From Kribbella sp. VKM Ac-2569 (GTDB taxonomy: Bacteria; Actinomycetota; Actinomycetes; Propionibacteriales; Kribbellaceae), in the NCBI RefSeq assembly GCF_004216905.1, contig NZ_SGXJ01000001.1, positions 620,001-684,000 of the forward strand: DNA of 64,000 bases. Direction: 5' to 3'. Made by a program: the position numbers and the translations under genes. Below are positions 1-64,000 of this stretch, in pieces. A model generated the notes under the pieces. That model was given only the letters and a program-made list of their open reading frames with translations. It did not search any database and had not been told where the DNA came from. Position 1 is the stretch's first letter, and the number at the start of each line of letters is the position of its first letter.

Positions 1-654
1 AGGCAGCCGCGTCCGGACGATCTCGATCTCACGAGCCAGACCCGGATGGTCGATCCAGTGGTACAGGCATCGCCGTTTGAGCGCGTCATGCACCTCGCGG
101 GTCCGGTTCGAGGTCAGCACGACGATCGGCGGCACCTCAGCCGTGATCGTGCCGAGCTCCGGAATCGTCACCTCGTACGTCGACAGCACCTCGAGCAGGA
201 ACGCCTCGAACTCGTCGTCGGCCCGGTCGATCTCGTCGACGAGCAGTACGGCGGGACTTTCGCGGAGGGCCCGCAGTACCGGGCGGGACAGCAGGAACCG
301 TTCGTCGAACAGGCTCTTCTCGACCTCTTCGACCGCCGCGTCGGAGCTGGTCGCCTCAACGGTGCGCAGATGCAGGATCTGGCGCGGGAAGTCCCAGTCG
401 TAGAGCGCCTGCGAAGCGTCGATGCCCTCGTAACACTGCAGCCGGATCAGGTCCAGGTCGAGCGCCTCGGCGATGGCGCCCGCGAGCGAGGTCTTGCCGG
501 TGCCTGGCTCGCCTTCGAGCAGCAACGGGCGATGGAGCGCGAGCGCGAGATACCCGACCGTGGCCAAGCCCTCTCCGGCTAGATACCCGGTCGCCCGCAG
601 ACACTCGGCAAGCTCAGCCGCCGAGCCGACGGCACTCACTCCTTCAGCATTCAC
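1..654 (-). CDS. MoxR-family AAA+ ATPase (3' end outside window)
   Basis: The visible 218 residues are the N-terminal part of a MoxR/CoxD-like AAA+ ATPase. A Walker A motif (EGEPGTGKTS) lies near residue 50, a Walker B motif (VLLVDEID) near residue 135, and the sensor-type stretch VVLTSNRTREVHDALKRRC follows. Such ATPases act as chaperones that insert metals or mature large enzyme complexes. The start is taken as a GTG giving MNAEGVSAVG, after which the frame is open to the window edge; no strong ribosome binding site decides it. The next gene upstream on the same strand is a MobA/MocA-like nucleotidyltransferase ending 23 bases away. That pairing is typical of accessory genes for molybdenum hydroxylases such as CO dehydrogenase (CoxD-type), but no structural subunit is in view, so this substrate is inference. 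Confidence 0.85.
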   Translation of the reverse strand, partial: MNAEGVSAVGSAAELAECLRATGYLAGEGLATVGYLALALHRPLLLEGEPGTGKTSLAGAIAEALDLDLIRLQCYEGIDASQALYDWDFPRQILHLRTVEATSSDAAVEEVEKSLFDERFLLSRPVLRALRESPAVLLVDEIDRADDEFEAFLLEVLSTYEVTIPELGTITAEVPPIVVLTSNRTREVHDALKRRCLYHWIDHPGLAREIEIVRTRLP

Positions 655-677
655 CCACTTCCGACCCTTGCCAACCC

Positions 678-1253
678 TCACCCATGGCCCGGCGGCAACT
701 CCCCTACCGTGTCGACGTCCGCGCCGTCACCCAGATCCGCGCACTCCACCAACACCACCTGGTGTTCCCGCATGTACCCCCGGGCCCCCTCGTCACCTCG
801 AGCAGACGCGATCACCCCGTCCCAGTGCGCCCGCCCGATCACCACCGGATGCCCCGGCACACCCCGGTACGTCGCCCGCACCAGTGCGTCCTCACCACCG
901 CGATCCGCAACCCGGCGTACGGCGGCCGCCGTCAACCCCGGCACGTCCACCGTCACCACGACCACCGCCTCCGACAACGTGTCAGTTGAGCTAAGGCCGG
1001 CGCGGAGGGACGCCCCCATCCCCTCATCCCAGTCGGTTGCCTCAACAACCTCGCCCGGCTCGTCGGACAGCTCCGCGCGCACCTGATCCGCGGACGCTCC
1101 GACGACCACCACGACCGGTGAGCACCCGGCCTCGGTGAGTAGACGGGACGTACGGACCACCCACGGCACCCCGTCGGCGTCCCGGATGAGTGCTTTCGGC
1201 GTACCCATCCGACGCCCAGCGCCCGCGGCGAGGACCAGTCCTGCGATCTTCAC
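678..1253 (-). CDS. MobA/MocA-like molybdenum cofactor nucleotidyltransferase
   Basis: A 191-residue NTP-transferase of the MobA-like family. The N-terminus has the nucleotide-binding signature LAAGAGRRMGTPKAL, and the metal-binding Asp is in TVDVPGLT near residue 100. Family members attach CMP or GMP to molybdopterin (MocA, MobA). Related proteins sit beside CO dehydrogenase and xanthine dehydrogenase genes. It precedes the MoxR-type ATPase on the same strand with a short gap and is probably co-transcribed with it. The neighbouring nadA gene is divergent. Whether it makes MCD or MGD, or acts on another alcohol phosphate, cannot be decided from sequence. The family is secure; the cofactor role rests on the neighbour. 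Confidence 0.8.
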   Translation of the reverse strand: MKIAGLVLAAGAGRRMGTPKALIRDADGVPWVVRTSRLLTEAGCSPVVVVVGASADQVRAELSDEPGEVVEATDWDEGMGASLRAGLSSTDTLSEAVVVVTVDVPGLTAAAVRRVADRGGEDALVRATYRGVPGHPVVIGRAHWDGVIASARGDEGARGYMREHQVVLVECADLGDGADVDTVGELPPGHG

Positions 1254-1335
1254 AACCGCAGCGTACTGATTTCACACTCTGAGCAGTGACGTCTGCCACG
1301 CGGCGTACCGCGATCGGCGTGCGACGATATCTGAC

Positions 1336-2517
1336 GTGACGACGATCGCAGACGGCTCGAAGTCCCTTCCGTTGCTGTTTCTCGGGCAGAACACCGACCC
1401 GCACTCCGAGCGCGGTGTCGAGTGCCCGGGCGCGCTCCCGCCGGCGTCCGACCCGGATCTGGTCGAGCGGGCACTGAAGGCGAAGGCGGCGCTCGGTGAC
1501 CAGGTGTTCGTGCTCGGGCACCACTACCAGCGCGACGAGGTGATCCAGTTCGCGGACGTCACCGGTGACTCGTTCAAGCTCGCCCGCGACGCCGCGGCTC
1601 GCCCGGACGCGCCGTACATCGTGTTCTGCGGCGTGCACTTCATGGCCGAGTCCGCGGACATCCTCACCAACGACGAGCAGACGGTGATCCTGCCGGACCT
1701 CGCGGCCGGTTGCTCGATGGCGGACATGGCGCGCATCCAGCAGGTCGAGGCCGCCTGGGACGCGCTCGCCGACGCCGGTGTCGCGGACGTGACGGTTCCG
1801 GTCACCTACATGAACTCCAGCGCCGACATCAAGGCGTTCTGCGGCCGCAACGGCGGCGTCGTGTGTACGTCGAGCAACGCGGAGACCGCGCTGAACTGGG
1901 CGTTCGAGCAGGGCGAGAAGGTGCTCTTCCTCCCGGATCAGCACCTCGGCCGCAACACCGCCGTACTGCAGCTGGGTCTGTCGCTCGACGACTGCGTCGT
2001 GTACGACCCGCACAAGCCGGGCGGCGGCCTGACCCGCGAGCAGCTCGCGGCCGCGAAGATGATCCTGTGGCGCGGGCACTGCTCGGTGCACGGCCGCTTC
2101 ACCCCCGAGTCCGTCGACGACGTCCGCTCGCGGGTCCCCGGCGTGAACGTGATCGTGCACCCCGAGTGCCGCCACGAGGTGGTCACGAAGGCGGATCAGG
2201 TGGGCTCCACGGAGTACATCATCAGCGCCCTGGAAGCCGCTGAACCCGGTACGTCGTGGGCCGTCGGCACCGAACTCAACCTGGTCCAGCGCCTCGCGAA
2301 GCAGCACACCGACAAGAACATCGTCTTCCTCGACAAGACGGTCTGCTACTGCGCCACCATGAACCGCATCGACCTCCCGCACTTCGTCTGGGCCCTGGAG
2401 AACCTGGAAGCCGGCCACGTCGTCAACCCCATCAAGGTCGACGCCGACACCCAGCACTACGCCAAGGTAGCCCTCGACCGCATGCTCGCCCTCCCGGGCA
2501 AAACCGCCCGCGACTGA
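1336..2517 (+). CDS. nadA: Quinolinate synthase
   Basis: NadA condenses iminoaspartate with dihydroxyacetone phosphate to quinolinate, the second step of de novo NAD synthesis, using a [4Fe-4S] cluster. This 393-residue protein is the long form. The likely cluster ligands are Cys98 (FCGVHFMAESA), Cys249 (WRGHCSVHGRF) and Cys337 or Cys339 (KTVCYCATMNRI). Other family hallmarks are GHHYQRDEV near residue 61 and YDPHKPGGG near 223. The start is a GTG. No nadB or nadC lies beside it, so it appears to stand alone between the divergent nucleotidyltransferase gene and a convergent palindrome-flanked nuclease-like gene. The inverted repeat just downstream could serve as its terminator. Confidence 0.97.
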   Translation: MTTIADGSKSLPLLFLGQNTDPHSERGVECPGALPPASDPDLVERALKAKAALGDQVFVLGHHYQRDEVIQFADVTGDSFKLARDAAARPDAPYIVFCGVHFMAESADILTNDEQTVILPDLAAGCSMADMARIQQVEAAWDALADAGVADVTVPVTYMNSSADIKAFCGRNGGVVCTSSNAETALNWAFEQGEKVLFLPDQHLGRNTAVLQLGLSLDDCVVYDPHKPGGGLTREQLAAAKMILWRGHCSVHGRFTPESVDDVRSRVPGVNVIVHPECRHEVVTKADQVGSTEYIISALEAAEPGTSWAVGTELNLVQRLAKQHTDKNIVFLDKTVCYCATMNRIDLPHFVWALENLEAGHVVNPIKVDADTQHYAKVALDRMLALPGKTARD

Positions 2518-2534
2518 ACCCCCACGCCTCCCCG

Positions 2535-2622
2535 CGTTCGAGGGGATATCCGTCCGTACGCAGGGTTCTCTACTCGTACAAGAGGGGAGAACCCTGCACT
2601 TGCGCGGATATCCCCTCGAACG
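2535..2622. repeat. Long two-tier palindrome, element A
   Basis: An 18-base perfect outer inverted repeat, CGTTCGAGGGGATATCCG at 2535-2552 against 2605-2622, encloses an 11-base perfect inner repeat, GCAGGGTTCTC at 2560-2570 against 2587-2597. Seven-base unpaired segments separate the tiers and the loop is 16 bases. The 8-base palindrome GGATATCC occurs in both outer arms (2544-2551 and 2606-2613). It lies 14 bases beyond the stop codon of the AbiEi/DUF559 gene and 17 beyond nadA, so it may act as a bidirectional terminator. A diverged copy lies on the other side of the same gene. Confidence 0.9.
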
Positions 2623-2636
2623 AAGGACCGGCGGCG

Positions 2637-3584
2637 TCAGGCAGCTTTGCCGGCCTGGGCGAACGCTTGTCGAAGGGTCGTTGCGAGCACCAAGGGACGA
2701 TCGAGGTCCGCCCAGTCGGTCCGGACCACTGCGAGTCCCCGCGCTCGCAGCCGATCCTCGCGACGTTTCTCCTGGATCAGCACCTCCGGAGATCCCCCGC
2801 CGTACTTGAGCAGCCCGTCGAACTCCACCACCAGGTTGTACGCCGGGAAGTAGAAGTCCACCCGCCCGATGAGCCCGTGGCTGTCGTAGAACTCGACCTG
2901 CAGGACCGGCTCGGGGAACCCGTGTTCGCGCAGGAAGACCCGCAGACGCGACTCGCCGACGGACTCGGAGAGTTTGGTGCCGAAGCGCAGCGCCGCCCGT
3001 GCTGTGGTGCTTCCGGGCCAGAACTCGATCAGTTCCAGCAGACGCCGTACCCCGTCCTCACCCAGGTTGTCCGCTCGGAGAGCAGCGTCGATGTTCACGA
3101 CAGCCTGCTCGAACGACGCCGTACACGCGGACTCGACCGCCGCGCGCGACGCGCTGGTCGCCAATCGCCCTGCGACCACCGTCAGGTCATCCTGGGCCGG
3201 CTTGGCGACGTGGTGCTGAACACCGGCGACGACGCCACCGGCCAGCCCGTCCAGCCGGCTGACATGCACACGGTCCAGGCCCAGGCCCCACACAGGCAGG
3301 TCGTGGAGCACGAGTGACGACTGATGGCTGACGGCAACAGAGCCCGACCGCAATGAGTTCATCGCAGCGTGGATCTCCTGGCGATGTTTCCACCGGACAC
3401 GTTCCCAGGTCGGGAGCGCCGAGAGGTCGACAGTCTCGGCGTACTGGCCGCGCCGGATCCGCACCCACCGGCCGTCCTTCAGGTGGCGGAAGATCTGGTC
3501 AGCGGAGCAGCCGGACGTCAGCGCCTGGCTGCGGCTGAAGACGCCGCCCTGCTTCTCCGCGATCGCTTGGAGCCGTACATTCAC
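2637..3584 (-). CDS. AbiEi-type winged-helix / DUF559 (Vsr-fold) nuclease-like protein
   Basis: A 315-residue protein. Residues 1-50 resemble the AbiEi_4 winged helix-turn-helix found in type IV antitoxins. The C-terminal third is a DUF559/Vsr-like PD-(D/E)xK fold: Asp243 in RVDFYFPAYN, Glu254 and Asp256 in VVEFDG, Lys260, then KRREDRLRARGLAVVRTDW. Glu211 (VGESRLR) may complete the site. Such proteins are common as solitary genes in actinobacteria, and no AbiEii toxin partner is adjacent. The GTG start at 3584 gives MNVRLQAIAE; the frame stays open upstream through the flanking palindromic element, but that stretch is not part of the conserved family. The gene lies between two convergent genes and is bounded on both sides by related palindromes, suggesting a self-contained cassette. 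Its biochemical function is unknown. Confidence 0.8.
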   Translation of the reverse strand: MNVRLQAIAEKQGGVFSRSQALTSGCSADQIFRHLKDGRWVRIRRGQYAETVDLSALPTWERVRWKHRQEIHAAMNSLRSGSVAVSHQSSLVLHDLPVWGLGLDRVHVSRLDGLAGGVVAGVQHHVAKPAQDDLTVVAGRLATSASRAAVESACTASFEQAVVNIDAALRADNLGEDGVRRLLELIEFWPGSTTARAALRFGTKLSESVGESRLRVFLREHGFPEPVLQVEFYDSHGLIGRVDFYFPAYNLVVEFDGLLKYGGGSPEVLIQEKRREDRLRARGLAVVRTDWADLDRPLVLATTLRQAFAQAGKAA

Positions 3585-3638
3585 CCACCAAGCATCCCCC
3601 GGCCACCGCCTCCAGCGGTCCACGATCCGCCACCCTGT

Positions 3639-3731
3639 GGATATCCGTTCGAGCGGATATCCCCGCGTCTGTGGGGTTCTCTGCTCATATACGAGTAGAG
3701 AACCCAGCACGCGGCAGGTTATCCCCTCGTG
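3639..3731. repeat. Diverged palindrome, element B
   Basis: This is a second copy of element A's architecture, upstream of the AbiEi/DUF559 gene. The inner stem is GGGTTCTCTGCTC (3674-3686) against GAGTAGAGAACCC (3693-3705), with one G-T position and a 6-base loop. The outer arms are CGAGCGGATATCC (3650-3662) and GGTTATCCCCTCG (about 3717-3729), matching 11 of 13 pairs. GGATATCC occurs twice on the left side (3639-3646, 3655-3662). Right arms of A and B share GAGAACCC-W-GCAC and TATCCCCTCG. It lies in the 211-base gap between the nuclease-like gene and the end of the GT4 gene. Confidence 0.85.
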
Positions 3732-3795
3732 TTGGCACGGGACGGGCGTGCGGGGCGGGCGTGGGCTGGAGTGTGGTGCGGTACCGCGGAGGGGG

Positions 3796-4983
3796 TTAGC
3801 GGGAGACGCGGGCGGGGGTGTACCAGTCGGCTAGGAGGTTGGGGAGGCGGTCGGGGCCCCAGCGGTCTACTGGGGTGATTCGGCCGTGTAACGAGGCGAG
3901 GCCCTTTGCGAGTTCGCCTACTACGTCGCCTTGCCACGGGACGGTGACGCCTTCGTCGGGGCCGACGATGACGGCGGGGCCGCCGCGGTCCACGCAGACC
4001 ACGGGGCAGCCGGAGGCGAGGGCTTCGGTGACGGCCCAGCCAGCGGCTTCGCGGAACGCGGGGGCGAGGAGCGCGTCGGCGCGGAACATGGCGGCCAGGA
4101 CCTCCTCGCGCGGCAGGGCGCCCATGAACTCGACGCGGTCGCGGACGCCGAGCTGCCAAGCCAGGCTTTCGGCGCGTCCCCAGTCGGGCCCGTCGCCGAT
4201 GATGCGCAGCTCCCAGTTGGCCGCCTCAGGACGGGCCAGCGCGCTGATCGCAATCAGGACGCCCTTCCACGGGATCAACCGTCCGACGAACAGCGCCGTC
4301 TTCACACCGCCAGCACCGAAGGGTTCATAAGGACCGGACGCGGTGAAACGCCGGATCGCCACGTTCGGCTGCACCACGATCTCCCGAGCGTACGGCGCGA
4401 ACGCCTCAGCGACATCGTTGTTCTGAGCAACCATCAGGTCGGCGGTCTGCGCCATCCGCCGCCCGGTCGCGCGGCGCCGGAGCCCGGTGTACGCACGTCG
4501 TACCAGCTCCCCCACCACACCGCGCGCACCGAGCCAGTGCGCCATCGACAGCGGCGCAGTCGTCGACCCGCCGACGGGTCCCCAGATCACCTTCGCCGAT
4601 GACGGCTCGACCACGCCGGCGCCCATCCAGTCGACCGCGAAGGTCAGATGGTGGATCACGTCGAACGACTGCTCCTCATGCAGACGCCGCGCCGTACGCC
4701 GCGCCAGCCCTTGCCACAGCGGGTAGTACCAGTACACGTCCGATGGCCGTCGCCGCAGCCGGAGAATCCACTTAGGCATCTCGAGCGGTACGACAGTCAG
4801 ACCGGGCACCGGCCGCGCCGCGAGCTCCTCCTCGATCTCGTGCACGAACTTGCCCCGGGTCAGCAGCCACACGTCGTGGTCCCGCGCCGCCGCCTTCGCC
4901 CACGCCCACCCGGCGCCCGGCTCGGACCCGCCTGTCGGCCGGCAGGCGTACGCGCTGAGCAGTACCTTCGGCCGGCCGTACAT
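3796..4983 (-). CDS. GT4-type glycosyltransferase
   Basis: A 395-residue GT-B glycosyltransferase. The N-terminal domain opens with VLLSAYACRPTGGSEPGAGW, and the C-terminal nucleotide-sugar domain has FVGRLIPWKG, IIGDGPDWGRAE and the acidic motif EAAGWAVTEALASGCPVV. No transmembrane segments are evident, so it acts at the inner face of the membrane. Donor and acceptor cannot be read from sequence. It is last in a minus-strand run with two cytidylyltransferase-fold proteins and a CDP-alcohol phosphotransferase, and its start codon touches the preceding stop. This ties it to assembly of the polysaccharide or phosphoglycan made by that cassette. Confidence 0.88.
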   Translation of the reverse strand: MYGRPKVLLSAYACRPTGGSEPGAGWAWAKAAARDHDVWLLTRGKFVHEIEEELAARPVPGLTVVPLEMPKWILRLRRRPSDVYWYYPLWQGLARRTARRLHEEQSFDVIHHLTFAVDWMGAGVVEPSSAKVIWGPVGGSTTAPLSMAHWLGARGVVGELVRRAYTGLRRRATGRRMAQTADLMVAQNNDVAEAFAPYAREIVVQPNVAIRRFTASGPYEPFGAGGVKTALFVGRLIPWKGVLIAISALARPEAANWELRIIGDGPDWGRAESLAWQLGVRDRVEFMGALPREEVLAAMFRADALLAPAFREAAGWAVTEALASGCPVVCVDRGGPAVIVGPDEGVTVPWQGDVVGELAKGLASLHGRITPVDRWGPDRLPNLLADWYTPARVSR

Positions 4984-5399
4984 CAGCTCATCCCCTCCAG
5001 GAGCCTGCGCAGATCGGTGCTCGAGGTCGAAGCGGTGTACGGGAAATAGTGCACCTGTGCGCCCACCTCACCCAGCAGCCTTTCCAGTCTGGTCCCCTTT
5101 TCCGTTCCCTTCCAGTCATCGCCCTTGAAGAGAACGTCGTACCGCAACTGCTGCCACATCTCGAACTTGTCGCTGGACCAGTCGCTGACCACCTCGTCGA
5201 CGAGGTCGAGCGCTCGGATGACATCCATCCGTTCCTCGTGCGGCACGACCGGCGGGCGGCCCTTGATCCGGGTCACCACATCGTCCTCGACGACGCCCGC
5301 GATCAGGTGGTCGCAGTACTCGCGGGCGCGGCGCAGGATGTTCAGGTGCCCGATGTGGAACATGTCGTACACCCCGGGCGCGTACCCGATGATCGCCAT
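4983..5399 (-). CDS. TagD-like cytidylyltransferase
   Basis: A 138-residue nucleotidyltransferase of the HxGH superfamily. It has the nucleotide-binding motif FHIGH in GVYDMFHIGHLNIL, the substrate loop RPPVVPHEERMDV, the KGDDWKG motif and the C-terminal TASTSSTDLR (the RTxGISTT-type motif). All motifs of glycerol-3-phosphate cytidylyltransferase are present and the length is right. The probable reaction is CTP plus a polyol phosphate giving a CDP-polyol; the polyol is unproven. ATG at 5399 gives MAIIGYAPG; longer forms would run into the upstream gene. Its start overlaps the stop of the CDP-alcohol phosphotransferase gene by one base, so product and user of the activated headgroup are co-translated. 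Confidence 0.88.
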   Translation of the reverse strand: MAIIGYAPGVYDMFHIGHLNILRRAREYCDHLIAGVVEDDVVTRIKGRPPVVPHEERMDVIRALDLVDEVVSDWSSDKFEMWQQLRYDVLFKGDDWKGTEKGTRLERLLGEVGAQVHYFPYTASTSSTDLRRLLEGMS

Positions 5400-6124
5400 C
5401 AGGCGCGCACCCCCAGCACGGCCATCTCCCGGTACCACTTCCCGACCGCGGCCGCGAGGAACAGCAGGTTCAGCGCGAGCAGAGCGCCGTACAGCACGAC
5501 GAACAACGACGGCGTACCGAAGGCGAGGAAGACCAGGCACAGTACGCCGTAGTCGGTCGGTGCGATGAGCAACGACTTGACCACGGAATCGCCGCGCTCG
5601 TTGGGTTTCGAGGAAGCGCCGTGCCGCCGCCGCAGCTGGTCGATCAGGATCAGCCCGAAGAACAGCACCGACGACACGCACACGTACGCGAGCGGGACCA
5701 GCAGCACCAGATCGTTGTCAAAGGCATCGAAACGGTAGAACGAGATCAGTACGGCGCTGTGCAGCAGCACGATCTTGACCGCGTCGATCATGTGGTCGAG
5801 CCACTCCCCCAACGGCGATCCGCCGCCCCGGAGCCGGGCCAGCTGCCCGTCCGCGGAGTCCAGCCCGTATCCGAGCACGAGCAACAACGTCACCACCAGC
5901 GCGAGGCCGAGTGACGGGCGCACGCAGGCCAGCAGCACGATCCCGACCAGCGAGCAGAACCCGGAGGCGAGGCTCACCTGGTTCGGTGTCCGCTTTCCGA
6001 GGAACGCGGCGGCTGCGAACATCCGCCCGATCCGCCGGTTCACGAACCGCGAGTACGCCGGCGTACCGGCCGACGGCTTCTGCGCCCGGGACAGCTGCGC
6101 GACAGTCTGCCGCAGCCCACTCAT
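5399..6124 (-). CDS. CDP-alcohol phosphatidyltransferase family membrane protein
   Basis: A 241-residue integral membrane protein with several hydrophobic segments. It carries the full family signature DG-x2-AR-x8-G-x3-D-x3-D, beginning DGQLAR and ending EWLDHMID near residue 105. These enzymes transfer a phospho-alcohol from a CDP-linked donor to an alcohol acceptor, releasing CMP. It lies between two cytidylyltransferase-fold genes, overlapping the upstream one by four bases and the downstream one by one. The order suggests a dedicated pathway in which a CDP-polyol is made and its phospho-headgroup moved onto a lipid or glycan. Housekeeping phosphatidylglycerol or phosphatidylinositol synthesis is less likely given the glycosyltransferases on both sides. 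The acceptor is unknown. Confidence 0.88.
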   Translation of the reverse strand: MSGLRQTVAQLSRAQKPSAGTPAYSRFVNRRIGRMFAAAAFLGKRTPNQVSLASGFCSLVGIVLLACVRPSLGLALVVTLLLVLGYGLDSADGQLARLRGGGSPLGEWLDHMIDAVKIVLLHSAVLISFYRFDAFDNDLVLLVPLAYVCVSSVLFFGLILIDQLRRRHGASSKPNERGDSVVKSLLIAPTDYGVLCLVFLAFGTPSLFVVLYGALLALNLLFLAAAVGKWYREMAVLGVRA

Positions 6125-6549
6125 GCGACGTTCGAACTGCGGGACTGCCGCTGGTCGATCGCGGCGCGCAGGATCGGGCTGCGGGAGCCGCGCCCGGCGG
6201 GCAGGACGGTGATCAGCCCCGCCGGAATCCCATCGAGCTCGTCCACCCCCAGTACGCCGTCCGTGGCGCCGGCAGCGAATACGGTCTGAACCCCCAGTAC
6301 GCCGGTCAGCCACTCGGACCGTACGTCGTCCACGGCAACCACCTCGTCGACGCACCGCAGGTGCTCGACGATCTGCGCCCGCTCGAGCAGCGGCACGAAC
6401 GGCCGCCCGCCCCACGCGTCCAGCGCCCAGTCGTCGGACAGCACCGCCACGACGAGCCGGTCGCAGTGCCGCCGCGCCCGCTCGAGCACGTCGACGTGCC
6501 CTACGTGGAACAGGTCGAAGACCCCGGCCACGCATCCAACCCGGGGCAC
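6121..6549 (-). CDS. Diverged cytidylyltransferase-fold protein
   Basis: A 142-residue HxGH nucleotidyltransferase-like protein with GVFDLFHVGHVDVLERARRH and RPFVPLLERAQIVEHL. Unlike its neighbour it lacks KGDDW (here FAAGATDG), and the C-terminal ISTT motif is replaced by GRGSRSPILR. Those positions contact the alpha phosphate and substrate in TagD. It may therefore use another substrate or have lost activity. The start is taken as GTG at 6549, with AAGG seven bases upstream, giving MPRVGCVAGVFD. A TTG at 6573 behind an AGGAG is a real alternative adding eight residues. Its stop overlaps the start of the CDP-alcohol phosphotransferase gene. It follows the GT4 gene after about 70 bases. Confidence 0.75.
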   Translation of the reverse strand: MPRVGCVAGVFDLFHVGHVDVLERARRHCDRLVVAVLSDDWALDAWGGRPFVPLLERAQIVEHLRCVDEVVAVDDVRSEWLTGVLGVQTVFAAGATDGVLGVDELDGIPAGLITVLPAGRGSRSPILRAAIDQRQSRSSNVA

Positions 6550-6619
6550 ACTGCCCACCCTTACATCCCCCAACGCAAACTCCTGAATTCCGTCCGGCAC
6601 GACGCCGCCCCCTGCGTCT

Positions 6620-7825
6620 TCATACCCGTGGTTCCGTGCGCGCCCGGCCGTTGGCGGAGTGCCGGGCGATCGCATCGGTGTAGATCCTTTCCGTGGCCTC
6701 CAGGTCACGCTCCGGTGTGAAGCGTTCCAGATAGACCTGACGGGCTCGTTCGCCGAAGGCTATCGAAGTCTCGGGATCAGCCACCAACCCGATCGCTTTC
6801 CGCAATCCTTCCGGATCGCCGGGCGCGGTCAGCGCACCGGATTCACCGTCGTCAACCAGCTCCGCGAGCGCCCCGAGCCGGGACGCGACCACGGGCACCC
6901 CGTGCGCGAAAGCCTCCACCACTACGAGCCCGAAGCTCTCATACGACCGCGCCGGTACGACGGCGACGCGCGCGGACCGCAGCTGTTCCATGCCGTCCGC
7001 CCACGGCAGTTGACCAAGCACCTGAATCGACAGGTCTTTCCGGGCGCGTTCCTCGGCCGCCGCCCGCAGCGGACCATCGCCCACCACAACCAATCGGCCG
7101 AGCGACGCGTCCCACACCTGCAGAAGATCCGCGAACCCCTTGTCCTCGCTCAACCGCCCGAGGAACACCACCGCGTCCCCCGCACCGCTGCGCACCGCAC
7201 CCGAATGCGGTATGGCGTGCGGCTTCACCACGAACCGCTCCGGATCGAACCCGGCCGCGGCGTACCGGTCCCGCACGAACTCGGACGGTACGACGAACGT
7301 CCCGACGTACCGCTGCCAAGTGTTCAAGGCGTTGTGCACGCCGATGCTCGTCGCCAGCGGCAACGTCTGCACCCGCGAGTCGCGGTAGCAACCGTGCTTC
7401 ACGGCCGCCAGCGGCACCTTGCCGATGCAGGACTCGCACGGTCTGCCGTCGCGCTGCAGAACACCGTTCGCACACAGCAGCCGGAAGTTGTGCAACGTCG
7501 CCACGACCGGAAGGTTCAGCCGGTACGCCGCCCGCAGGACCGAGGGGCTGAACAACGGGAAAGTGTTGTGCACATGCACCACATCGGGCCGCTGCGCCTG
7601 CAATAGCTGTGTTAAATCGCGTTCCGCCGAAAATGACCAAACGGAGCGAGACGGTAACAGTGCGCGATCTTTTCGCCCCATCTCGGCGATGTCGTCGCTG
7701 TTCCGGGCGTACAGGTCGATGTCATGTCCTGAGTTACTCAACAAATCAACCGTTTGCGCGACAACCGTGTTCTCCCCACTGGGTTGACCGGTCCGGTAAC
7801 GGTTGTGCAACATGGCGACCCGCAT
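6620..7825 (-). CDS. GT4-type glycosyltransferase (paralogue of the gene at 60450)
   Basis: A 401-residue GT-B glycosyltransferase. It begins MRVAMLHNRYRTGQPSGEN, has a family-typical DVVHVHNTFPLFSPSVL segment near residue 80, a four-Cys loop region (LLCANG, PCESCIGK), and the C-terminal FLGRLSEDKGF and ESFGLVVVEAFAHGVPVV. The N-terminal segment HNRYR-x4-SGEN and the HVHNTFPL block recur in the glycosyltransferase at 60450, so the two are paralogues at opposite ends of the window. It is the first gene of the minus-strand cassette and is divergent from a beta-helix gene. An AAGG lies seven bases before the ATG. The sugar donor is unknown. Confidence 0.9.
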   Translation of the reverse strand: MRVAMLHNRYRTGQPSGENTVVAQTVDLLSNSGHDIDLYARNSDDIAEMGRKDRALLPSRSVWSFSAERDLTQLLQAQRPDVVHVHNTFPLFSPSVLRAAYRLNLPVVATLHNFRLLCANGVLQRDGRPCESCIGKVPLAAVKHGCYRDSRVQTLPLATSIGVHNALNTWQRYVGTFVVPSEFVRDRYAAAGFDPERFVVKPHAIPHSGAVRSGAGDAVVFLGRLSEDKGFADLLQVWDASLGRLVVVGDGPLRAAAEERARKDLSIQVLGQLPWADGMEQLRSARVAVVPARSYESFGLVVVEAFAHGVPVVASRLGALAELVDDGESGALTAPGDPEGLRKAIGLVADPETSIAFGERARQVYLERFTPERDLEATERIYTDAIARHSANGRARTEPRV

Positions 7826-7843
7826 GGGACTACCTTAAGTCCC
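7826..7843. promoter_or_regulatory. Inverted repeat abutting the GT4 start codon
   Basis: GGGACT (7826-7831) and AGTCCC (7838-7843) form a six-base inverted repeat with a six-base centre, directly against the ATG of the minus-strand glycosyltransferase. The site lies in the 61-base divergent gap shared with the beta-helix gene. It could be an operator or a small leader hairpin, but no regulator is known. Confidence 0.3.
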
Positions 7844-7886
7844 GCAGTAACTACACCTGGTTTCGCCCGCCTCCCAGGAGAGTGCA

Positions 7887-9599
7887 TTGAGGAAGTTGTG
7901 GTTCGCAGCGCTCATCGCTGCGGCGGCGGCCGTTGTCTCGGTCGCGGTGCCTGTGATCGCCAACGAAAACAAGGCGACCACAACAGCGAAGTCCGAGGAC
8001 GCCGAGCAGACCGCGTCCCGAGCGCTGCCCTCGCACCGCCCAGGCAAAACCACCACGGCCAAGCCCGGCACGACCCAGCCGAAGACCACAGCCACCACCG
8101 CACCGCCGAAGAAGCCCGGCACGACGACGCATCCGACCCGCAAGCCGACGACATCGGCGACGCCGAGCAAGCCGGTCGAGCCGAAGCTCCCGAAGCCACC
8201 CGGCGTCGACTCCGACGAGGCTGGCCCCGCCGTCGCCGGACCGTGCGTCGGCACGGTGATCAAGCCCGGCCAGAACGCCCAGTCGATCGTGAACTCCAAG
8301 CCGGCGGGTACGACGTTCTGCTTCGCGGCCGGTCTGCACCGGATCAGCGACACCATCCGTCCGAAGGCGAATCAGGTGCTGGCGAGCGCGCAGCGCGCCG
8401 TACTCACCGGGTCGGTTCCGCTGAGCGGGTGGGCCAGGTCCGGGTCCGTCTGGGTGGTGCGGGGTGCGCTGCCGTCGGCGTACGGCAAGAGCGGTGAGTG
8501 CGAGGACAACAAGGCGAACATCTGCTATCTGAGGGAACAGTTGTTCCTCGACGACACGCACCTGACGCGGGTCGCGAGTGTCGCGGCGGTCAAGGCCGGC
8601 AAGTTCTACGCCGACTACGCGGCGAACACGATCTACCTCGGCAGCAACCCGGTCGGTCACGAGGTCGAGATGTCGAAGACCGCGACCGCGATCGAGTCCG
8701 GCGCGAGCGGCGTGGCCGTCCGCGGGCTGACGATCGAGCACTTCGCCAGCGCACCGCAGGCCGGGGCGCTCGTCTCCGGGCCCAGCTGGAAAGTGACCGC
8801 CAACGACATTCGCTGGAACCACGCGGTCGGCGTGATGCTGGTGAAGGCGAACAGCACCAAGGTCGACAAGAACCTGATCCACCACAACGGCCAGCTCGGC
8901 CTCGGGCAGTACAGCTCGGCCGCGGCCGCCGTCACGCGGAACGTGATCAGCTCCAACAACACCGACGGCTTCTGGATCGCCGACTGGGAGTCCGGCGGCA
9001 TCAAGTCCACCCGCTCGTCCGGCACCGTGAGCGGCAACGTCATCAAGTCCAACCTGGGCATCGGGATGTGGGCCGACGTCGCCGACGACGGCCGGGTGAT
9101 CAGCGACAATCAGATTGTCGGCAATGCGGCGGACGGCATCCGGTACGAGATCAGCCGCAACGGCACCATCGAAGGCAACACGGTGACCGGCAACGGCTTC
9201 GGCACCGGCCGCGGCTCCGGTACGTCGCTGTGGGACGGCGGCGGGATCAACGTGAACACCTCGACCGGGGTCACCATCAAGGGCAACCGGGTCTCGGGCA
9301 ACGTCAACGGCGTGACGATCCAGTCCCGGACCCGTGGCAGCGGCCCGTGGGGCACGTACCTGCTGCGCGACGTCCAGGTCAGCGGGAACACCATCGAGAT
9401 GACCGGCGGGACCCAGGCCACCGGCATGGTCCAGAACTCCGGCGCCGCGGTTCCGGCCGGCGAAGTGGTGTTCAGCGGCAACAAGTACGTCCTCGACGAC
9501 CTCGGCACCCAGCGGTTCGCCCGCTTCGGCACCAAGCTCACCGCGGCCGGCTGGCGGGACGCGGGCCTGGACACGATCGGCAGCTTCCTGGCGAACTGA
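7887..9599 (+). CDS. Secreted right-handed beta-helix protein 1
   Basis: A 570-residue exported protein. A TTG start is supported by AGGAG six bases upstream. Residues 1-25 form a signal peptide, followed by a Thr/Pro/Lys-rich linker to about residue 105, then a parallel beta-helix domain with repeated NxI-type rungs. Strongly conserved blocks shared with the genes at 9730 and 19667 include NTDGFWIADWESGGIK (DWE at 366-368), DGIRYEIS (YEIS at 420-423), GFGTGRGSGTSLWDGGGI and the QSRTRGSGPWGTYLLRD block. Beta-helix folds of this kind include polysaccharide lyases, epimerases and hydrolases as well as binding proteins. The linker suggests wall attachment or display. Activity is unknown; the fully conserved acidic residues make an enzyme plausible. 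Confidence 0.85.
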   Translation: MRKLWFAALIAAAAAVVSVAVPVIANENKATTTAKSEDAEQTASRALPSHRPGKTTTAKPGTTQPKTTATTAPPKKPGTTTHPTRKPTTSATPSKPVEPKLPKPPGVDSDEAGPAVAGPCVGTVIKPGQNAQSIVNSKPAGTTFCFAAGLHRISDTIRPKANQVLASAQRAVLTGSVPLSGWARSGSVWVVRGALPSAYGKSGECEDNKANICYLREQLFLDDTHLTRVASVAAVKAGKFYADYAANTIYLGSNPVGHEVEMSKTATAIESGASGVAVRGLTIEHFASAPQAGALVSGPSWKVTANDIRWNHAVGVMLVKANSTKVDKNLIHHNGQLGLGQYSSAAAAVTRNVISSNNTDGFWIADWESGGIKSTRSSGTVSGNVIKSNLGIGMWADVADDGRVISDNQIVGNAADGIRYEISRNGTIEGNTVTGNGFGTGRGSGTSLWDGGGINVNTSTGVTIKGNRVSGNVNGVTIQSRTRGSGPWGTYLLRDVQVSGNTIEMTGGTQATGMVQNSGAAVPAGEVVFSGNKYVLDDLGTQRFARFGTKLTAAGWRDAGLDTIGSFLAN

Positions 9600-9635
9600 C
9601 CGCTTGCCTTTCGCAACATGTTTGTGCGCTACGTA

Positions 9636-9666
9636 TTGCCATGACTACGTGACGTAGGGGTAATCT
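9636..9666 (+). promoter_or_regulatory. Candidate promoter with palindromic operator
   Basis: TTGCCA (9636-9641) and TAATCT (9661-9666) resemble -35 and -10 boxes with 19-base spacing, about 65 bases before the beta-helix 2 start. Between them is the perfect palindrome CTACGT-G-ACGTAG (9645-9657), and another CTACGT lies at 9629-9634. This is the classical position for a repressor operator. Spacing is slightly long, so the promoter is tentative. Confidence 0.4.
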
Positions 9667-9729
9667 GCGTAGCGAAGCCGCGCCATGGGGGGTGCGCTCA
9701 GGGCTACCTGTGCCACCGGAGGCTCCGCT

Positions 9730-11310
9730 ATGAGGACAGCAGTTGTTGCAGTTGTTGCAGTCGGCACCAGTCTGGTTGCCGTCGGCCCCCTGCCTGCCCA
9801 GGGTGCCCTCACTCCACCTGCAACCATTCCACCTACCATCACTCCATCCGCCGCCGTTCCGCCGGCCGACGGGACGTTCCGGACCGGTCCCGCGCTCGCG
9901 CCCGCCTGCAGCGGTGTGCCGATCCGGACCACCGACAACGCCGCCCGGATCGTCGACGACGCCCCGACCGGTACGACGTTCTGCTTCACGGCCGGCTGGC
10001 ACCGGATCACCGAGACGATCCACCCGAAGGCGGACCAGGTGCTCGCCGGCAACAACGGCGCCGTACTCACGGGATCGATCAGACTGACCAAGTGGACGGC
10101 GAACAACGGCGACTGGGTGACCACGGGAGCCCTGCCACCGGCGTACGCGCAGACCGGGCAATGTGAGGACAACACGGCGAACATCTGCCACCTGGGCGAG
10201 CAGCTGTTCCTGGACAGCAAACATCTGACCCGGGTGGCAACGCGCGACAAGGTTGCCCCGGGCACCTTCTACGCCGACTACGTGGCGAACGCCATCTACC
10301 TGGGCAGCAACCCGGCCGGGCACTCGATCGAGATGTCGAAGACGCAGACCGCGATCGAATCGAGTGCGACCAATGTGACCGTCCGCGGGCTGACAATCGA
10401 GCACTTCGCCACCCCGCCGCAGGGCGGTGCTGTGGTACTCGGCCTGGGCTGGAAGGTGATCGCCAACGACATCCGCTGGAACCACGGGGTCGGCGCGATG
10501 CTGGTGAACGCGGACGGCGCCGTACTCGAGCAGAACCACATCCACTCGAACGGCCAGCTCGGCATCGGCCAGTACAGCACGCTCAAGGCAACCATTGCCT
10601 CCAACGAGGTCAGCTACAACAACACCGACGGCTTCTGGATCGCGGACTGGGAGTCCGGCGGGATCAAGACCACCTGGTCCAGTGGCGGCTGGGTGAGCGG
10701 CAACCTGATCCAGTACAACCGCGGCGTCGGGCTGTGGAGCGACGCGTACGACGACAGCCGCACGTTCAGCAGCAACCAGATCCTCGACAACGCCGCGGAC
10801 GGGATCCGCTACGAGATCGGCCGCAACGGCATCATCGAGGACAACGTGGTCAGCGGCAACGGTTTCGGCACCGGCCGCGGATCCGGTACGTCGCTGTGGG
10901 ACGGCGGCGGGATCAACGTCAACACCTCGTCGAACGTCCAGGTCCGCGACAACGTGGTGGCGAACAACGTGAACGGGATCGCGATCCAGTCCCGCACGCG
11001 CGGCTCCGGCCCGTGGGGCACCAACCTGCTCCGCGACATCGTTGTCTCCGGCAACCAGGTGACGATGCGCGGCGGCACCACCGCGACCGGCATGGTGCAG
11101 AACGCCGGCGCGGTCATCCCGGCCGGCGAGGTCACCCTGAACGACAACACCTACATCCTCGACAGCCTCGCCGCCGAACGCTTCCAGAAAACCGGCCAGT
11201 GGTACACGGCCAAGGCATGGCGCACCACCGGCCAGGACACCACCAGCGCCTTCACCCTAGGCAAAGCAGTCCTGGACGCCACCGGCATCCTCACAATCCT
11301 CCCGCAGTGA
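9730..11310 (+). CDS. Secreted right-handed beta-helix protein 2
   Basis: A 526-residue paralogue of the preceding protein. The ATG at 9730 is chosen over one 45 bases upstream because GGAGG lies seven bases before it and the protein then begins with a clear signal peptide, MRTAVVAVVAVGTSLVAVG, cleaved near residue 26. The linker is shorter than in paralogue 1. The beta-helix core keeps DWE at 306-308 and YEI at 361-363, plus GFGTGRGSGTSLWDGGGI and the QSRTRGSGPWGT block. Paired cysteines (GQCEDN and ANICHLGEQLFLD) are shared with paralogues 1 and 3 and probably form disulphides outside the cell. It may have its own promoter in the 130-base gap. Its role in the polysaccharide locus is inferred from context only. 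Confidence 0.85.
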   Translation: MRTAVVAVVAVGTSLVAVGPLPAQGALTPPATIPPTITPSAAVPPADGTFRTGPALAPACSGVPIRTTDNAARIVDDAPTGTTFCFTAGWHRITETIHPKADQVLAGNNGAVLTGSIRLTKWTANNGDWVTTGALPPAYAQTGQCEDNTANICHLGEQLFLDSKHLTRVATRDKVAPGTFYADYVANAIYLGSNPAGHSIEMSKTQTAIESSATNVTVRGLTIEHFATPPQGGAVVLGLGWKVIANDIRWNHGVGAMLVNADGAVLEQNHIHSNGQLGIGQYSTLKATIASNEVSYNNTDGFWIADWESGGIKTTWSSGGWVSGNLIQYNRGVGLWSDAYDDSRTFSSNQILDNAADGIRYEIGRNGIIEDNVVSGNGFGTGRGSGTSLWDGGGINVNTSSNVQVRDNVVANNVNGIAIQSRTRGSGPWGTNLLRDIVVSGNQVTMRGGTTATGMVQNAGAVIPAGEVTLNDNTYILDSLAAERFQKTGQWYTAKAWRTTGQDTTSAFTLGKAVLDATGILTILPQ

Positions 11311-11634
11311 ACTGCCCCACCCACCTGGGCTCCCGCAATCCCCACCACCGCACGCCGGGGCCGCGCCGCGGGATCGCCCACCGAGGCTGGGTAACCCCGC
11401 GCACCTCAATCGACCAGCAGGATTCCCCAACCCCAAACCCGATGGCTGCAGGGCTCCAACCCTCTCAGCGACAGTGCGCCTACACGCGAGCTTTCACGAG
11501 AGGTGAGCGCGTTCGTCTTGTCCGATCACTGCCCGTCCCCGGGACCGCGGCCGCCAACGTCACCTTGACCACCAAGGTGAAGAACTCCGTGCACGTCACC
11601 GCAACAAGCGTCGCCGCAGTCTGCTGACTACGGG
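11311..11634. other. 324-base gap without a supportable gene
   Basis: Between beta-helix 2 and the terminator no frame carries a recognisable family or a good start with a ribosome binding site. A plus-strand frame ending near 11627 reads like the tail of a secreted protein (TLTTKVKNSVHVTATSVAAVC) but has no credible beginning. It could be a decayed C-terminal fragment or chance. Confidence 0.4.
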
Positions 11635-11668
11635 CTAGGTCCTGTCTGGACTGCCCGACAGGACCTAG
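11635..11668 (-). terminator. Hairpin terminator of the uronate transport operon
   Basis: A perfect 12-base stem, CTAGGTCCTGTC (11635-11646) and GACAGGACCTAG (11657-11668), with a 10-base loop. It starts within the stop codon region of the mannitol-dehydrogenase family gene and lies at the end of the six-gene minus-strand run. No long U tract follows, as is common in actinobacteria. Confidence 0.75.
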
Positions 11669-13047
11669 TGGGTCAAGGTGTTGACGTGGTCTACGAGGAG
11701 GTCGCGGAAGAGCTGTGAGTCTCGTAGGTCGGGGGTGAAGATGGTGTCGATGGCTAGTAGGGCGTCTACCAGTTTGGTGGGGTCTGTGGTGTCTGCTGCT
11801 GCGGACTTGAGGCGGGCTGCCTGGGGGTCGTCCAGGTCTGGGGTGCGTTGGACGTAGACCATCCAGGCGGCGACGGCTAGTGAGATTGTGCGTGGCTCGG
11901 CGCCGGCTGTCAGGCGGTCGCGGACTGTGCCGAGCATGCGGACCGGGAGCTTGACCGAGCCGTCCATCGCGACCTGGCGGGTGCGGTGCTTCAGCGCCGG
12001 GTTCTCGAACCGTTCCAGCACGGTCGCGCCGTACGCCGCCAGGTCCAGCCCGTCGGGTGGCATGAGAGTCGGTACGACGTCATCGGTCATCAGCTGCCGC
12101 GCGAGCCCGCCGAGCTCCTCGTCGCGAACCGCCTCAGCGATCGTCTCGTACCCGCGCAGCGCACCGAGGTACGCGAGCATCGAGTGCGTGGCGTTGAGCA
12201 TCCGCAGCTTGGCCTGCTCCCACGGCGCGACATCACCGGTGAGTACGGCGCCACCGCGCTCCCAAGCGGGACGCGCACCCGCGAAGTCGTCCTCGATCAC
12301 CCATTGCAGGAAGGGTTCCGCGACCACCACGGCCTCGTCCCGTACGCCGAGCAGCCGAGCGGCCTCGTCGCGGTCCGCGTCCGTCGTCGCCGGCACGATC
12401 CGGTCCACCATGCTGGCCGGGAACCGCGTCCCCTCGAACGTCGCGGGAACCTTGCCGAGCGCATCGAAGTACTCGGTCACCAGCGTCCGCAAGAAGGGGC
12501 CGTTGGCAACCAGGTTGTCACAGGAGACGATCGTCAACGGCTCTTCGCGACGGGCGATCGCCGCCGCCAGCTGGCCGACGACCGTGCGCGGCGGACGGCC
12601 GGTCAGGTCGGCCTGGATCTCCGGATCGTCCAGGTTCAGCCCGGCACCGGCGGCCCGGTACCCCTTCTCGGTGACGGTCAGCGTCACCACCGACACCGCC
12701 GGATCCGCGATCCGCGCGACCACGGCCTCCGGGTCCTCGGGCACGGTCAGCACCTCGCGGATGCTGCCGATCACCTGGACCGACGGCTCGCCGAGGCCGC
12801 GCTCGAGGACGGAGTACAGAGCGTCCTGCGGTGCCAGCTGGTCGCGGACCGTGGTGGAGCGCTGGCTCACACCGGTGATACCCCACCGGGTCTCGCCGGT
12901 TTCGACCGCTGCCCGTTCGGTGACGACGGCCTGATGGGCGCGATGGAACGCACCGATCCCGAGATGGACGATGCCGACCGACAACGCCTTCGGGTCGACC
13001 GCGGGGGCGACGGGGAGGTTGGTGAGACTGAGCCTGCTGGAATTCAT
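11665..13047 (-). CDS. Mannitol dehydrogenase family oxidoreductase (fructuronate/tagaturonate reductase-like)
   Basis: A 460-residue long-chain polyol dehydrogenase. The N-terminal NAD-binding region has GIVHLGIGAFHRAHQA, a family signature, and the active-site motif KLRMLNATH (Lys-x4-Asn-x2-His) lies near residue 265. The family includes mannitol 2-dehydrogenase, arabinitol dehydrogenase, fructuronate reductase (UxuB) and tagaturonate reductase (UxaB). A uronate isomerase gene lies just across the divergent promoter, so reduction of fructuronate or tagaturonate to mannonate or altronate is the best guess. No mannonate or altronate dehydratase is in the window. ATG at 13047 overlaps the preceding permease stop by four bases. 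It is the last gene of the operon. Confidence 0.85.
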   Translation of the reverse strand: MNSSRLSLTNLPVAPAVDPKALSVGIVHLGIGAFHRAHQAVVTERAAVETGETRWGITGVSQRSTTVRDQLAPQDALYSVLERGLGEPSVQVIGSIREVLTVPEDPEAVVARIADPAVSVVTLTVTEKGYRAAGAGLNLDDPEIQADLTGRPPRTVVGQLAAAIARREEPLTIVSCDNLVANGPFLRTLVTEYFDALGKVPATFEGTRFPASMVDRIVPATTDADRDEAARLLGVRDEAVVVAEPFLQWVIEDDFAGARPAWERGGAVLTGDVAPWEQAKLRMLNATHSMLAYLGALRGYETIAEAVRDEELGGLARQLMTDDVVPTLMPPDGLDLAAYGATVLERFENPALKHRTRQVAMDGSVKLPVRMLGTVRDRLTAGAEPRTISLAVAAWMVYVQRTPDLDDPQAARLKSAAADTTDPTKLVDALLAIDTIFTPDLRDSQLFRDLLVDHVNTLTH

Positions 13048-13877
13048 TCGGAGGGTTCTTCCTTCACTCGGGCGACCAATTGGGTTGGGTTGACGAAACG
13101 AAGAGCCACCACCAGAAGTACCAGCATCATCGCGGTGTAGATCACGGCCATCGCGTCGACGGACTGTTGCGCCCGGATCCCGGCGGCGGACATCGAGTAG
13201 TACAACGCGACCACGAGCGTCTGCGAGTCCGGCCCGGCGGTGAGGAACGTCAACTCGAACATTCCGACCGTCCGCACCAGCACCAGGATCGCCGAGGCCA
13301 GCAGGCCGGGGACGAGCAGCGGCGCGAGGATCTTCAGGAACACCGCGCGCGTACCGGCACCGAGCATCCGGGCCGCGTCCTCGATCCGCGGGTCGACCTG
13401 CTCGATGAACGGCGTCATCGTGAGGATCACGAACGGCACCGACGGCACCAGGTTCGCCAGCACGACACCGGACAGGTGCCCCGCGAAGCCGAACTTGTAG
13501 AGCACCGTCGCGAGCGGGATGCCATAAGTGATCGGCGGCATCAGGATCGGCAGCAGGAACGTCAGGTACACCAGCCGCTTGCCGGGGAAGTTCTTCCTGG
13601 CCAGCACGTACGCCGCGGGCGCGCCGACGAGCACCGACAGTACGACGACCAGCGCGGACACGAGCAGCGTGACGACGATGACGTGGAACAACGTGAACTC
13701 TCGCCACGCGTCGCCGTACCACTGGGTGGTGAAACCGCTCGGGAACCAGGTGTCGAACCACTTCGTGCCGAACGAGCTGACCAGCACCGACAGCACGATG
13801 CCGGCGAGGTTGACGAAGAAGAACACGACGACGGCCCAGATCACCCAGCCCAACGGGGTGGCACGAATCTGCTTCAT
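13044..13877 (-). CDS. ABC transporter permease (PotC-like)
   Basis: A 277-residue binding-protein-dependent permease with about six membrane helices. The cytoplasmic coupling loop near residue 175 reads EDAARMLGAGTRAVFLKILAP, matching the EAA motif. The ATG at 13877 is preferred because GGAGG lies just upstream and it overlaps the stop of the other permease gene by four bases. With the neighbouring permease, ATPase and binding protein it forms a complete importer of the spermidine/iron(III)-type ABC family. The position beside uronate-metabolism genes suggests a sugar acid or related solute rather than a polyamine. Confidence 0.92.
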   Translation of the reverse strand: MKQIRATPLGWVIWAVVVFFFVNLAGIVLSVLVSSFGTKWFDTWFPSGFTTQWYGDAWREFTLFHVIVVTLLVSALVVVLSVLVGAPAAYVLARKNFPGKRLVYLTFLLPILMPPITYGIPLATVLYKFGFAGHLSGVVLANLVPSVPFVILTMTPFIEQVDPRIEDAARMLGAGTRAVFLKILAPLLVPGLLASAILVLVRTVGMFELTFLTAGPDSQTLVVALYYSMSAAGIRAQQSVDAMAVIYTAMMLVLLVVALRFVNPTQLVARVKEEPSE

Positions 13878-14752
13878 CCTTTGCCTCCCGTCGATCCGGT
13901 GTAGAGCCGCGACCGCCACAGCAACACGATCGCCACGACGACCAGCTCCACCGCGCCCATCACCATCGCGATCGCCGACGCGTACGAGTAGTCGTACTGC
14001 TCGTACGCCGCCTGGTACGCCGCCAGCGAGATGACGCGGGTGGATCCGGCCGGGTTACCGACCAGCACCGCCGACGGGAACACCGAGAACGCCAGTACGA
14101 ATGTCAACAAAAAGGTTGTCGCCAATCCGGGTGCCAACAACGGGAGGGTGATCCGCCGGAACCGCTGCGCGCGGGAGGCGCCGAGGGTCGCCGCGGCCCG
14201 CTCCAGCGTCGGGTCGATCCCGGACAGGTACGACAGCACCAGCAGGAACGCGAAGGGGAACCCGGTGATGACGAGCGAGAAGAACACACCCCAGTAGTTG
14301 TTCGTGAGGCGGATCGGATTGTCAACAATGTGCAGGCTGAGCAGGACGCGGTTGAGCCAGCCGGTCGGGCCGAGGTAGTTGAGCAGTCCCTGCGCGGTGA
14401 GCACGGTCCCGAGGGTGATCGGTACGACGAGGATCGTGGTCAGCAGCCGCTTGCCGCGGAACCGGCCGCGCAGGCGGAACGCGATCGGAACGGCGGCCAG
14501 CACGTTCAGCAGCGCCGCGGGGAGCGCGATCTTCAGCGTGGTCGCGATCGTGTCGCGCTGGTACGCGTCGCTGAAGAACTTGTCGTAGTTGGCCAGCACG
14601 CCGCCGCCCTGCATGGGCTGGAACGACAGGCTGAGCCCGTACAAGAACGGGTAGATGAAGAGCAACAGGACGAAGATCGTGGCCGGGAGCAACAACCACA
14701 GACGGCGGTCGACACCGCGCTCGGCCAGCCGGTGCTGCCAGATCGCGCTCAT
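13874..14752 (-). CDS. ABC transporter permease (PotB-like)
   Basis: A 292-residue inner-membrane permease with about six helices, starting with a short cytoplasmic tail then LWLLLPATIFVLLLFIYPF. The EAA coupling motif appears as ERAAATLGASRAQRFRRITLP near residue 195. It is the first of two permeases in the operon, and its ATG overlaps the stop of the ATPase gene by four bases. It should pair with the downstream permease as a heterodimeric channel. The substrate is unknown and is best inferred from the uronate enzymes in the same locus. Confidence 0.92.
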   Translation of the reverse strand: MSAIWQHRLAERGVDRRLWLLLPATIFVLLLFIYPFLYGLSLSFQPMQGGGVLANYDKFFSDAYQRDTIATTLKIALPAALLNVLAAVPIAFRLRGRFRGKRLLTTILVVPITLGTVLTAQGLLNYLGPTGWLNRVLLSLHIVDNPIRLTNNYWGVFFSLVITGFPFAFLLVLSYLSGIDPTLERAAATLGASRAQRFRRITLPLLAPGLATTFLLTFVLAFSVFPSAVLVGNPAGSTRVISLAAYQAAYEQYDYSYASAIAMVMGAVELVVVAIVLLWRSRLYTGSTGGKG

Positions 14753-15795
14753 GACGGATACACCAGGAGCCGCCCGGGCGTGACGGTCAGCGCCACCTGC
14801 TCCCCCGCCTCGACCCGGCGCTCGGTCCGGACATGCAAGCGAACGTCATCGTCCAGAACCACCTCGACCGCGCGCTCGCGGCCCTGGTACTCGACGACCT
14901 CGATGAGCCCCTTCACGCCTTGATCCGCGAGCTTCACGTCCTCAGGGCGCACCGCAGCGATCACGTCGTCGCCCGGCGCGACAGCACCCTGCGCGGACCC
15001 GCGGATCGCCGTACCGCCGAGGTCCACGGTCACCTGGTCGCCGTTCATCTGCGACGCCTTCAGCGGCAGCAGGTTGCGGTAGCCCATGAAGTCGGCGACG
15101 TGCCAGGTCGACGGCTTGGTGTGTACCTCCTCGGGCGTGCCGATCTGCTGCACCTTGCCCTGCCGCATGACGACCAGGCGGTCGGCCATGCTGAGCGCTT
15201 CTTCCTGGTCGTGCGTGACGTACACGGTGGTCAGCCCGAGCGACTGGTGCAGCCGGCGGATCTCGGTACGCATCTCCAGGCGAAGCTTGGCGTCCAGGTT
15301 GCTCAGCGGCTCGTCCATCAGCACCAGCGACGGCTCGAGTACGGTCGCGCGGGCGATCGCCACCCGCTGCTGCTGACCGCCGGACAGCTGCCCGGGCAGC
15401 TTGCTCGCATGCTCGGTCAGCTGCACCGTCTCGATCGCCTCGGTCGTCCGCCGCCGTACGTCGTCCTTCGGCAAGTGCCGCATCCGCAGGCCGAACGCGA
15501 TGTTGTCGCGGACGGTCAGGTGCGGGAACAGCGCATAGTTCTGGAACACCATGCCGAAACCGCGCTTCTCCGGCGGCAGCGTGTCGATCCGCTGGTCGTC
15601 CTGCCAGATCGCGCCCGCGGTCAACGGGAGCAGGCCGGCCAGGCAGTTCAGCGCGGTCGACTTTCCGCAACCGGACGGACCGAGCAGGGCGATGAACTCG
15701 CCCCGCTCGATAGTCAGATCGAGCCCGGACAACGCGTCCGCCGTACCGAACCGGCGGGAGACGCCCTCCAGGCGCAGCTGGTCGAATCCGGTCAC
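14749..15795 (-). CDS. ABC transporter ATP-binding protein (PotA-like, TOBE domain)
   Basis: A 348-residue ATPase with Walker A GPSGCGKST near residue 42, signature LSGGQQQRVAIARA near 139, Walker B LVLMDEPLSNLD and the switch His in VYVTHDQEEA. A C-terminal TOBE-type domain follows from about residue 240. The GTG start at 15795 overlaps the binding-protein stop as GTGA. It energises the importer formed with the two downstream permeases and the upstream lipoprotein. The family covers polyamine, iron, phosphonate and mannopine-type importers, so the subfamily does not fix the substrate. Confidence 0.94.
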   Translation of the reverse strand: MTGFDQLRLEGVSRRFGTADALSGLDLTIERGEFIALLGPSGCGKSTALNCLAGLLPLTAGAIWQDDQRIDTLPPEKRGFGMVFQNYALFPHLTVRDNIAFGLRMRHLPKDDVRRRTTEAIETVQLTEHASKLPGQLSGGQQQRVAIARATVLEPSLVLMDEPLSNLDAKLRLEMRTEIRRLHQSLGLTTVYVTHDQEEALSMADRLVVMRQGKVQQIGTPEEVHTKPSTWHVADFMGYRNLLPLKASQMNGDQVTVDLGGTAIRGSAQGAVAPGDDVIAAVRPEDVKLADQGVKGLIEVVEYQGRERAVEVVLDDDVRLHVRTERRVEAGEQVALTVTPGRLLVYPS

Positions 15796-17000
15796 GAGCC
15801 CTTCACCTTGCTGCCGCCGACCTCGCGGTCCCACTTGTCGAAGGCGGCCACCAGCGCCTTCGCGTCCAGCGGTACCTCTGTCGGATTGTCGGCAATCAAC
15901 TTGTCGTACTCCGGCCGGCCGAACTCCGCGATCGCGTCCTTGCTCTCCTGCGGCGCCTGCGACAGCTCGACACCCTTGATCGCCGGCCCCGGGTAGAAGT
16001 ACCCCTTGTCGTACGCCTTGGCCTGCTGCTCGGGCGTCAGCATGAACTGCAGCAGCTGCAGGATCGCCGCCTGCTTGTCGGTCGACACACCCTTCGGTAC
16101 GACGGCGTAGTGCGCGTCGGTGACCCAGTGGAAGCCCTGGATCGGCGTGATCGCGGCCTCCTTCGGAACGGTGCCGAGGACGCGCGGGTTGATGTCCCAG
16201 CCCGTCGTACTGGCGATGATGTTGGCCGAGCCGTTGGCGAGCGCCTTCATCGTGTCGGCGGTGCCGGACGGGTAGAAGTCGACGTACTGGTTGAGTTCCT
16301 TGAGGTACGCCCAGGTCTTGTCCCAGCCGTTCACCGGGTCCTTCGGATCCTTGTCGCCGAGGATGTACGGCAGGCCCATCAGGAACGTGCGGCCGGGGCC
16401 GGAGTTCGCGGGCCGGGCGTACATGACCTTGCCCTTGTTGGCCTTCGCGTAGGCGAGCAGGTCGTCGGCGGTCTTGGGCGGCGACGGGACCTTCGACGGC
16501 ATGTACTCGAGCAGCGGGCCGGACGGGTAGTAGGTGACCGTCACACCTTCCTTGCCACCCAGTTCCTGCATCTTCTGTGCGGGCGGCAGGTAGTCCTTCA
16601 TACCGGGCAGTCGGCCGGAGTACTTCGTCAGCAGGTCGGTCCACAGGCCCTGCTCCCGGCCGGCGGCGAGACCGTCGGTGCCGGTGAGCACCAGGTCGAT
16701 GTCGACCCGGTTCGCGTTCTGCTGGGCCTTGATCTTGCCGGCCAGCTCGGGCGCGGGTCCCTTCGAGTACGTGACCTTCGAGATCACGTCCGAGTGCTGC
16801 TTGACGAAGTCGTCGATCATTCCCTGGGTCAGCTGCAGATTGCCGGCCACGTCGAGGACGTTCAACGTTACGGCCTTGGCCGGCTTGTCCGGTACGTCGC
16901 CACTGCTCTCGGTGGCGGGTTTGTTCGGCGCCGGAGCGCCGCAGGCCACCAGCACAGCTAACAGGCCGGTGGCCGCGATCAACTTCCGCTGCAGATGCAT
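15792..17000 (-). CDS. Extracellular solute-binding lipoprotein
   Basis: A 402-residue substrate-binding protein of the PotD-like class. A signal peptide ends in the lipobox VLVAC with Cys20, after which a polar linker leads to the two-lobed binding domain. The ATG at 17000 is chosen because GAGGAG lies eight to ten bases before it; an upstream start would bury the signal peptide. It lies 57 bases after the LacI gene and overlaps the ATPase gene start. It is exported, lipid-anchored and delivers the solute to the permeases. The ligand is not identifiable from sequence; a uronate, aldonate or oligouronide is suggested only by the neighbours. Confidence 0.92.
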   Translation of the reverse strand: MHLQRKLIAATGLLAVLVACGAPAPNKPATESSGDVPDKPAKAVTLNVLDVAGNLQLTQGMIDDFVKQHSDVISKVTYSKGPAPELAGKIKAQQNANRVDIDLVLTGTDGLAAGREQGLWTDLLTKYSGRLPGMKDYLPPAQKMQELGGKEGVTVTYYPSGPLLEYMPSKVPSPPKTADDLLAYAKANKGKVMYARPANSGPGRTFLMGLPYILGDKDPKDPVNGWDKTWAYLKELNQYVDFYPSGTADTMKALANGSANIIASTTGWDINPRVLGTVPKEAAITPIQGFHWVTDAHYAVVPKGVSTDKQAAILQLLQFMLTPEQQAKAYDKGYFYPGPAIKGVELSQAPQESKDAIAEFGRPEYDKLIADNPTEVPLDAKALVAAFDKWDREVGGSKVKGS

Positions 17001-17057
17001 CGGGTATCTCCTCGGATCAAGGGCGGCCCGGCACAGCGTCACGACTGGCCGGGTTGA

Positions 17058-18053
17058 TCACTTCTGTGGTGCTGGTCCGGTCGAGTCCCGGACGATCAGT
17101 TCCCCGTGCAGCTCCCCGTGCTTCGAACCTTCGGCGGCGCTCTCCGGGTCGTCGAGCATCGCGAGCAGCAGCTCGACGGCGATCCGGCCGGCCTCCTGCT
17201 TCGGCAGCCGGACCGTGGTCAGCGCCGGCCGCGCCATCCTGGACATCGCGATGTCGTCGACCCCGACCACGCTCAGGTCGCCCGGGACCGAGATGCCGCG
17301 GCTGTGCAGGCGGGCCAGCAGGCCGATCGCGACCAGGTCGTTGTAGGCCACGACCGCGGTGGCGCCGGTCGCGACCACCTGGTCCGCGGCCGCCATACCG
17401 CCTTCGTACGTCGGCGCGAAGTTGCCGACCGGTGCGAGCTCGGCCCGCAGCGCCTCGACCGCGTTGCGCAGGCCGAAGCCGCGGTGCTGGGTCGACCAGG
17501 ATGTCGCCGGTCCGCCGACCCACGCGATCCGACGGTGGCCGAGGGCAACGAGATGGGCGACGGCCTGCCGCATCCCGTCCTCGTTGTCGTAGGCAACGCC
17601 CGGCAAGCCGACGGCAGTGCGGTTGACGAGTACGACGGTGGTGTCCTGGGCGATCGCCGCCAACTCCTCGTCACTCGCCCGCGGCGAGCACAGCACAACA
17701 CCGTCGACCTGCTTGGACAGTGCGCGCACCAGCCCAGCCTCAGCCGCCGGGTCCTCGTCGGTGTCCGCGACGAACACGGCCACGTCGTGGTGGCGGGCGC
17801 GCGCCTGCACGCCCTTGGTGAGGCTGGCGAAGAACGGGTTGGCCAGATCCGGCACGACCAGGCCGATGGTGCCGGTCCGGCCAGTGATCAGGCCGCGGGC
17901 CGCCCGGTTCGGCTCGTACCCGAGCTGCTCGACCGCGGCCGCGACGCGGGCCCTGGTGGTCGCGTTGACCATGCCGGGCAGCGAGAGCGCGCGCGAGACC
18001 GTCGACGGCGATACGCCGGCCAGCCGCGCCACATCCCGGATATTTGCCGCCAT
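17058..18053 (-). CDS. LacI-family transcriptional regulator
   Basis: A 331-residue regulator. The N-terminal helix-turn-helix is NIRDVARLAGVSPSTVSRAL, followed by the hinge block LGYEPNRAARGLITG and a periplasmic-binding-like sensor domain (IGLVVPDLANPFFASL to the C-terminus). Of two nearby ATG codons the second (18053) is preferred, since GAGGAG lies six bases before it. It heads the transporter operon and is divergent from uxaC. Two palindromes of the type CTGCAA-N4-TTGCAG lie in the shared upstream region and are the likely binding sites, giving autoregulation and control of both transcripts. The inducer is probably a uronate or a derivative. Confidence 0.93.
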   Translation of the reverse strand: MAANIRDVARLAGVSPSTVSRALSLPGMVNATTRARVAAAVEQLGYEPNRAARGLITGRTGTIGLVVPDLANPFFASLTKGVQARARHHDVAVFVADTDEDPAAEAGLVRALSKQVDGVVLCSPRASDEELAAIAQDTTVVLVNRTAVGLPGVAYDNEDGMRQAVAHLVALGHRRIAWVGGPATSWSTQHRGFGLRNAVEALRAELAPVGNFAPTYEGGMAAADQVVATGATAVVAYNDLVAIGLLARLHSRGISVPGDLSVVGVDDIAMSRMARPALTTVRLPKQEAGRIAVELLLAMLDDPESAAEGSKHGELHGELIVRDSTGPAPQK

Positions 18054-18083
18054 GGTCATCTCCTCAGGGGGTCGCGGACGAGT

Positions 18084-18099
18084 CTGCAATCGGTTGCAG
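18084..18099. promoter_or_regulatory. LacI-type operator 1
   Basis: CTGCAATCGGTTGCAG: six-base arms CTGCAA and TTGCAG around a four-base centre, 30 bases upstream of the lacI start. The form TGCAA-N4-TTGCA matches LacI/GalR-family operators. A second copy lies 68 bases away. Confidence 0.8.
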
Positions 18100-18151
18100 C
18101 TTGTGTCAAGACGCCGTTCCCTGGACCGCACCTTGTGCTGACAAGGGTGGA

Positions 18152-18167
18152 CTGCAATCCTTTGCAG
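18152..18167. promoter_or_regulatory. LacI-type operator 2
   Basis: CTGCAATCCTTTGCAG: the same six-base arms as operator 1 with a different centre, 30 bases upstream of the uxaC start. Start-to-start distance to operator 1 is 68 bases, so the two sites serve the two divergent genes and could support looping. Confidence 0.8.
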
Positions 18168-18197
18168 TGCCCGTTTCAACCGCTCAACGGAGGACCC

Positions 18198-19604
18198 ATG
18201 CCGAAGGCCCTGCAGCCTCATCCGGACCGCGCCCTGCCGGCCGGCGCCGCGCGGGACGTCGCCCGCCGGATCCACGCCTCGACGAAGGACCTGCCGCTGC
18301 TGTGCCTGCACGGACACGTCGACATCGGGCTGTTCGCCACCGACGCGCCGTTCGGCAACCCGGCCGACCTGCTCGTCGTGCCGGACCACTACGTGACCCG
18401 GATGCTGATCTCCCAGGGCGTCTCCCCCGACAAGCTCGGACTCCCCCGCCGCGACGGCCGGCAGACCGCCGAGCCGCGGGAGATCTGGCGGGAGTTCTGC
18501 GCCAACTGGCACCTGTTCCTCGGCACCCCGAGCCGCTACTGGCTGGAGCACGAGTTCGCCGAGGTCCTCGGCCTCACCGTGCACCCGTCCGCGGAGACCG
18601 CCGACGAGCTGTACGACCAGATCTCGGCGCGGATCGCGGAGTCCGAGTTCCGGCCGCGAGCACTGCTCGACCGCTTCAACATCGAGCTGATCTCGACCAC
18701 CGACGCCGCGACCGACGACCTCGCCCAGCACGCGAAGCTCGCCGCGGACCTGCCGGGCCGGGTGGTCCCGACCTTCCGCCCGGACGCTGTTGCCCACGTC
18801 GACCGGGACGGCTGGCCCGCGCTGATCACGCAGCTCGGCGCGCTGGCCGACGTCGACACCTCGACGTACGACGGGTTCCTGCAGGCGATCCGGCAACGTC
18901 GGCAGGCGTTCATCGCGGCAGGCGCGCGCGCCACCGACCACGGTCACCTGAGCGCGGCCGCCGTACCGCTGACCGACGCGGAGGCCGGGCGGATCTACGC
19001 CGGCGCGTTGAAGGGTGACGTGACGGCTGAGGACGCGGCGGCGTTCGCGGGGCACATGCTGTACCAGTCGGCGGTGATGTCGGCTGAGGACGGACTGGTG
19101 ATGCAGCTGCACCCCGGCGTACTGCGGGACCACGATCCGGCGATCTTCGCGACGTACGGGCCGGACCAGGGGCACGACATCCCGGTGACGACCGAGTTCA
19201 CGCGGTCGCTGCGGCCGGTGCTCGAGCGGTTCGGTCACGTCGAGGGTTTCCGGTTGGTGCTGTTCACCGTCGACGAGACGGTCTACAGCAGGGAGCTAGC
19301 ACCGCTAGCGGGGGTCTACCCCGCGGTGCGGCTCGGTGCGCCGTGGTGGTTCCTGGACAGCCCCGACGGCATGCGCCGGTTCCGCGAGCTCGTGACCGAG
19401 ACGGCCGGTTTCTACAACATGTCCGGCTTCGTCGACGACACCCGCGCGTACCTGTCGATTCCCGCGCGGCACGACCTCGCTCGCCGGATCGACGCCGGCT
19501 ACCTGGCCGACCTCGTCGTACAACACCGAATGGACGAGGACGACGCACTGCAGGTCGCGAAGGCACTCGCATACGACCTCGCCCGAGACACGTACCTGTC
19601 CTGA
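18198..19604 (+). CDS. uxaC: Uronate isomerase
   Basis: A 468-residue amidohydrolase-superfamily enzyme that converts glucuronate to fructuronate and galacturonate to tagaturonate. Visible family features are the metal-binding HxH (CLHGHVD near residue 40), the WREFCANWHLF block near 98, and the C-terminal FYNMSGFVDDTRAYLSIPARHD. Length is normal. ATG at 18198 has GGAGG seven bases upstream; although the frame is open far upstream, that part lies antisense to lacI. The gene is divergent from the LacI-controlled importer operon with an operator 30 bases before its start. Together with the reductase at 11665 it gives two consecutive steps of hexuronate breakdown. Confidence 0.94.
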   Translation: MPKALQPHPDRALPAGAARDVARRIHASTKDLPLLCLHGHVDIGLFATDAPFGNPADLLVVPDHYVTRMLISQGVSPDKLGLPRRDGRQTAEPREIWREFCANWHLFLGTPSRYWLEHEFAEVLGLTVHPSAETADELYDQISARIAESEFRPRALLDRFNIELISTTDAATDDLAQHAKLAADLPGRVVPTFRPDAVAHVDRDGWPALITQLGALADVDTSTYDGFLQAIRQRRQAFIAAGARATDHGHLSAAAVPLTDAEAGRIYAGALKGDVTAEDAAAFAGHMLYQSAVMSAEDGLVMQLHPGVLRDHDPAIFATYGPDQGHDIPVTTEFTRSLRPVLERFGHVEGFRLVLFTVDETVYSRELAPLAGVYPAVRLGAPWWFLDSPDGMRRFRELVTETAGFYNMSGFVDDTRAYLSIPARHDLARRIDAGYLADLVVQHRMDEDDALQVAKALAYDLARDTYLS

Positions 19605-19666
19605 GAAACCCCGCGAACAGGTAGTCTCACGCAGATCTGTTCACCGGGGCGGTTGAAGGGACCTCG

Positions 19667-21187
19667 ATGAGGCGTGGGGTTGTCGCGGCTGCTGGTGCCG
19701 CGCTGCTGTTGTTGTCGGGCTGCACGGATTCAGGGAGCGCCCCAGAAGCGTCGAAGCCCGCGCCAACTGTCACGGTGACGGTTCCCACCGCTCCACCGGC
19801 TGCGGCGGCCGCCGTGCTTGGACCGACGGGCCCGAGCACGGCGAAAGCCTGCAAGGGAACCGTTATCGCGGTCGGCGTCGACCCGCAGCCGATCATCGAC
19901 GCCGCCCCCGCTGGCACCACGTTCTGTTTCGCGAAGGGCGTCCACCGCCTCACGCGAGCGATCCAGCCGCGCGAGGGCGACACGCTCGCGGGTGAGCCCG
20001 GCGCCGTGCTGAGCGGCGCCGTCCGGCTGACCGGATGGAAGCGGACCGGGAACGCCTGGACTGTGCAGGGTGTGCTGCCGGCGGCGTACCCGCTCAAAGG
20101 TCAGTGTGAGGACGACAAGACCAAACCGTGCCAACGAGGCGAGCAGCTGTTCGTCGACGGCAACCACCTGACCCGTGTGATGAGCCCCAGCCAGCTCAGG
20201 CCCGGCACCTTCTACGGCGACTACCGCGCCAACACGGTCTACCTCGGCGACGACCCGACCGGGCACGTCACAGAGATGTCCCGCACCCAGACCGCGATCG
20301 ACAAGTCGGCCGACAACGTGACGGTGACCGGCCTGACGATCGAGCACTTCGCGAGCCGCCCGCAGGCGGGCGCATTGCAGGCCGGCAGAAGCTGGAAGGT
20401 GACCGCCAACGAGGTCCGGTGGAACCACGCCGTCGGCATCATGGTGATCGAGGGCGACAACGCCGAGCTCAGCCGGAACACGGTCGCCGACAACGGACAG
20501 CTCGGCATCGGCCAGTACAAGTCCGCCGGCGTCCGGATCGCCGCGAACCTGGTCACCCGCAACAACTCCGACGGCTTCTGGATCGCGGACTGGGAGTCCG
20601 GCGGGATCAAGTCCACCCGCTCGTCCGGTGAGGTCAGCGGCAACGACATCGTCGCGAACCGCGGCATCGGGATGTGGAGCGACATCGCGGAGTACGACCG
20701 CCGGATCACCGGGAACCGGATCCGCGACAACGCCGCGGACGGCATCCGGTACGAGATCAGCTACGCCGGCGTCATCGACCAGAACGTCGTACAGCACAAC
20801 GGATTCGGCACCGGCCGCGGCTCCGGCGGCTCGCTCTGGGACGGCGGCGGCATCAACGTCAACACGTCGTCCGACGTACACGTCCGGGGCAACCTGATCC
20901 AGGACAACCGCAACGCGCTGTCCATCCAGTCCCGCACCCGCGGCGACGGTCCGCGCGGTACATACGTCCTACGCAACGTCCTCGTCGAGGGCAACCTGAT
21001 CGTGATGACCGACGCCGCCTCGTCCCTCGGCGTGGTGGAGAACAAACGCTCCCCCGCGCAACCGGGCGCCATCACGTTCCGCCGCAACAGCTACCAAGGC
21101 GCCGATCGGTTCGCCTACCGCGGCATGACGATGACCTGGTCCGAGTGGCAGAAGTCAGGCTTCGACCAGGACTCAGTGAGTAGCTGA
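19667..21187 (+). CDS. Beta-helix lipoprotein 3
   Basis: A 506-residue paralogue of the proteins at 7887 and 9730, but with a lipoprotein signal: lipobox LLSGC with Cys19, then a short Thr/Pro/Ala linker. The beta-helix core keeps FWIADWESGGIKSTRSSG (DWE 308-310), DGIRYEIS (YEIS 362-365), GFGTGRGSGGSLWDGGGI and the QSRTRGDGPRGTY block. Conserved cysteines occur in GQCEDDKTKPC. GAAGGGA precedes the ATG. It therefore sits on the outer face of the membrane while paralogues 1 and 2 are secreted. The gene converges on a Wzy-like polymerase gene with a 15-base overlap and follows uxaC by 62 bases. Enzymatic or binding role unknown. Confidence 0.85.
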   Translation: MRRGVVAAAGAALLLLSGCTDSGSAPEASKPAPTVTVTVPTAPPAAAAAVLGPTGPSTAKACKGTVIAVGVDPQPIIDAAPAGTTFCFAKGVHRLTRAIQPREGDTLAGEPGAVLSGAVRLTGWKRTGNAWTVQGVLPAAYPLKGQCEDDKTKPCQRGEQLFVDGNHLTRVMSPSQLRPGTFYGDYRANTVYLGDDPTGHVTEMSRTQTAIDKSADNVTVTGLTIEHFASRPQAGALQAGRSWKVTANEVRWNHAVGIMVIEGDNAELSRNTVADNGQLGIGQYKSAGVRIAANLVTRNNSDGFWIADWESGGIKSTRSSGEVSGNDIVANRGIGMWSDIAEYDRRITGNRIRDNAADGIRYEISYAGVIDQNVVQHNGFGTGRGSGGSLWDGGGINVNTSSDVHVRGNLIQDNRNALSIQSRTRGDGPRGTYVLRNVLVEGNLIVMTDAASSLGVVENKRSPAQPGAITFRRNSYQGADRFAYRGMTMTWSEWQKSGFDQDSVSS

Positions 21188-22459
21188 CGCCCGTCTTCGC
21201 TGCCGTAGCCGGTCGCTGTCGCAGATCGCGGCGGCGACCAGTAGGTGCACCGTCATCGAGGACAGGTCGGACAGGCCGCTCTCGTTCAGCGACGCGGCCG
21301 TGACGTACCCGAGCAGCAAGGCGCCGCAGGCCCGGATGTACGGCGTCGGCGCGCGGAGGACCGACACCCACGCCGCGATCAGCGCCACCGCGACGATCGC
21401 CACAGCCAGCAGACCGGTCTCCCAGTAGAGCCCGAGCCAGCTGTTGTCGATCGCCATCACGTCGACGTCGCCTTCACCGCGGGTGAGCAGCACGCGCTTG
21501 TTGCCGAGTCCGTGGCCGATGATCGCGGTCTGGATCGACACCTTCTCGTCGAGGACCGCCTGCCAACTCGTCGTACGGCCGCTCAGCGATGTGATCTGCT
21601 GCGTGCCCTGGCCGCGCAGCAGCCAGGTGTGCAACGACCCGATGGTCAGGAACGCGAGGCCGAGCAACCCCGGGACGGCGAGGCACGCGATGCGGCCGAG
21701 CCACGTCTTCCGGGTGATGATCAGTGCGATCACGAGCCCCAACGCGACCGCGGCGGCCGACGTACGGGTCCGGCTGGCCGCGATCAGGACGCCGCCGAGG
21801 CCGATCAGCATCACCGCGGGCAGTGTGGCCAGCTTCCGGCAGACCAGGCCGATCAACGCCAGCCCGAGCAGGATCGCGCCGACCTCGCCGACGCGCGGCG
21901 GCAGCATCGGGATGATGACGCCTTGCAGCCGGTACCCGGCGCCGAGGGACCGCAGCGGCCGCCACGCCTGCGAGGGGGCCACTGCCAGACTCAGTACGAC
22001 GGTTGCTGCTAGCAACAGGTGGGCCCACAGATGCGCGCGGACCAGCCGCTCCGGCACCTGTACCAACGGCCCCCACAGCAGGAAGAGCAGCACCAGGCCG
22101 ATCAGGAAACGGGCCAACCGGGTCAGCGGCCCCATCGGCTCCGCCAGCAGGAACGCCGTCGCGCACGCGAACAGCACGTACATCACGTACAGCCAGCTGG
22201 CCGGATTCACGCGGGTCCGGAACCCGGGCTTGGTCGCCGCCAGTGCGACCATGAAAACCGCTCCGAGCAGCAGCCCCTTGGCGATGCTGTTCGTGGACCC
22301 GGTCGTGCCCTGCGGCGCAGCCACCCGCGCCGACCAGGGCTGCACGCCGAGCACGAACAGGCACCACAGCATCAGCCAGAACCAGGCCGGCCGCTCGCTC
22401 TCGCCGGCGACCGTGCCCGGCACTGCGGGGGCCAATCGCGTCCCGGAAGCCATGGACAT
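21173..22459 (-). CDS. Wzy-like O-antigen polymerase/ligase family protein
   Basis: A 428-residue polytopic membrane protein with roughly ten hydrophobic segments and a large loop near residues 270-330. The loop contains TWLLRGQGTQQITSLSGRT, closely matching TWLARGQDTRQLSNLTGRT in the second Wzy-like protein at 59233; this SGRT/TGRT stretch is typical of the Wzy/WaaL family. Such proteins polymerise undecaprenyl-linked repeat units on the outer face of the membrane, or ligate glycans. The start codon touches the stop of the Wzz-like gene by one base, so the two are co-translated. It converges on beta-helix lipoprotein 3. Repeat-unit specificity cannot be read. Confidence 0.85.
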   Translation of the reverse strand: MSMASGTRLAPAVPGTVAGESERPAWFWLMLWCLFVLGVQPWSARVAAPQGTTGSTNSIAKGLLLGAVFMVALAATKPGFRTRVNPASWLYVMYVLFACATAFLLAEPMGPLTRLARFLIGLVLLFLLWGPLVQVPERLVRAHLWAHLLLAATVVLSLAVAPSQAWRPLRSLGAGYRLQGVIIPMLPPRVGEVGAILLGLALIGLVCRKLATLPAVMLIGLGGVLIAASRTRTSAAAVALGLVIALIITRKTWLGRIACLAVPGLLGLAFLTIGSLHTWLLRGQGTQQITSLSGRTTSWQAVLDEKVSIQTAIIGHGLGNKRVLLTRGEGDVDVMAIDNSWLGLYWETGLLAVAIVAVALIAAWVSVLRAPTPYIRACGALLLGYVTAASLNESGLSDLSSMTVHLLVAAAICDSDRLRQRRRASATH

Positions 22460-24084
22460 CAGCGCATCGTCGGCGTACCCGCGTCCAGCGGCTTGTAGTT
22501 CAGCGGGATCCCGAGCGTCTCGTCCTGCGTGGAGGTGCCGATCAGTACGACGCCCAGCACCGGGGCGCCGGCGAACTGCAGGGCGCCCGTCAGCCGCGCG
22601 ACGTCCATCTCCTTGTCGAGGCCGACCTGCACCACGAGCACCGACGCGTCGACCGCCGCGGCGAGCGGGGTGATGCCGTGCCGCCCGACCGAGGCCGGGC
22701 CGTGGATCACCACGGAGTACCCGGGCGGCAGGTCCGCGACAATCCCCGGTACCAGCGACGGGCCGACCGCCTCGGCCGTCTCCTCGTGGTTCAGCCCGGG
22801 CGGCAGCACGTACAGGTCCGCGACGGTCCCCGGCCGGAACAGCTTCCTGGCCCGGATCGCGCGGGTCGCGGCCGGCTCGTTCACCAGGTCGGTGAGGCCT
22901 TCGTGCCCGGTGAGATGCGGGAGCACCGGCGTACCTTCGATGTCGGCCAGCACCAGCAGCGTCTCGCGGCCGTCGCGCGCGTTCGCCTCGGCCATGGCCA
23001 GTGCGATGCCCGCCGAGTTCGGCGTCGGGGACGCCGACACGACCAGGAGCGCGCCCGGGGCGCCGGCTGCGAACGCGCGCGGGTTGAGCTCGCGGCGCGC
23101 CAACGCGCCGCTCGCCTCAGCGCCGAGCGCGGTGATCTCGTACTGCGGGAGCTCCGGAGCGGACCGCTGCCACACGCGCCGCCGATTTCCCTCGGACGCC
23201 GCGATCACCGGCGCGGACGAGGCCCGCGCCGCCTGGTCGCGGGTCAGGATGTACGGCGTCAGGTGCGATCGCAGCAGCGCGAGACCGAAGCCGAGGACCA
23301 GACCGAGGATGCCGCCGACGAGGATGTCGCGGGCAACCATCGGCGACGAGCTGGCGGTGTCGGTCGTCGCCGGCGTGACGAGTTGGCTCCCGGAACCGAC
23401 GGTCGACAGCGCCTTCAGCATCGCGGCCGCGTCGTCCGCGGCCTGCCGGGCCTCGGTCGCCAGCCCGACGCGCTGGTCGCGCAGTGCGGCCGCGGTCTGG
23501 TTGTCGCCGCGACCGACGGCTTCATCGATCTGGCTGACCAGGCTGCGAGACTGCGTGGTCGCCGTCTTCGACCGGGCCTGGGCCTGCTCGGCCAGGTTGG
23601 TCAGCAGCGACTTGGCCTCGGTATTGCGCTGCGCCAGGTAGATGGCCGCAATCGCGTTCGCCCGGTCGACCGCCTTCTGCGCGGTCGGGCCGTCGGTGGT
23701 GACCAGGTAGGCGTTGTCGGTGACAGCCTTCACCCGGGTCACCGCGGCCAGGTCCTGGATGGTCTGGTCGTTGTCCGGCATGCCGAGCGCCTTGACGACG
23801 GCCTTGAGCAGCGTCGGGCTGGCCATCACCCGCGCCTGGGTCTCGGCCGGCAGGTCCATTCCCAGCGGGCCACTCTTGTCCGCGGACGTGGACAGCTTGC
23901 CGACCAGCGCCGGCGGCACCGCCGGGCCGATCACCAGCTGGCTCGAGGCGGTCCAGCGCTCGGTCTGGGAGAGCGCGAACACGGAGGCGCCGAGCAGTCC
24001 GAGCAGGATGCAGCCCAGGATCAGCCATTTCTGCCGCAGCAGTGACTGAGCGGTCTCCCGCCAGACCACGGTGCCCGGTTCCAT
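22459..24084 (-). CDS. Wzz-like polysaccharide co-polymerase with degenerate kinase-like domain 1
   Basis: A 541-residue protein. A membrane helix lies near residues 20-40 and a second near 245-265, bracketing an extracytoplasmic, coiled-coil-rich region as in Wzz/PCP proteins. The cytoplasmic part resembles a BY-kinase (CpsD/Wzc) domain, but the Walker A segment reads SASPTPNSAG instead of GxGKS/T, and Walker A-prime is VLADIEG instead of a DxD-type motif. There is no C-terminal tyrosine cluster. It is therefore unlikely to bind ATP normally and may control chain length without phosphorylation. ATG at 24084 has GAGG six bases upstream. It is directly followed by the Wzy-like gene. Confidence 0.82.
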   Translation of the reverse strand: MEPGTVVWRETAQSLLRQKWLILGCILLGLLGASVFALSQTERWTASSQLVIGPAVPPALVGKLSTSADKSGPLGMDLPAETQARVMASPTLLKAVVKALGMPDNDQTIQDLAAVTRVKAVTDNAYLVTTDGPTAQKAVDRANAIAAIYLAQRNTEAKSLLTNLAEQAQARSKTATTQSRSLVSQIDEAVGRGDNQTAAALRDQRVGLATEARQAADDAAAMLKALSTVGSGSQLVTPATTDTASSSPMVARDILVGGILGLVLGFGLALLRSHLTPYILTRDQAARASSAPVIAASEGNRRRVWQRSAPELPQYEITALGAEASGALARRELNPRAFAAGAPGALLVVSASPTPNSAGIALAMAEANARDGRETLLVLADIEGTPVLPHLTGHEGLTDLVNEPAATRAIRARKLFRPGTVADLYVLPPGLNHEETAEAVGPSLVPGIVADLPPGYSVVIHGPASVGRHGITPLAAAVDASVLVVQVGLDKEMDVARLTGALQFAGAPVLGVVLIGTSTQDETLGIPLNYKPLDAGTPTMR

Positions 24085-24244
24085 GCAGTACCTCACTCTG
24101 TTCGGCGCCAGCGCCCCAGGATATCCACAGGTGCGGACGGAGTGCTCACGCGATGTGCTCGCTGTGCCCTACTCTCTTCCGGGGGGATATCTGAGGTATC
24201 AGGCGCCTCGTGCGTCGATCATGTCCAAGGGGGGACATCGCTAC

Positions 24245-26464
24245 ATGACGAAAACACGGCTGTTCACGCGCCTGGGGATCGTGGGCACTCTGCTCGCCGG
24301 CGCCCTGGTGGTGACGCTCGCGCCACCGGCGCACAGCGTCGAAGCGTCGCTCGCGGCAACCAACAGCTCGACCTGGCAGACCAACGCCAGCGTCCAGGGC
24401 CTCGCGGTCGCCGCCGGCACGGCGTACGCCGGAGGACGCTTCACCAGCGTCCGCCCGCCGGGCGCCGCGCCCGGGACCGGAGAGGTCGCCCAGGCGTACC
24501 TGGCCGCCTTCGACACCGGCACCGGCGCACTGGTCAGCACATTCAACCCGGTGCTGAACGGTCAGGTCTACGCGGTCGCCGCCTCCGCGGACGGCTCCCG
24601 GATCTTCGTCGGCGGAGACTTCACCACGGTCAACGGCCAGACCCGGAACCGGATCGCCGCCTTCGACACCGCCACCGGCGCCCTGGTGACGAACTGGAAA
24701 CCGTCTGTTTCGTACCGCGTCAAGTCCATCGCGGTCTCCGGTACGACGGTGTACTTCGGCGGCTCGTTCGGCCTGGTCAACGGCGTGGACCGCCTGCGGC
24801 TCGCGGCCGTCACCACCGACACCGGCACGTTGTTGCCGTGGGCCCCCGCGACGAACGGCGACGTGTACGCCGTGGACGCCGCCGACGACGCGTCCAAGGT
24901 GTACGCCGGTGGCCAGTTCAGCACGGTCAACGGCACAACGCAGAACACGGTGACCAGCCTCGATCCGGTCAGCGGCGCCGTACTACCCTTCCCCGGCGCA
25001 TCCGCCGTACCGCCGCCGAACGGGTCCTGCACGACCCGGGTGAAGACGATCGACGCCAGCGGCGACACCGTGTACTTCGGCAACGGCGGTGACGGCGGCG
25101 GGTGCTTCGACGGCACCTGGGCGGCCGACATCGCGACCAACACCCTGAAGTGGAAGAACCAGTGCCTGGGCGCGACCGAGGCCGTCAAGGTCGTCAACGG
25201 CTGGCTGTACAAGGGCTCGCACGCCCACGACTGCGCCAACCAGGGCGCCGGCGGCTTCCCGCAGGGCTTCGGGTACCGCTTCCTGCTGAGCGAGAAGCTG
25301 ACCGACGGCACGCTCGGGCCGTGGTTCCCGAACACCGACGCCGACCCGAACAGCGTGACCAACGTCGGCCCACTGGCGTTCGCGACCGGCGGCAACGACC
25401 TGTGGGTCGGCGGCGACTTCCTCAACGTGAACGGCACCGGTCAGCAGGGCCTGACCCGCTTCACCAACGCTGCCCCGGGCGCTGCCCCGGCCAAACCGGC
25501 CAAGCTGCTCCCGTACAGCGTCCAGCCCGGCGTCGTCGAGATCCACTTCCCGACCGTCGTCGACAACGACGACAGCACGCTGACCTACCGGCTGCTGAAG
25601 GGGTTCAGCAACACCACCATCGCGACCTGGACGGCCAAGTCCACGCCGTGGGACCGGCCGTGGCTGAGCTACACCGACACCTCCTCGGCGCCGGGTGAGG
25701 TCACCAACTACCGCGTCGAGGTCACCGACGGCAGTACGACGATCCGCGGCAACTACTCCGACCAGATCACAGTCGCCTCGGCGGCATCGACGGCGTACGA
25801 CCAGATCGTCAGCGCGGACGGGCCGCAGGCGTACTGGCGACTCGGCGAGCCCGTGGGTACGACGACCTCGGTCGACGCCTCGGGGCAGAGCAACAACGGC
25901 ACGTTCACCGGCGTGACGCTGGGCGGCGCCGGCGCGATCGCGGGCAACACCGCGATGACGACCAGCTCGACCAGCGGGCGGATGGTCGGCGAGAAGGCGT
26001 ACAGCATGCCGCAGCAGTTCACGGTCGAGGCCTGGGTCAAGCAGAGCGGGTTCAACCGCGGCGGCCGGATCATCGGCTTCGGCAACTCGAAGACCGGGAA
26101 CAGCGGCGGTGGCGGCGACCGGATGCTGTACATGCGGACCAACGGCTCGGTCGTCTTCGGCGTGAACGACGGCTCGCAGCGGACGCTGACCAGCCCGTCC
26201 GGCAAGAACGACGGCCTGTGGCACCACGTGGTCGGCAGCTACGACAACGGAATGATGAAGCTGTACGTCGACGGCGTACTCAGCGGAAGCGCCCTCGTGG
26301 GTTCGGCGTCGGTGTACTACGGCTGGTGGCGGGTCGGGTACGACCTGACCAACTCGTGGCCCGGTGGCGGAGCGACCCAGACCGGAATGGGCATCGACGA
26401 GGCGGCCGTCTACCCGTACGCGCTCACCCCCGTGCAGGTCCAATCCCACTACGCAGCAAGGTGA
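24245..26464 (+). CDS. Secreted beta-propeller protein 1 with C-terminal LamG domain
   Basis: A 739-residue exported protein: signal peptide to about residue 33, then a beta-propeller of delta-60-like repeats (AYAGGRFTSV, IFVGGDFTTVNG, VYAGGQFSTVNG, LWVGGDFLNVNG), a fibronectin-like segment from about 415, and a concanavalin-like LamG domain from about 520 (AYWRLGE, FTVEAWVKQSG, LYVDGVLSG). LamG domains bind sugars or proteins. A conserved core has paired cysteines and KGSHAHDC. ATG at 24245 follows a G-rich Shine-Dalgarno-like stretch; an in-frame ATG 24 bases upstream is less well supported. First of three tandem paralogues and the only one with LamG. It is divergent from the Wzz/Wzy pair. 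Likely a cell-surface or matrix protein; no enzyme activity is evident. Confidence 0.85.
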   Translation: MTKTRLFTRLGIVGTLLAGALVVTLAPPAHSVEASLAATNSSTWQTNASVQGLAVAAGTAYAGGRFTSVRPPGAAPGTGEVAQAYLAAFDTGTGALVSTFNPVLNGQVYAVAASADGSRIFVGGDFTTVNGQTRNRIAAFDTATGALVTNWKPSVSYRVKSIAVSGTTVYFGGSFGLVNGVDRLRLAAVTTDTGTLLPWAPATNGDVYAVDAADDASKVYAGGQFSTVNGTTQNTVTSLDPVSGAVLPFPGASAVPPPNGSCTTRVKTIDASGDTVYFGNGGDGGGCFDGTWAADIATNTLKWKNQCLGATEAVKVVNGWLYKGSHAHDCANQGAGGFPQGFGYRFLLSEKLTDGTLGPWFPNTDADPNSVTNVGPLAFATGGNDLWVGGDFLNVNGTGQQGLTRFTNAAPGAAPAKPAKLLPYSVQPGVVEIHFPTVVDNDDSTLTYRLLKGFSNTTIATWTAKSTPWDRPWLSYTDTSSAPGEVTNYRVEVTDGSTTIRGNYSDQITVASAASTAYDQIVSADGPQAYWRLGEPVGTTTSVDASGQSNNGTFTGVTLGGAGAIAGNTAMTTSSTSGRMVGEKAYSMPQQFTVEAWVKQSGFNRGGRIIGFGNSKTGNSGGGGDRMLYMRTNGSVVFGVNDGSQRTLTSPSGKNDGLWHHVVGSYDNGMMKLYVDGVLSGSALVGSASVYYGWWRVGYDLTNSWPGGGATQTGMGIDEAAVYPYALTPVQVQSHYAAR

Positions 26465-26526
26465 GCTGTGTTTTTTAAAGTGAAATGGCGTCTTTCTGCA
26501 AGATCTGACACAAACTCATAACGCGG

Positions 26527-26557
26527 GTAGGAGGTCTGCTTCCGGTAGGCCTCCTAC
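26527..26557 (+). terminator. Hairpin after beta-propeller 1
   Basis: GTAGGAGG (26527-26534) and CCTCCTAC (26550-26557) form a perfect eight-base stem, extendable by a wobble and a G-C pair. It lies 63 bases after the stop codon and 71 bases before the next gene, so it probably separates the first propeller gene from the second. A run of six T at 26471-26476 lies nearer the stop but has no hairpin in front of it. Confidence 0.55.
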
Positions 26558-26627
26558 AGCGGTAATGTCCGCCGCTGGTGCGTGATGAGGCACGCACTGT
26601 TACGCCCCCGCCTGTGTAAGGACATAA

Positions 26628-28157
26628 ATGAAGAAGTTAGTGCTCGCCCTGATCACGGGTGCGGCTGTGCTCGCCGCCGCGTTGATTCCCTCCGGACCTC
26701 CGGTGCAGGCAGCGACGCCGGGCTTCGCGTCCGCGGTGTCCGCGATCAAGCAGACCTCGTGGCAGACCAACAACAGCGTGAACGCGCTGGCGATCGCCGG
26801 GAACACCGTGTTCGCGGGCGGCATGTTCACCAGGCTCCGGCAGCCGGGTAAGGCGTCCGGCGAGGCGCCGGAGACCCTCCGCTCGTACGTCGCCGCGTTC
26901 GACCGCACCACCGGGAAGCCGACGGCGTTCGCGCCGACGCTGAACGGGCCGGTGTACTCCATCGCCACCAGCCCCGACGGCAAGTGGGTGGTGATCGGCG
27001 GTGACTTCACCATGGTGAACGGCATCCGGCGTAGCAAGATCGCGATGTTCTCGGTCGCCACCGGCAAGCTGGTCGCGGCCTGGGACCCGGTCGTGGCGGC
27101 CCGGGTGAAGGCGCTGGCGATCTACGGCAACAGTGTGTTCATCGGCGGCGCGTTCCGCGCGATCGACGGCGCGACCCGCAACCGGCTGGGCGCGGTCCGG
27201 CTGATCCAGGGCGACCTCCTGCCCTGGAACCCGAACGCGAACAGCGACGTGTACGCCGTCGACGTCTCCGACAACGGCACCCGGGTGTTCGTCGGCGGAC
27301 CGTTCAGCACGATCAACGGCAAGGACCACTACTCGCTGGCGATGCTGAACAACACCACCGGCGCGGCGTTCGACTTCCCGGCGGCGGCCGCGATCCCGAA
27401 GCCGACCGCGACCTGCACCACGCGGGTGAAGGACATCGACACCCTGGGCGACAACGTGTACGTCTCGAACGGCGGCGACGGCGGCGGCTGCTACGACGGC
27501 GTACTGGCCGCACAGGTGTCGACCGGCAAACTGCTATGGCAGAACAAGTGCCTGGGCGCGACCGAGGCGATCAAGGCGATCGGCAGCTGGCTCTACAAGG
27601 GCTCGCACGCCCACAACTGCTCCTCGTCGCCGAACGGCTTCCCGGACGGCACGGGAACGCACTACCTGCTGGTCGAGAGCACGATCAACGGCAACCTCGG
27701 GCCGTGGTTCCCGAACACCGACGCGAACCCGAAGAGCACCACCCAGGTCGGCCCGCTCGCGATGGCCGGCACCGACACCGACCTGTGGGTCGGCGGTGAC
27801 TTCCTGCACGTGAACGGCACGCTCCAGGTGGGAATCACCCGGTTCACGAACACGCCGGGCGGTGCGGCTCCCGCCGTACCGAAGGCTCCGACGCTGACCG
27901 CGACGACGACCGGCCGCGTGTACGTGAGCTACGGGGACTCGTACGACCTGGACAACCTGTCGCTCACGTACAACGTGTTCCGCGGCTCGCTGAACGTCGG
28001 CTCGAACAAGTACACGACGTACTTCTGGCAGCCCCGCAAGACCTACCAGGTAGTCGACCGCGGCCTCGCCCGCGGCTCGTCGTACACGTACCACGTAGAG
28101 GTCCACGACGGCCGCAACATCATGAAGGGCGCCTCGGCCACGGTGAAGATCCCGTAA
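26628..28157 (+). CDS. Secreted beta-propeller protein 2
   Basis: A 509-residue paralogue of the preceding protein without the LamG domain. It has a signal peptide (MKKLVLALITGAAVLAAAL, cleavage near residue 27), then delta-60-like blades (VFAGGMFTRL, VVIGGDFTMVNG, VFIGGAFRAIDG, VFVGGPFSTING, LWVGGDFLHVNG) and a C-terminal fibronectin-like domain. The cysteine core is retained: CTTRVKDID, GGGCYDG, KCLGATEAI and KGSHAHNC. AAGGAC lies just before the ATG. It lies between paralogues 1 and 3 on the same strand. The conserved His/Cys core may bind metal or form disulphides. The function is unknown, but its location inside a polysaccharide locus suggests a matrix role. Confidence 0.85.
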   Translation: MKKLVLALITGAAVLAAALIPSGPPVQAATPGFASAVSAIKQTSWQTNNSVNALAIAGNTVFAGGMFTRLRQPGKASGEAPETLRSYVAAFDRTTGKPTAFAPTLNGPVYSIATSPDGKWVVIGGDFTMVNGIRRSKIAMFSVATGKLVAAWDPVVAARVKALAIYGNSVFIGGAFRAIDGATRNRLGAVRLIQGDLLPWNPNANSDVYAVDVSDNGTRVFVGGPFSTINGKDHYSLAMLNNTTGAAFDFPAAAAIPKPTATCTTRVKDIDTLGDNVYVSNGGDGGGCYDGVLAAQVSTGKLLWQNKCLGATEAIKAIGSWLYKGSHAHNCSSSPNGFPDGTGTHYLLVESTINGNLGPWFPNTDANPKSTTQVGPLAMAGTDTDLWVGGDFLHVNGTLQVGITRFTNTPGGAAPAVPKAPTLTATTTGRVYVSYGDSYDLDNLSLTYNVFRGSLNVGSNKYTTYFWQPRKTYQVVDRGLARGSSYTYHVEVHDGRNIMKGASATVKIP

Positions 28158-28213
28158 CTGCCCCTTCCGCATCGGAACCCTCAGTCGTAGCTTGGTGACT
28201 GGGGGGAACGATC

Positions 28214-29707
28214 ATGGGGAGAAGACTGTTTGTTGCGCTGGGCATCAGCGGGCTCGTGCTGGGGGTGGTGCCGGCACCACCCGCGATTGGCACCGGTGCA
28301 AGCCTGACCGCGGTCGCCGTATCGACCTGGCAGACCGACGCCAGTGTGCTTGGCCTGGCCGTTGCCAAGGGCAAGGCGTACGTCGGGGGCCGCTTCCTGG
28401 CCGTGCGTCCGCCGGGCGCGGCCGCCGGGACCCACGAGACGAGCCGGACCTATCTGGCCGCGTTCAGCCAGAGCACAGGGGCGCTCGACGCCGGGATGAA
28501 CCATGTCCTGAACGGGATCGTCTGGGCGGTCGTCGCGTCGGCCGACGGGTCCAGGGTGTACGTCGGTGGCGACTTCACCCGCGTCGACGGCCAGGTCCGG
28601 AACCGGATCGCAGCCTTCAACACCGCGACCGGCGCACTGGTCGCGACCATCGCGCCGCAGGTGTCGTACCGCGTGAAGGCGCTCGCGATCGGCGGAACCA
28701 GCCTGTACTTCGGTGGGTCGTTCGGGCTCGTGAACGGCGTGACCCGGAACCGGGCCGCCGCGATCAGCACGGTCACCGGTGCACTGCTGCCGTGGAACCC
28801 GAACGCGGACAACGACGTGTACGCGATCGACGCGGCCGATGACAACTCGAAGGTCTATCTGGGCGGAACGTTCGCGAAGGTCCGCGGGACGAGTCGCTGG
28901 GCGGTTGCCAGCGTCAACAACTCGACCGGCGCACTGCTGCCCTTCGCCGCGGCGTCCGCCGTACCGTCGCCGTCGAGTGGATGCACGTCGCGGGTGAAGG
29001 ACATCGAGACGTCCGGCAGCCGGGTGTACTTCGCCAACGCCGGTGACGGCTGGGGGTGCTTCGACGGGACCTGGGCGGCTGATGTTGCCACCGGCAACCT
29101 GGTCTGGAAGAGCACGTGCCTGGGCGCGACCGAGGCGATCACCATGGTGAACGGGTGGCTGTTCAAGGGGTCGCACGCGCACAGTTGTCCCGGCACCTTC
29201 TCGGACGGCAGCGGCACGCACTTCCTGCTGCTGCAGAACCCGGCGAACGGGACCCTGGGACCTTGGTTCCCGAACACGAACGCCGGACCGCCGACGTCGG
29301 TCGGGCCCCTTGTGTCGGCAAGTGGCGGCAGCGATCTGTGGATCGGCGGTGACTTCACCAAGGTCAACGGCGCCGGCCAGCAGGGGCTGACCCGGTTCAC
29401 CAATCTCGGCCCCGGCGCCGCACCGCTCGCCCCGGCGCCGCCGACACTCTCCAGGCCGGCCATCGGTCAGGTGAAGGCCACTGTTCAGGCCTCGCTGGAC
29501 AACGACGACATCCGTCTCACCTATCGTCTGCTCCGCGGGACGATCGTCGTCGCCAGCACGAGAGTCAGCTCCGCGTTCTGGTCCCGTCCCACCGTCACGC
29601 TCACGGACACCACAGCGCCGACCAGAACCACCCAGAGCTACCGCATCGAGGTCTCCGACGGGAACCACGCCGTACGAGGCGGCTACTCCACCGTCACCGT
29701 CCGCTGA
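28214..29707 (+). CDS. Secreted beta-propeller protein 3
   Basis: A 497-residue protein, third of the tandem paralogues. It has a signal peptide (LFVALGISGLVLGVVPAPPA), blades such as AYVGGRFLAV, VYVGGDFTRVDG, LYFGGSFGLVNG and LWIGGDFTKVNG, and a C-terminal fibronectin-like domain. The cysteine core reads CTSRVKDIE, GWGCFDGTWAAD, TCLGATEAI and KGSHAHSC. A GGGGGGAA stretch precedes the ATG. Its 3' end overlaps the end of the convergent flippase gene by 14 bases. It resembles paralogue 1 more than paralogue 2 in the blades following the signal peptide. No catalytic signature recognised. Confidence 0.85.
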   Translation: MGRRLFVALGISGLVLGVVPAPPAIGTGASLTAVAVSTWQTDASVLGLAVAKGKAYVGGRFLAVRPPGAAAGTHETSRTYLAAFSQSTGALDAGMNHVLNGIVWAVVASADGSRVYVGGDFTRVDGQVRNRIAAFNTATGALVATIAPQVSYRVKALAIGGTSLYFGGSFGLVNGVTRNRAAAISTVTGALLPWNPNADNDVYAIDAADDNSKVYLGGTFAKVRGTSRWAVASVNNSTGALLPFAAASAVPSPSSGCTSRVKDIETSGSRVYFANAGDGWGCFDGTWAADVATGNLVWKSTCLGATEAITMVNGWLFKGSHAHSCPGTFSDGSGTHFLLLQNPANGTLGPWFPNTNAGPPTSVGPLVSASGGSDLWIGGDFTKVNGAGQQGLTRFTNLGPGAAPLAPAPPTLSRPAIGQVKATVQASLDNDDIRLTYRLLRGTIVVASTRVSSAFWSRPTVTLTDTTAPTRTTQSYRIEVSDGNHAVRGGYSTVTVR

Positions 29708-30962
29708 CCCGGCGGTGCGCGGCGATCGCTCGGTGGGCCTCGTTCCACCACAGGAGCAGGGTGGCGAAGGAGGCGCCGGCCAGGCCCCATGCCGCGCCTT
29801 TGGGGCCCCACAGGAAGGCGCCGCCCACACCGCAGACGATCAGAACGACCGAGGAGATCAGGCGGACGCGGAGGCCGCGGGTCGCGGCGGTCAGGGCTCG
29901 GAGGATGGCGAAGGCGCCGGCGTTGGAGGCGCCTAGGGCCTGGAGCAGGATGACGGGGACCAGGACGCTGTGGGCCTGGTTCCAGACGCCGGGGCCGAGC
30001 AATTCGCGGCCGACGACCGGGGGTAGCAGGAGGAAGATCGCGCCCCACGCCAATGCGCCCGCGCCGACGCCGAGTGAGATGGCGAGGCCGACGAGCCAGA
30101 GGCGCCGGTACGAGTGGCGCAACGCCCGGGACGCTTCGGGGACGGAGATCATCCGGATGCCTTGGTTCAGTACGTTCACGGGACCGAGTAGTACCTGCGC
30201 TCCCCGGATACCCGCGGTCGCGACGAGGCCGGCGGCCGCGGTGATGCCGAGCATGTAGAGCTGGATGGTGCCGGAGACCGCGAGCATCTCCCCGACGTAC
30301 TTCGGGCTCACGTCCCAGTTCCGCTTGACCCATTCACGGATCAGCTGCCGCCGCGGCGCCACGCCGGCCTGGAAGCGGCCGGCGATCGCGGCGATCACCG
30401 CGCCGAGTCCCCACGCGAACGTCAGCGTGAACGCGGACGTCGTACCGGTGAGATAGAGGCCGCCGAAGATCGCGAGCATCGCCAGCAACCAGATCAGGTC
30501 GTTGACGAACGCCTTCTGCCCCTCGCCGACGACGAAGAACGCCCAGCGCCACGCGTCCTGCAGGAGCAGGCCCGGCATGGTCAATGCGAAGGCGAGCAGC
30601 ACACCACGAGACGGCACGGCCGGGACAGCCGCGATGGCAAGACCGAGCAACGACGCCAGGACGCCGGTGAAGAGAGCAGTCGCTGTGCTCGCGCGGACTG
30701 CTCGTTCCCACTCGGGGGTGCGAGCGCCGGAGTGCCGTACGGCGAGGGGCTCGGTGGAGATCGCCCGCGACACGTTCAGGGCGATCGTGTAGCCCCCGAA
30801 CGCGAGCGCGTAGACACCGAAGTCGGCGACGGTACTGGACCGTGCGACGACGACTCCGACGGCGAGGTTGCTGAGGCTCGACAAGCCCTGATCGGCAAGA
30901 CCCCAGCCCGCGCGACCAGCCGGACCGGCCAGCCGACGTAGTTTCGGCCGCCGGAACTTCAC
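29694..30962 (-). CDS. Wzx-like polysaccharide flippase 1
   Basis: A 422-residue membrane protein with about twelve hydrophobic segments, of the MOP/Wzx type that moves undecaprenyl-linked repeat units across the membrane. The N-terminus GWGLADQGLSSLSNLAVG is typical, and the helix NVSRAISTEPLAVRHSG is shared in form with the second flippase at 40304 (NVSRGLATDPLTVRFSG), so the two are paralogues. It is the last gene of the minus-strand set that starts with the initiating phosphoglycosyltransferase, nine bases after the WecG/TagA gene. Two flippases in one locus imply two different repeat units. Confidence 0.88.
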   Translation of the reverse strand: MKFRRPKLRRLAGPAGRAGWGLADQGLSSLSNLAVGVVVARSSTVADFGVYALAFGGYTIALNVSRAISTEPLAVRHSGARTPEWERAVRASTATALFTGVLASLLGLAIAAVPAVPSRGVLLAFALTMPGLLLQDAWRWAFFVVGEGQKAFVNDLIWLLAMLAIFGGLYLTGTTSAFTLTFAWGLGAVIAAIAGRFQAGVAPRRQLIREWVKRNWDVSPKYVGEMLAVSGTIQLYMLGITAAAGLVATAGIRGAQVLLGPVNVLNQGIRMISVPEASRALRHSYRRLWLVGLAISLGVGAGALAWGAIFLLLPPVVGRELLGPGVWNQAHSVLVPVILLQALGASNAGAFAILRALTAATRGLRVRLISSVVLIVCGVGGAFLWGPKGAAWGLAGASFATLLLWWNEAHRAIAAHRRVSGR

Positions 30963-30971
30963 CGCCTCACT

Positions 30972-31718
30972 CTAAACGGGACGGGGCGGGTGGCGGAGGA
31001 TGCCGAGGAGGAATCGCGGGATGCCCAGGACGTAACGCTTCCAGAGCCGGCGCGGCTCCTTGTACAGCCGGTAGCTCCACTCCAGCCCGGAGCGCTGCAT
31101 CCAGTACGGCGCGCGGTCCAGCCGGCCGGTGTGGAAGTCGAACGCCGCGCCGACCCCGATCAGGATCGTCGCGTTCAGCCGGTCGCGATGGTCGGCCATC
31201 CAGCGCTCCTGCTTCGGCGCCCCGAGCCCGATCCAGACGATGTCCGGCCGCGCCTCGTTCATCCGGGCGACCGTCTCCGCGTCCTCGGCGTCCGTCAGTT
31301 CACGGTACGGCGGGCATTCGACGCCGACGACCTTCAACGCCGGATGCCGTTCCTGGAACCGCTCGCGCAGTTCCTCCGCCACGCCCTCGGCACCGCCGTA
31401 GAAGTACTGCGTCCAGCCGCGATCCGCCGCCTCGGCCAGCACCCGCTCGAGCAGATCCGGACCGGCTACGCGGTCCATCTCCTCGAACCCGGCGCGCTGC
31501 CCGGCCCACACGAGCGGCATCCCGTCCGGAACGGTCAGACCGGACGTGTTGTAGACCTCGGTCAGCCGCGCGTCGGCACGCGCGTGCAGCAACGCGTTCA
31601 TGTCGGACACGCACACCAACTGACGTTCACCGCCGTCGATCCAGCGCGCGAACGTCTCCACTGTCCGGTCCAGATTCGTCACGCTGACGTGGATCCCGAG
31701 AACGTCGACCCTACTCAT
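30972..31718 (-). CDS. WecG/TagA/CpsF-family glycosyltransferase
   Basis: A 248-residue GT26-family enzyme. It shows the catalytic-region motif [13 protein letters not shown] near residue 60, [13 protein letters not shown] near 105, and [11 protein letters not shown] near 165. Members add the second sugar to undecaprenyl-PP-linked HexNAc, for example N-acetylmannosamine(uronate). ATG at 31718 overlaps the gmd stop by four bases. In this operon it would follow the initiating phosphotransferase step. The transferred sugar is not certain; the neighbouring GDP-fucose genes offer one donor, but this family usually uses UDP-linked sugars. Confidence 0.92.
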
Positions 31719-32698
31719 GCGTCCTCCCTGGTCAGCAGTGCGAGGTCGGCGTCGACCATGATGCGGACCAGCTCGGGAACATGCACCTGAGCCTTCCAGC
31801 CGAGGTCGGTGGCCGCCTTCGACGCGTCCCCGATCAGCGAGTCCACCTCGGTGGGACGTTCGTAGCGCTGGTCGTGGTCGACGTACTTCTCCCAGTCCAG
31901 CCCGACGTGGTCGAACGCCAGCGAGACGAAGTCGCGGACGGAGTACGACGTACCGGTCGCGATCACGTAGTCCGCGGGGGTGTCGTGCTGCAGCATCCGC
32001 CACATGCCCTCGACGTACTCCGGGGCGTAGCCCCAGTCACGGGATGCGTCCAGATTGCCCAAGTACAAGCGATCCTGGCGACCCGTCTTGATCGCCGCAA
32101 CCGCGCGGGTGATCTTCCGCGTCACGAACGTCTCGCCGCGCCGCGGGGACTCGTGGTTGAACAGGATGCCGTTCACCGCGAACATGTCGTACGCCTCGCG
32201 GTAGTTCCGGGTCATCCAGTAGCCGTAGAGCTTCGCGGCGCCGTACGGCGAACGCGGGTGGAACGCGGTGTCCTCGTTCTGCGGGGGCGGGGTCGCGCCG
32301 AACATCTCCGACGACGACGCCTGGTAGAACCGGCAGTCCAGCCCGATCATCCGGATCGCCTCGAGCAGTCGCGTCGTACCCATCCCGGTGGTGTCGCCGG
32401 TGTACTCCGGCTCGTCGAAGCTGACCCGCACATGCGATTGCGCGGCCAGGTGATAGACCTCGGACGGCTGGATCGACGCGAGCAGCGTCACGAGCCGCGA
32501 ACCGTCGGTCAGGTCGCCGTAGTGCAGGAAGAGCCGCTTGTCGCGGGCGTGCGGATCCTCGTACAGGTGGTCGATCCGCTTGGTGTTGAAGGTGCTGGCG
32601 CGCCGGATCAGGCCGTGCACCTCGTACCCCTTGGCCAGCAGCAACTCGGCCAGGTACGAACCGTCCTGACCGGTGATGCCCGTGATGAACGCTTTCAT
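31715..32698 (-). CDS. gmd: GDP-mannose 4,6-dehydratase
   Basis: A 327-residue extended SDR converting GDP-mannose to GDP-4-keto-6-deoxymannose. It has the NADP-binding [12 protein letters not shown] at the N-terminus, the Gmd-specific [17 protein letters not shown] block near residue 35, the catalytic SSSEMFG and Tyr-x3-Lys in [12 protein letters not shown] near 155, and [16 protein letters not shown]. Its start overlaps the wcaG stop by four bases. With wcaG it supplies GDP-L-fucose; other GDP-deoxyhexoses are possible if wcaG has altered specificity. Coupled translation with the neighbouring genes marks it as part of the glycan pathway. Confidence 0.95.
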
Positions 32699-33624
32699 GC
32701 CACATGCTCCTGGTACCAGGCGTAGGTGGCGGCCACACCGTCTTCGAGGGAAATGGAGGGCTTCCAGCCGAGCGCCAGCAACCTGCTCACGTCGAGCAGC
32801 TTGCGCGGGGTGCCGTCCGGCTTGGACAGATCGTTGCTCAGGGCACCGGTGTAGCCGACCGTCCGCGCGACCAGTTCGGCCAGCTCGCGGATCGTCACGT
32901 CGGCGCCGACACCGACGTTGATCGGCTCCGGTGCGTCGTAGTGCTCCAGCAGGTGCAGACACGCGTCGGCGAGATCGTCCACGTGCAGGAACTCGCGCCG
33001 CGGCGTACCGCTCCCCCACAGCACCACCTCGGGCGCGGCAGAAGCCTTTGCCTCGTGGAAGCGCCGGATCAACGCGGGCAGAACATGCGACGACGTCGGG
33101 TCGAAGTTGTCGTTCGGGCCGTACAGGTTCGTCGGCATCGCGGAGATCCAGCGCAGGCCGTACTGCCGGCGTACCGCCTGGACCTGCATGATGCCGGCGA
33201 TCTTCGCGATCGCGTACGCGTCGTTGGTCGGCTCCAGCTCGCCGGTCAGCAGGCTCGACTCGCGGATCGGCTGCTCGGCGTACTTCGGGTAGATGCACGA
33301 CGACCCGAGGAACAGCAGCCGCGGCGTGCGCACCTCGAGCGCCGCGTCCATCAGGTTCACCTGGATGCGCAGGTTGTCGCTGAGGAACTCGGTCGGGTGG
33401 TCGCGGTTCGCGAGGATGCCGCCGACCCGCGCCGCGGCGTCGATCACGACCGCCGGCCGGTGCTCGCGCAGGAAGTCGAACGTCTGCTGCCGGTCGCGCA
33501 GATCGAGCTCCGCCGACGACGCGCCGATCAGGTGCGTGTACCCGGCCGCCTCGAGACGACGCCACAGCGCCGAGCCGACGAGGCCGCGGTGGCCCGCGAC
33601 GTACACCGGTCCATGTGAATCCAT
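32695..33624 (-). CDS. wcaG: GDP-L-fucose synthase
   Basis: A 309-residue SDR (WcaG/Fcl) that epimerises and reduces GDP-4-keto-6-deoxymannose to GDP-L-fucose. Motifs are [18 protein letters not shown], the catalytic GSSCIYPK near residue 105, [11 protein letters not shown] (Tyr-x3-Lys) near 135, and [11 protein letters not shown]. The ATG at 33624 touches the stop of the phosphoglycosyltransferase gene by one base; a longer frame exists but lies inside that gene. It directly precedes gmd, so the pair are made together. Activity is assigned from family membership and from the gmd partner. Confidence 0.94.
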
Positions 33625-35108
33625 CAGTACGCTCCCGCGCCGTAGAACACCGCGCGCACGGTCTTCCAGAGAATCAGTAGATCCAGCGTCATCGACCAGT
33701 TGTCGACGTACCGCAGGTCGAGGCGGACGGACTCGTCCCAGCACAGGTCGCTGCGGCCGCTGACCTGCCACAGGCCCGTCATTCCGGGCTTCACCAGCAT
33801 CCGCCGCGAGTCGTCGGCGGCATACAGCGCGACCTCTTCGGCCAGCGGCGGCCGCGGACCCACGAGCGACATGTCGCCGCGCAGCACGTTGAACAGCTGC
33901 GGCAACTCGTCGAGCGAGAACCGGCGGATCCAGCGTCCGAGCGGCGTCATGCGTGGGTCGTTGCGCATCTTGAAGATCACGCCGTTGCCGTCGCTCAGCG
34001 CATACAGGTCGCTGAGTCGCTCCTCCGCGTCGACGTACATGCTGCGGAACTTGAGCATCGTGAACTCGGTCCCCGCACGGCCGACCCGCTGCTGCCGGAA
34101 CAGGACCGGGCCGGAGCTGGACAGCTTCACCGCGAGCGCCAGGCCGATCAGCAACGGCGAGAATACGGCGACGATGCCGAGGGCAACGACTCGGTCGAAG
34201 ACCGCCTTCATCAGGTGCGGTCCGCCGCTGACCGACGGCCGCTCCAGGTGCAGCAGGGACAGGCCGGCGACCGGGCGGACGGAGATCCGCGGGCCGGCCA
34301 CCTCGATGATGCCCGGGGAGACGATCAGCTCGATGCCGCGCTGCTCCAGCGCCCAGGACAGCCGGCGCAGCAACTGGCCCGCCAACTCCGGGTCGGTCGC
34401 GATCGCGACGACCTCGACCGCGTGCCGGTCGGCGGCGGCCAGGATGTCCGGCTCCGCGAGCTCTTCAGGCTGCATCGGGCCGTTGCTGTCACCACGTGGG
34501 CGGCAAGTCGCGACAACCCGGAAACCGTCGGTCGGGCGGCTCTCCAAGTGCTCACAAAGCGTCGCGGCCGGGCCACTGCGCCCGACCACGAGAACCCTGT
34601 GCATGCAGCGACCTCTGACCCGGTGCCGGTGCAGGTCCTTCCGCAGCGCGTACCGCAGCAACAGCGCCGCCACCACCATCACCGGGATCGCGAGCACCAC
34701 GAAGCCACGGGCGATCTCGGCCTTGGTCACGTACGACGTCATTGCGACCGCCGCGGTGAGTCCGACGCCGGCGCGAAGCAGCGACCGGAACTCGTCCGGC
34801 CCGGCCCCGTAGAACCGTGAGTCGTACCCCTTCGACAAGGCGACCGCAGCCACCCAGGCCAGCGGCAGCACACTGCTCACCACGAGATAGCTGGAGCCGA
34901 CGTGGTATCCGAACCGGGTCAGCAACGCGATCGAGACACCGAGCATCGCAGCGAGCAGATCGCCACCGACAGCGGCCCAGCGGTACACGCCGACCCAGCG
35001 CGGCTCGGTCGAGCGCGACGGCAGCGGAACGATCGCCGGAACCTCGTGCGGGACGACCCAGAGCGGCCGACGGCTGTCCACAGCGTCAGGCGCTTCTGCT
35101 CCGCTCAC
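33624..35108 (-). CDS. Undecaprenyl-phosphate sugar phosphotransferase (WcaJ/WbaP-type)
   Basis: A 494-residue polyisoprenyl-phosphate hexose-1-phosphate transferase that starts repeat-unit synthesis. The N-terminal half has about four membrane helices and a nucleotide-binding-like fold ([12 protein letters not shown]). The catalytic domain begins near residue 300 with a membrane helix, then [35 protein letters not shown] and [11 protein letters not shown], the standard signature. It is first in the five-gene minus-strand set ending in the flippase. About 200 bases upstream are free of genes and should hold the promoter, though no clear boxes stand out. Whether glucose, galactose or another sugar-phosphate is transferred is not readable. 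Confidence 0.93.
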
Positions 35109-35313
35109 AGCGGCCTCTCGTTCCCTCCCGCGACTGCGCGGTCACTTACAGTGTCCGTCACAGCCTGCAGTGTGTCCTTGTTTACCCGCGCGTCGGCGGC
35201 GAGTCACCGAACATTACTACGCGGGCAGTCCTCGGACGACGAGAGGCACCGATCCTTGGGGAGATCTTTCGTTTTCGGCTGAGCCGTCAGGTTTCCCCGC
35301 CGGATCGCGGTGC

Positions 35314-35342
35314 CCGGCCGGCGTCGGAGCGACGCCGGCCGG
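35314..35342 (-). terminator. Strong hairpin ending the 11-gene operon
   Basis: A perfect 12-base GC stem, CCGGCCGGCGTC (35314-35325) and GACGCCGGCCGG (35331-35342), with a five-base loop. It begins six bases after the stop codon of the oxygenase gene, the last of the minus-strand run starting at 46543. It should insulate that operon from the phosphoglycosyltransferase promoter region. Confidence 0.85.
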
Positions 35343-35347
35343 AGGTG

Positions 35348-36241
35348 TCACGCGATCGCGTGCGCCGGTGTGTCGTACGCGGCCACGACGTCGGCCGGGA
35401 TGTGCTGCAGGTCGCTGACCCGGAGGTAGTCGCCCATCGTCGTACCGGTGCATTCCGAGTCGATGTTCGGCGCGGACCGGCCGTCGACCGCGTCGCCGAG
35501 GTGCACGGTGCGCAGGTCGATGCTGAACCGGGTCCGGCCCGAGGTGTTCGGCACGCTGGAGTGCAGCTGGGCCCCGGAGAACAGGATGATCCCGCCGGGC
35601 TTGCAGATCGGACGGATCTGCGGCACCAGCTCGACCTCTTCCTCCGGCACCGGCTGGACGCGGGTGTCGGTGCCGATCTGGGTCGCCGCGATGTTCCGGC
35701 TGGTCGCGTTCCACTCCGCGTAGTTGTAGACCCGGGAGCTGTTCTTCACCGGTGTCTGCCAGTACCTCGGGTGGAACGCGAGCCCGTTGTCGTCGCTGAT
35801 CGGGAAGATCGGCAACCACCAGTTGAGCTGGGTGAACGGCGCGGAGTACCAGGTGTCACGGTGCGGGTGGAACGCGAACGCGATCCCGGTGGTGAGGTAG
35901 TCGTTCGACGTCGAGCTCCGCATCCGCGGTACGTCGAAGTACACCTGCTCCTGGTCGCACCCGAAGTCGACCAGCATCTCCTGGATCAGCCGCTTCGACT
36001 CCGGGTGGTGAATGAACCGCGGCTTCAGCTCGGCGAGCAGCGCCGCGTAGTCCTCGACGGCCATGTCGAACTGCGCCGACTCCGGATCCAGCGGCGCGAA
36101 CGCCTCCCGGGCCAGCTCACCGGCGAACTCGGTGAGTGCCAGCGTCGACGGCCGCGGTGAATAGACGAACAGGTCGCCGTCGTACAGCTTCTGCCGCCGC
36201 TCGTCGTCGGTGAAGTCTGCGTCAACATAGATCGAATGCAT
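35348..36241 (-). CDS. Phytanoyl-CoA dioxygenase (PhyH)-like 2OG/Fe(II) oxygenase
   Basis: A 297-residue protein with the 2-oxoglutarate/iron triad: His and Asp in FHPHRDTWYS near residue 125, the distal His in GAQLHSSVPN near 222, and an Arg ten residues on (TRFSID) suited to bind 2-oxoglutarate. The family hydroxylates or otherwise oxidises small molecules. It is the last gene of the operon, 46 bases after a class III aminotransferase. A sugar-nucleotide or glycan substituent is the probable substrate, which would be unusual, since oxygenases of this type are rarely seen in repeat-unit biosynthesis. The exact reaction is unknown. Confidence 0.78.
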   Translation of the reverse strand: MHSIYVDADFTDDERRQKLYDGDLFVYSPRPSTLALTEFAGELAREAFAPLDPESAQFDMAVEDYAALLAELKPRFIHHPESKRLIQEMLVDFGCDQEQVYFDVPRMRSSTSNDYLTTGIAFAFHPHRDTWYSAPFTQLNWWLPIFPISDDNGLAFHPRYWQTPVKNSSRVYNYAEWNATSRNIAATQIGTDTRVQPVPEEEVELVPQIRPICKPGGIILFSGAQLHSSVPNTSGRTRFSIDLRTVHLGDAVDGRSAPNIDSECTGTTMGDYLRVSDLQHIPADVVAAYDTPAHAIA

Positions 36242-36287
36242 GGTCTTCCCCCCTCGGGATTCTGTGGTGTGCGGTGTTCTGGTCTGT

Positions 36288-37616
36288 TCAGCCGTACCGG
36301 CGGAACACGGGTTTCACGGGTCGGCCCCCCAGCCACGGATCCGGGCTCCCGAGTTCGAGGGCCGCGCGGTACTCCGAACAAGCCTTGGCCACGACCTCGA
36401 CGGTGCGGGCGATGTCGTCCGCGGTCAGCGCGCTGCTGACGACGAAGGACGGGCCGATCACCCCGCCGAGGATCAGCTCGCGCAGGAACAGCGTGCGGTA
36501 CGCCTGCGAGGGCACACCGTTCGCGTCGAGGGTCGCGAACACCAGGTTGCTCGCCCGCCCCCGCACCAGCACGTGGTCCTGGACCCCGGCCGCGGCCGCT
36601 GCCGCCCGGACGCCGGCCGCGAGTTCGTCGCCGAGCTCGTGCAGCCGGGCCGCGATACCTTCCTGCGCGTAGACGTCCATCACGGCCATCGCGGCCGCGA
36701 GAGAATGCGTCTCGGCGCCGTGGGTCGTGCTGAGCAGGAACACCCGTTCCCGGCTGTCCCGCAGTCCGCCGCGCTCCATCAGCTCGCGACGGCCGGCCAG
36801 CGCGGACACCGCGAAGCCGTTGCCGAGCGCCTTGCCGAACGTCGAGAGGTCGGGCGTCACGCCGTACAGGCCCTGGGCGCCGGACTCCGCGAAACGGAAG
36901 CCGGTGATCATCTCGTCGAAGATCAGCAGCGCACCGTACCGGTGCGCCAGGTCGCGCAGGCCTTCGAGATAGCCGGCCGGCGGATCCTGCTGCGTCGCGG
37001 CCTCGAGGATGAGACACGCGACCTCGCCGTCGTGGCGGCGGAGCATCTCCTCGGCCGCGGCCAGGTCGCCGTACGGGAAGCCGACGGTGAGGTCCGCGAT
37101 CTCGCCCGGGATGCCCGCAGACATCTCGGTCCGGGCGATGAACCAGTCGTCGATCGAGAAGAACGCGTGGTCGCTGCAGATCGCGACCAGCCGGCGACCG
37201 GTGACCGCGCGGGCCAGCTTGACCGCCGCGGTGGTGACGTCCGAGCCGTTCTTCGAGAACTTCACCATCTCGGCCGTCGGCACCGAGGTCAGGAAGCGTT
37301 CGGCAGCCTCCAGTTCGATGATGCTCGGGCGGACGAAGTTGGTGCCGCGGTCGAGCTCGCGCCGGACCGCCTCCAGCACCTTCGGATGGCAGTGCCCGAG
37401 GCTGACCGCCCGCAGACCGGAGCCGTACTCGATGTACTCGTTGCCGTCGACGTCCCAGACGTGCGCGCCGTCACCGCGGGCGATCACCGGCGCCAGGTCC
37501 TCGGGGAACTGGTCCTCGCCCTTGGCGTACGTGTGCGCACCGCCGGGGATCAGGTCGTGCAGCCGTTTGTTGGCCGCGACGGACTTCTCGAAGGACTTCT
37601 CAAAGGGTTTGGTCAT
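36288..37616 (-). CDS. Class III aminotransferase (glutamate-1-semialdehyde aminomutase-like)
   Basis: A 442-residue PLP enzyme. Landmarks are IPGGAHTYAKGEDQFPE, the cofactor-binding LIFDEMITGFRF near residue 225, and the Schiff-base lysine in STFGKALGNGFAVS near 254. It is not housekeeping HemL, since it sits inside a glycan operon and its start overlaps the upstream epimerase gene by four bases. In such clusters these enzymes aminate sugar or small-acid carbonyls. The substrate may be a keto-sugar made by the SDR and 3,5-epimerase in the same operon, or a side-chain acid that is later attached. It directly precedes the 2OG oxygenase gene. Confidence 0.85.
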   Translation of the reverse strand: MTKPFEKSFEKSVAANKRLHDLIPGGAHTYAKGEDQFPEDLAPVIARGDGAHVWDVDGNEYIEYGSGLRAVSLGHCHPKVLEAVRRELDRGTNFVRPSIIELEAAERFLTSVPTAEMVKFSKNGSDVTTAAVKLARAVTGRRLVAICSDHAFFSIDDWFIARTEMSAGIPGEIADLTVGFPYGDLAAAEEMLRRHDGEVACLILEAATQQDPPAGYLEGLRDLAHRYGALLIFDEMITGFRFAESGAQGLYGVTPDLSTFGKALGNGFAVSALAGRRELMERGGLRDSRERVFLLSTTHGAETHSLAAAMAVMDVYAQEGIAARLHELGDELAAGVRAAAAAAGVQDHVLVRGRASNLVFATLDANGVPSQAYRTLFLRELILGGVIGPSFVVSSALTADDIARTVEVVAKACSEYRAALELGSPDPWLGGRPVKPVFRRYG

Positions 37617-38161
37617 GTGAGCCTCGCAGTGGCGAGATCGAGCGACGCGGCGGCCCGGTCCCGGTCGGACATCAGCGTCACCGGCAGCGGCCACGGGATG
37701 TCCAGGTCGGGATCGTCGAAGCGGATTGCCACGTCCTCGGACGGGTCGTGCGCACGGTCGATGCGGTACGAGACGTCGGCGGGATCGGTGAGGGCCTGGA
37801 AGCCGTGTGCGCAACCGGCCGGCACGTACACCGTCACCTGGTTGTCGCCGGTCAGGTCGAACGTCTCCCGGTTCCGGTACGTCGGCGAGCCGGGACGCAG
37901 GTCGACGACGACGTCGAACACCGCGCCGTACGAGCAGCGCACCAGCTTGGCCTCACCCCGGCCGGACCTGGTGTGCATACCGCGGACGACGCCCTTCCGC
38001 GAACGGGAGATGCTGTCCTGCACGAAGCCGTCCGGGTCCAGACCGGCCTTCGCGATCACGTCGCGATCGAACGTGCGCGAGAAGAACCCGCGCTCGTCGA
38101 CGTGCGGCGCCGGCCGGAACAGGAACACCCCGGCGATCGCCGGTACCTCGATCACATCCAT
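37613..38161 (-). CDS. dTDP-4-dehydrorhamnose 3,5-epimerase family protein
   Basis: A 182-residue RmlC-like cupin. The catalytic His is in GVVRGMHTRSG near residue 62, and YVPAGCAHGFQALTD and SYRIDRAHDP follow. In bifunctional RmlC enzymes an aromatic residue usually lies near the position occupied here by AH; this might indicate a C3- or C5-only epimerase, though alignment is needed. No rmlA, rmlB or rmlD is in the window, so the usual dTDP-rhamnose pathway is not encoded here. A CDP- or other NDP-4-keto sugar from the neighbouring genes is the likelier substrate. It lies two bases after the pyruvyl transferase stop. Confidence 0.85.
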   Translation of the reverse strand: MDVIEVPAIAGVFLFRPAPHVDERGFFSRTFDRDVIAKAGLDPDGFVQDSISRSRKGVVRGMHTRSGRGEAKLVRCSYGAVFDVVVDLRPGSPTYRNRETFDLTGDNQVTVYVPAGCAHGFQALTDPADVSYRIDRAHDPSEDVAIRFDDPDLDIPWPLPVTLMSDRDRAAASLDLATARLT

Positions 38162-38163
38162 CG

Positions 38164-39402
38164 CTACTCCCCCCGCTCCACTGCGACGCGAGACGTCGTC
38201 CCCACCCCGAACAGCGCCGCGGACAGCACGTCGTACTGCCTTTTGAGTTCATGGATGAACTCGAGATTCTTGGCCTGCATGGCCGGCACGACCGACGCTC
38301 CCCGGACCTCGAGCGCGCGGAACTGGTTGATCAGCTGCGCCACGTCGAGGCTCTGGATCGGCTGCCGGAACTCGGCCAGCCGCATCTGCTCCATCAGCAC
38401 GTCGCTCTTGGTCCCGTAGCTGATCGAGATCGTGGGCTTCGACATCCTCAACGCCGACAGCACGTTGTGGTAGCGCGACGCGACGACCACGTCGACCCTG
38501 GCGAGCTGGCCCATCAGGTCACCGAGTCTCTCGACGGGCTCGTCGATCAGCCGCTCCTCGACGAGCTCCGGCCGCTTCTCCCGCAGGTCCTCGACGATGG
38601 CGTCGACCACGGTCCGGTCGATCGCGTCACCGGTGACGAGCCGGATCCGGTAGCCCTGGTCGACCAGCCAGCGGGCGAACTCGACGATCTTCTCGGTGTA
38701 TGTCGCGTAGACCTCGTGCTTGCGGGCCCGATCGGCGTTCACGCCGTAGTAGGCCATAACCCCGAGGCCGACGGTGCGGTGCGGGTGCTCCACAGGCACC
38801 GGCTCCGGCAGGCCGAAGGCGAGGTCGGGATACACCTCGTCCCGGCTGGTGTCGAGGCCCATCTGACGCATCGCGTCCCGGGAGTACTCGTCCCGGAAGG
38901 AGCGGTACGACGCCAGTCGCGCGGCACCCACGTACAGCCACCGGATGAGCCGCAGGTGCGTCGGGTTGGCGCCGACGTTGACGAACGCGGCTTTCGTACC
39001 GACGATCCGCGCCGACAACGCCATCAGGAACAGCGCGTACGGGAAGCCCCACGGCATCAGGTCGACCGTGGACTCGAACACCCCCATGCCGGGCACGATC
39101 ACGACGTCGTACTTGCGGATCACCAGCGGCATGCGGACCAGGTCGGCCACCTTGCCGAACGCCTTGCGCGCCACGTCACCGAGCCGCGAACGACCCGGGC
39201 CGTGCGCCTGGTACCAGGTGATGGCCACCGACGGGATGCCGTACTGGCGCTCGAACGCCTCGGGGCCGGCGCACACGCAACTGAGCTCGGCCTCCGGGTG
39301 CCGGGTGCGGATGAAGGACAGCATCGCGTCGAGCGAGCCGTGGTTGCCGAGGTTCCCGGATCCCAGCAGGCCGAAGAACGCCACCCGTGGCGCACGGGTC
39401 AT
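38164..39402 (-). CDS. Polysaccharide pyruvyl transferase family protein
   Basis: A 412-residue protein of the WcaK/CsaB family. It begins with VAFFGLLGSGNLGNHGSLDA and has the C-terminal block ASRYHNVLSALRMSKPTISISYGTKSD, both typical. Such enzymes transfer pyruvate from phosphoenolpyruvate to sugars as a ketal, adding negative charge, but several family members have other roles. The ATG at 39402 overlaps the GT2 stop by four bases. It belongs to the 11-gene operon and may decorate the repeat unit before export by the flippase two genes upstream. Confidence 0.85.
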   Translation of the reverse strand: MTRAPRVAFFGLLGSGNLGNHGSLDAMLSFIRTRHPEAELSCVCAGPEAFERQYGIPSVAITWYQAHGPGRSRLGDVARKAFGKVADLVRMPLVIRKYDVVIVPGMGVFESTVDLMPWGFPYALFLMALSARIVGTKAAFVNVGANPTHLRLIRWLYVGAARLASYRSFRDEYSRDAMRQMGLDTSRDEVYPDLAFGLPEPVPVEHPHRTVGLGVMAYYGVNADRARKHEVYATYTEKIVEFARWLVDQGYRIRLVTGDAIDRTVVDAIVEDLREKRPELVEERLIDEPVERLGDLMGQLARVDVVVASRYHNVLSALRMSKPTISISYGTKSDVLMEQMRLAEFRQPIQSLDVAQLINQFRALEVRGASVVPAMQAKNLEFIHELKRQYDVLSAALFGVGTTSRVAVERGE

Positions 39403-40307
39403 CTGGTCACCCCAGCTTCCGGCTCGAGCACGGTGTCCTCGATCCGTCGCGAACTGCCCGGCACCATCCGGCTGGCCATCCACAGCGCGAGGTACTGGTA
39501 GCACTTGCGCCGCTCCGCCGACGACAGCGGCGCCCGGCGGATCGCGCTGACGAATCCCCAGACGTACTCGACGAGCAGGCGCGGAACCGGATTGCGCAGC
39601 CGGTTGGCGCGCCGCGGATCCATGTTGGCGCTGCGGGCCCGGATGTTCGGCCGCGCGCGTTCGGCCCGGCCGGGGTGGTCGCGGCGGAAGAAGAGCTGCT
39701 CCGGCACCTGGTAGAACGGCCCGTGCAGACCGATCTCCGTGACGAAGGTCCGGTCCGCGTGGTGATAGCTGTCGTGCAACGGCGTACGGCGGATGACGTC
39801 GGACCGGATCACTCCGTAGAAGTCGTCACCACCGACCGCGAACAGCATGCTGCGGAACCGCTCGGACGGCCGCGGGTCATCGGTCGCCAGCGGGTACTCG
39901 ACCGGCAGGACGATCCGGCCCGCGGGGTCGATGATCGCCTGCCAGGCGTGGGCGAGCACGACGTCCGGGTTCTCGTCGAGCGCCTCGACGCACTTGAGCA
40001 GCAGATCGCGCCCGTAGAGGTCGTCGTGGGAGGCCCACTTGTGCAGTTCCCCGCGGCCCTCGGTGAAGACGAAGTTGTGATTGGGTCCGGCACCGATGTT
40101 GACCGGCTGCCGGACGTAGCTGATGCGCTCGTCGCGCGCGGCGTAGTCGCGGCAGATCTCCTGGGTGCTGTCCTCCGACGCGTTGTCCGAGATGATGAGC
40201 TCGAACTCCGTGTAACTCTGTCCGAGTAGCGCATCCAGTGACTGGGCGAGGTACTCCTCGCCGTTGTAGACGGGCAGTCCGACCGTCAGCCGGGGTGCTG
40301 CCTTCAT
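39399..40307 (-). CDS. GT2-family glycosyltransferase
   Basis: A 302-residue GT-A glycosyltransferase. The N-terminus LTVGLPVYNGEEYLAQSLDA is the classical family 2 start; the nucleotide-binding Asp is in IISDNASEDST and the metal-binding acidic pair in WASHDDLYGRDLLLK near residue 93. It has no membrane segments, so it works at the cytoplasmic face. Its start overlaps the flippase stop by four bases and its stop overlaps the pyruvyl transferase start. It is the only glycosyltransferase in this operon and may add the unusual sugar made by the same genes. Confidence 0.92.
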   Translation of the reverse strand: MKAAPRLTVGLPVYNGEEYLAQSLDALLGQSYTEFELIISDNASEDSTQEICRDYAARDERISYVRQPVNIGAGPNHNFVFTEGRGELHKWASHDDLYGRDLLLKCVEALDENPDVVLAHAWQAIIDPAGRIVLPVEYPLATDDPRPSERFRSMLFAVGGDDFYGVIRSDVIRRTPLHDSYHHADRTFVTEIGLHGPFYQVPEQLFFRRDHPGRAERARPNIRARSANMDPRRANRLRNPVPRLLVEYVWGFVSAIRRAPLSSAERRKCYQYLALWMASRMVPGSSRRIEDTVLEPEAGVTR

Positions 40308-41599
40308 GACGTCCTCACCTCTGTTCTTTGTACTTTGAGCCCGATCCGCAGGCTCGACCACCAGATCAGCGCACCGGCGAAGGTCGCGATCGCCGCGCCC
40401 CACGCAGATCCGTGGGCGCCGTCGACGACCGCTCCGGTCACCGTCGCGGTCAGATAGATCGCGGACGCCATCAGCTGGGACCGCAGACTCAGATGCGCCA
40501 TACCGAGCGCACGCAGGCCGGCCGACGCGCCCGTGGAGAAACTGGTACTCATCACGGCCAGCGTGGCGGGCACGATGAGGGCGGACGCGGGCAGCCAGAC
40601 CTCACCGAGCAACTCGCGTCCCCACGCGCCCGGCAGCGCGACGATCAGCAGCGTGCCCCAGGCAAGAGCGGCGGCAGCCTGGGCGCCTCCGAGTGCCAGG
40701 CAGAGGAGCGGCAGGTGCCGCGGTGAACGGCGCAGCACCCGCGCGGCCTCCGGCACGGCGAACAGGCCCACGCCGGTCAGGAGCATGTAGAACGGGCCCA
40801 GCAGGAGCTCCGCGCCCCGCACGGTACCGACGTCGGCCACGCCCGCGACCGCGCCCAGGACGTACATCCGCAGTTGGTACGCGCCGCTGAGGCTGACGTT
40901 CTCGAACAGGTACCGCAGGCCGAGCGCGCGCTGTTGCGAGAACCACATCCGGGCGCGCGACGGGCGCGGCAGGATATGAGCCTGCAGACCGCTGACCAGA
41001 GCCGCGACCGCTGCCGATCCACCCCACGCGATCACGAACAGGCCCACACTGGGCCGCATCGATGCGAGGAGCAACAACGGAACCAGGGTGGCGGCCCAGG
41101 TGAGGTCACTGATGAGTGCCTTGCCGCCTTGTCCCGAGGCGAAGAACGCGAACCGCCAGCTGTCCTGCAGCAGCAGCCCGGGCACGACCACGGCAAGGCC
41201 GAGGAAGGCCGCGCCGACCACGCCGTCGAGCAGCAGACCGACGACCGCGCAGAACGCACCGGCGACCAGCCCGACCATGATGGACATCCCGGACGACTTG
41301 GCCACCGCGGTCCGCCAGACCTGCCGGTCCACACCGCTGAAGCGGACTGTCAGCGGGTCGGTGGCCAGCCCGCGGGAGACATTGAGGATGACGCCGTACG
41401 TCACCCAGGCGAGGCTGAAGCCGCCGAACTCGGCCGCACCGAGCTCGCGCGCGACGAAGATCCCGACGACGAAGCTCACCGCGCTGGTCACGGCCTGATC
41501 GACCAGGCCCCAGCTGAGTCGGCCGACGATGCCGCGAGCGCGTCCGGGCGGCGCCTTGTGGCGACCGGACGACGCCTTGCGCTCCAGCGAGGTGGTCAT
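40304..41599 (-). CDS. Wzx-like polysaccharide flippase 2
   Basis: A 431-residue polytopic protein of the Wzx/MOP type with about twelve hydrophobic segments. It shares GxLVDQAVTSAVSFVVGIF and NVSRGLATDPLTVRFSG with the flippase at 29694, so they are paralogues of different age. The start codon overlaps the stop of the methyltransferase-like gene by four bases (ATGA). In this operon it should export the lipid-linked repeat unit carrying the modified sugar. The presence of two flippases supports two separate repeat units or strict substrate preference. Confidence 0.88.
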   Translation of the reverse strand: MTTSLERKASSGRHKAPPGRARGIVGRLSWGLVDQAVTSAVSFVVGIFVARELGAAEFGGFSLAWVTYGVILNVSRGLATDPLTVRFSGVDRQVWRTAVAKSSGMSIMVGLVAGAFCAVVGLLLDGVVGAAFLGLAVVVPGLLLQDSWRFAFFASGQGGKALISDLTWAATLVPLLLLASMRPSVGLFVIAWGGSAAVAALVSGLQAHILPRPSRARMWFSQQRALGLRYLFENVSLSGAYQLRMYVLGAVAGVADVGTVRGAELLLGPFYMLLTGVGLFAVPEAARVLRRSPRHLPLLCLALGGAQAAAALAWGTLLIVALPGAWGRELLGEVWLPASALIVPATLAVMSTSFSTGASAGLRALGMAHLSLRSQLMASAIYLTATVTGAVVDGAHGSAWGAAIATFAGALIWWSSLRIGLKVQRTEVRTS

Positions 41600-42711
41600 A
41601 ACTCGTGCGGTTCCGGGAGTGGTACGAGATAGGTCGCGCCCCAGCCGCCGTCGGCCTCGAGCTGGGCGATGATCTCGTCGGCGATGTCCCAGGTGAGGAC
41701 GAGGACGATGTCGGGTCGCGCGGCCTTCAGGTCCTCGATCGGACGGATCGGCACCATGCAGCCACCCGGCACGCGGCGGCCGTGCTTGCCGGGGGCGAGG
41801 TCGACGGTGAACGGCAGCAGATCCGTTGTCACCTTGCTGAGGTCGAGGAGCACCGGCGCCTTGGAAGGAGCGCCGTACCCGAGGACCGTTCGTCCGGCGG
41901 CCTTGTGCCGGGTCAGCGCGTCGTGCAGCGCGCCGGCCGCATGCGACGCGGCCTCCTGCAGACTGCCGAGCTGTACCTCGTCGGCGATGCCCGCGGCGTC
42001 CTCGTCCTCCAGCACCACGTCGACCGAAGCGTCAGGTTTCGCATCGGCCGCGTGCCGGAGCATCACCATCAGGCTGCCGCCGAACATGTCGACCTGCTGC
42101 ACCGACTCGACCGCCAGACCGTGTACGGCGGCGAGGTTCCGCAGTGCGCGCAGCGAGACATACGCCCAGTGCCCGTGGCGGATCGTGTCGAACTGGTTCC
42201 CGACGAACAACGGCAACAGGTGGTGGAACTCCATCACCAGCAGGCCGCCCGGCGCGAGCCGATCCGCCCGCAGCTTCAGCATCTCGCCGTACTGCGGCTC
42301 GTGCACGATGCCGTGCACGTCGATGACCAGATCGGCCTTCTCACCCTCACCGGCCAGCCGCGAGCCAGCGGCGTACAGATGCTCGAGCCAGGAACCCCCG
42401 TGGTGGCTGGCGAACTCGAAGACGACGCTGTTGTGCAGCTCGGGGTACTCCGTGAGCAGCTCCTTCACCGACTTCTCGGCATGCGCGATGCTCGTCGCGG
42501 ACTCCACCGCCAGCGGCTCCTCCGGCAGTTGCGCCTCGACCGGACCGAGCTGGACCAGCGTGCAGGCCCGGCACAGCCACAACTCGAGCGGCCAGCGCGG
42601 ATCCGGACCCGGTGTGTCCACGGGCGGGAAGTAGTCGGCACACGGCTGTGGCCCCAGATCGACCACCGGTACGACGTTCTCCGCGGCGCACCCACGACAC
42701 TTGAAGCTCAC
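41596..42711 (-). CDS. Diverged C-methyltransferase-like protein
   Basis: A 371-residue protein of the NovU/TylC3-type sugar C-methyltransferase family: an N-terminal zinc-ribbon (CRGCAAEN with a second pair CRAC) and the C-terminal domain TVLGYGAPSKAPVLL plus VDLAPGKHGRRVPG. The central SAM domain is altered: the usual EAASNDGYLL motif reads EFASHHGGSW, and the catalytic YHEHYSYL reads RHGHWAYV. It is also about 40 residues shorter than its intact paralogue at 44238. It may be inactive, structural, or act on another substrate. The GTG at 42711 follows AAGGGGG; an ATG at 42732 lacks a ribosome binding site. The last sense codon is the rare TTA. Confidence 0.8.
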   Translation of the reverse strand: MSFKCRGCAAENVVPVVDLGPQPCADYFPPVDTPGPDPRWPLELWLCRACTLVQLGPVEAQLPEEPLAVESATSIAHAEKSVKELLTEYPELHNSVVFEFASHHGGSWLEHLYAAGSRLAGEGEKADLVIDVHGIVHEPQYGEMLKLRADRLAPGGLLVMEFHHLLPLFVGNQFDTIRHGHWAYVSLRALRNLAAVHGLAVESVQQVDMFGGSLMVMLRHAADAKPDASVDVVLEDEDAAGIADEVQLGSLQEAASHAAGALHDALTRHKAAGRTVLGYGAPSKAPVLLDLSKVTTDLLPFTVDLAPGKHGRRVPGGCMVPIRPIEDLKAARPDIVLVLTWDIADEIIAQLEADGGWGATYLVPLPEPHEL

Positions 42712-42725
42712 TGCATCCCCCTTGT

Positions 42726-43376
42726 TCACCATGTCAGCGTGGCTTTGGCTGTCGTGAAGGCTTCGGCGTACGGCGCCCGGCACTCCATCCCCCGGAGCCG
42801 GGCCAGTCCGGCGAACACCTCTTCGTCGAACCAGTCGTGCGGGACCTGCGACGGGTACGCCTTGTGCAGCAGCGCCACCTTGTCCCGCAACTGCTCCTCG
42901 GTGAGTTCGACGTACAGCCACGGCCGGCCGAGGTCGCCGTCCCACTTGGGGATCTCGTAGTGCAGCACCAGATGGCTGCGCCACACGGTCGGCGCCAGCT
43001 CGGCGATCAGCCGGTGGTCCTGATGTGCGTCGTTCTTGCTCGGGGCAAGCACCAGGTCGGGCCGGCGGCTGCCGCGAGCCGTTGCCTCGAGCAACTCCTT
43101 GGTCTCGTTCCAGTACGCCGGCAGTCGCCCGTCCGGCAGCTCGGCCGACGTCACGGTGACCTCGCACTCCGGCAGGAACAGCTCCGCCGCGCGGCGGGCC
43201 TCCTCCAGGCGCACCGGCGTACCGGTCGCGATCACGAACTCGGCGGTCAGCTCCGGCACGGACTCGGCCAGCTTGAGCAGCGTGCCGCCGCAGCCGATCT
43301 CGATGTCGTCCGGATGCGCGCCGAGGGCGACCAGGTGGACCGGTCCGTCGATGAGGCCGAGCTGGAACGGCAGCAT
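42726..43376 (-). CDS. PIG-L/LmbE-family deacetylase
   Basis: A 216-residue zinc deacetylase. The metal motif is GAHPDDIEIGCGG near residue 20 (HPDD), with a further His pair in DAHQDHRLIAE near 115. The family removes acetyl groups from GlcNAc-containing lipids, mycothiol precursors and antibiotic sugars. Its position between a nucleotidyltransferase and a C-methyltransferase-like gene suggests an N-acetyl sugar intermediate as substrate, leaving a free amine. Its start touches the stop of the nucleotidyltransferase gene by one base. Confidence 0.88.
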   Translation of the reverse strand: MLPFQLGLIDGPVHLVALGAHPDDIEIGCGGTLLKLAESVPELTAEFVIATGTPVRLEEARRAAELFLPECEVTVTSAELPDGRLPAYWNETKELLEATARGSRRPDLVLAPSKNDAHQDHRLIAELAPTVWRSHLVLHYEIPKWDGDLGRPWLYVELTEEQLRDKVALLHKAYPSQVPHDWFDEEVFAGLARLRGMECRAPYAEAFTTAKATLTW

Positions 43377-44212
43377 CAGATCGCCACCACTACCGGCCCG
43401 CCGGCCGACAGGATCCGGCTGTGCTGCTCGCGGTTCTCGTGGCTCCACAATGCCCACGGCTTCTTGCCGGAGCGGTACAGCTCCTCGAGCTGGCTGCGTT
43501 CCTTGAGCGTGTCCATCGGCGCCCAGAACCCGTGGTGCGGGATCGCCTCCAGCTTGCTCATCGCGGCCAGCCGCGGGAACGCGTCGCCGACCAGGTCCTC
43601 GTCCTCGTGCAGGACGTCGAAGATCTCCTTCTTGATCACGAAGTACCCGCCGTTGATCCAGACGTTCAGGTCGGCGGCCGAGCGCAGCCCGGTGACCCGG
43701 GAGTCGGTGCCGAACTCGACGACGTGGAACGACGCCTGCGGCGGCACCGCGAGCAGGCTCGCGGTGATGTCGCTGGTCATCACGTGGTCGACGATCTTGT
43801 CCATCGGCGCGTCGGTCAGCACGTCGCCGTAGTTCGCCAGGAACGCGTCGTCGTCCTCCAGGTACGGGCGGACCCGGCGCAGCCGCTCACCGATGCTGGT
43901 GTCGATCCCCGTGTCGACGAAGGTGATCTTCCACTCGCTGATGTCGGAGTCGAGCAGCTCGACGTGCTGCCCGCCCTTGGTCATCACGAAGTCGTTGGAG
44001 ACCGTCTCCTCGTAGCGCAGGAAGTACTCCTTGACCGCGGACCCGCCGAAGCCCAGGCAGAGAATGAACTCGGTGTGGCCGAAGTGCGCGTAGTACCGCA
44101 TCACGTGCCACAGGACCGGCCGGTCGCCGATCGTCATCATCGGTTTCGGTGCGGAGTCCACGCCGCTGCGCATCCGCAACCCGAACCCCCCGCAGAAGAT
44201 CACGACCTTCAT
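43376..44212 (-). CDS. Glucose-1-phosphate cytidylyltransferase-like nucleotidyltransferase (RfbF-type)
   Basis: A 278-residue sugar-1-phosphate nucleotidyltransferase. The N-terminal VVIFCGGFGLRMRSG, the PKPMMTIGDRPVLWHVM block, FILCLGFGG-x3-KEYF and NGGYFVIKKEIFD all match RfbF-type enzymes, which make CDP-glucose from CTP and glucose 1-phosphate. Base preference is inferred from similarity. The next step of the classical route, CDP-glucose 4,6-dehydratase (RfbG), is not clearly present; the SDR at 45482 might fill it. It is 25 bases after the methyltransferase gene and touches the deacetylase gene. Confidence 0.85.
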   Translation of the reverse strand: MKVVIFCGGFGLRMRSGVDSAPKPMMTIGDRPVLWHVMRYYAHFGHTEFILCLGFGGSAVKEYFLRYEETVSNDFVMTKGGQHVELLDSDISEWKITFVDTGIDTSIGERLRRVRPYLEDDDAFLANYGDVLTDAPMDKIVDHVMTSDITASLLAVPPQASFHVVEFGTDSRVTGLRSAADLNVWINGGYFVIKKEIFDVLHEDEDLVGDAFPRLAAMSKLEAIPHHGFWAPMDTLKERSQLEELYRSGKKPWALWSHENREQHSRILSAGGPVVVAI

Positions 44213-44237
44213 CTGACTCCCCTTCCCCCCTACTACT

Positions 44238-45482
44238 TCAGATCACTTCGAGGCGCGGGATGGGTACGACGAACTTCGCGCCCCACTCCCGTGCGTAGCC
44301 GAGCTGGTGGACGATCTCCGCGCGCAGGTTCCACGGCAGGATCACGATGTAGTCGGGGCGCGTCTCGGCGAGGCGCTCCGGGGCGTGGATCGGGATGTGC
44401 GTGCCGGGCAGGAACATCCCGTGCTTGTGCGGGCTGCGGTCGACCGTGTACGGCAGCAGGTCCTCGCGGATGCCGCAGTGGTTGAGCAGCGTGTTGCCCT
44501 TACCGGGAGCGCCGTACCCGGCGACGAACTTGCCGTCGCGCTGTGCCTGGATCAGGAACTCGAGCAGATCGGACTTGATCTTGAACACCTCGGCCGCGAA
44601 GCCCAGGTGGCCCTCGACGCTGTGCAGGCCGGCGTCCTCCTCGTCCTGCAGCACCTTGCCGACCAGCTCGGTGGGCTCGCCCGCGGTCGCGGTCGGCGTG
44701 CTGAAGACCCGGAGCGAGCCGCCGTGGCTCTGCAGCTCCTGGACGTCGACGACCGTCAGGCCGGCCCTGTTGAGTGCGTCGGCCGCGGTCTTGAGCGTCA
44801 GGTACGAGTAGTGCTCGTGGTAGATCGTGTCGTACTGACGGTTCTCGATCAGCTGGAGCAGGTGCGGGAACTCGAGCGACACCAGGCCGTCGTCCTTCAC
44901 CAGCGCGCGCAGACCCTTCGCGAAGTCGACGATGTCCGGGACGTGCGCGAACACGTTGTTGCCGACGACAAGGTCCGCCTTGCCGTACCGCTGGGCAGCG
45001 TCGGTGCCGGTCGCCTCGCCGAGGAAGTAGCTCTCGGTGCGGATGCCCTTCTCGTTCGCGATCTTCGCGATGTTCGCGGCCGGCTCGATCCCGAGCACCG
45101 GGATGCCTTCGGCAACGGCGTGCTGCAACAGATAGCCGTCGTTGCTCGCGGCCTCGACGATCAAGCTGTTCTCGTTCAGCTGCAGCCGTTCCTGCATGTC
45201 GACGACGAACCGGCGGGCGTGCTCCACCCAGCTGGTCGAGTACGACGAGAAGTAGAGGTAGTCGCTGAAGACGTCGTCGGCGGCGACGTACGCCGGGAGC
45301 TGGACCAGCAGGCAGTTGTCGCAGATCCGCACGTTCAGCGGGTAGAACGTCTCACCGCTGTCGATCTGGTCGGCGCGCAGGAAGCTCTCACACGGCGGCG
45401 ACATACCGAGGTCGACGAACGTCCGGGTCAGCGGTTCGCCGCACAGGCGGCAGGCGACCGAATCCGTCACTGTGTCCGTCAT
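44238..45482 (-). CDS. SAM-dependent sugar C-methyltransferase
   Basis: A 414-residue enzyme with all features of the NovU/TcaB9/TylC3 family: N-terminal zinc ribbon (CRLCGEPL and CDNC), SAM motif IVEAASNDGYLLQHAV near residue 105, acidic loop LGIEPAANIAKIA, the catalytic YHEHYSYLT near 195, and a C-terminal GYGAPGKGNTLLNHCGI domain. These enzymes add a methyl group to C3 of an NDP-4-keto-6-deoxy sugar, producing branched sugars. GGAG lies close to its ATG, whose A overlaps the SDR stop. It is the intact partner of the diverged homologue at 41596. Confidence 0.9.
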   Translation of the reverse strand: MTDTVTDSVACRLCGEPLTRTFVDLGMSPPCESFLRADQIDSGETFYPLNVRICDNCLLVQLPAYVAADDVFSDYLYFSSYSTSWVEHARRFVVDMQERLQLNENSLIVEAASNDGYLLQHAVAEGIPVLGIEPAANIAKIANEKGIRTESYFLGEATGTDAAQRYGKADLVVGNNVFAHVPDIVDFAKGLRALVKDDGLVSLEFPHLLQLIENRQYDTIYHEHYSYLTLKTAADALNRAGLTVVDVQELQSHGGSLRVFSTPTATAGEPTELVGKVLQDEEDAGLHSVEGHLGFAAEVFKIKSDLLEFLIQAQRDGKFVAGYGAPGKGNTLLNHCGIREDLLPYTVDRSPHKHGMFLPGTHIPIHAPERLAETRPDYIVILPWNLRAEIVHQLGYAREWGAKFVVPIPRLEVI

Positions 45483-46543
45483 CAGTTCATCTCCTTCGGC
45501 CCGGGAAACGGCTCGTCGGTCTGGCGGCGCAACTGGTCGTCGACCAGGCCGGCGCCGAGCAGTTGCTGGATGCGGCGCAGCCGGACGAACTGGGCCGAGT
45601 TGAAGTCGTCGAGCGTGAGGCCGTGGCGCCGGTAGGCGTCGTACAGCTCGTCGACGCCCTTGCGGACCGTCCACGCGAGCCTCAGGTCCGGGAACGTGTC
45701 GTTGAGCTTGCTGAAGTCGACCTTGTAGTTGCGCAGGTCCGGGCCGGCGCCGTCGGCGATCGACAGGGTCGACCCCGGTACCGCCTCGCGGACCATCTCG
45801 GCGATGTCGCGGACCTGGACCACGTCCTCGGAGCGGCCGACGTTGAACGCCTCGTCGTGGATCGTCTCCCGCGGCGACTCGAGCACCTTCAGGAACGCGC
45901 GGCTGATGTCCTCGATGTGGACCAGCGGCCGCCACGGGGTGCCGTCGCTCTCCAGGCGGACCTGGCCGGACGTCAGCGCGATCGCGGTCAGGTTGTTGAC
46001 CACGATGTCGAGCCGCAGTCGCGTCGAGGCGCCGTATGCCGTCGCGTTCCGGAGGTACGTCGGGCTGAACGTGTCGTCGGCGAGCTTGGACAGCTCCTGC
46101 TCCGCCAGCGCCTTCGTCTCGCCGTACGGCGTAACCGGGAACATCTCGGCGTCCTCGGCGACCGCCTCCGACCCCGCTGCGCCGTACAGGCTGCAGGAGG
46201 ATGCGAACAGGAATCGTCCGACACCGGCGTCCTTCGCCGCGCGGGCGAGGTTCAGTGTCCCTTCGAGGTTGACCGAGTACGTGGCGTCGCGGTTGAGGTG
46301 CCCCAGCGGATCGTTCGACAACGCGGCCAGACAGACCACCGCGTCGTACCCCGTCAACTCCCCCGCCGTCACGTCCCGCATGTCACGCGGCACCCGCGCA
46401 CCGATCGGCTCCGGCCCGCCCAAGAGGTCGCACCCCTCGTACAGCCCGGTGTCCAGTCCGTCCACCTGATGCCCCGCAGCGCGCAGGAACGGCACCATCA
46501 CCGCCCCGATATAGCCACGATCCCCGCTGACCAGAACCCTCAT
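45482..46543 (-). CDS. NAD-dependent epimerase/dehydratase (extended SDR)
   Basis: A 353-residue extended SDR. The cofactor motif is SGDRGYIGAVMV, the active site is SSCSLYG plus YGETK (Tyr-x3-Lys) near residue 150, and RNATAYGASTRLRLD follows. It could be the 4,6-dehydratase, a 4-ketoreductase or an epimerase for the sugar nucleotide made by the nucleotidyltransferase downstream. Close relatives are often found beside C-methyltransferases and nucleotidyltransferases, which fits. ATG at 46543 has GAGGGG seven bases upstream. It heads the 11-gene operon and is divergent from the plus-strand set. Confidence 0.87.
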   Translation of the reverse strand: MRVLVSGDRGYIGAVMVPFLRAAGHQVDGLDTGLYEGCDLLGGPEPIGARVPRDMRDVTAGELTGYDAVVCLAALSNDPLGHLNRDATYSVNLEGTLNLARAAKDAGVGRFLFASSCSLYGAAGSEAVAEDAEMFPVTPYGETKALAEQELSKLADDTFSPTYLRNATAYGASTRLRLDIVVNNLTAIALTSGQVRLESDGTPWRPLVHIEDISRAFLKVLESPRETIHDEAFNVGRSEDVVQVRDIAEMVREAVPGSTLSIADGAGPDLRNYKVDFSKLNDTFPDLRLAWTVRKGVDELYDAYRRHGLTLDDFNSAQFVRLRRIQQLLGAGLVDDQLRRQTDEPFPGPKEMN

Positions 46544-46615
46544 CCGGCTTCCCCTCACCCCAGCCCACACCCCTGCGCAGCCTCTGTCGCCCATACAGAT
46601 CCGCGGGGACGCGTC

Positions 46616-46640
46616 CTGATACAGGCAATTTCGGTATCAG
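46616..46640. promoter_or_regulatory. Inverted repeat between the two divergent glycan operons
   Basis: CTGATAC (46616-46622) and GTATCAG (46634-46640) form a perfect seven-base inverted repeat with an 11-base centre, in the 169-base gap between the minus-strand operon start (46543) and the plus-strand methyltransferase (46713). The spacing suits a dimeric regulator. Similar GTATCA cores lie at 24196, 47562 and 56242 ahead of other genes of the locus. Confidence 0.45.
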
Positions 46641-46712
46641 ACGGCAGGGCTCGGTGCTCTCTTCGGTGGCCGCCCGCAATCGGCAGGAAGCACGACTACG
46701 GGAGGTGACGGT

Positions 46713-47528
46713 GTGTGCGCACCAGCTGACATGAAGCGCTTGGCAGCGGAAGCGAAGGGCTTGGTAGTACAAGCACTGGACCGCGTGACGGTACGGCTGG
46801 GGTTCGGTCACTCGCAGGAGCGGCTCGTCGACGACGCGAAGGCGTATTGGGTCGACGGTATGGCGGAGCCGACGTGGCGCGGATTCTCGCACTTCCGGGA
46901 CGCCGGGGTGTTCCAGACGACGGCGGACTGGACATCGGTCGGGCGAGAACACTGGGACCTCTTCGAGCGGCTGGAGCGGCTGCGCGGCGGTGCCGACCGG
47001 TACTCGCGGATCGTCGAATGGGGCTGCGGCGGCGGCGCGAACGCGCTCGCGTTCGCACCACACTGCGACGAGTTCGTCGGGGTGGACGTCAACCCGCAGA
47101 CGCTGGACGAATGCGGGCACCAACTGGAAGCGGTGCCCAAGACGAAGTTCACCCCGGTCCTCGCCGACATGAGCAACCCCGAGGCTGCCGCCGAGCAGGT
47201 CGGGCAGGTCGACGTCTTCATCTGTCTGTACGTCCTGGAGCTGGTACCCAGTCCTGAGTACGGACTGCGGCTCATGCAGATCGCGCACGACCGTCTGAAG
47301 GACGGCGGGGTCGCGTTCGTGCAGACGAAGTACCAGACCGCCAATTGGCGCACCGCGTCCCGCCGGCACCGCTACCGCGGCTCCCGCTCCTCCGGCATGA
47401 CGTCGTACCCCATCGACACCTTCTGGACCCAGATGACCGACCTCGGCTTCCAGCCCGAGGCCTGCTACCTGGTCCCCCACAACCCCCTCGACGAACGCTA
47501 CGCCTACTACCTACTGAGCAAACGCTGA
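46713..47528 (+). CDS. Class I SAM-dependent methyltransferase
   Basis: A 271-residue methyltransferase. Motif I is VEWGCGGGANALAFAP near residue 101, followed by GVDVNPQTLDECG (acidic residue binding the SAM ribose) and DVFICLYVLELV (motif IV region). A GTG start at 46713 is supported by GGAGGTGA. It lacks the zinc-ribbon and C-terminal domain of the sugar C-methyltransferases, so an O- or N-methyl transfer on a sugar or glycan is more likely. It is first on the plus strand of the right-hand glycan set, 115 bases before the sugar-dehydrogenase gene. Confidence 0.88.
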   Translation: MCAPADMKRLAAEAKGLVVQALDRVTVRLGFGHSQERLVDDAKAYWVDGMAEPTWRGFSHFRDAGVFQTTADWTSVGREHWDLFERLERLRGGADRYSRIVEWGCGGGANALAFAPHCDEFVGVDVNPQTLDECGHQLEAVPKTKFTPVLADMSNPEAAAEQVGQVDVFICLYVLELVPSPEYGLRLMQIAHDRLKDGGVAFVQTKYQTANWRTASRRHRYRGSRSSGMTSYPIDTFWTQMTDLGFQPEACYLVPHNPLDERYAYYLLSKR

Positions 47529-47643
47529 ACCGAAATTCCCGACCGAGATTTTCACCGGCATGTATCAACAGGCCGGGGAGGGCGCTCTCATGGGCGCTGT
47601 GGGGACGCGGGGGATGCCGCGTCATGAGCCTGTGGGGGGCGTT

Positions 47644-48966
47644 ATGAAGGTTGCCGTATTCGGCTTGGGATACGTGGGGTCGGTGACGGCGGCATGTCTG
47701 GCGGCTGCTGGGCATGAGGTGTGGGGCGTGGATGTCGACACGGCGAAGGTCGAGCCGATCGCCCAGGGTCACAGCCCGGTCGTCGAGCCGGGGCTGGACG
47801 AGCTGGTCGCGGCGGGTGCCACGTCGGGACGGTTGCACGCGACCACCGATCCACGGCTCGCGCTCGAGCGGGCCGATGTCTCACTGATCTGTGTCGGCAC
47901 GCCGTCGACGCAGGCGGGCAGTACCGATCTCACCTACATCAAGCGCGCGGTGCGTGACATCGCCGAGGCCGCGCGGGTCGTCCTCCGGCCCGAGTCGGGA
48001 TTTCACAGCATCGTTATTCGCAGCACGGTCCCGCCGGGCACCGTCGACGAGGTGGTCGCCCAGGTGCTGGCCGACGTACCGCCGCCGGACGGTCTCACGT
48101 TCGGTACGGCGATGTGCCCGGAGTTCCTGCGCGAGGGATCCGGTCTCGCGGACTTCTACGAGCCGCCGTTCGTCGTGGTCGGCACCCGCAACCCGAAGGT
48201 CGGTACCGCTCTGACCGACCTGTTCGCCTTCCTGAACGTCGACGTGCAGATTGTCGACGTTCGTACGGCGGAAGCACTCAAGTACGCCTGCAACGCGTTC
48301 CACGCCACCAAGGTCTCGTTCGCGAACGAGATGGGGCGGATCTTCCGGCACTTCGGCGTGGATTCGCGCGAGGTGATGAAGATCTTCGTGCAGGACACCA
48401 GCCTGAACATCTCGCCGTACTACCTGAAGCCCGGTTTCGCGTTCGGCGGCTCCTGCCTGCCGAAGGATCTGCGAAGCGTCCTGCACCTCGCGCGGCTCAA
48501 CGACACCGAGCTCCCGCTGCTGGCCGGCACGCTCGCCACCAACGAGCGGAGCGTCCGCGACGTCGTCGACCGCGTGATCGCCGGCCCCGGCCGCGAGATC
48601 GCGCTCCTCGGCCTGAGCTTCAAGCACGCCACCGACGACCTCCGCGAGAGCCCGAACGTCGAGCTCGCCGAACGGCTGATCGGCAAGGGCTACAACCTCC
48701 GGATCTACGACGCGATCGTGAACCCGAGCCGTCTGGTCGGCGCGAACCTGCGACACGTCACGTCCAAGCTCCCGCACCTCCAGCGGGTTCTCACCGACGA
48801 CCCCGACGCGGCGCTGGCCGGCGCCGACCTGGCGATCGTCGCGGCGACCGACCGGCCCGCCGTGCAGGCCCTGCTCAGAACACCACCGGCACGAACCATC
48901 GACCTGAGCGGCCGGCTCGGCGCCGATGTCGAGGCGTTGCCCGGATACGAAGGAGTGGGCTGGTGA
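47644..48966 (+). CDS. Nucleotide-sugar 6-dehydrogenase (GDP-mannose/UDP-glucose type)
   Basis: A 440-residue UDP-glucose/GDP-mannose dehydrogenase. Visible are the Rossmann motif VFGLGYVGSVTAACLA, CVGTPS near residue 80, the STVPPGT block, EFLREGS near 160, and the catalytic Cys in FAFGGSCLPKDLRSV near 265. The FVQDTSLNISPYYLKPGFAF stretch resembles GDP-mannose dehydrogenase (AlgD) more than UDP-glucose dehydrogenase, so GDP-mannuronate is a fair but unproven product. ATG at 47644 starts directly on MKVAVFGLG. Its stop overlaps the next glycosyltransferase start as GTGA. Confidence 0.9.
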   Translation: MKVAVFGLGYVGSVTAACLAAAGHEVWGVDVDTAKVEPIAQGHSPVVEPGLDELVAAGATSGRLHATTDPRLALERADVSLICVGTPSTQAGSTDLTYIKRAVRDIAEAARVVLRPESGFHSIVIRSTVPPGTVDEVVAQVLADVPPPDGLTFGTAMCPEFLREGSGLADFYEPPFVVVGTRNPKVGTALTDLFAFLNVDVQIVDVRTAEALKYACNAFHATKVSFANEMGRIFRHFGVDSREVMKIFVQDTSLNISPYYLKPGFAFGGSCLPKDLRSVLHLARLNDTELPLLAGTLATNERSVRDVVDRVIAGPGREIALLGLSFKHATDDLRESPNVELAERLIGKGYNLRIYDAIVNPSRLVGANLRHVTSKLPHLQRVLTDDPDAALAGADLAIVAATDRPAVQALLRTPPARTIDLSGRLGADVEALPGYEGVGW

Positions 48967-50201
48967 GCGGTCCGCGCATCCTGATCATCATCCAGAACCT
49001 GTGGGTCCCGTTCGACCGTCGCGTCTGGCTGGAGTGCCAGGCGCTGGTGGCGGCCGGGTACGACGTCACCGTGGTCTGCCCGAAGGGTCCGGGCGATCCG
49101 TCGTACGAGGTCATCGACGGGGTGACCGTGCACAAGTACAAGGCGTATGCGCCGGGCGGCAGCAAGGTCAGCTTCGTCTGGGAGTACGCGTACTCGTTCC
49201 TGGCCACGCTCCGTCTGGTATTCCGGGCCCGCAAGGCCGGCAAGTTCAAGGTCCTGCAGGCCTGCAACCCGCCGGACATCTTCTGGCCGATCGCGATGCT
49301 GCTGCGCCGCCTCGACGGCACCCGGTTCGTGTTCGACCACCACGACCTGTGCCCGGAGCTGTTCCAGTCCCGGTTCGGCGGTACGACGAGCCTTCCGTAC
49401 AAGGGATTGCGCTTCCTCGAGCGGATGACGCATCGTAAAGCTGACCACGTCATCTCGACGAACGACTCGTACCGCCGCATCGCGATCACGCGCAGCGGCA
49501 AGGCGAATCAGGACGTCACCGTGGTCCGCACCGGGCCGGACCCGGACAAGTTGCTCCGCGGCGGAGCGGACGAGTCGCTCCGCCGCGGTCACCGCTACCT
49601 CGTCACCTACATCGGCGTGATGGGTCCGCAGGACGGCGTCGACATCGTCGTCCGCGCCGCGGATCATATTGTCAACAATCTGCAGCGCACCGATATCGCG
49701 TTCACGCTGATGGGCGGCGGCGACTCGTTCGACGATGTGGTCGCGCTGCGGGACGAGCTAGGGCTGACCGAGTACATCGAGTTCACCGGCCGCGTGCCAG
49801 ACGAGACGGTCCGCGCGGTGATGTCGACCGCGGACCTCGGCCTGTCGCCGGATCCGAAGAATCCGCTCAACGACGTGTCGACAATGAACAAGACCATGGA
49901 GTACATGGCGTTCGAGCTCCCCGTCGTCGCCTTCGACCTGATCGAGACCAAGGTCTCCGCCGCGGACGCCGCGGTGTACGTCGAGCCGAACGACGTGGCG
50001 CAGTACGGCGACGCGATCGTCGCGCTGCTCGACGACCAGGTACGCCGGCGCCGGATGGCGAAGCTCGGCCGCGAACGCGTCGAGCAGGTGCTCGCGTGGA
50101 AGCACCAGCAGAAGGCATACCTCGAGGTGTACGACCAGCTCACCGGGCACGTCAGCCAGCTCGGAACCGTGGCCGGCATCCGCAACGCGACGGGGTCCTG
50201 A
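48963..50201 (+). CDS. GT4-type glycosyltransferase
   Basis: A 412-residue GT-B enzyme. The N-terminus ILIIIQNLWVPFDRRVWLE is characteristic of a GT4 group found in exopolysaccharide loci; FVFDHHDLCPELFQSRFG near residue 125 and the C-terminal NKTMEYMAFELPVVAFD (the ExxxxxxxE-type region) follow. The GTG start overlaps the sugar-dehydrogenase stop by four bases, which suggests it uses the uronic acid donor made by that enzyme. The acceptor is unknown. It lies three bases before asnB. Confidence 0.9.
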   Translation: MSGPRILIIIQNLWVPFDRRVWLECQALVAAGYDVTVVCPKGPGDPSYEVIDGVTVHKYKAYAPGGSKVSFVWEYAYSFLATLRLVFRARKAGKFKVLQACNPPDIFWPIAMLLRRLDGTRFVFDHHDLCPELFQSRFGGTTSLPYKGLRFLERMTHRKADHVISTNDSYRRIAITRSGKANQDVTVVRTGPDPDKLLRGGADESLRRGHRYLVTYIGVMGPQDGVDIVVRAADHIVNNLQRTDIAFTLMGGGDSFDDVVALRDELGLTEYIEFTGRVPDETVRAVMSTADLGLSPDPKNPLNDVSTMNKTMEYMAFELPVVAFDLIETKVSAADAAVYVEPNDVAQYGDAIVALLDDQVRRRRMAKLGRERVEQVLAWKHQQKAYLEVYDQLTGHVSQLGTVAGIRNATGS

Positions 50202-50203
50202 CT

Positions 50204-52123
50204 GTGTGCGGCATCGCCGGTTGCTACCAGCAGCACGACGGCTTCGCGCTTGCGGAGGCGATGAGCGACCGGATCGCCCATCGCGGTCCGGACGCCGACC
50301 GGGTGTACGCGTTCGACGAGGGTGACGTCCGTGCCTACCTGGCGCACCGCAGATTGTCGATCATCGACCTGTCGTCGGCCGCGGATCAGCCGTTCAGCAA
50401 GCGCGGTCTGACGATCTGCTACAACGGCGAGCTCTACAACTACAAGGAGCTCCGGGCCGAGCTCTCCAAGTCCGGTGTGCACTTCCGGACCAACGGCGAC
50501 ACCGAGGTCGTGCTGGAAGCCTGGCGCCGCTGGGGCCCGGACGCACTCAAACGGTTCCGCGGCATGTTCGCGTTCGCGATGCTGGACGAGGACAGCGGCA
50601 GCATGTACCTGGCCCGCGACCCGCTCGGCATCAAGCCGCTGTACTTCCTCCGCCGTGAAGGCGGCGTGATCTTCGCGTCCGAACTGAAGGCCATCGTCGC
50701 CGCGGTCGGCTCCGAGCTGCGCACCGAACCAGGCGCCCTGATCGCGTCGATGCTGTATTACTGGCTGCCCGAACAGCGCTGCGCGATCGATGGCGTCGAG
50801 AAGCTGCCGCCGGGCTCGTGGGCGGAGTTCCGGCCGGACGGCAGCAGCCGGCACGAGACGTACTGGCGGGTGACCGACGTCGCCACCGAGGCCGCCGCCG
50901 GTCCCCCCGCCGACCTGCGCCAGGTCATCGAGGAGTCCGTCGCCGCGCACCTCGTGGCCGACGTACCGGTGTCGACGTTCCTGAGCGGCGGCCTGGACTC
51001 CAGCCTCGTCACCGTGCTGGCGAAGCAGATGGACCCCGGGGTCGACTCGTACACGATCACGTTCCGCGCCGAGGACCAGAAGCTCGAGGCGATGCCGGAC
51101 GACGCGGTCTACGCACGGAAGGTGGCCCGGCAGTTCGGGATCGACCTGCACGAGATCGAGATCGCGCCCGATGTCGTCGAGCTGCTTCCGCGGATTGTTG
51201 ACATTCTGGACGAGCCGATCGGCGACCCGGCCGCGATCAACACGCTGCTGATGTGCGACACCGCACGCGACGCGGGCGTGAAGGTCCTGCTGTCCGGGAT
51301 GGGCGCCGACGAGCTGTTCGGCGGGTACCGCAAGCACCTCGCGTGCGTGATGGGAGCGCAGTACCAGCGGCTCCCCGGCGTACTGCGGAACGGTCTGGTC
51401 GGCCCGGCGGTACGGCGGCTCCCGGTGACCGCGAACGGTCGCGGACTGCGGTACGCGCGCTGGGCAAAGCGGTTCGAGACGTTCTCGAACCTGCCGGAGG
51501 AAGAGGCGTTCCGGCGCAGCTACACGATGTACGACGCCGACCAGCTCGCCGGCCTGATCAGTCCGGACCTGGACCCGTACGTCGGGAAGCTGCTCGCCGA
51601 GCACAGCGACATCTACCACGACACGACCCTGACCGACCACGTGAACCGGATGTGCCTCGCGGACTCGCGGATGTTCCTGCCGGGCCTGAACCTCGCGTAC
51701 ACGGACCGGTCCAGCATGGCGGCGTCGACCGAGGTACGGACGCCGTTCGTGGACCCGATCGTCGCGCGGGCGGCGTTCTCGATCCCGGGCAGCGACAAGA
51801 TCCATCGCCGGGTCAGCAAGCTCGCGTTGAAGAAGGCGGCCGAGGCCTGGCTGCCGAAGGAGATCATCTACCGGCCGAAGGCGTCGTTCAGTGCGCCGCT
51901 GCGGGCGTGGGTGCGGAACGACCTGCGCGAACTGGTGGACGACGTGCTGCTGCGCGGGGAGCTGGTCGGGAGCGGGTTCCTGCGGCAGGCCGCCGTACAG
52001 AAGCTGGTCGACGACGAGCGAGCCGGGCGCGAGGACTACTCCAAGCAGATCTGGCAGTTGCTGACCCTGGAGACCTGGACCCGGCACATGCGGTCAATGG
52101 GCGTCACGATCACCTCACTCTGA
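50204..52123 (+). CDS. asnB: Glutamine-dependent asparagine synthase-like amidotransferase
   Basis: A 639-residue class II amidotransferase. The GTG start places the nucleophile at Cys2 (MCGIAGCYQQ), as the family requires after Met removal. The glutaminase domain includes AHRGPDADRV, LAHRRLSIIDLS and CYNGELYNYKELR; the synthetase domain has the pyrophosphate loop FLSGGLDSSLV near residue 262 and GMGADELFGGYRKH. Asparagine synthesis itself is possible, but this type is frequent in exopolysaccharide loci. There it could convert a uronic acid carboxyl to an amide, as WbpS does in Pseudomonas O-antigen. The coupled sugar dehydrogenase upstream makes that attractive. Confidence 0.9.
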   Translation: MCGIAGCYQQHDGFALAEAMSDRIAHRGPDADRVYAFDEGDVRAYLAHRRLSIIDLSSAADQPFSKRGLTICYNGELYNYKELRAELSKSGVHFRTNGDTEVVLEAWRRWGPDALKRFRGMFAFAMLDEDSGSMYLARDPLGIKPLYFLRREGGVIFASELKAIVAAVGSELRTEPGALIASMLYYWLPEQRCAIDGVEKLPPGSWAEFRPDGSSRHETYWRVTDVATEAAAGPPADLRQVIEESVAAHLVADVPVSTFLSGGLDSSLVTVLAKQMDPGVDSYTITFRAEDQKLEAMPDDAVYARKVARQFGIDLHEIEIAPDVVELLPRIVDILDEPIGDPAAINTLLMCDTARDAGVKVLLSGMGADELFGGYRKHLACVMGAQYQRLPGVLRNGLVGPAVRRLPVTANGRGLRYARWAKRFETFSNLPEEEAFRRSYTMYDADQLAGLISPDLDPYVGKLLAEHSDIYHDTTLTDHVNRMCLADSRMFLPGLNLAYTDRSSMAASTEVRTPFVDPIVARAAFSIPGSDKIHRRVSKLALKKAAEAWLPKEIIYRPKASFSAPLRAWVRNDLRELVDDVLLRGELVGSGFLRQAAVQKLVDDERAGREDYSKQIWQLLTLETWTRHMRSMGVTITSL

Positions 52124-52150
52124 AGACTCTTCTCTTTCTGAAGGACTGGC

Positions 52151-54301
52151 ATGAAACAGGTTGCGCAGAACTACAAGTCCGGCGAGCTCGCGGTTCTCGA
52201 CGTACCGCCGCCGGCCTGTGCGCCGGGTGGCGTGCTGGTTCGTTCGCTCTATTCGCTGATCTCCACCGGGACCGAGCTGATGAAGGTCGGCGAGGCGAAG
52301 CTGTCCCTCGTCGGCAAGGCGAAGGCCCGGCCGGACCAGGTGCGGAAGGTGCTGGACTCCGTTGCCCAGCAGGGCGCGCTCAACACCTACAAGAAGGTGA
52401 TGAACAAGCTCGACTCGTACACGCCGCTCGGGTACTCGCTGTGTGGTGTGGTGGTCGAGGTGGGCGCCGGCGCCGAGGAGTTCAGTGTCGGGCAGTTGGT
52501 CGCCGCGGCGGGGAACGAGTTCGCGCTGCATGCGGAGTACAACTGGGTGCCGTTGAACCTGTGTGTGCCGGTTCCGGACGGGGTGCCTGCTGAGCAGGCA
52601 GCGTTCTCCACGGTCGGTGCGATCGCTATGCAGGGCGTGCGGCAGGCCGAGGTACAACTCGGCGACACAGCTGTGGTGATCGGGCTCGGGCTTGTCGGGC
52701 AGCTGGTTGTGCGGTTGCTGGTTGCCGCTGGGGTCCGGGTGTTCGGCATCGACACGGTCGAGGACCGGTGCCGGATGGCCGAGAAGGCGGGGGCGCTGCA
52801 CTGCTCCTCGCCTGACGAAGCCGGCGTCGCAGGCCTCGAGCGGGCGTTGCTGGACGCATCAAATGGGCTGGGAGCGGATCACATCCTGCTGTCCGCCGGC
52901 GGGCACTCCAACGGTCCGGTCGAGACAGCCGCCCGGCTGGCCCGGGACCGCGCCCGCGTGGTCGACATCGGCAAGACCAGACTCGACCTGCCGTGGAACG
53001 CGTACTACGAGAAGGAACTGGACGTCCGGTTCTCGCGTTCCTACGGGCCCGGCCGGTACGACGACCGCTACGAGCTCCAAGGCATCGACTATCCGGCCGG
53101 CTACGTCCGCTGGACCGAGCGCCGCAACCTCGAGTGCTTCGTCGACCTGATCGCCCGCGAACAGATCGACGTCGGTTCGCTGATCGCCAGCACCTTCCCG
53201 ATCGCGGACGCCACGGAGGTCTACCAGAAGCTCAGCAGCGGCGCCTATCCAGGCGTCGGGTTCCTGTTCGAGTACCCCGACGTACCTCTGGCAACCGCAC
53301 CGCCGACGACAACATCGGCGGCACGTCCTGCCGCACCCACAAGTGGTGGAGTGCGGATGGGGTTCATCGGGGCAGGGAACTACGCGTCGAGCATGTTGCT
53401 GCCGCATCTGCAGAAGGACGAGCGAGCCGTGCTGGCGCGCGTGGCAACCAACAAGTCGTTGTCGGCGGCCAACGCTCAGCGGCGGTTCGGGTTCGAGGCA
53501 GTTTCCACCAGCGCGGACGAGGTGCTGACCGACGCGAGCCTGGATGCCGTGTTCGTGGTGACCCGGCACAGCTCGCACGCGGAGCTGGCCTGCCGGGCGC
53601 TGGAGAGCGGGAAGGCCGTCTTCGTCGAGAAGCCGCTCGCGCTGACCGACGACGAGCTCGACCGGATCGTCGCCACGGTGGAGGCCACCGGCAACGATCG
53701 GCTGATGGTCGGGTTCAACCGCCGGTTCGCGCCGTTGCTGACCGACCTGAAGGACCGCTTCGGCCACCCGGGCGGCAGCTTCTCGCTGCGCTACCTGGTG
53801 AACGCCGGCAAGCTCGACTCCACCAGCTGGTACCTCGACGCCGGCAAGGAAGGCACCCGGTTCGCCGGTGAAGGCGGCCACTTCATCGACACGCTGACCT
53901 GGTGGCTGAACAGTCTCCCGACCGAGGTGTACGCCGTACCCGGACCTGACACCGGCGACGTCGTCGTCACGCTCCGGTTCGCGAACGGGTCCGTAGGCAC
54001 GATCAGCTACGTCGGCGGCGGCAACTCGCGCTTCCCGAAGGAGACGATCGACATCACCGGCGCCGGCCGGAACGCCCGGTTCGACAACTTCCAGAGCGCC
54101 TCGCTGTGGACCGGACGCAAACCGTCCACCCGCAAGTCCCGCAGTACCGACAAGGGCCAGCGCACCGAACTCGAACGCTTCGTCGCCGCCGTGAAGTCCG
54201 GTGGCCCGATGCCGATCGCGTTCGACGCGCTGGTCGCCACCACCCGCGCGACGATCGCGGTCGACCGCAGTCTCGCAAGTGGCAAACCGGAGCAAGTGTG
54301 A
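52151..54301 (+). CDS. Bi-domain oxidoreductase: MDR dehydrogenase fused to Gfo/Idh/MocA domain
   Basis: A 716-residue fusion. Residues 1-375 are a medium-chain dehydrogenase with the NAD(P) motif VVIGLGLVGQLVVRLL; the usual catalytic zinc Cys region reads SLISTGTELMK, so it may lack the catalytic zinc. A Pro/Ala/Thr linker near 380-395 leads to a Gfo/Idh/MocA domain: MGFIGAGNYASSMLL and the EKPLALTDDELD motif near 500. This fusion is known beside heparinase II/III genes in polysaccharide loci; its reaction is undefined. It overlaps the heparinase-like gene as GTGA. It may oxidise and reduce a sugar within one polypeptide, for example to epimerise it. Confidence 0.9.
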   Translation: MKQVAQNYKSGELAVLDVPPPACAPGGVLVRSLYSLISTGTELMKVGEAKLSLVGKAKARPDQVRKVLDSVAQQGALNTYKKVMNKLDSYTPLGYSLCGVVVEVGAGAEEFSVGQLVAAAGNEFALHAEYNWVPLNLCVPVPDGVPAEQAAFSTVGAIAMQGVRQAEVQLGDTAVVIGLGLVGQLVVRLLVAAGVRVFGIDTVEDRCRMAEKAGALHCSSPDEAGVAGLERALLDASNGLGADHILLSAGGHSNGPVETAARLARDRARVVDIGKTRLDLPWNAYYEKELDVRFSRSYGPGRYDDRYELQGIDYPAGYVRWTERRNLECFVDLIAREQIDVGSLIASTFPIADATEVYQKLSSGAYPGVGFLFEYPDVPLATAPPTTTSAARPAAPTSGGVRMGFIGAGNYASSMLLPHLQKDERAVLARVATNKSLSAANAQRRFGFEAVSTSADEVLTDASLDAVFVVTRHSSHAELACRALESGKAVFVEKPLALTDDELDRIVATVEATGNDRLMVGFNRRFAPLLTDLKDRFGHPGGSFSLRYLVNAGKLDSTSWYLDAGKEGTRFAGEGGHFIDTLTWWLNSLPTEVYAVPGPDTGDVVVTLRFANGSVGTISYVGGGNSRFPKETIDITGAGRNARFDNFQSASLWTGRKPSTRKSRSTDKGQRTELERFVAAVKSGGPMPIAFDALVATTRATIAVDRSLASGKPEQV

Positions 54302-56235
54302 GCCGCCAGCCTCTGGGCTGGTACGTCCGCCGCCTCCGCCGGATGTCCCCCACTGAAATCATCTGGCGAACCCGCGATGCCGGACGCCGTACTGCCTGGG
54401 CCTACCAGCACGTCAGGCCCGGGCAGGACGCGGCGGTCAACCTCCCGCTCCGCAAGGATCTGACCTTCGGTACGACGCTCCCGCCGAGAACCGCCGGCGC
54501 CGTACCGGAGGAAGCCCGGAAGGCGGTGATCGAGACCGCCGACGCCATCCTGGCCGGGAATCTCGAGGTGCTCGGCGTCGAGCGCACCGACCTCCGCGCA
54601 CCGGACTGGTTCCGCGACCCGGCCACGGGCCGCCGGTCCGACCCGACGCAGTACGTCTTCAAGCTGAACCACCGCAACGAAGAAGCGGTCGGCAACATCA
54701 AGCAGGTGTGGGAGCTGTCCCGCCACCACCACCTCACCCAGTTGGCCGCGGCGTGGTACCTGACCCACGACGACCAGTACGCCGAACGCGTCGCCGACCA
54801 CCTCAACGACTGGTGGCGGTCGAACCCGTTCCTGTCCGGCGTGCACTGGGCGAGCGGCATCGAGCTCGGCTTGCGCCTGATCAGCTGGACCTGGATCCGC
54901 CGGCTGTTGAACGACTGGCCCGAGATCACCGACCTGTTCGAGCACAACGAGTTGGCGCTTCAGCAGATCTACTGGCACCAGCGCTATCTCGCCGCGTTCC
55001 GCAGCCACGGCTCCTCGGCCAACAACCACGTGATCGCAGAAGCGGCCGGCCAGCTCGCCGGCGCCTGCGCGTTCCCCTGGTTCACCAAGAGCGCCCGCTG
55101 GCGTGCAGACGCCGCAGCCCTGCTGGAGAAGGAACTCGACGCCAACACGTTCCCGTCCGGCGTCAACCGCGAGCTGGCCACCGACTACCACCGCTTCGTC
55201 TCCGAGCTCGGCCTGTACGCCGCTTTGGAGGCCGACCTCGCAGGCCATCCGCTCAGCCCGCAGACGTGGGCCCTGCTGACCCGCACCGTCGATGTGGCCG
55301 CAGCGATCGTCGACACGAGCCTGAGGCCACCGCGCCAAGGTGACGACGACGAAGGTATGGCGCTCGTCCTCGACCCACCAGACATCACCAACTGGTCGGC
55401 GTACCTCTCTCTCGGCGCCGCCGTGGTCGGCGCAGCGCCCTGGTGGCCGGACAGCCCTCCAACAGCGACCTCGGTCATCGTCGGCTCGCTGGTCAACGCC
55501 CAGCAACCAGACCGACCGGCCAAACGACCGGACCACTTCCGGGACGCCGGACTGACCATTCTGCGGAGTAGAGACACCGGTCCGGAGATCTGGTGTCGTG
55601 CGGACGCCGGTCCGCACGGTTTCCTCTCCATCGCTGCCCACGCCCACTCGGACGCGCTCTCGCTCGAGGTGCGCGTCGACGGCGTCGACATCCTCGCCGA
55701 CCCGGGTACGTACTGCTACCACGGCGAGGAGGAGTGGCGGGACTACTTCCGCTCCACCATCGCCCACAACACCGTCGAGGTGGCGGGTACCGAGCAGTCC
55801 ACCTGGGGCGGCCCGTTCCTCTGGCTGCGCGGCGCGACAGGCACGGTACGCCGTCACGACGAGAACAGCTGGGACGCCGAACACGACGGCTACGCCCCTG
55901 TGACGCATCGACGTACCGCCGTACTGGACCACGGCGTGCTGCGCGTGGAGGACCACCTCGACGCCGCAACCGACGTACGGATCGCCTGGCATCTGGGACC
56001 TGAGGTGTCGGTGGAGCTGGACGGCTCGACCGGACGCCTGGAGTGGTCCAGTGGCTCGGCTGTCGTCGAACTGCCGGCAGGACTGTCCTGGACGCTGCAC
56101 CGCGGTGAGACCGACCCGATCCTCGGCTGGTATTCCGGTCGTTTTGGCCACAAGGTCCCGTCGACGACCCTGCTCGGCAGCGGTCGATCGGACCCGACCT
56201 ACCCGATGGTGACCAGATTCCTGCTGTCTACCTGA
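54298..56235 (+). CDS. Heparinase II/III-family protein
   Basis: A 645-residue protein with an alpha/alpha N-terminal part and a C-terminal beta-sandwich. Family landmarks are SSANNHVIAEAAG (Asn-His) near residue 240, ELATDYHRFV (Tyr) near 293, HAHSDALSLEV near 450, and TIAHNTVEVAG near 490. These correspond to regions holding the catalytic His/Tyr of heparin and alginate lyases. No signal peptide is seen, so it is probably cytoplasmic or uses another route. In this location it could be a polysaccharide lyase or editing enzyme for a uronate-containing chain; some homologues in such loci are thought to act in synthesis. GTG start overlaps the upstream gene. Confidence 0.87.
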   Translation: MSRQPLGWYVRRLRRMSPTEIIWRTRDAGRRTAWAYQHVRPGQDAAVNLPLRKDLTFGTTLPPRTAGAVPEEARKAVIETADAILAGNLEVLGVERTDLRAPDWFRDPATGRRSDPTQYVFKLNHRNEEAVGNIKQVWELSRHHHLTQLAAAWYLTHDDQYAERVADHLNDWWRSNPFLSGVHWASGIELGLRLISWTWIRRLLNDWPEITDLFEHNELALQQIYWHQRYLAAFRSHGSSANNHVIAEAAGQLAGACAFPWFTKSARWRADAAALLEKELDANTFPSGVNRELATDYHRFVSELGLYAALEADLAGHPLSPQTWALLTRTVDVAAAIVDTSLRPPRQGDDDEGMALVLDPPDITNWSAYLSLGAAVVGAAPWWPDSPPTATSVIVGSLVNAQQPDRPAKRPDHFRDAGLTILRSRDTGPEIWCRADAGPHGFLSIAAHAHSDALSLEVRVDGVDILADPGTYCYHGEEEWRDYFRSTIAHNTVEVAGTEQSTWGGPFLWLRGATGTVRRHDENSWDAEHDGYAPVTHRRTAVLDHGVLRVEDHLDAATDVRIAWHLGPEVSVELDGSTGRLEWSSGSAVVELPAGLSWTLHRGETDPILGWYSGRFGHKVPSTTLLGSGRSDPTYPMVTRFLLST

Positions 56236-56249
56236 ACCCGTGTATCACG

Positions 56250-56268
56250 AGGAGCGCTCGCCGCTCCT
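56250..56268 (+). terminator. Short hairpin before the Wzz-like gene pair
   Basis: AGGAGCG (56250-56256) and CGCTCCT (56262-56268) pair around a five-base loop and are followed by TT. It lies in the 68-base gap after the heparinase-like gene. It may be a weak terminator or attenuator separating the Wzz/Wzy genes from the preceding run. Confidence 0.4.
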
Positions 56269-56303
56269 TTGTACGGAGAGCGCCTGCGGTTGAGGAGGGA
56301 CGC

Positions 56304-57554
56304 GTGAGCACGCAAGAACTCGACGTCAAGAAGGCGTTACGAGCGATCGTGCGGCATCGGCGGATCGTCGGCGCCGTTGCGGCCGTCGGGCTGCTCGGCG
56401 GGATCGGCGCTGGTCTGCTGATCCCCCCGCTGTACTCGGCATCGTCGCTGGTACTGCTGCCACCGCCGCCGGCCGTGCAAGGTCAGGCCGCACCGAGCGA
56501 GCAGAACATCGACACTCAGGTCTTTATCGCGAGCAGCGAACCGGTGCTGAAGAGCGCCGGTCAGAACGTCAGTCCCGCACTCAGCGTCGAAGAGGTCAAG
56601 AAGCGCGTCAGGGTCCAGTCTGCGACCTCGGACGTCATCCAGATCAAGAGCGAAGGCGTCAGCAAGCAGCAGGCGACCAGCCTCGCGAACGCCGTCGCCG
56701 ACGTCTACCTGGTGTTCGTCACGACGGAACAGAAGCTGCCCGGTGATCTGGGCAAGAAGACCGGCGCACGGGTCCTGGAGCGCGCGACGACGGCCAGCGG
56801 CGGAGGGCTGGCCCCACATCTCGCTGTCTACGGTCTCCTCGGTCTCATCGGTGGCGCACTGCTCGGCGCGGTGGCCGCACTCGTCATCGCCCGCAGCGAC
56901 CGGCGGCTCCGGCTGCGGGACGAGATCGCCGACGCGATCGGCATCCCGGTGCTGGCCTCTGTCTCGTCGTACCGGGCGAAAGGCGTCTCCGACTGGAGCA
57001 ACCTGCTCGAGCGCTACACGCCGCCCGCTGTCGATGCCTGGAGTCTTCGCAAGACGCTGCACCGCCTCGGCCTGGACCCGAAGGAGAACACTTCGGCCTC
57101 GCTGACGGTCGTCTCGTTCACCGAGGACGAGGCCGCGCTGCCCTTCGGGCCGCAGCTGGCCGCGTACGCGACCTCCATCGGCATCCCGACCTCGCTGGTC
57201 GTCGGCAACCACTACGAAGCGCCCGGCGTCGTGCCCGGGACCGTCGTCGGATCCGGCAGCCGGGCCCATCTGGACATCCTGGTCGTCGTCGTGGACCGCG
57301 AGGAGCCGAAACTGAACGACGTCCTCGGCACCACCACCACGGTCGTCGCAGTCGCGGCGGGCGCCGTGACTGCCGAGGAACTCGCCCGGCTAGCGGTCGC
57401 CGCGGACGACGCGGACCGCACCATCGACGGCATCATCGTGACGGATCCCGATCCGTCCGACCGCACCATCGGGCGGGTACCCCGCTCCCTGCGGCGGTCC
57501 GGCTCCGCGCTGCCGACCTTGCTCAGCGGCGCGGCGAGGAGGCGAGCCCGATGA
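56304..57554 (+). CDS. Wzz-like polysaccharide co-polymerase with degenerate kinase-like domain 2
   Basis: A 416-residue protein with membrane helices near residues 20-42 and 172-195, the second followed by a cytoplasmic region. The extracytoplasmic part is short. The cytoplasmic domain has the BY-kinase fold order, but the P-loop segment reads VVSFTEDEAALPFGPQ with no GKS/T, and no tyrosine cluster ends the protein. GTG start preceded by GAGGAGG. Codon 12 is TTA (56337-56339), rare in such GC-rich genomes. It is directly coupled to a second Wzz-like gene by an ATGA overlap. Role: probable chain-length or assembly control. Confidence 0.82.
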   Translation: MSTQELDVKKALRAIVRHRRIVGAVAAVGLLGGIGAGLLIPPLYSASSLVLLPPPPAVQGQAAPSEQNIDTQVFIASSEPVLKSAGQNVSPALSVEEVKKRVRVQSATSDVIQIKSEGVSKQQATSLANAVADVYLVFVTTEQKLPGDLGKKTGARVLERATTASGGGLAPHLAVYGLLGLIGGALLGAVAALVIARSDRRLRLRDEIADAIGIPVLASVSSYRAKGVSDWSNLLERYTPPAVDAWSLRKTLHRLGLDPKENTSASLTVVSFTEDEAALPFGPQLAAYATSIGIPTSLVVGNHYEAPGVVPGTVVGSGSRAHLDILVVVVDREEPKLNDVLGTTTTVVAVAAGAVTAEELARLAVAADDADRTIDGIIVTDPDPSDRTIGRVPRSLRRSGSALPTLLSGAARRRAR

Positions 57555-59236
57555 GCGAGCACTGGCGGGCCGAGCAGCCAGGCCCCGAGACCGTCTGGTC
57601 GGACGACGACGAGCTGTACGGCACCGACGAACGGACCGACAGCTATCCACCGGACGCGCTCATCACGCTCCGGTTCCTCAAGGACGCCGTCCGCCGGCAC
57701 GCCCGGCTATGGATCGCCGTCGCGGTCCTCGGCCTGGCCCTGGGTACGGCGGTTCCCTTCGTCATGCCGCCCGCGAGCCAGTCGTCGGCCAAGCTGTTGC
57801 TGACCCACCGCGAGGGCGAGAACGTCATCACCGCGATGGCGACCGACGCCAGCCTGGTGACCACGCGGAGTGTCGCGCAACTGGCCATCCAGAAGCTCAA
57901 CCTCGCCGACACGCCTGACGAGCTCCTCAAGCGGTACTCCGCGACGGCGCTGACCGACCGCATCCTCCAGATCGACACCAAGGCAAAGACGAGCGCGGAG
58001 GCGACGGCTCTGGCCGACACCCTCGCCAGCGTCTACCTCGTGTTCCGCAGCCAGCAGATCGCCGAGCAGGCTGCGCCTCTGCAGGCCGATCTCGCGGAAG
58101 CGGTCGCCGCGGTCAAGCGCGCCGAGGCAGCGGTCAAGGCAGCCGGCGGCGACCCCAGCGACACGTCCGCTCCGACCACCACGCTGACGGCCAGGCTCGG
58201 CCAGGCGCGGGAGACCCAGCGCACCATCGAGCAGCAGCTCCTCGACCAGCAGGTGGCGAGCGCCCGGATGACCAGCAGCCGCGTCCTCGACGAAGCCGCG
58301 CCGGTCCGGGTGTCCCGGCGGCACACGCAAATCGTCGCCACCGGCTCCGGACTCGCCGTGGGCCTCCTCCTCGGGCTCGGGTTCGTCATCGTCCGGGCGA
58401 TGATCTCCGACCGGCTCTGGCGGCGGCAGGACGTGGCAAACGCACTCGGCGTACCGATCAAGTTGAGCGTCGGACGCCCGCGGCACCGCCGGCGGCCGAC
58501 CCTCCGCAGGCTCCGCGCACCGCAGCCCGACCTCGGGCCGGTCGTGCGGCACCTGGGCTGGAACGTCACCGCCGAGGACGGGCTCAAACCGGCCCTCGCG
58601 GTCGTGAGCATCGACACGACGAAGGACTGCGCGCTGATCGTCGCCTTACTCGCACGGTCCTTCGCCGAGCACGGGCAACGGGTTCTGGTGGCCGACCTGA
58701 CCGACACCGGCGACCTCGCGGCCACGTTCGGCATCAAGAAGCCGGGCACGTTCGAGACACAGGTAACGGCCGACGACCTCCCGGTCAACGTTCATCGTCC
58801 GGAGTCGGGCACCGGTGCGCTCGAAGGGCTTCGCCTGCACGAGGAGACCGACACCGACGAGGAGAAGGCGCTGCACGCGGTCTGGGCCGCCGCCGACATC
58901 GTCCTGGTCCACGCGACCCTCTCCCCCGCGCTGGGCGCCGAGTACCTCCGGGCGTGGTCCGGCCGCGCGGCACTCGTGGCAACCGCGGGCCGGTCCAACG
59001 CGACGACCCTGCACGCCACCGGTGAGATGATCCGGCTCGCCGGACTCCGCATCGAAACGACCGTGCTGCTCCGCGCCGACCGCACCGACGACAGCCTCGG
59101 GCAGTGGGAGGCGGAGACCGAGCAGACCGAGCAGGCCGAACAGTCCGAGGAGACCGAGCAGGTCGGGCCGAACGCGAAGGCCGGGCAGAACGGGCAGGCT
59201 ACGGCCGGATCCGGGTTCGGAAAGGTCGCCCCATGA
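57551..59236 (+). CDS. Wzz-like polysaccharide co-polymerase with degenerate kinase-like domain 3
   Basis: A 561-residue protein with an acidic N-terminal tail, membrane helices near 55-75 and 260-280, and a periplasm-equivalent region rich in predicted coiled coil (residues 170-245). The cytoplasmic domain shows AVVSIDTTKDCALIVALLA in place of a Walker A motif and VLVADLTDTGD in place of Walker A-prime, so nucleotide binding is doubtful. The C-terminus from about 520 is a low-complexity Glu/Gln/Thr tract rather than tyrosines. A TTA codon occurs at 58646-58648. It overlaps both neighbours by four bases and precedes Wzy. Confidence 0.82.
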   Translation: MSEHWRAEQPGPETVWSDDDELYGTDERTDSYPPDALITLRFLKDAVRRHARLWIAVAVLGLALGTAVPFVMPPASQSSAKLLLTHREGENVITAMATDASLVTTRSVAQLAIQKLNLADTPDELLKRYSATALTDRILQIDTKAKTSAEATALADTLASVYLVFRSQQIAEQAAPLQADLAEAVAAVKRAEAAVKAAGGDPSDTSAPTTTLTARLGQARETQRTIEQQLLDQQVASARMTSSRVLDEAAPVRVSRRHTQIVATGSGLAVGLLLGLGFVIVRAMISDRLWRRQDVANALGVPIKLSVGRPRHRRRPTLRRLRAPQPDLGPVVRHLGWNVTAEDGLKPALAVVSIDTTKDCALIVALLARSFAEHGQRVLVADLTDTGDLAATFGIKKPGTFETQVTADDLPVNVHRPESGTGALEGLRLHEETDTDEEKALHAVWAAADIVLVHATLSPALGAEYLRAWSGRAALVATAGRSNATTLHATGEMIRLAGLRIETTVLLRADRTDDSLGQWEAETEQTEQAEQSEETEQVGPNAKAGQNGQATAGSGFGKVAP

Positions 59237-60453
59237 CAGCTCCGCCGCTCCTCGGCACCGAGGCGGCGATCCGTTCACAGCCGACGCCGCGGAGCATCCG
59301 GCGCCGGATCTACACCTGCTGGGGGCTGCTGGTTCTCAACGTCGTCCCGTTCTATCCCGGCGCGCCGCACCTGCTGCCGATCCCGGAGGCCCTCGGCAAG
59401 CTGATCACACAGAGCTCGCTGTTCGTGGCGTTGCTCCTTGCGGTGAGCATCAATCGCCGAGGATGGATCCGCCGGAGCACCTTCATCCTGCTGGTGGCCG
59501 TGATGTCCGGGGTGGCAGTGATGGACAGCCTGCGGAGCGAGTTCATCTTCGGCAGCCTGTACCGCGTCTGCCGCCTGATCGCGTTCCTGCTGACCCTGTT
59601 GCTGCTGACCCCCTGGTGGGCCCGGCGCGACCTGCTCCTGGTCAAGGCACATCTGTTCATCGTCGGGATCGTCCTGGGCTCAGTTCTCGTCGGGTACCTC
59701 GTCGCACCGGGCGTCGCGACGGCGCAGGGGGGCCGGCTGGGCGGCGCGATCTGGCCGATCCCAGCGACACAGGTCGGCCGGTACGCCGCAACCGCGATCG
59801 GGCTGACCGTGATCCTCTGGATGTCCGGCACGATCCAGCGAAGAACGGCATTGATCACGGCTACGGTCGCGATGCCGATCCTGTTGCTCAGCCACACCCG
59901 CACGGCGCTGGTGTCCCTGATGGCCGGCCTCCTGATCGCGGGGCTCAGTCTGTTCCGCACCCGGGCCCGTGTCCGCAGGGCGTTCGCGACGGGAGCGGTC
60001 ATCGTCTCGATCGGTGCACTCAGTCTGTCCTCGGTGCTGACCACCTGGCTGGCCCGCGGCCAGGACACCCGGCAGCTGTCGAACCTGACCGGCCGCACCG
60101 CGGTCTGGGACATGGTGCTCGCCGCACCGCGGGGCTGGTTCGAGAAGTTGTTCGGCATTGGCCTGGCCAACAAGTCGTTCGACGGCCTGGCGATCGACAG
60201 CAACTGGATCTCCACGTACTACGAGCTCGGCCTGGTCGGAGTGGCGCTCAACATCGCGATGCTCCTGTTCCTGCTGGTCGCCGCGGCTTTCCGCCCGCAC
60301 GGCGTCCACCGGGCGATCGCGCTCTACCTGGTCGGCTACGCCATCGTCTCCAGCTTCACCGAGACGGGTCTCGGCGACGCGTCGCTCGCCTTGCTCGAAC
60401 TGGCCCTCGCTGCATCTCTGCTCCTGCCGACCCTCAACAGAGGCCCGCGATGA
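59233..60453 (+). CDS. Wzy-like O-antigen polymerase/ligase family protein 2
   Basis: A 406-residue polytopic membrane protein with about ten hydrophobic segments. The family block TWLARGQDTRQLSNLTGRT lies near residue 273, with FGIGLANKSFDGLAIDSNW after it, matching GHGLGNKRVLL and AIDNSWLGLYWE in the other Wzy-like protein at 21173. It should polymerise or transfer lipid-linked repeat units on the outer face of the membrane. ATG at 59233 overlaps the Wzz-like gene and its stop overlaps the following glycosyltransferase, so the assembly proteins are made in fixed proportion. Confidence 0.87.
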   Translation: MTAPPLLGTEAAIRSQPTPRSIRRRIYTCWGLLVLNVVPFYPGAPHLLPIPEALGKLITQSSLFVALLLAVSINRRGWIRRSTFILLVAVMSGVAVMDSLRSEFIFGSLYRVCRLIAFLLTLLLLTPWWARRDLLLVKAHLFIVGIVLGSVLVGYLVAPGVATAQGGRLGGAIWPIPATQVGRYAATAIGLTVILWMSGTIQRRTALITATVAMPILLLSHTRTALVSLMAGLLIAGLSLFRTRARVRRAFATGAVIVSIGALSLSSVLTTWLARGQDTRQLSNLTGRTAVWDMVLAAPRGWFEKLFGIGLANKSFDGLAIDSNWISTYYELGLVGVALNIAMLLFLLVAAAFRPHGVHRAIALYLVGYAIVSSFTETGLGDASLALLELALAASLLLPTLNRGPR

Positions 60454-61658
60454 GAATCCTCGTTCTGCACAACCGCTATCGCTCGGCGGCTCCCAGCGGC
60501 GAGAACCGGGTCGTCGACCAGGAGAGCCAGGCCCTCCGGGCTCTCGGTCACGACGTGGAACACTTCGAACGGCGCAGCGACGACATCGAGAACTGGTCGC
60601 CGCTGCAGAAGGCCGCCCTGCCGGCGACCGTGGTCTGGAGCCGCAGCTCGCACCGGGACCTGAGCGAGGTACTGCGACGGTTCGAGCCTGACGTGGTGCA
60701 CGTTCACAACACTTTTCCCTTGCTCAGTTCCTCCGTGCTGTACGCCTGCCGTGACGCCGGCGTACCGGTGGTCGCGACGCTGCACAACTACCGCCTGGTC
60801 TGTGCGACCGGCGACTTCTTCCGGGACGGCAAGATCTGCCTGGAATGCGCCGACGGCAGCTCCACGGCCGCCCTCCGGCACCGCTGCTACCGCGGCTCGG
60901 TGCTCGCGACCGCGCCCGTCGTCGTGGCCGGGCGCGTGCACCGGAACGCATGGCGCTCGCTGGTCTCGGCGTACGTCCTCCCGACTGCTTCCCAGATCCC
61001 GTTGCTGGCCGCGATGGACTTCGATCCGGCGCGCGTCTTCGTCAAACCGAACCTCGTGCCGTACGACGGACCTGTGTCGGGGCCCGATTCACGCGAGCAC
61101 CAGGTGGCCTACGTCGGCCGCCTCGACGAGGCCAAGGGCCTGCCGTTCCTGATGCGCGCCTGGGACGACTACTGCTCGACGGCAGGCGATCAGGCACTGC
61201 GTCTGGTGATCGCCGGCGGTGGAGCACTGGAAGCGGAGGTCTCGCGCTGGGCCGAGCAGCGTCCGTCGGTCGAGGTGACCGGAATGCTCAGCAAACAGGA
61301 GTGTTTCGAGCTGATCACCCGCTCGCGCGCCGTACTGCTGCCCTCACAGGTCCAGGAGACGTTCGGGCTCGTGCTCGTGGAGGCGATGGCTGCCGGCGTC
61401 CCGTCGATCGCCGCGGCCCACGGCTCGTTCCCCGAACTGATCACCGACGGCATGGACGGCTCGCTGTTCCGGCCCGGTGACGCCACCGAACTGGTGACCG
61501 CGCTCCAGGACGTCGACCGGTCCCCGGAGCGGTACGAGAAGTACGGGCTGCAGGCAAGGGCGACGTACGAGGACCGGTTCCATCCCACCCAGAACATCGG
61601 GCACCTGCTCGAGATCTACCGGTACGCAGTGGAGCATCCCGCTGTGCGACGCCAATGA
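60450..61658 (+). CDS. GT4-type glycosyltransferase (paralogue of the gene at 6620)
   Basis: A 402-residue GT-B glycosyltransferase. The start MRILVLHNRYRSAAPSGEN and the DVVHVHNTFPLLSSSVL block mirror the enzyme at 6620. The loop with Cys pair KICLECADG resembles PCESCIGK in that paralogue. The C-terminal domain has YVGRLDEAKGLPF and QETFGLVLVEAMAAGVPSI. Its ATG overlaps the Wzy stop and its stop overlaps the start of the fourth beta-helix gene. Thus in both places this glycosyltransferase type adjoins a beta-helix gene. Donor sugar unknown. Confidence 0.91.
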   Translation: MRILVLHNRYRSAAPSGENRVVDQESQALRALGHDVEHFERRSDDIENWSPLQKAALPATVVWSRSSHRDLSEVLRRFEPDVVHVHNTFPLLSSSVLYACRDAGVPVVATLHNYRLVCATGDFFRDGKICLECADGSSTAALRHRCYRGSVLATAPVVVAGRVHRNAWRSLVSAYVLPTASQIPLLAAMDFDPARVFVKPNLVPYDGPVSGPDSREHQVAYVGRLDEAKGLPFLMRAWDDYCSTAGDQALRLVIAGGGALEAEVSRWAEQRPSVEVTGMLSKQECFELITRSRAVLLPSQVQETFGLVLVEAMAAGVPSIAAAHGSFPELITDGMDGSLFRPGDATELVTALQDVDRSPERYEKYGLQARATYEDRFHPTQNIGHLLEIYRYAVEHPAVRRQ

Positions 61659-63271
61659 ACACCCGGCGCCTGCTGGTCGGCTGCGGGGCTCTGTTGCTGG
61701 TCGGCGGCCTGGTCACTGCCGGGTACGTCGCCAGGAACCGCTCCACCGTGACCCAGGCCTCGACCGACGTCAGTGTCTTTGGATCACAGTCGTCGGCACC
61801 GGGGCCATCGGCGACCGCAACCGCGCCTGTGACACCGCCGGCCACCATCTGCGGCAACACGACCCTGTTGGCCGGTCCTGCGAGGCCACCCAGCGGCGCC
61901 GTCGTCGTGCTGCGGACGCAGAACCTGATCGCCCTGACCGAGGACCGCCCTGCCGGTACGACGTTCTGGCTCGTCCCGGGGGTGCACACACTGGGCACCG
62001 GGCAGTACGACCAGGTGACGCCGAAGGCCGGCAACACGTACGTCGGCGCACCGGGAGCGATCATCGACGGGCAGCACAAGAATCTGTACGCGTTCACCGG
62101 GCCGGCGGGCGGCGTCGTCATCCGGAACCTCACCATCCAGAACTTCGGGCGCCACGGTTCCAACAACGACGAGGGCGTGGTGAACCGCGAAACCTCGGCG
62201 GCCTGGACGATCCTCGGGAACACGATCCGGAACAACGCCGGGAACGCGGTCATGGTCGGCACCCGGAACCTGCTGCGCCACAACTGCCTCGCGGACAACG
62301 GGCAGAGCGGCTTCGGCACGTACAACGCCACCGCCAGGGTTTCGAACATCACGATCGACGGCAACGAGATCACCGGCAACAACATCGACGACTGGGAGCG
62401 CATCAGGCCCGGCTGCGGCTGCACGGCCGGAGGGAAGTTCTGGGAGGTCACCGGAGCGATCGTGCGGAACAACTGGGTGCACGACAACAAGGGCGTCGGC
62501 CTCTGGGCCACCACGAACAACGCCGGATTCCTCTTCGAGGGCAACTACATCGCCGGCAACGACGCCCAGGGCCTGATCTACGAGATCAGCTACAACGCGG
62601 TCATCCGGAGCAACACGTTCGTCGGCAACGGCTACGTCCAGGGCCCGAGCAACGGCAACTTCCCGACCGGAGCCATCTACATCTCCGGGTCGGGGAGCGA
62701 TTCGCGGGTCCACGCGGGCTCCGGCCGGACCCTCGAGATCACCGACAACGTCTTCACGGACAACTGGTCGGGCGTCGTGCTGTGGGAGAGCTCCGACCGC
62801 TTCTCGGGATCACCCGCGGAGGGCAGCCACGCCGACACCCTGGTGAACCCGGGGGTGGTCACCGCCAAGACCTGCACCAAGGCCAACATCACGGCAAAGC
62901 CCTACTTCGACGACTGCCGGTGGAAGACCCAGAACGTTCAGGTCCACCACAATCTCTTCAGCCTCGACCCGAGCCACCTTCCGGAGACCTGCAGCTCACA
63001 GAGCGGCTGTGGCTACAACGGCCTGTTCGCGAACTTCGGGACCTACCCCGCGTGGTCGCCGTACAAGGGCACCGTGATCGAGGAAGCCGTTGCACTGCAG
63101 CAGAACAACAGGTTCTCCTCGAACGTCTACTCAGGCCCGTGGAGCTTCGTCGTTCCCGCACAGGGCTCCCGGGCGAACTGGGCGACCTGGCAGGGCGCGC
63201 CGTACAGCCAGGACACGGACAGCGTGATCAAGCTGCCGACTCCCGCCAGCGGATCGACCGGGGGGCGCTGA
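61655..63271 (+). CDS. Secreted or anchored right-handed beta-helix protein 4
   Basis: A 538-residue protein with an N-terminal hydrophobic segment (LLVGCGALLLVGGLVTAGY) that may be a signal peptide or membrane anchor, a short Ser/Thr/Pro linker, then a beta-helix domain. It is more distant from the other three but keeps DWE at 246-248 and YEIS at 309-312 with similar spacing, and the APGAIIDGQHKN/NLTIQNFG rung pattern. It has its own insertions, including a Cys-rich loop (CGCTAGGKFW) and CSSQSGCGYNG near the C-terminus. It is translationally coupled to the GT4 and Wzy genes, the clearest link between this family and polymer assembly. Confidence 0.83.
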   Translation: MNTRRLLVGCGALLLVGGLVTAGYVARNRSTVTQASTDVSVFGSQSSAPGPSATATAPVTPPATICGNTTLLAGPARPPSGAVVVLRTQNLIALTEDRPAGTTFWLVPGVHTLGTGQYDQVTPKAGNTYVGAPGAIIDGQHKNLYAFTGPAGGVVIRNLTIQNFGRHGSNNDEGVVNRETSAAWTILGNTIRNNAGNAVMVGTRNLLRHNCLADNGQSGFGTYNATARVSNITIDGNEITGNNIDDWERIRPGCGCTAGGKFWEVTGAIVRNNWVHDNKGVGLWATTNNAGFLFEGNYIAGNDAQGLIYEISYNAVIRSNTFVGNGYVQGPSNGNFPTGAIYISGSGSDSRVHAGSGRTLEITDNVFTDNWSGVVLWESSDRFSGSPAEGSHADTLVNPGVVTAKTCTKANITAKPYFDDCRWKTQNVQVHHNLFSLDPSHLPETCSSQSGCGYNGLFANFGTYPAWSPYKGTVIEEAVALQQNNRFSSNVYSGPWSFVVPAQGSRANWATWQGAPYSQDTDSVIKLPTPASGSTGGR

Positions 63272-63275
63272 AGCG

Positions 63276-63632
63276 ATGATCGGGCCTCCGGAGCGAGCCG
63301 CCTGTGAGCAGATCGCGCTGCTCCGGTCGGTCGGGTACGCCGCGTTCGGCCGGCACGAGCGGGACCTCGACGTGCTCGACCTGGTCTTCGACAGCCTCAT
63401 CGACCAGCCCGGAGGCGACGACGTACGACGGCTGCGCTTCGCAGGGCACGGGGTGACGCTGGATGTGGAACGCACCACGCTGACCGTGGAACTGTGGGTC
63501 TCCCCGGCCGGTCCGGTCGTGGTCGAGGCCCGCGGCGGCGACAGCCCCGGGGACGCCCAGGTGGTGAGCTTCCTGCTGCGGTGGCCGGGCAGCGCACAAC
63601 GGCCGGTCCGGACCGCCTGGATCATGCTCTGA
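63276..63632 (+). CDS. Small protein of unknown function
   Basis: A 118-residue protein that I do not recognise. It has no signal peptide or membrane segment. The first half is helical in character (ALLRSVGYAAFGRHERDLDV), the second half is rich in beta-type stretches (LRFAGHGVTLDVERTTLTVE). It starts four bases after the beta-helix 4 stop and converges on a sigma-factor gene. It may belong functionally with the sigma factor rather than the glycan genes. Its stop codon is inside a 12-base inverted repeat. Confidence 0.65.
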   Translation: MIGPPERAACEQIALLRSVGYAAFGRHERDLDVLDLVFDSLIDQPGGDDVRRLRFAGHGVTLDVERTTLTVELWVSPAGPVVVEARGGDSPGDAQVVSFLLRWPGSAQRPVRTAWIML

Positions 63633-63645
63633 CCAGAGCATGATC
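63620..63645. terminator. Bidirectional hairpin between convergent genes
   Basis: GATCATGCTCTG (63620-63631) and CAGAGCATGATC (63634-63645) are perfect complements separated by two bases; in RNA the innermost two pairs would open to make the loop. It overlaps the stop codon of the small gene and lies 29 bases past the end of the sigma-factor gene. Confidence 0.7.
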
Positions 63646-63674
63646 GGTCGGCGGCCCGGACCGGGTCTGCTGCC

Positions 63675-64000
63675 TCAGGAGGCAAGCAGCAGTCTGAGCT
63701 TCTCCAGGCAACGGCCGCGGATCGGGCCGATGCTGCCGATCGGAATCCCGATCGTCGCGGAGATCTCGGCGTACGGCGTCGGCGGATCGGACATCAGCAT
63801 GCCGAGCAGCTGCTGCCACCGGTCGGGCAGCTTTTCGAGCGCCCGTCGTACGTCGTCCGCCCGTTCGCCGGCGATCAGGTCGGAGTCCAGCTCCGGCGCG
63901 TCACCGGCCACGTCCTCGAACGCCGTTGCTTCGTAGGTCAGCAGCACGCGCTTGCGGAACGCCAGTACCCGCAGGCATTCCCGGCGCGTGGTGACGACCA
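63675..64000 (-). CDS. Sigma-70-family RNA polymerase sigma factor (5' end outside window)
   Basis: The C-terminal 107 residues of a sigma-70-family factor are visible. Region 4 is clear: ALEKLPDRWQQLLGMLMSD, then PYAEISATIGIPIGSIGPI as the -35-binding helix-turn-helix, and CLEKLRLLLAS at the end. The upstream part (CLRVLAFRKRVLLTYEA) runs off the window edge in frame. The general form suggests an ECF-like factor. It converges on the small unknown gene across a hairpin. Any role in controlling the polysaccharide genes is speculation. Confidence 0.85.
   Translation of the reverse strand, partial: VVTTRRECLRVLAFRKRVLLTYEATAFEDVAGDAPELDSDLIAGERADDVRRALEKLPDRWQQLLGMLMSDPPTPYAEISATIGIPIGSIGPIRGRCLEKLRLLLAS

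Follow-up and report, generated by a model that had tools for sequence, protein, structure and literature searches.

The nuclease gene and the two palindromes that flank it in the window, i.e., the whole 64,000-nt stretch of Kribbella sp. VKM Ac-2569 DNA that was analysed, probably belong to a phylum-wide family of selfish systems in which a nuclease mobilises its own palindromes in trans. Gene families and palindrome families are paired and diverge together, the palindromes are dispersed, and the units are present, absent or replaced at given sites. The nuclease would recognise and cut its palindrome, and repair or strand transfer would then place copies elsewhere; we regard mobility of the repeats by the nuclease as a well-supported inference from these patterns. 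Where the earlier note described an isolated cassette, we found low-copy genes at recurrent sites, accompanied by many solo ends.

In the window, the end unit P1 (2535–2622) lies on the 3' side of the nuclease gene and is a two-tier palindrome with arms at 2535–2575 and 2582–2622, its outer tier being GGATATCC and its inner tier GGGTTCTC/GAGAACCC. The palindrome covariance model R1 matched it at 622538–622621 of contig C1. The second end unit, P2 (3646–3729; arms 3650–3689 and 3690–3729), is likewise a two-tier palindrome matched by the covariance model, and is located on the 5' side, ~62 nt upstream of the nuclease start codon. The related two-tier palindromes that had been noticed on both sides of the gene were thus confirmed; a further GGATATCC palindrome at 3639–3662, which abuts and overlaps P2, had been missed. 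P1 and P2 are 75% identical over 84 nt. The outer 17-mer GGATATCCCCTCGAACG, with up to three mismatches, occurs four times in the window, every time at the P1/P2 locus (0.17 expected), and none of 100 shuffled windows contained four occurrences. Single-strand folding gave −69.9 kcal/mol for P1 (z −12.0) and −53.0 kcal/mol for P2 (z −7.3). The nuclease gene (2637–3584, minus strand) encodes 315 aa from a GTG start at 3584 to a stop at 2637–2639, while a longer open reading frame starting at 3710 runs into P2. As the earlier note had stated, the cassette sits between two convergent genes, nadA (1336–2517, plus strand) and a GT4 glycosyltransferase (3796–4983, minus strand), and there is no partner toxin between them; with nadA and GT4 as the neighbours, an adjacent AbiEii nucleotidyltransferase is absent. 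Beside GT4 genes, positions 4983–6720 of the window hold two nucleotidyltransferase-like reading frames and one CDP-alcohol phosphatidyltransferase-like reading frame, which from their translations look like an ordinary glycolipid or glycopolymer cluster.

The encoded protein combines an N-terminal AbiEi_4 winged-helix domain (residues 4–49, 3438–3575, minus strand; Pfam PF13338, E 7.4e-9) with a Vsr/DUF559-like nuclease domain (residues 206–313, 2646–2969, minus strand) assigned by fold comparison and conservation. The AlphaFold model of the 315 aa has a mean pLDDT of 92.2. Comparison by VIA-align indicated similarity of residues 1–203 of the model to the AbiEi antitoxin 6y8q (Z 8.9); for residues 206–313 the scores were Z 13.1 with the homing endonuclease I-Bth0305I, Z 12.2 with NGO0050 and Z 11.0 with Vsr, in agreement with the winged helix and Vsr fold proposed from the translation. 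The residues that had been suggested as catalytic, D243 (2856–2858), E254 (2823–2825), D256 (2817–2819) and K260 (2805–2807; all codons on the minus strand), show little or no variation among 31 homologues, and the same holds for E211. PF13338 was matched by 31/31 homologues; DUF559 matches were weak and involved nine of the 31 (best E 3e-4), and the profile search gave none for the window protein itself. PADLOC AbiEi models match the gene, PHROGs matches were weak and of the endonuclease type, and NCBIfam gave no match for the protein. Based on its fold and conserved residues, the protein is a putative nuclease.

At other sites in Kribbella, homologues of the gene also have hairpins on both sides; their sequence differs between nuclease subfamilies, and the left and right hairpins of one gene are alike. 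Matched upstream and downstream repeats (Smith–Waterman score of at least 32) were present at 81% of 141 loci from many genera, compared with 0/133 displaced windows and 1/28 nadA loci as controls. After removal of duplicates and addition of 60 Kribbella loci, and at a score of at least 34, 112 of the 145 non-degenerate loci had matched ends, leaving ~23% with no detectable matched ends, and 0/116 displaced windows had them; these counts cannot be read as probabilities because loci of related species at one site are non-independent. The palindromes therefore preferentially flank these genes, which answers the check proposed in the earlier note, and matched ends are present also at some homologues from other classes of the phylum. 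The end repeats are palindromic, typically 60–90 nt long, and oriented inverted at 59 and direct at 52 of 111 loci.

To relate palindromes and genomes, 13 palindromes, each taken from beside a single homologue, served as queries against their 10 source genomes (7 genera). The result was strictly diagonal in all 150 of the 150 matches listed: among these matches, each genome carried the palindrome of its own gene alone, with copies mostly dispersed, and the genome of the window carried the families of its several paralogues. The palindrome flanking the gene is itself dispersed in the same genome, as in REP/RAYT. When end sequences were compared, the normalised similarity was 0.57 for the two ends of one gene, and between genes it was 0.68 for proteins at least 90% identical, 0.24 at 65–75% and 0.15 at 55–65%, with a background of 0.12. 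The palindromes diverge with the protein, and the two ends of a gene stay alike. Across 36 Kribbella genomes, the more closely the best nuclease resembled the window protein, the higher was the score of the best copy of the window palindrome (Spearman rho 0.71, phylogenetically uncorrected). In the genome of the window, none of seven paralogues lies near a copy of the window palindrome, which at first suggested a mere coincidence of gene and palindrome; this view was rejected because the paralogues carry their own, different palindromes. The earlier note took genome-wide repeats with no association with DUF559 genes as evidence against its reading; genome-wide dispersal was indeed seen, and the association is strong and lineage-specific. 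Taken as an association, there is strong support for reading the palindromes as the ends of nuclease-linked elements.

Most Kribbella genomes contain an orthologue group in which the catalytic motif is lost (C6:231838-232767, locus L035, in the genome of the window; also L291–L310), with identities of about 60–95%. None of the 20 members examined has matched end repeats, so in this one orthologue group the repeats were lost together with the active site. The pattern used to recognise an intact active site worked for this group and misfiled distant homologues; the split into intact and degenerate genes was therefore applied to the degenerate Kribbella group alone. The group is possibly a domesticated, non-cutting descendant.

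A covariance model of the window palindrome, trained on 24 copies from its own genome (8.43 Mb searched), located ~28 distinct dispersed sites there and copies in 33 of 37 Kribbella genomes, with none in 21 genomes from other genera of the order; copy number varied widely between genomes. Solo copies in the genome of the window were found between convergent genes in 12 of 22 cases, with five in tandem and five unclassed gaps; the corresponding numbers for G043, a genome from another genus, were 10 convergent and 7 tandem of 19. Pooled, 22 convergent and 12 tandem copies among 41, with one divergent, place the solo copies mainly 3' of genes, and random control positions from the same loci fell mostly within genes. 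Searches of the palindromes against Rfam returned nothing but sub-threshold chance matches, and a known RNA family was rejected as their identity. Two solo-hairpin loci of the window's genome (L004 and L012) have ~580 nt in common beyond the hairpin, at 93% identity; some copies are thus part of longer intergenic repeats in which further motifs recur.

The anatomy of the units was clearest in two genomes. The G043 unit of ~95 nt consists of two palindromes plus a tail, with boundaries common to 22 copies, and the same unit stands at both ends of the G043 gene, inverted and with the tails inward. The Jiangella-type genome G115 has a 1246-bp cassette with inverted ends beginning GRAATGATCACG, together with five miniatures of 172–214 bp that carry both ends of this cassette. 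No convincing target-site duplication was found at the six two-ended Jiangella-type elements, whose ends are known only to within a few nt.

The comparison of orthologous sites revealed presence, absence and replacement. At the nadA–GT4 junction, nadA DNA is 96–97% identical between species and the nuclease genes are 71–72% identical; the nadA-site genes of those species are closer (82–84% DNA) to genes at another site in other species, and in G022 the gene is inverted. The empty junctions that the earlier note had proposed to look for exist: the nadA–GT4 gap is 0–12 nt in six genomes (G018, G013, G029, G008, G020 and G026) and holds no palindrome. At this junction G016 has a decayed nuclease remnant, and G017 lacks a gene and contains a solo hairpin belonging to another family. 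In G023 the gap of 118 nt (L100) is filled by a different palindromic repeat, GGCGACCTTGAACACC...GGTGTTCAAGGTCGCC. One solo copy in the genome of the window (L016) is missing from the same gap in its closest relatives, in a convergent gap that is too variable to read the junctions of an empty site. The inserts in this gap (L016:1476-1609) and its counterparts (L241–L270) differ between almost all Kribbella species; they measure 0 to ~1.2 kb and include small genes as well as other palindromes, and the gap can be described as a turnover hot spot. Cassettes at the same site in opposite orientation were observed at two or more sites (L124 compared with L126/L174; L105 compared with L106), which suggests flipping between inverted ends or re-insertion. 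Across many species, nuclease genes recur at a restricted set of syntenic sites, and close homologues are missing from some Kribbella genomes. In 11 Kribbella genomes, no two paralogues of the same genome exceed 65% identity; each lineage has one copy per genome there, and recent near-identical cassette duplicates are absent. The gene itself thus appears to move rarely. Few gene copies alongside many dispersed ends are, as we read it, the RAYT pattern.

We propose the following mechanism. A low-copy gene encodes a winged-helix/Vsr-fold nuclease and is flanked by palindromic end units of about 70–95 nt, which are also dispersed, either as solo copies (Kribbella, G043) or as two-ended inverted miniatures (the Jiangella-type G115). 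The winged helix and the nuclease would recognise the palindrome of their own lineage in hairpin, cruciform or duplex form, and the nuclease would cut next to it. Resolution of the cut with no target-site duplication would copy the end unit into gaps downstream of genes and, now and then, copy the whole cassette into such gaps likewise. From this cutting and copying, the nuclease would therefore mobilise the solo copies in trans, the role that RAYTs are taken to have for REPs, with an unrelated fold. In favour of this explanation are the matched ends, the diagonal matrix, co-divergence and the correlation across Kribbella, the repeat-free degenerate orthologues, the common boundaries of solo copies, the miniatures, replacement and empty gaps at the nadA site, the lack of a Y1 gene, the 3' position of solo copies, and a fold that most resembles those of a homing endonuclease and of Vsr. 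Against it, the loci compared included no filled and empty pair within one species, so no movement event was caught; near-identical cassette duplicates are lacking, and ~23% of the non-degenerate loci are those with no detectable matched ends. The limited recurrent sites and the divergence of paralogues argue against frequent movement of the cassette.

The main rival is a homing nuclease for which the palindromes are targets: another agent would spread or maintain the palindromes, break repair would copy the gene into them, and gene conversion would homogenise them. We consider this unlikely, although the nearest solved fold is that of a homing endonuclease, the two ends of a gene evolve in step, the G017 junction has a hairpin with no gene, and target-site duplications were not found. 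The empty nadA junctions lack any palindrome, the strict match of one lineage with one palindrome in 7 genera is hard to obtain from palindromes that spread on their own, there are miniatures carrying both cassette ends, and the analysis turned up no alternative mobiliser. Homing accompanied by gene conversion between palindromes may nevertheless be part of the same mechanism.

It is considerably less probable that the palindromes are operators for the AbiEi-type winged helix, serving autoregulation and a regulon, and not element ends. AbiEi antitoxins act on their own promoter by binding to inverted repeats there, the winged helix here is AbiEi-like, and one palindrome is positioned ~62 nt upstream of the start codon; however, the second is on the 3' side of the gene, solo copies with their mainly 3' location are in the wrong place for operators, conservation extends to the nuclease domain, whose loss accompanies repeat loss, and the solo site examined was unconserved between species. 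Least probable of all, and in our opinion hardly credible, is a domesticated or defence role, e.g., DNA maintenance or phage restriction, in which the palindromes would spare self DNA and their dispersal would be secondary. The persistence of the genes at recurrent syntenic sites in many species, the single copy per lineage and the PADLOC matches would fit such a host-useful system; the absence of close homologues from some Kribbella genomes, replacement and decay (the G016 remnant), the lack of an AbiEii partner and the wide variation in palindrome copy number do not.

Mobilisation of the palindromes by their own nuclease is the reading that we prefer, and we lean towards a broader interpretation as well: that Actinomycetota possess an independently evolved counterpart of REP/RAYT, in which a Vsr-fold winged-helix nuclease recognises and mobilises its own palindrome in trans. 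The nuclease would then represent a new class of enzyme for transposition or homing, and the enzyme–DNA code would be lineage-specific and evolve fast. This appears to be a small selfish DNA system of a kind not described before, with an enzyme unrelated to any known repeat spreader. If true, the REP strategy, which joins one low-copy enzyme to many dispersed palindromes, evolved independently around an unrelated nuclease, a function is gained for a widespread gene family whose present annotation is just AbiEi-like or unknown, and a class of intergenic repeats across Actinomycetota is explained. The diagonal pairing of enzymes and palindromes would offer a ready-made set for deciphering a protein–DNA recognition code, and the spread of REP-like repeats would become testable in a second system. 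No description of an AbiEi-, Vsr- or DUF559-type gene with palindrome families was found in the open-access library searched, so novelty is provisional.

Among known systems, AbiEi antitoxins of type IV toxin–antitoxin pairs have the same N-terminal winged helix, with the fold of residues 1–203, but the protein described here has an additional nuclease domain and no adjacent AbiEii toxin. I-Bth0305I, Vsr and DUF559 nucleases resemble its C-terminal part in fold, conserved acidic residues and lysine, whereas here the nuclease is not in an intron, is fused to an AbiEi-type domain and is tied to palindrome families. With regard to homing endonuclease elements, in which the gene interrupts its own recognition site in an intron, intein or gene, the gene here is intergenic and palindrome-flanked, and empty sites are palindrome-free. 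The Jiangella-type miniatures, with the terminal repeats of a gene-bearing element, recall MITE/IS partnerships; however, there is no known transposase fold, the gene is essentially single copy, the end repeats are both inverted and direct (59 and 52 of 111 loci), and the want of a convincing target-site duplication at the six Jiangella-type elements sets the family apart from MITE/IS pairs and classical insertion sequences alike.

The closest likeness is to REP/RAYT. In that system (REPtron; TnpA-REP), a low-copy enzyme gene is flanked by lineage-specific palindromes that are dispersed solo or paired, mainly 3' of genes, and the RAYT-linked repeats are of the GTAG type (PMC3116915, PMC8266576, PMC3733652); CGTC-tagged REPs have been reported with no dedicated enzyme (PMC3733652). 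The present palindromes resemble the latter in being dispersed with no RAYT, but each family has an enzyme, and reading by eye showed no common tag: no tetranucleotide foot was seen to be common to the Kribbella, Jiangella-type and G043/G196-type end units, with GACG near some. A PF01797 (Y1) gene was found in none of 13 palindrome-carrying genomes, the control search being positive in E. coli and others, and a RAYT was rejected as the mobiliser. RAYTs are HUH Y1 transposases, whereas the enzyme here has a Vsr-fold nuclease and a winged helix, and the units are longer, at about 70–95 nt. The REP/RAYT-like logic proposed in the earlier note is apt as a comparison, with dispersed, lineage-specific ends and an unrelated enzyme that would recognise, cut and move them.
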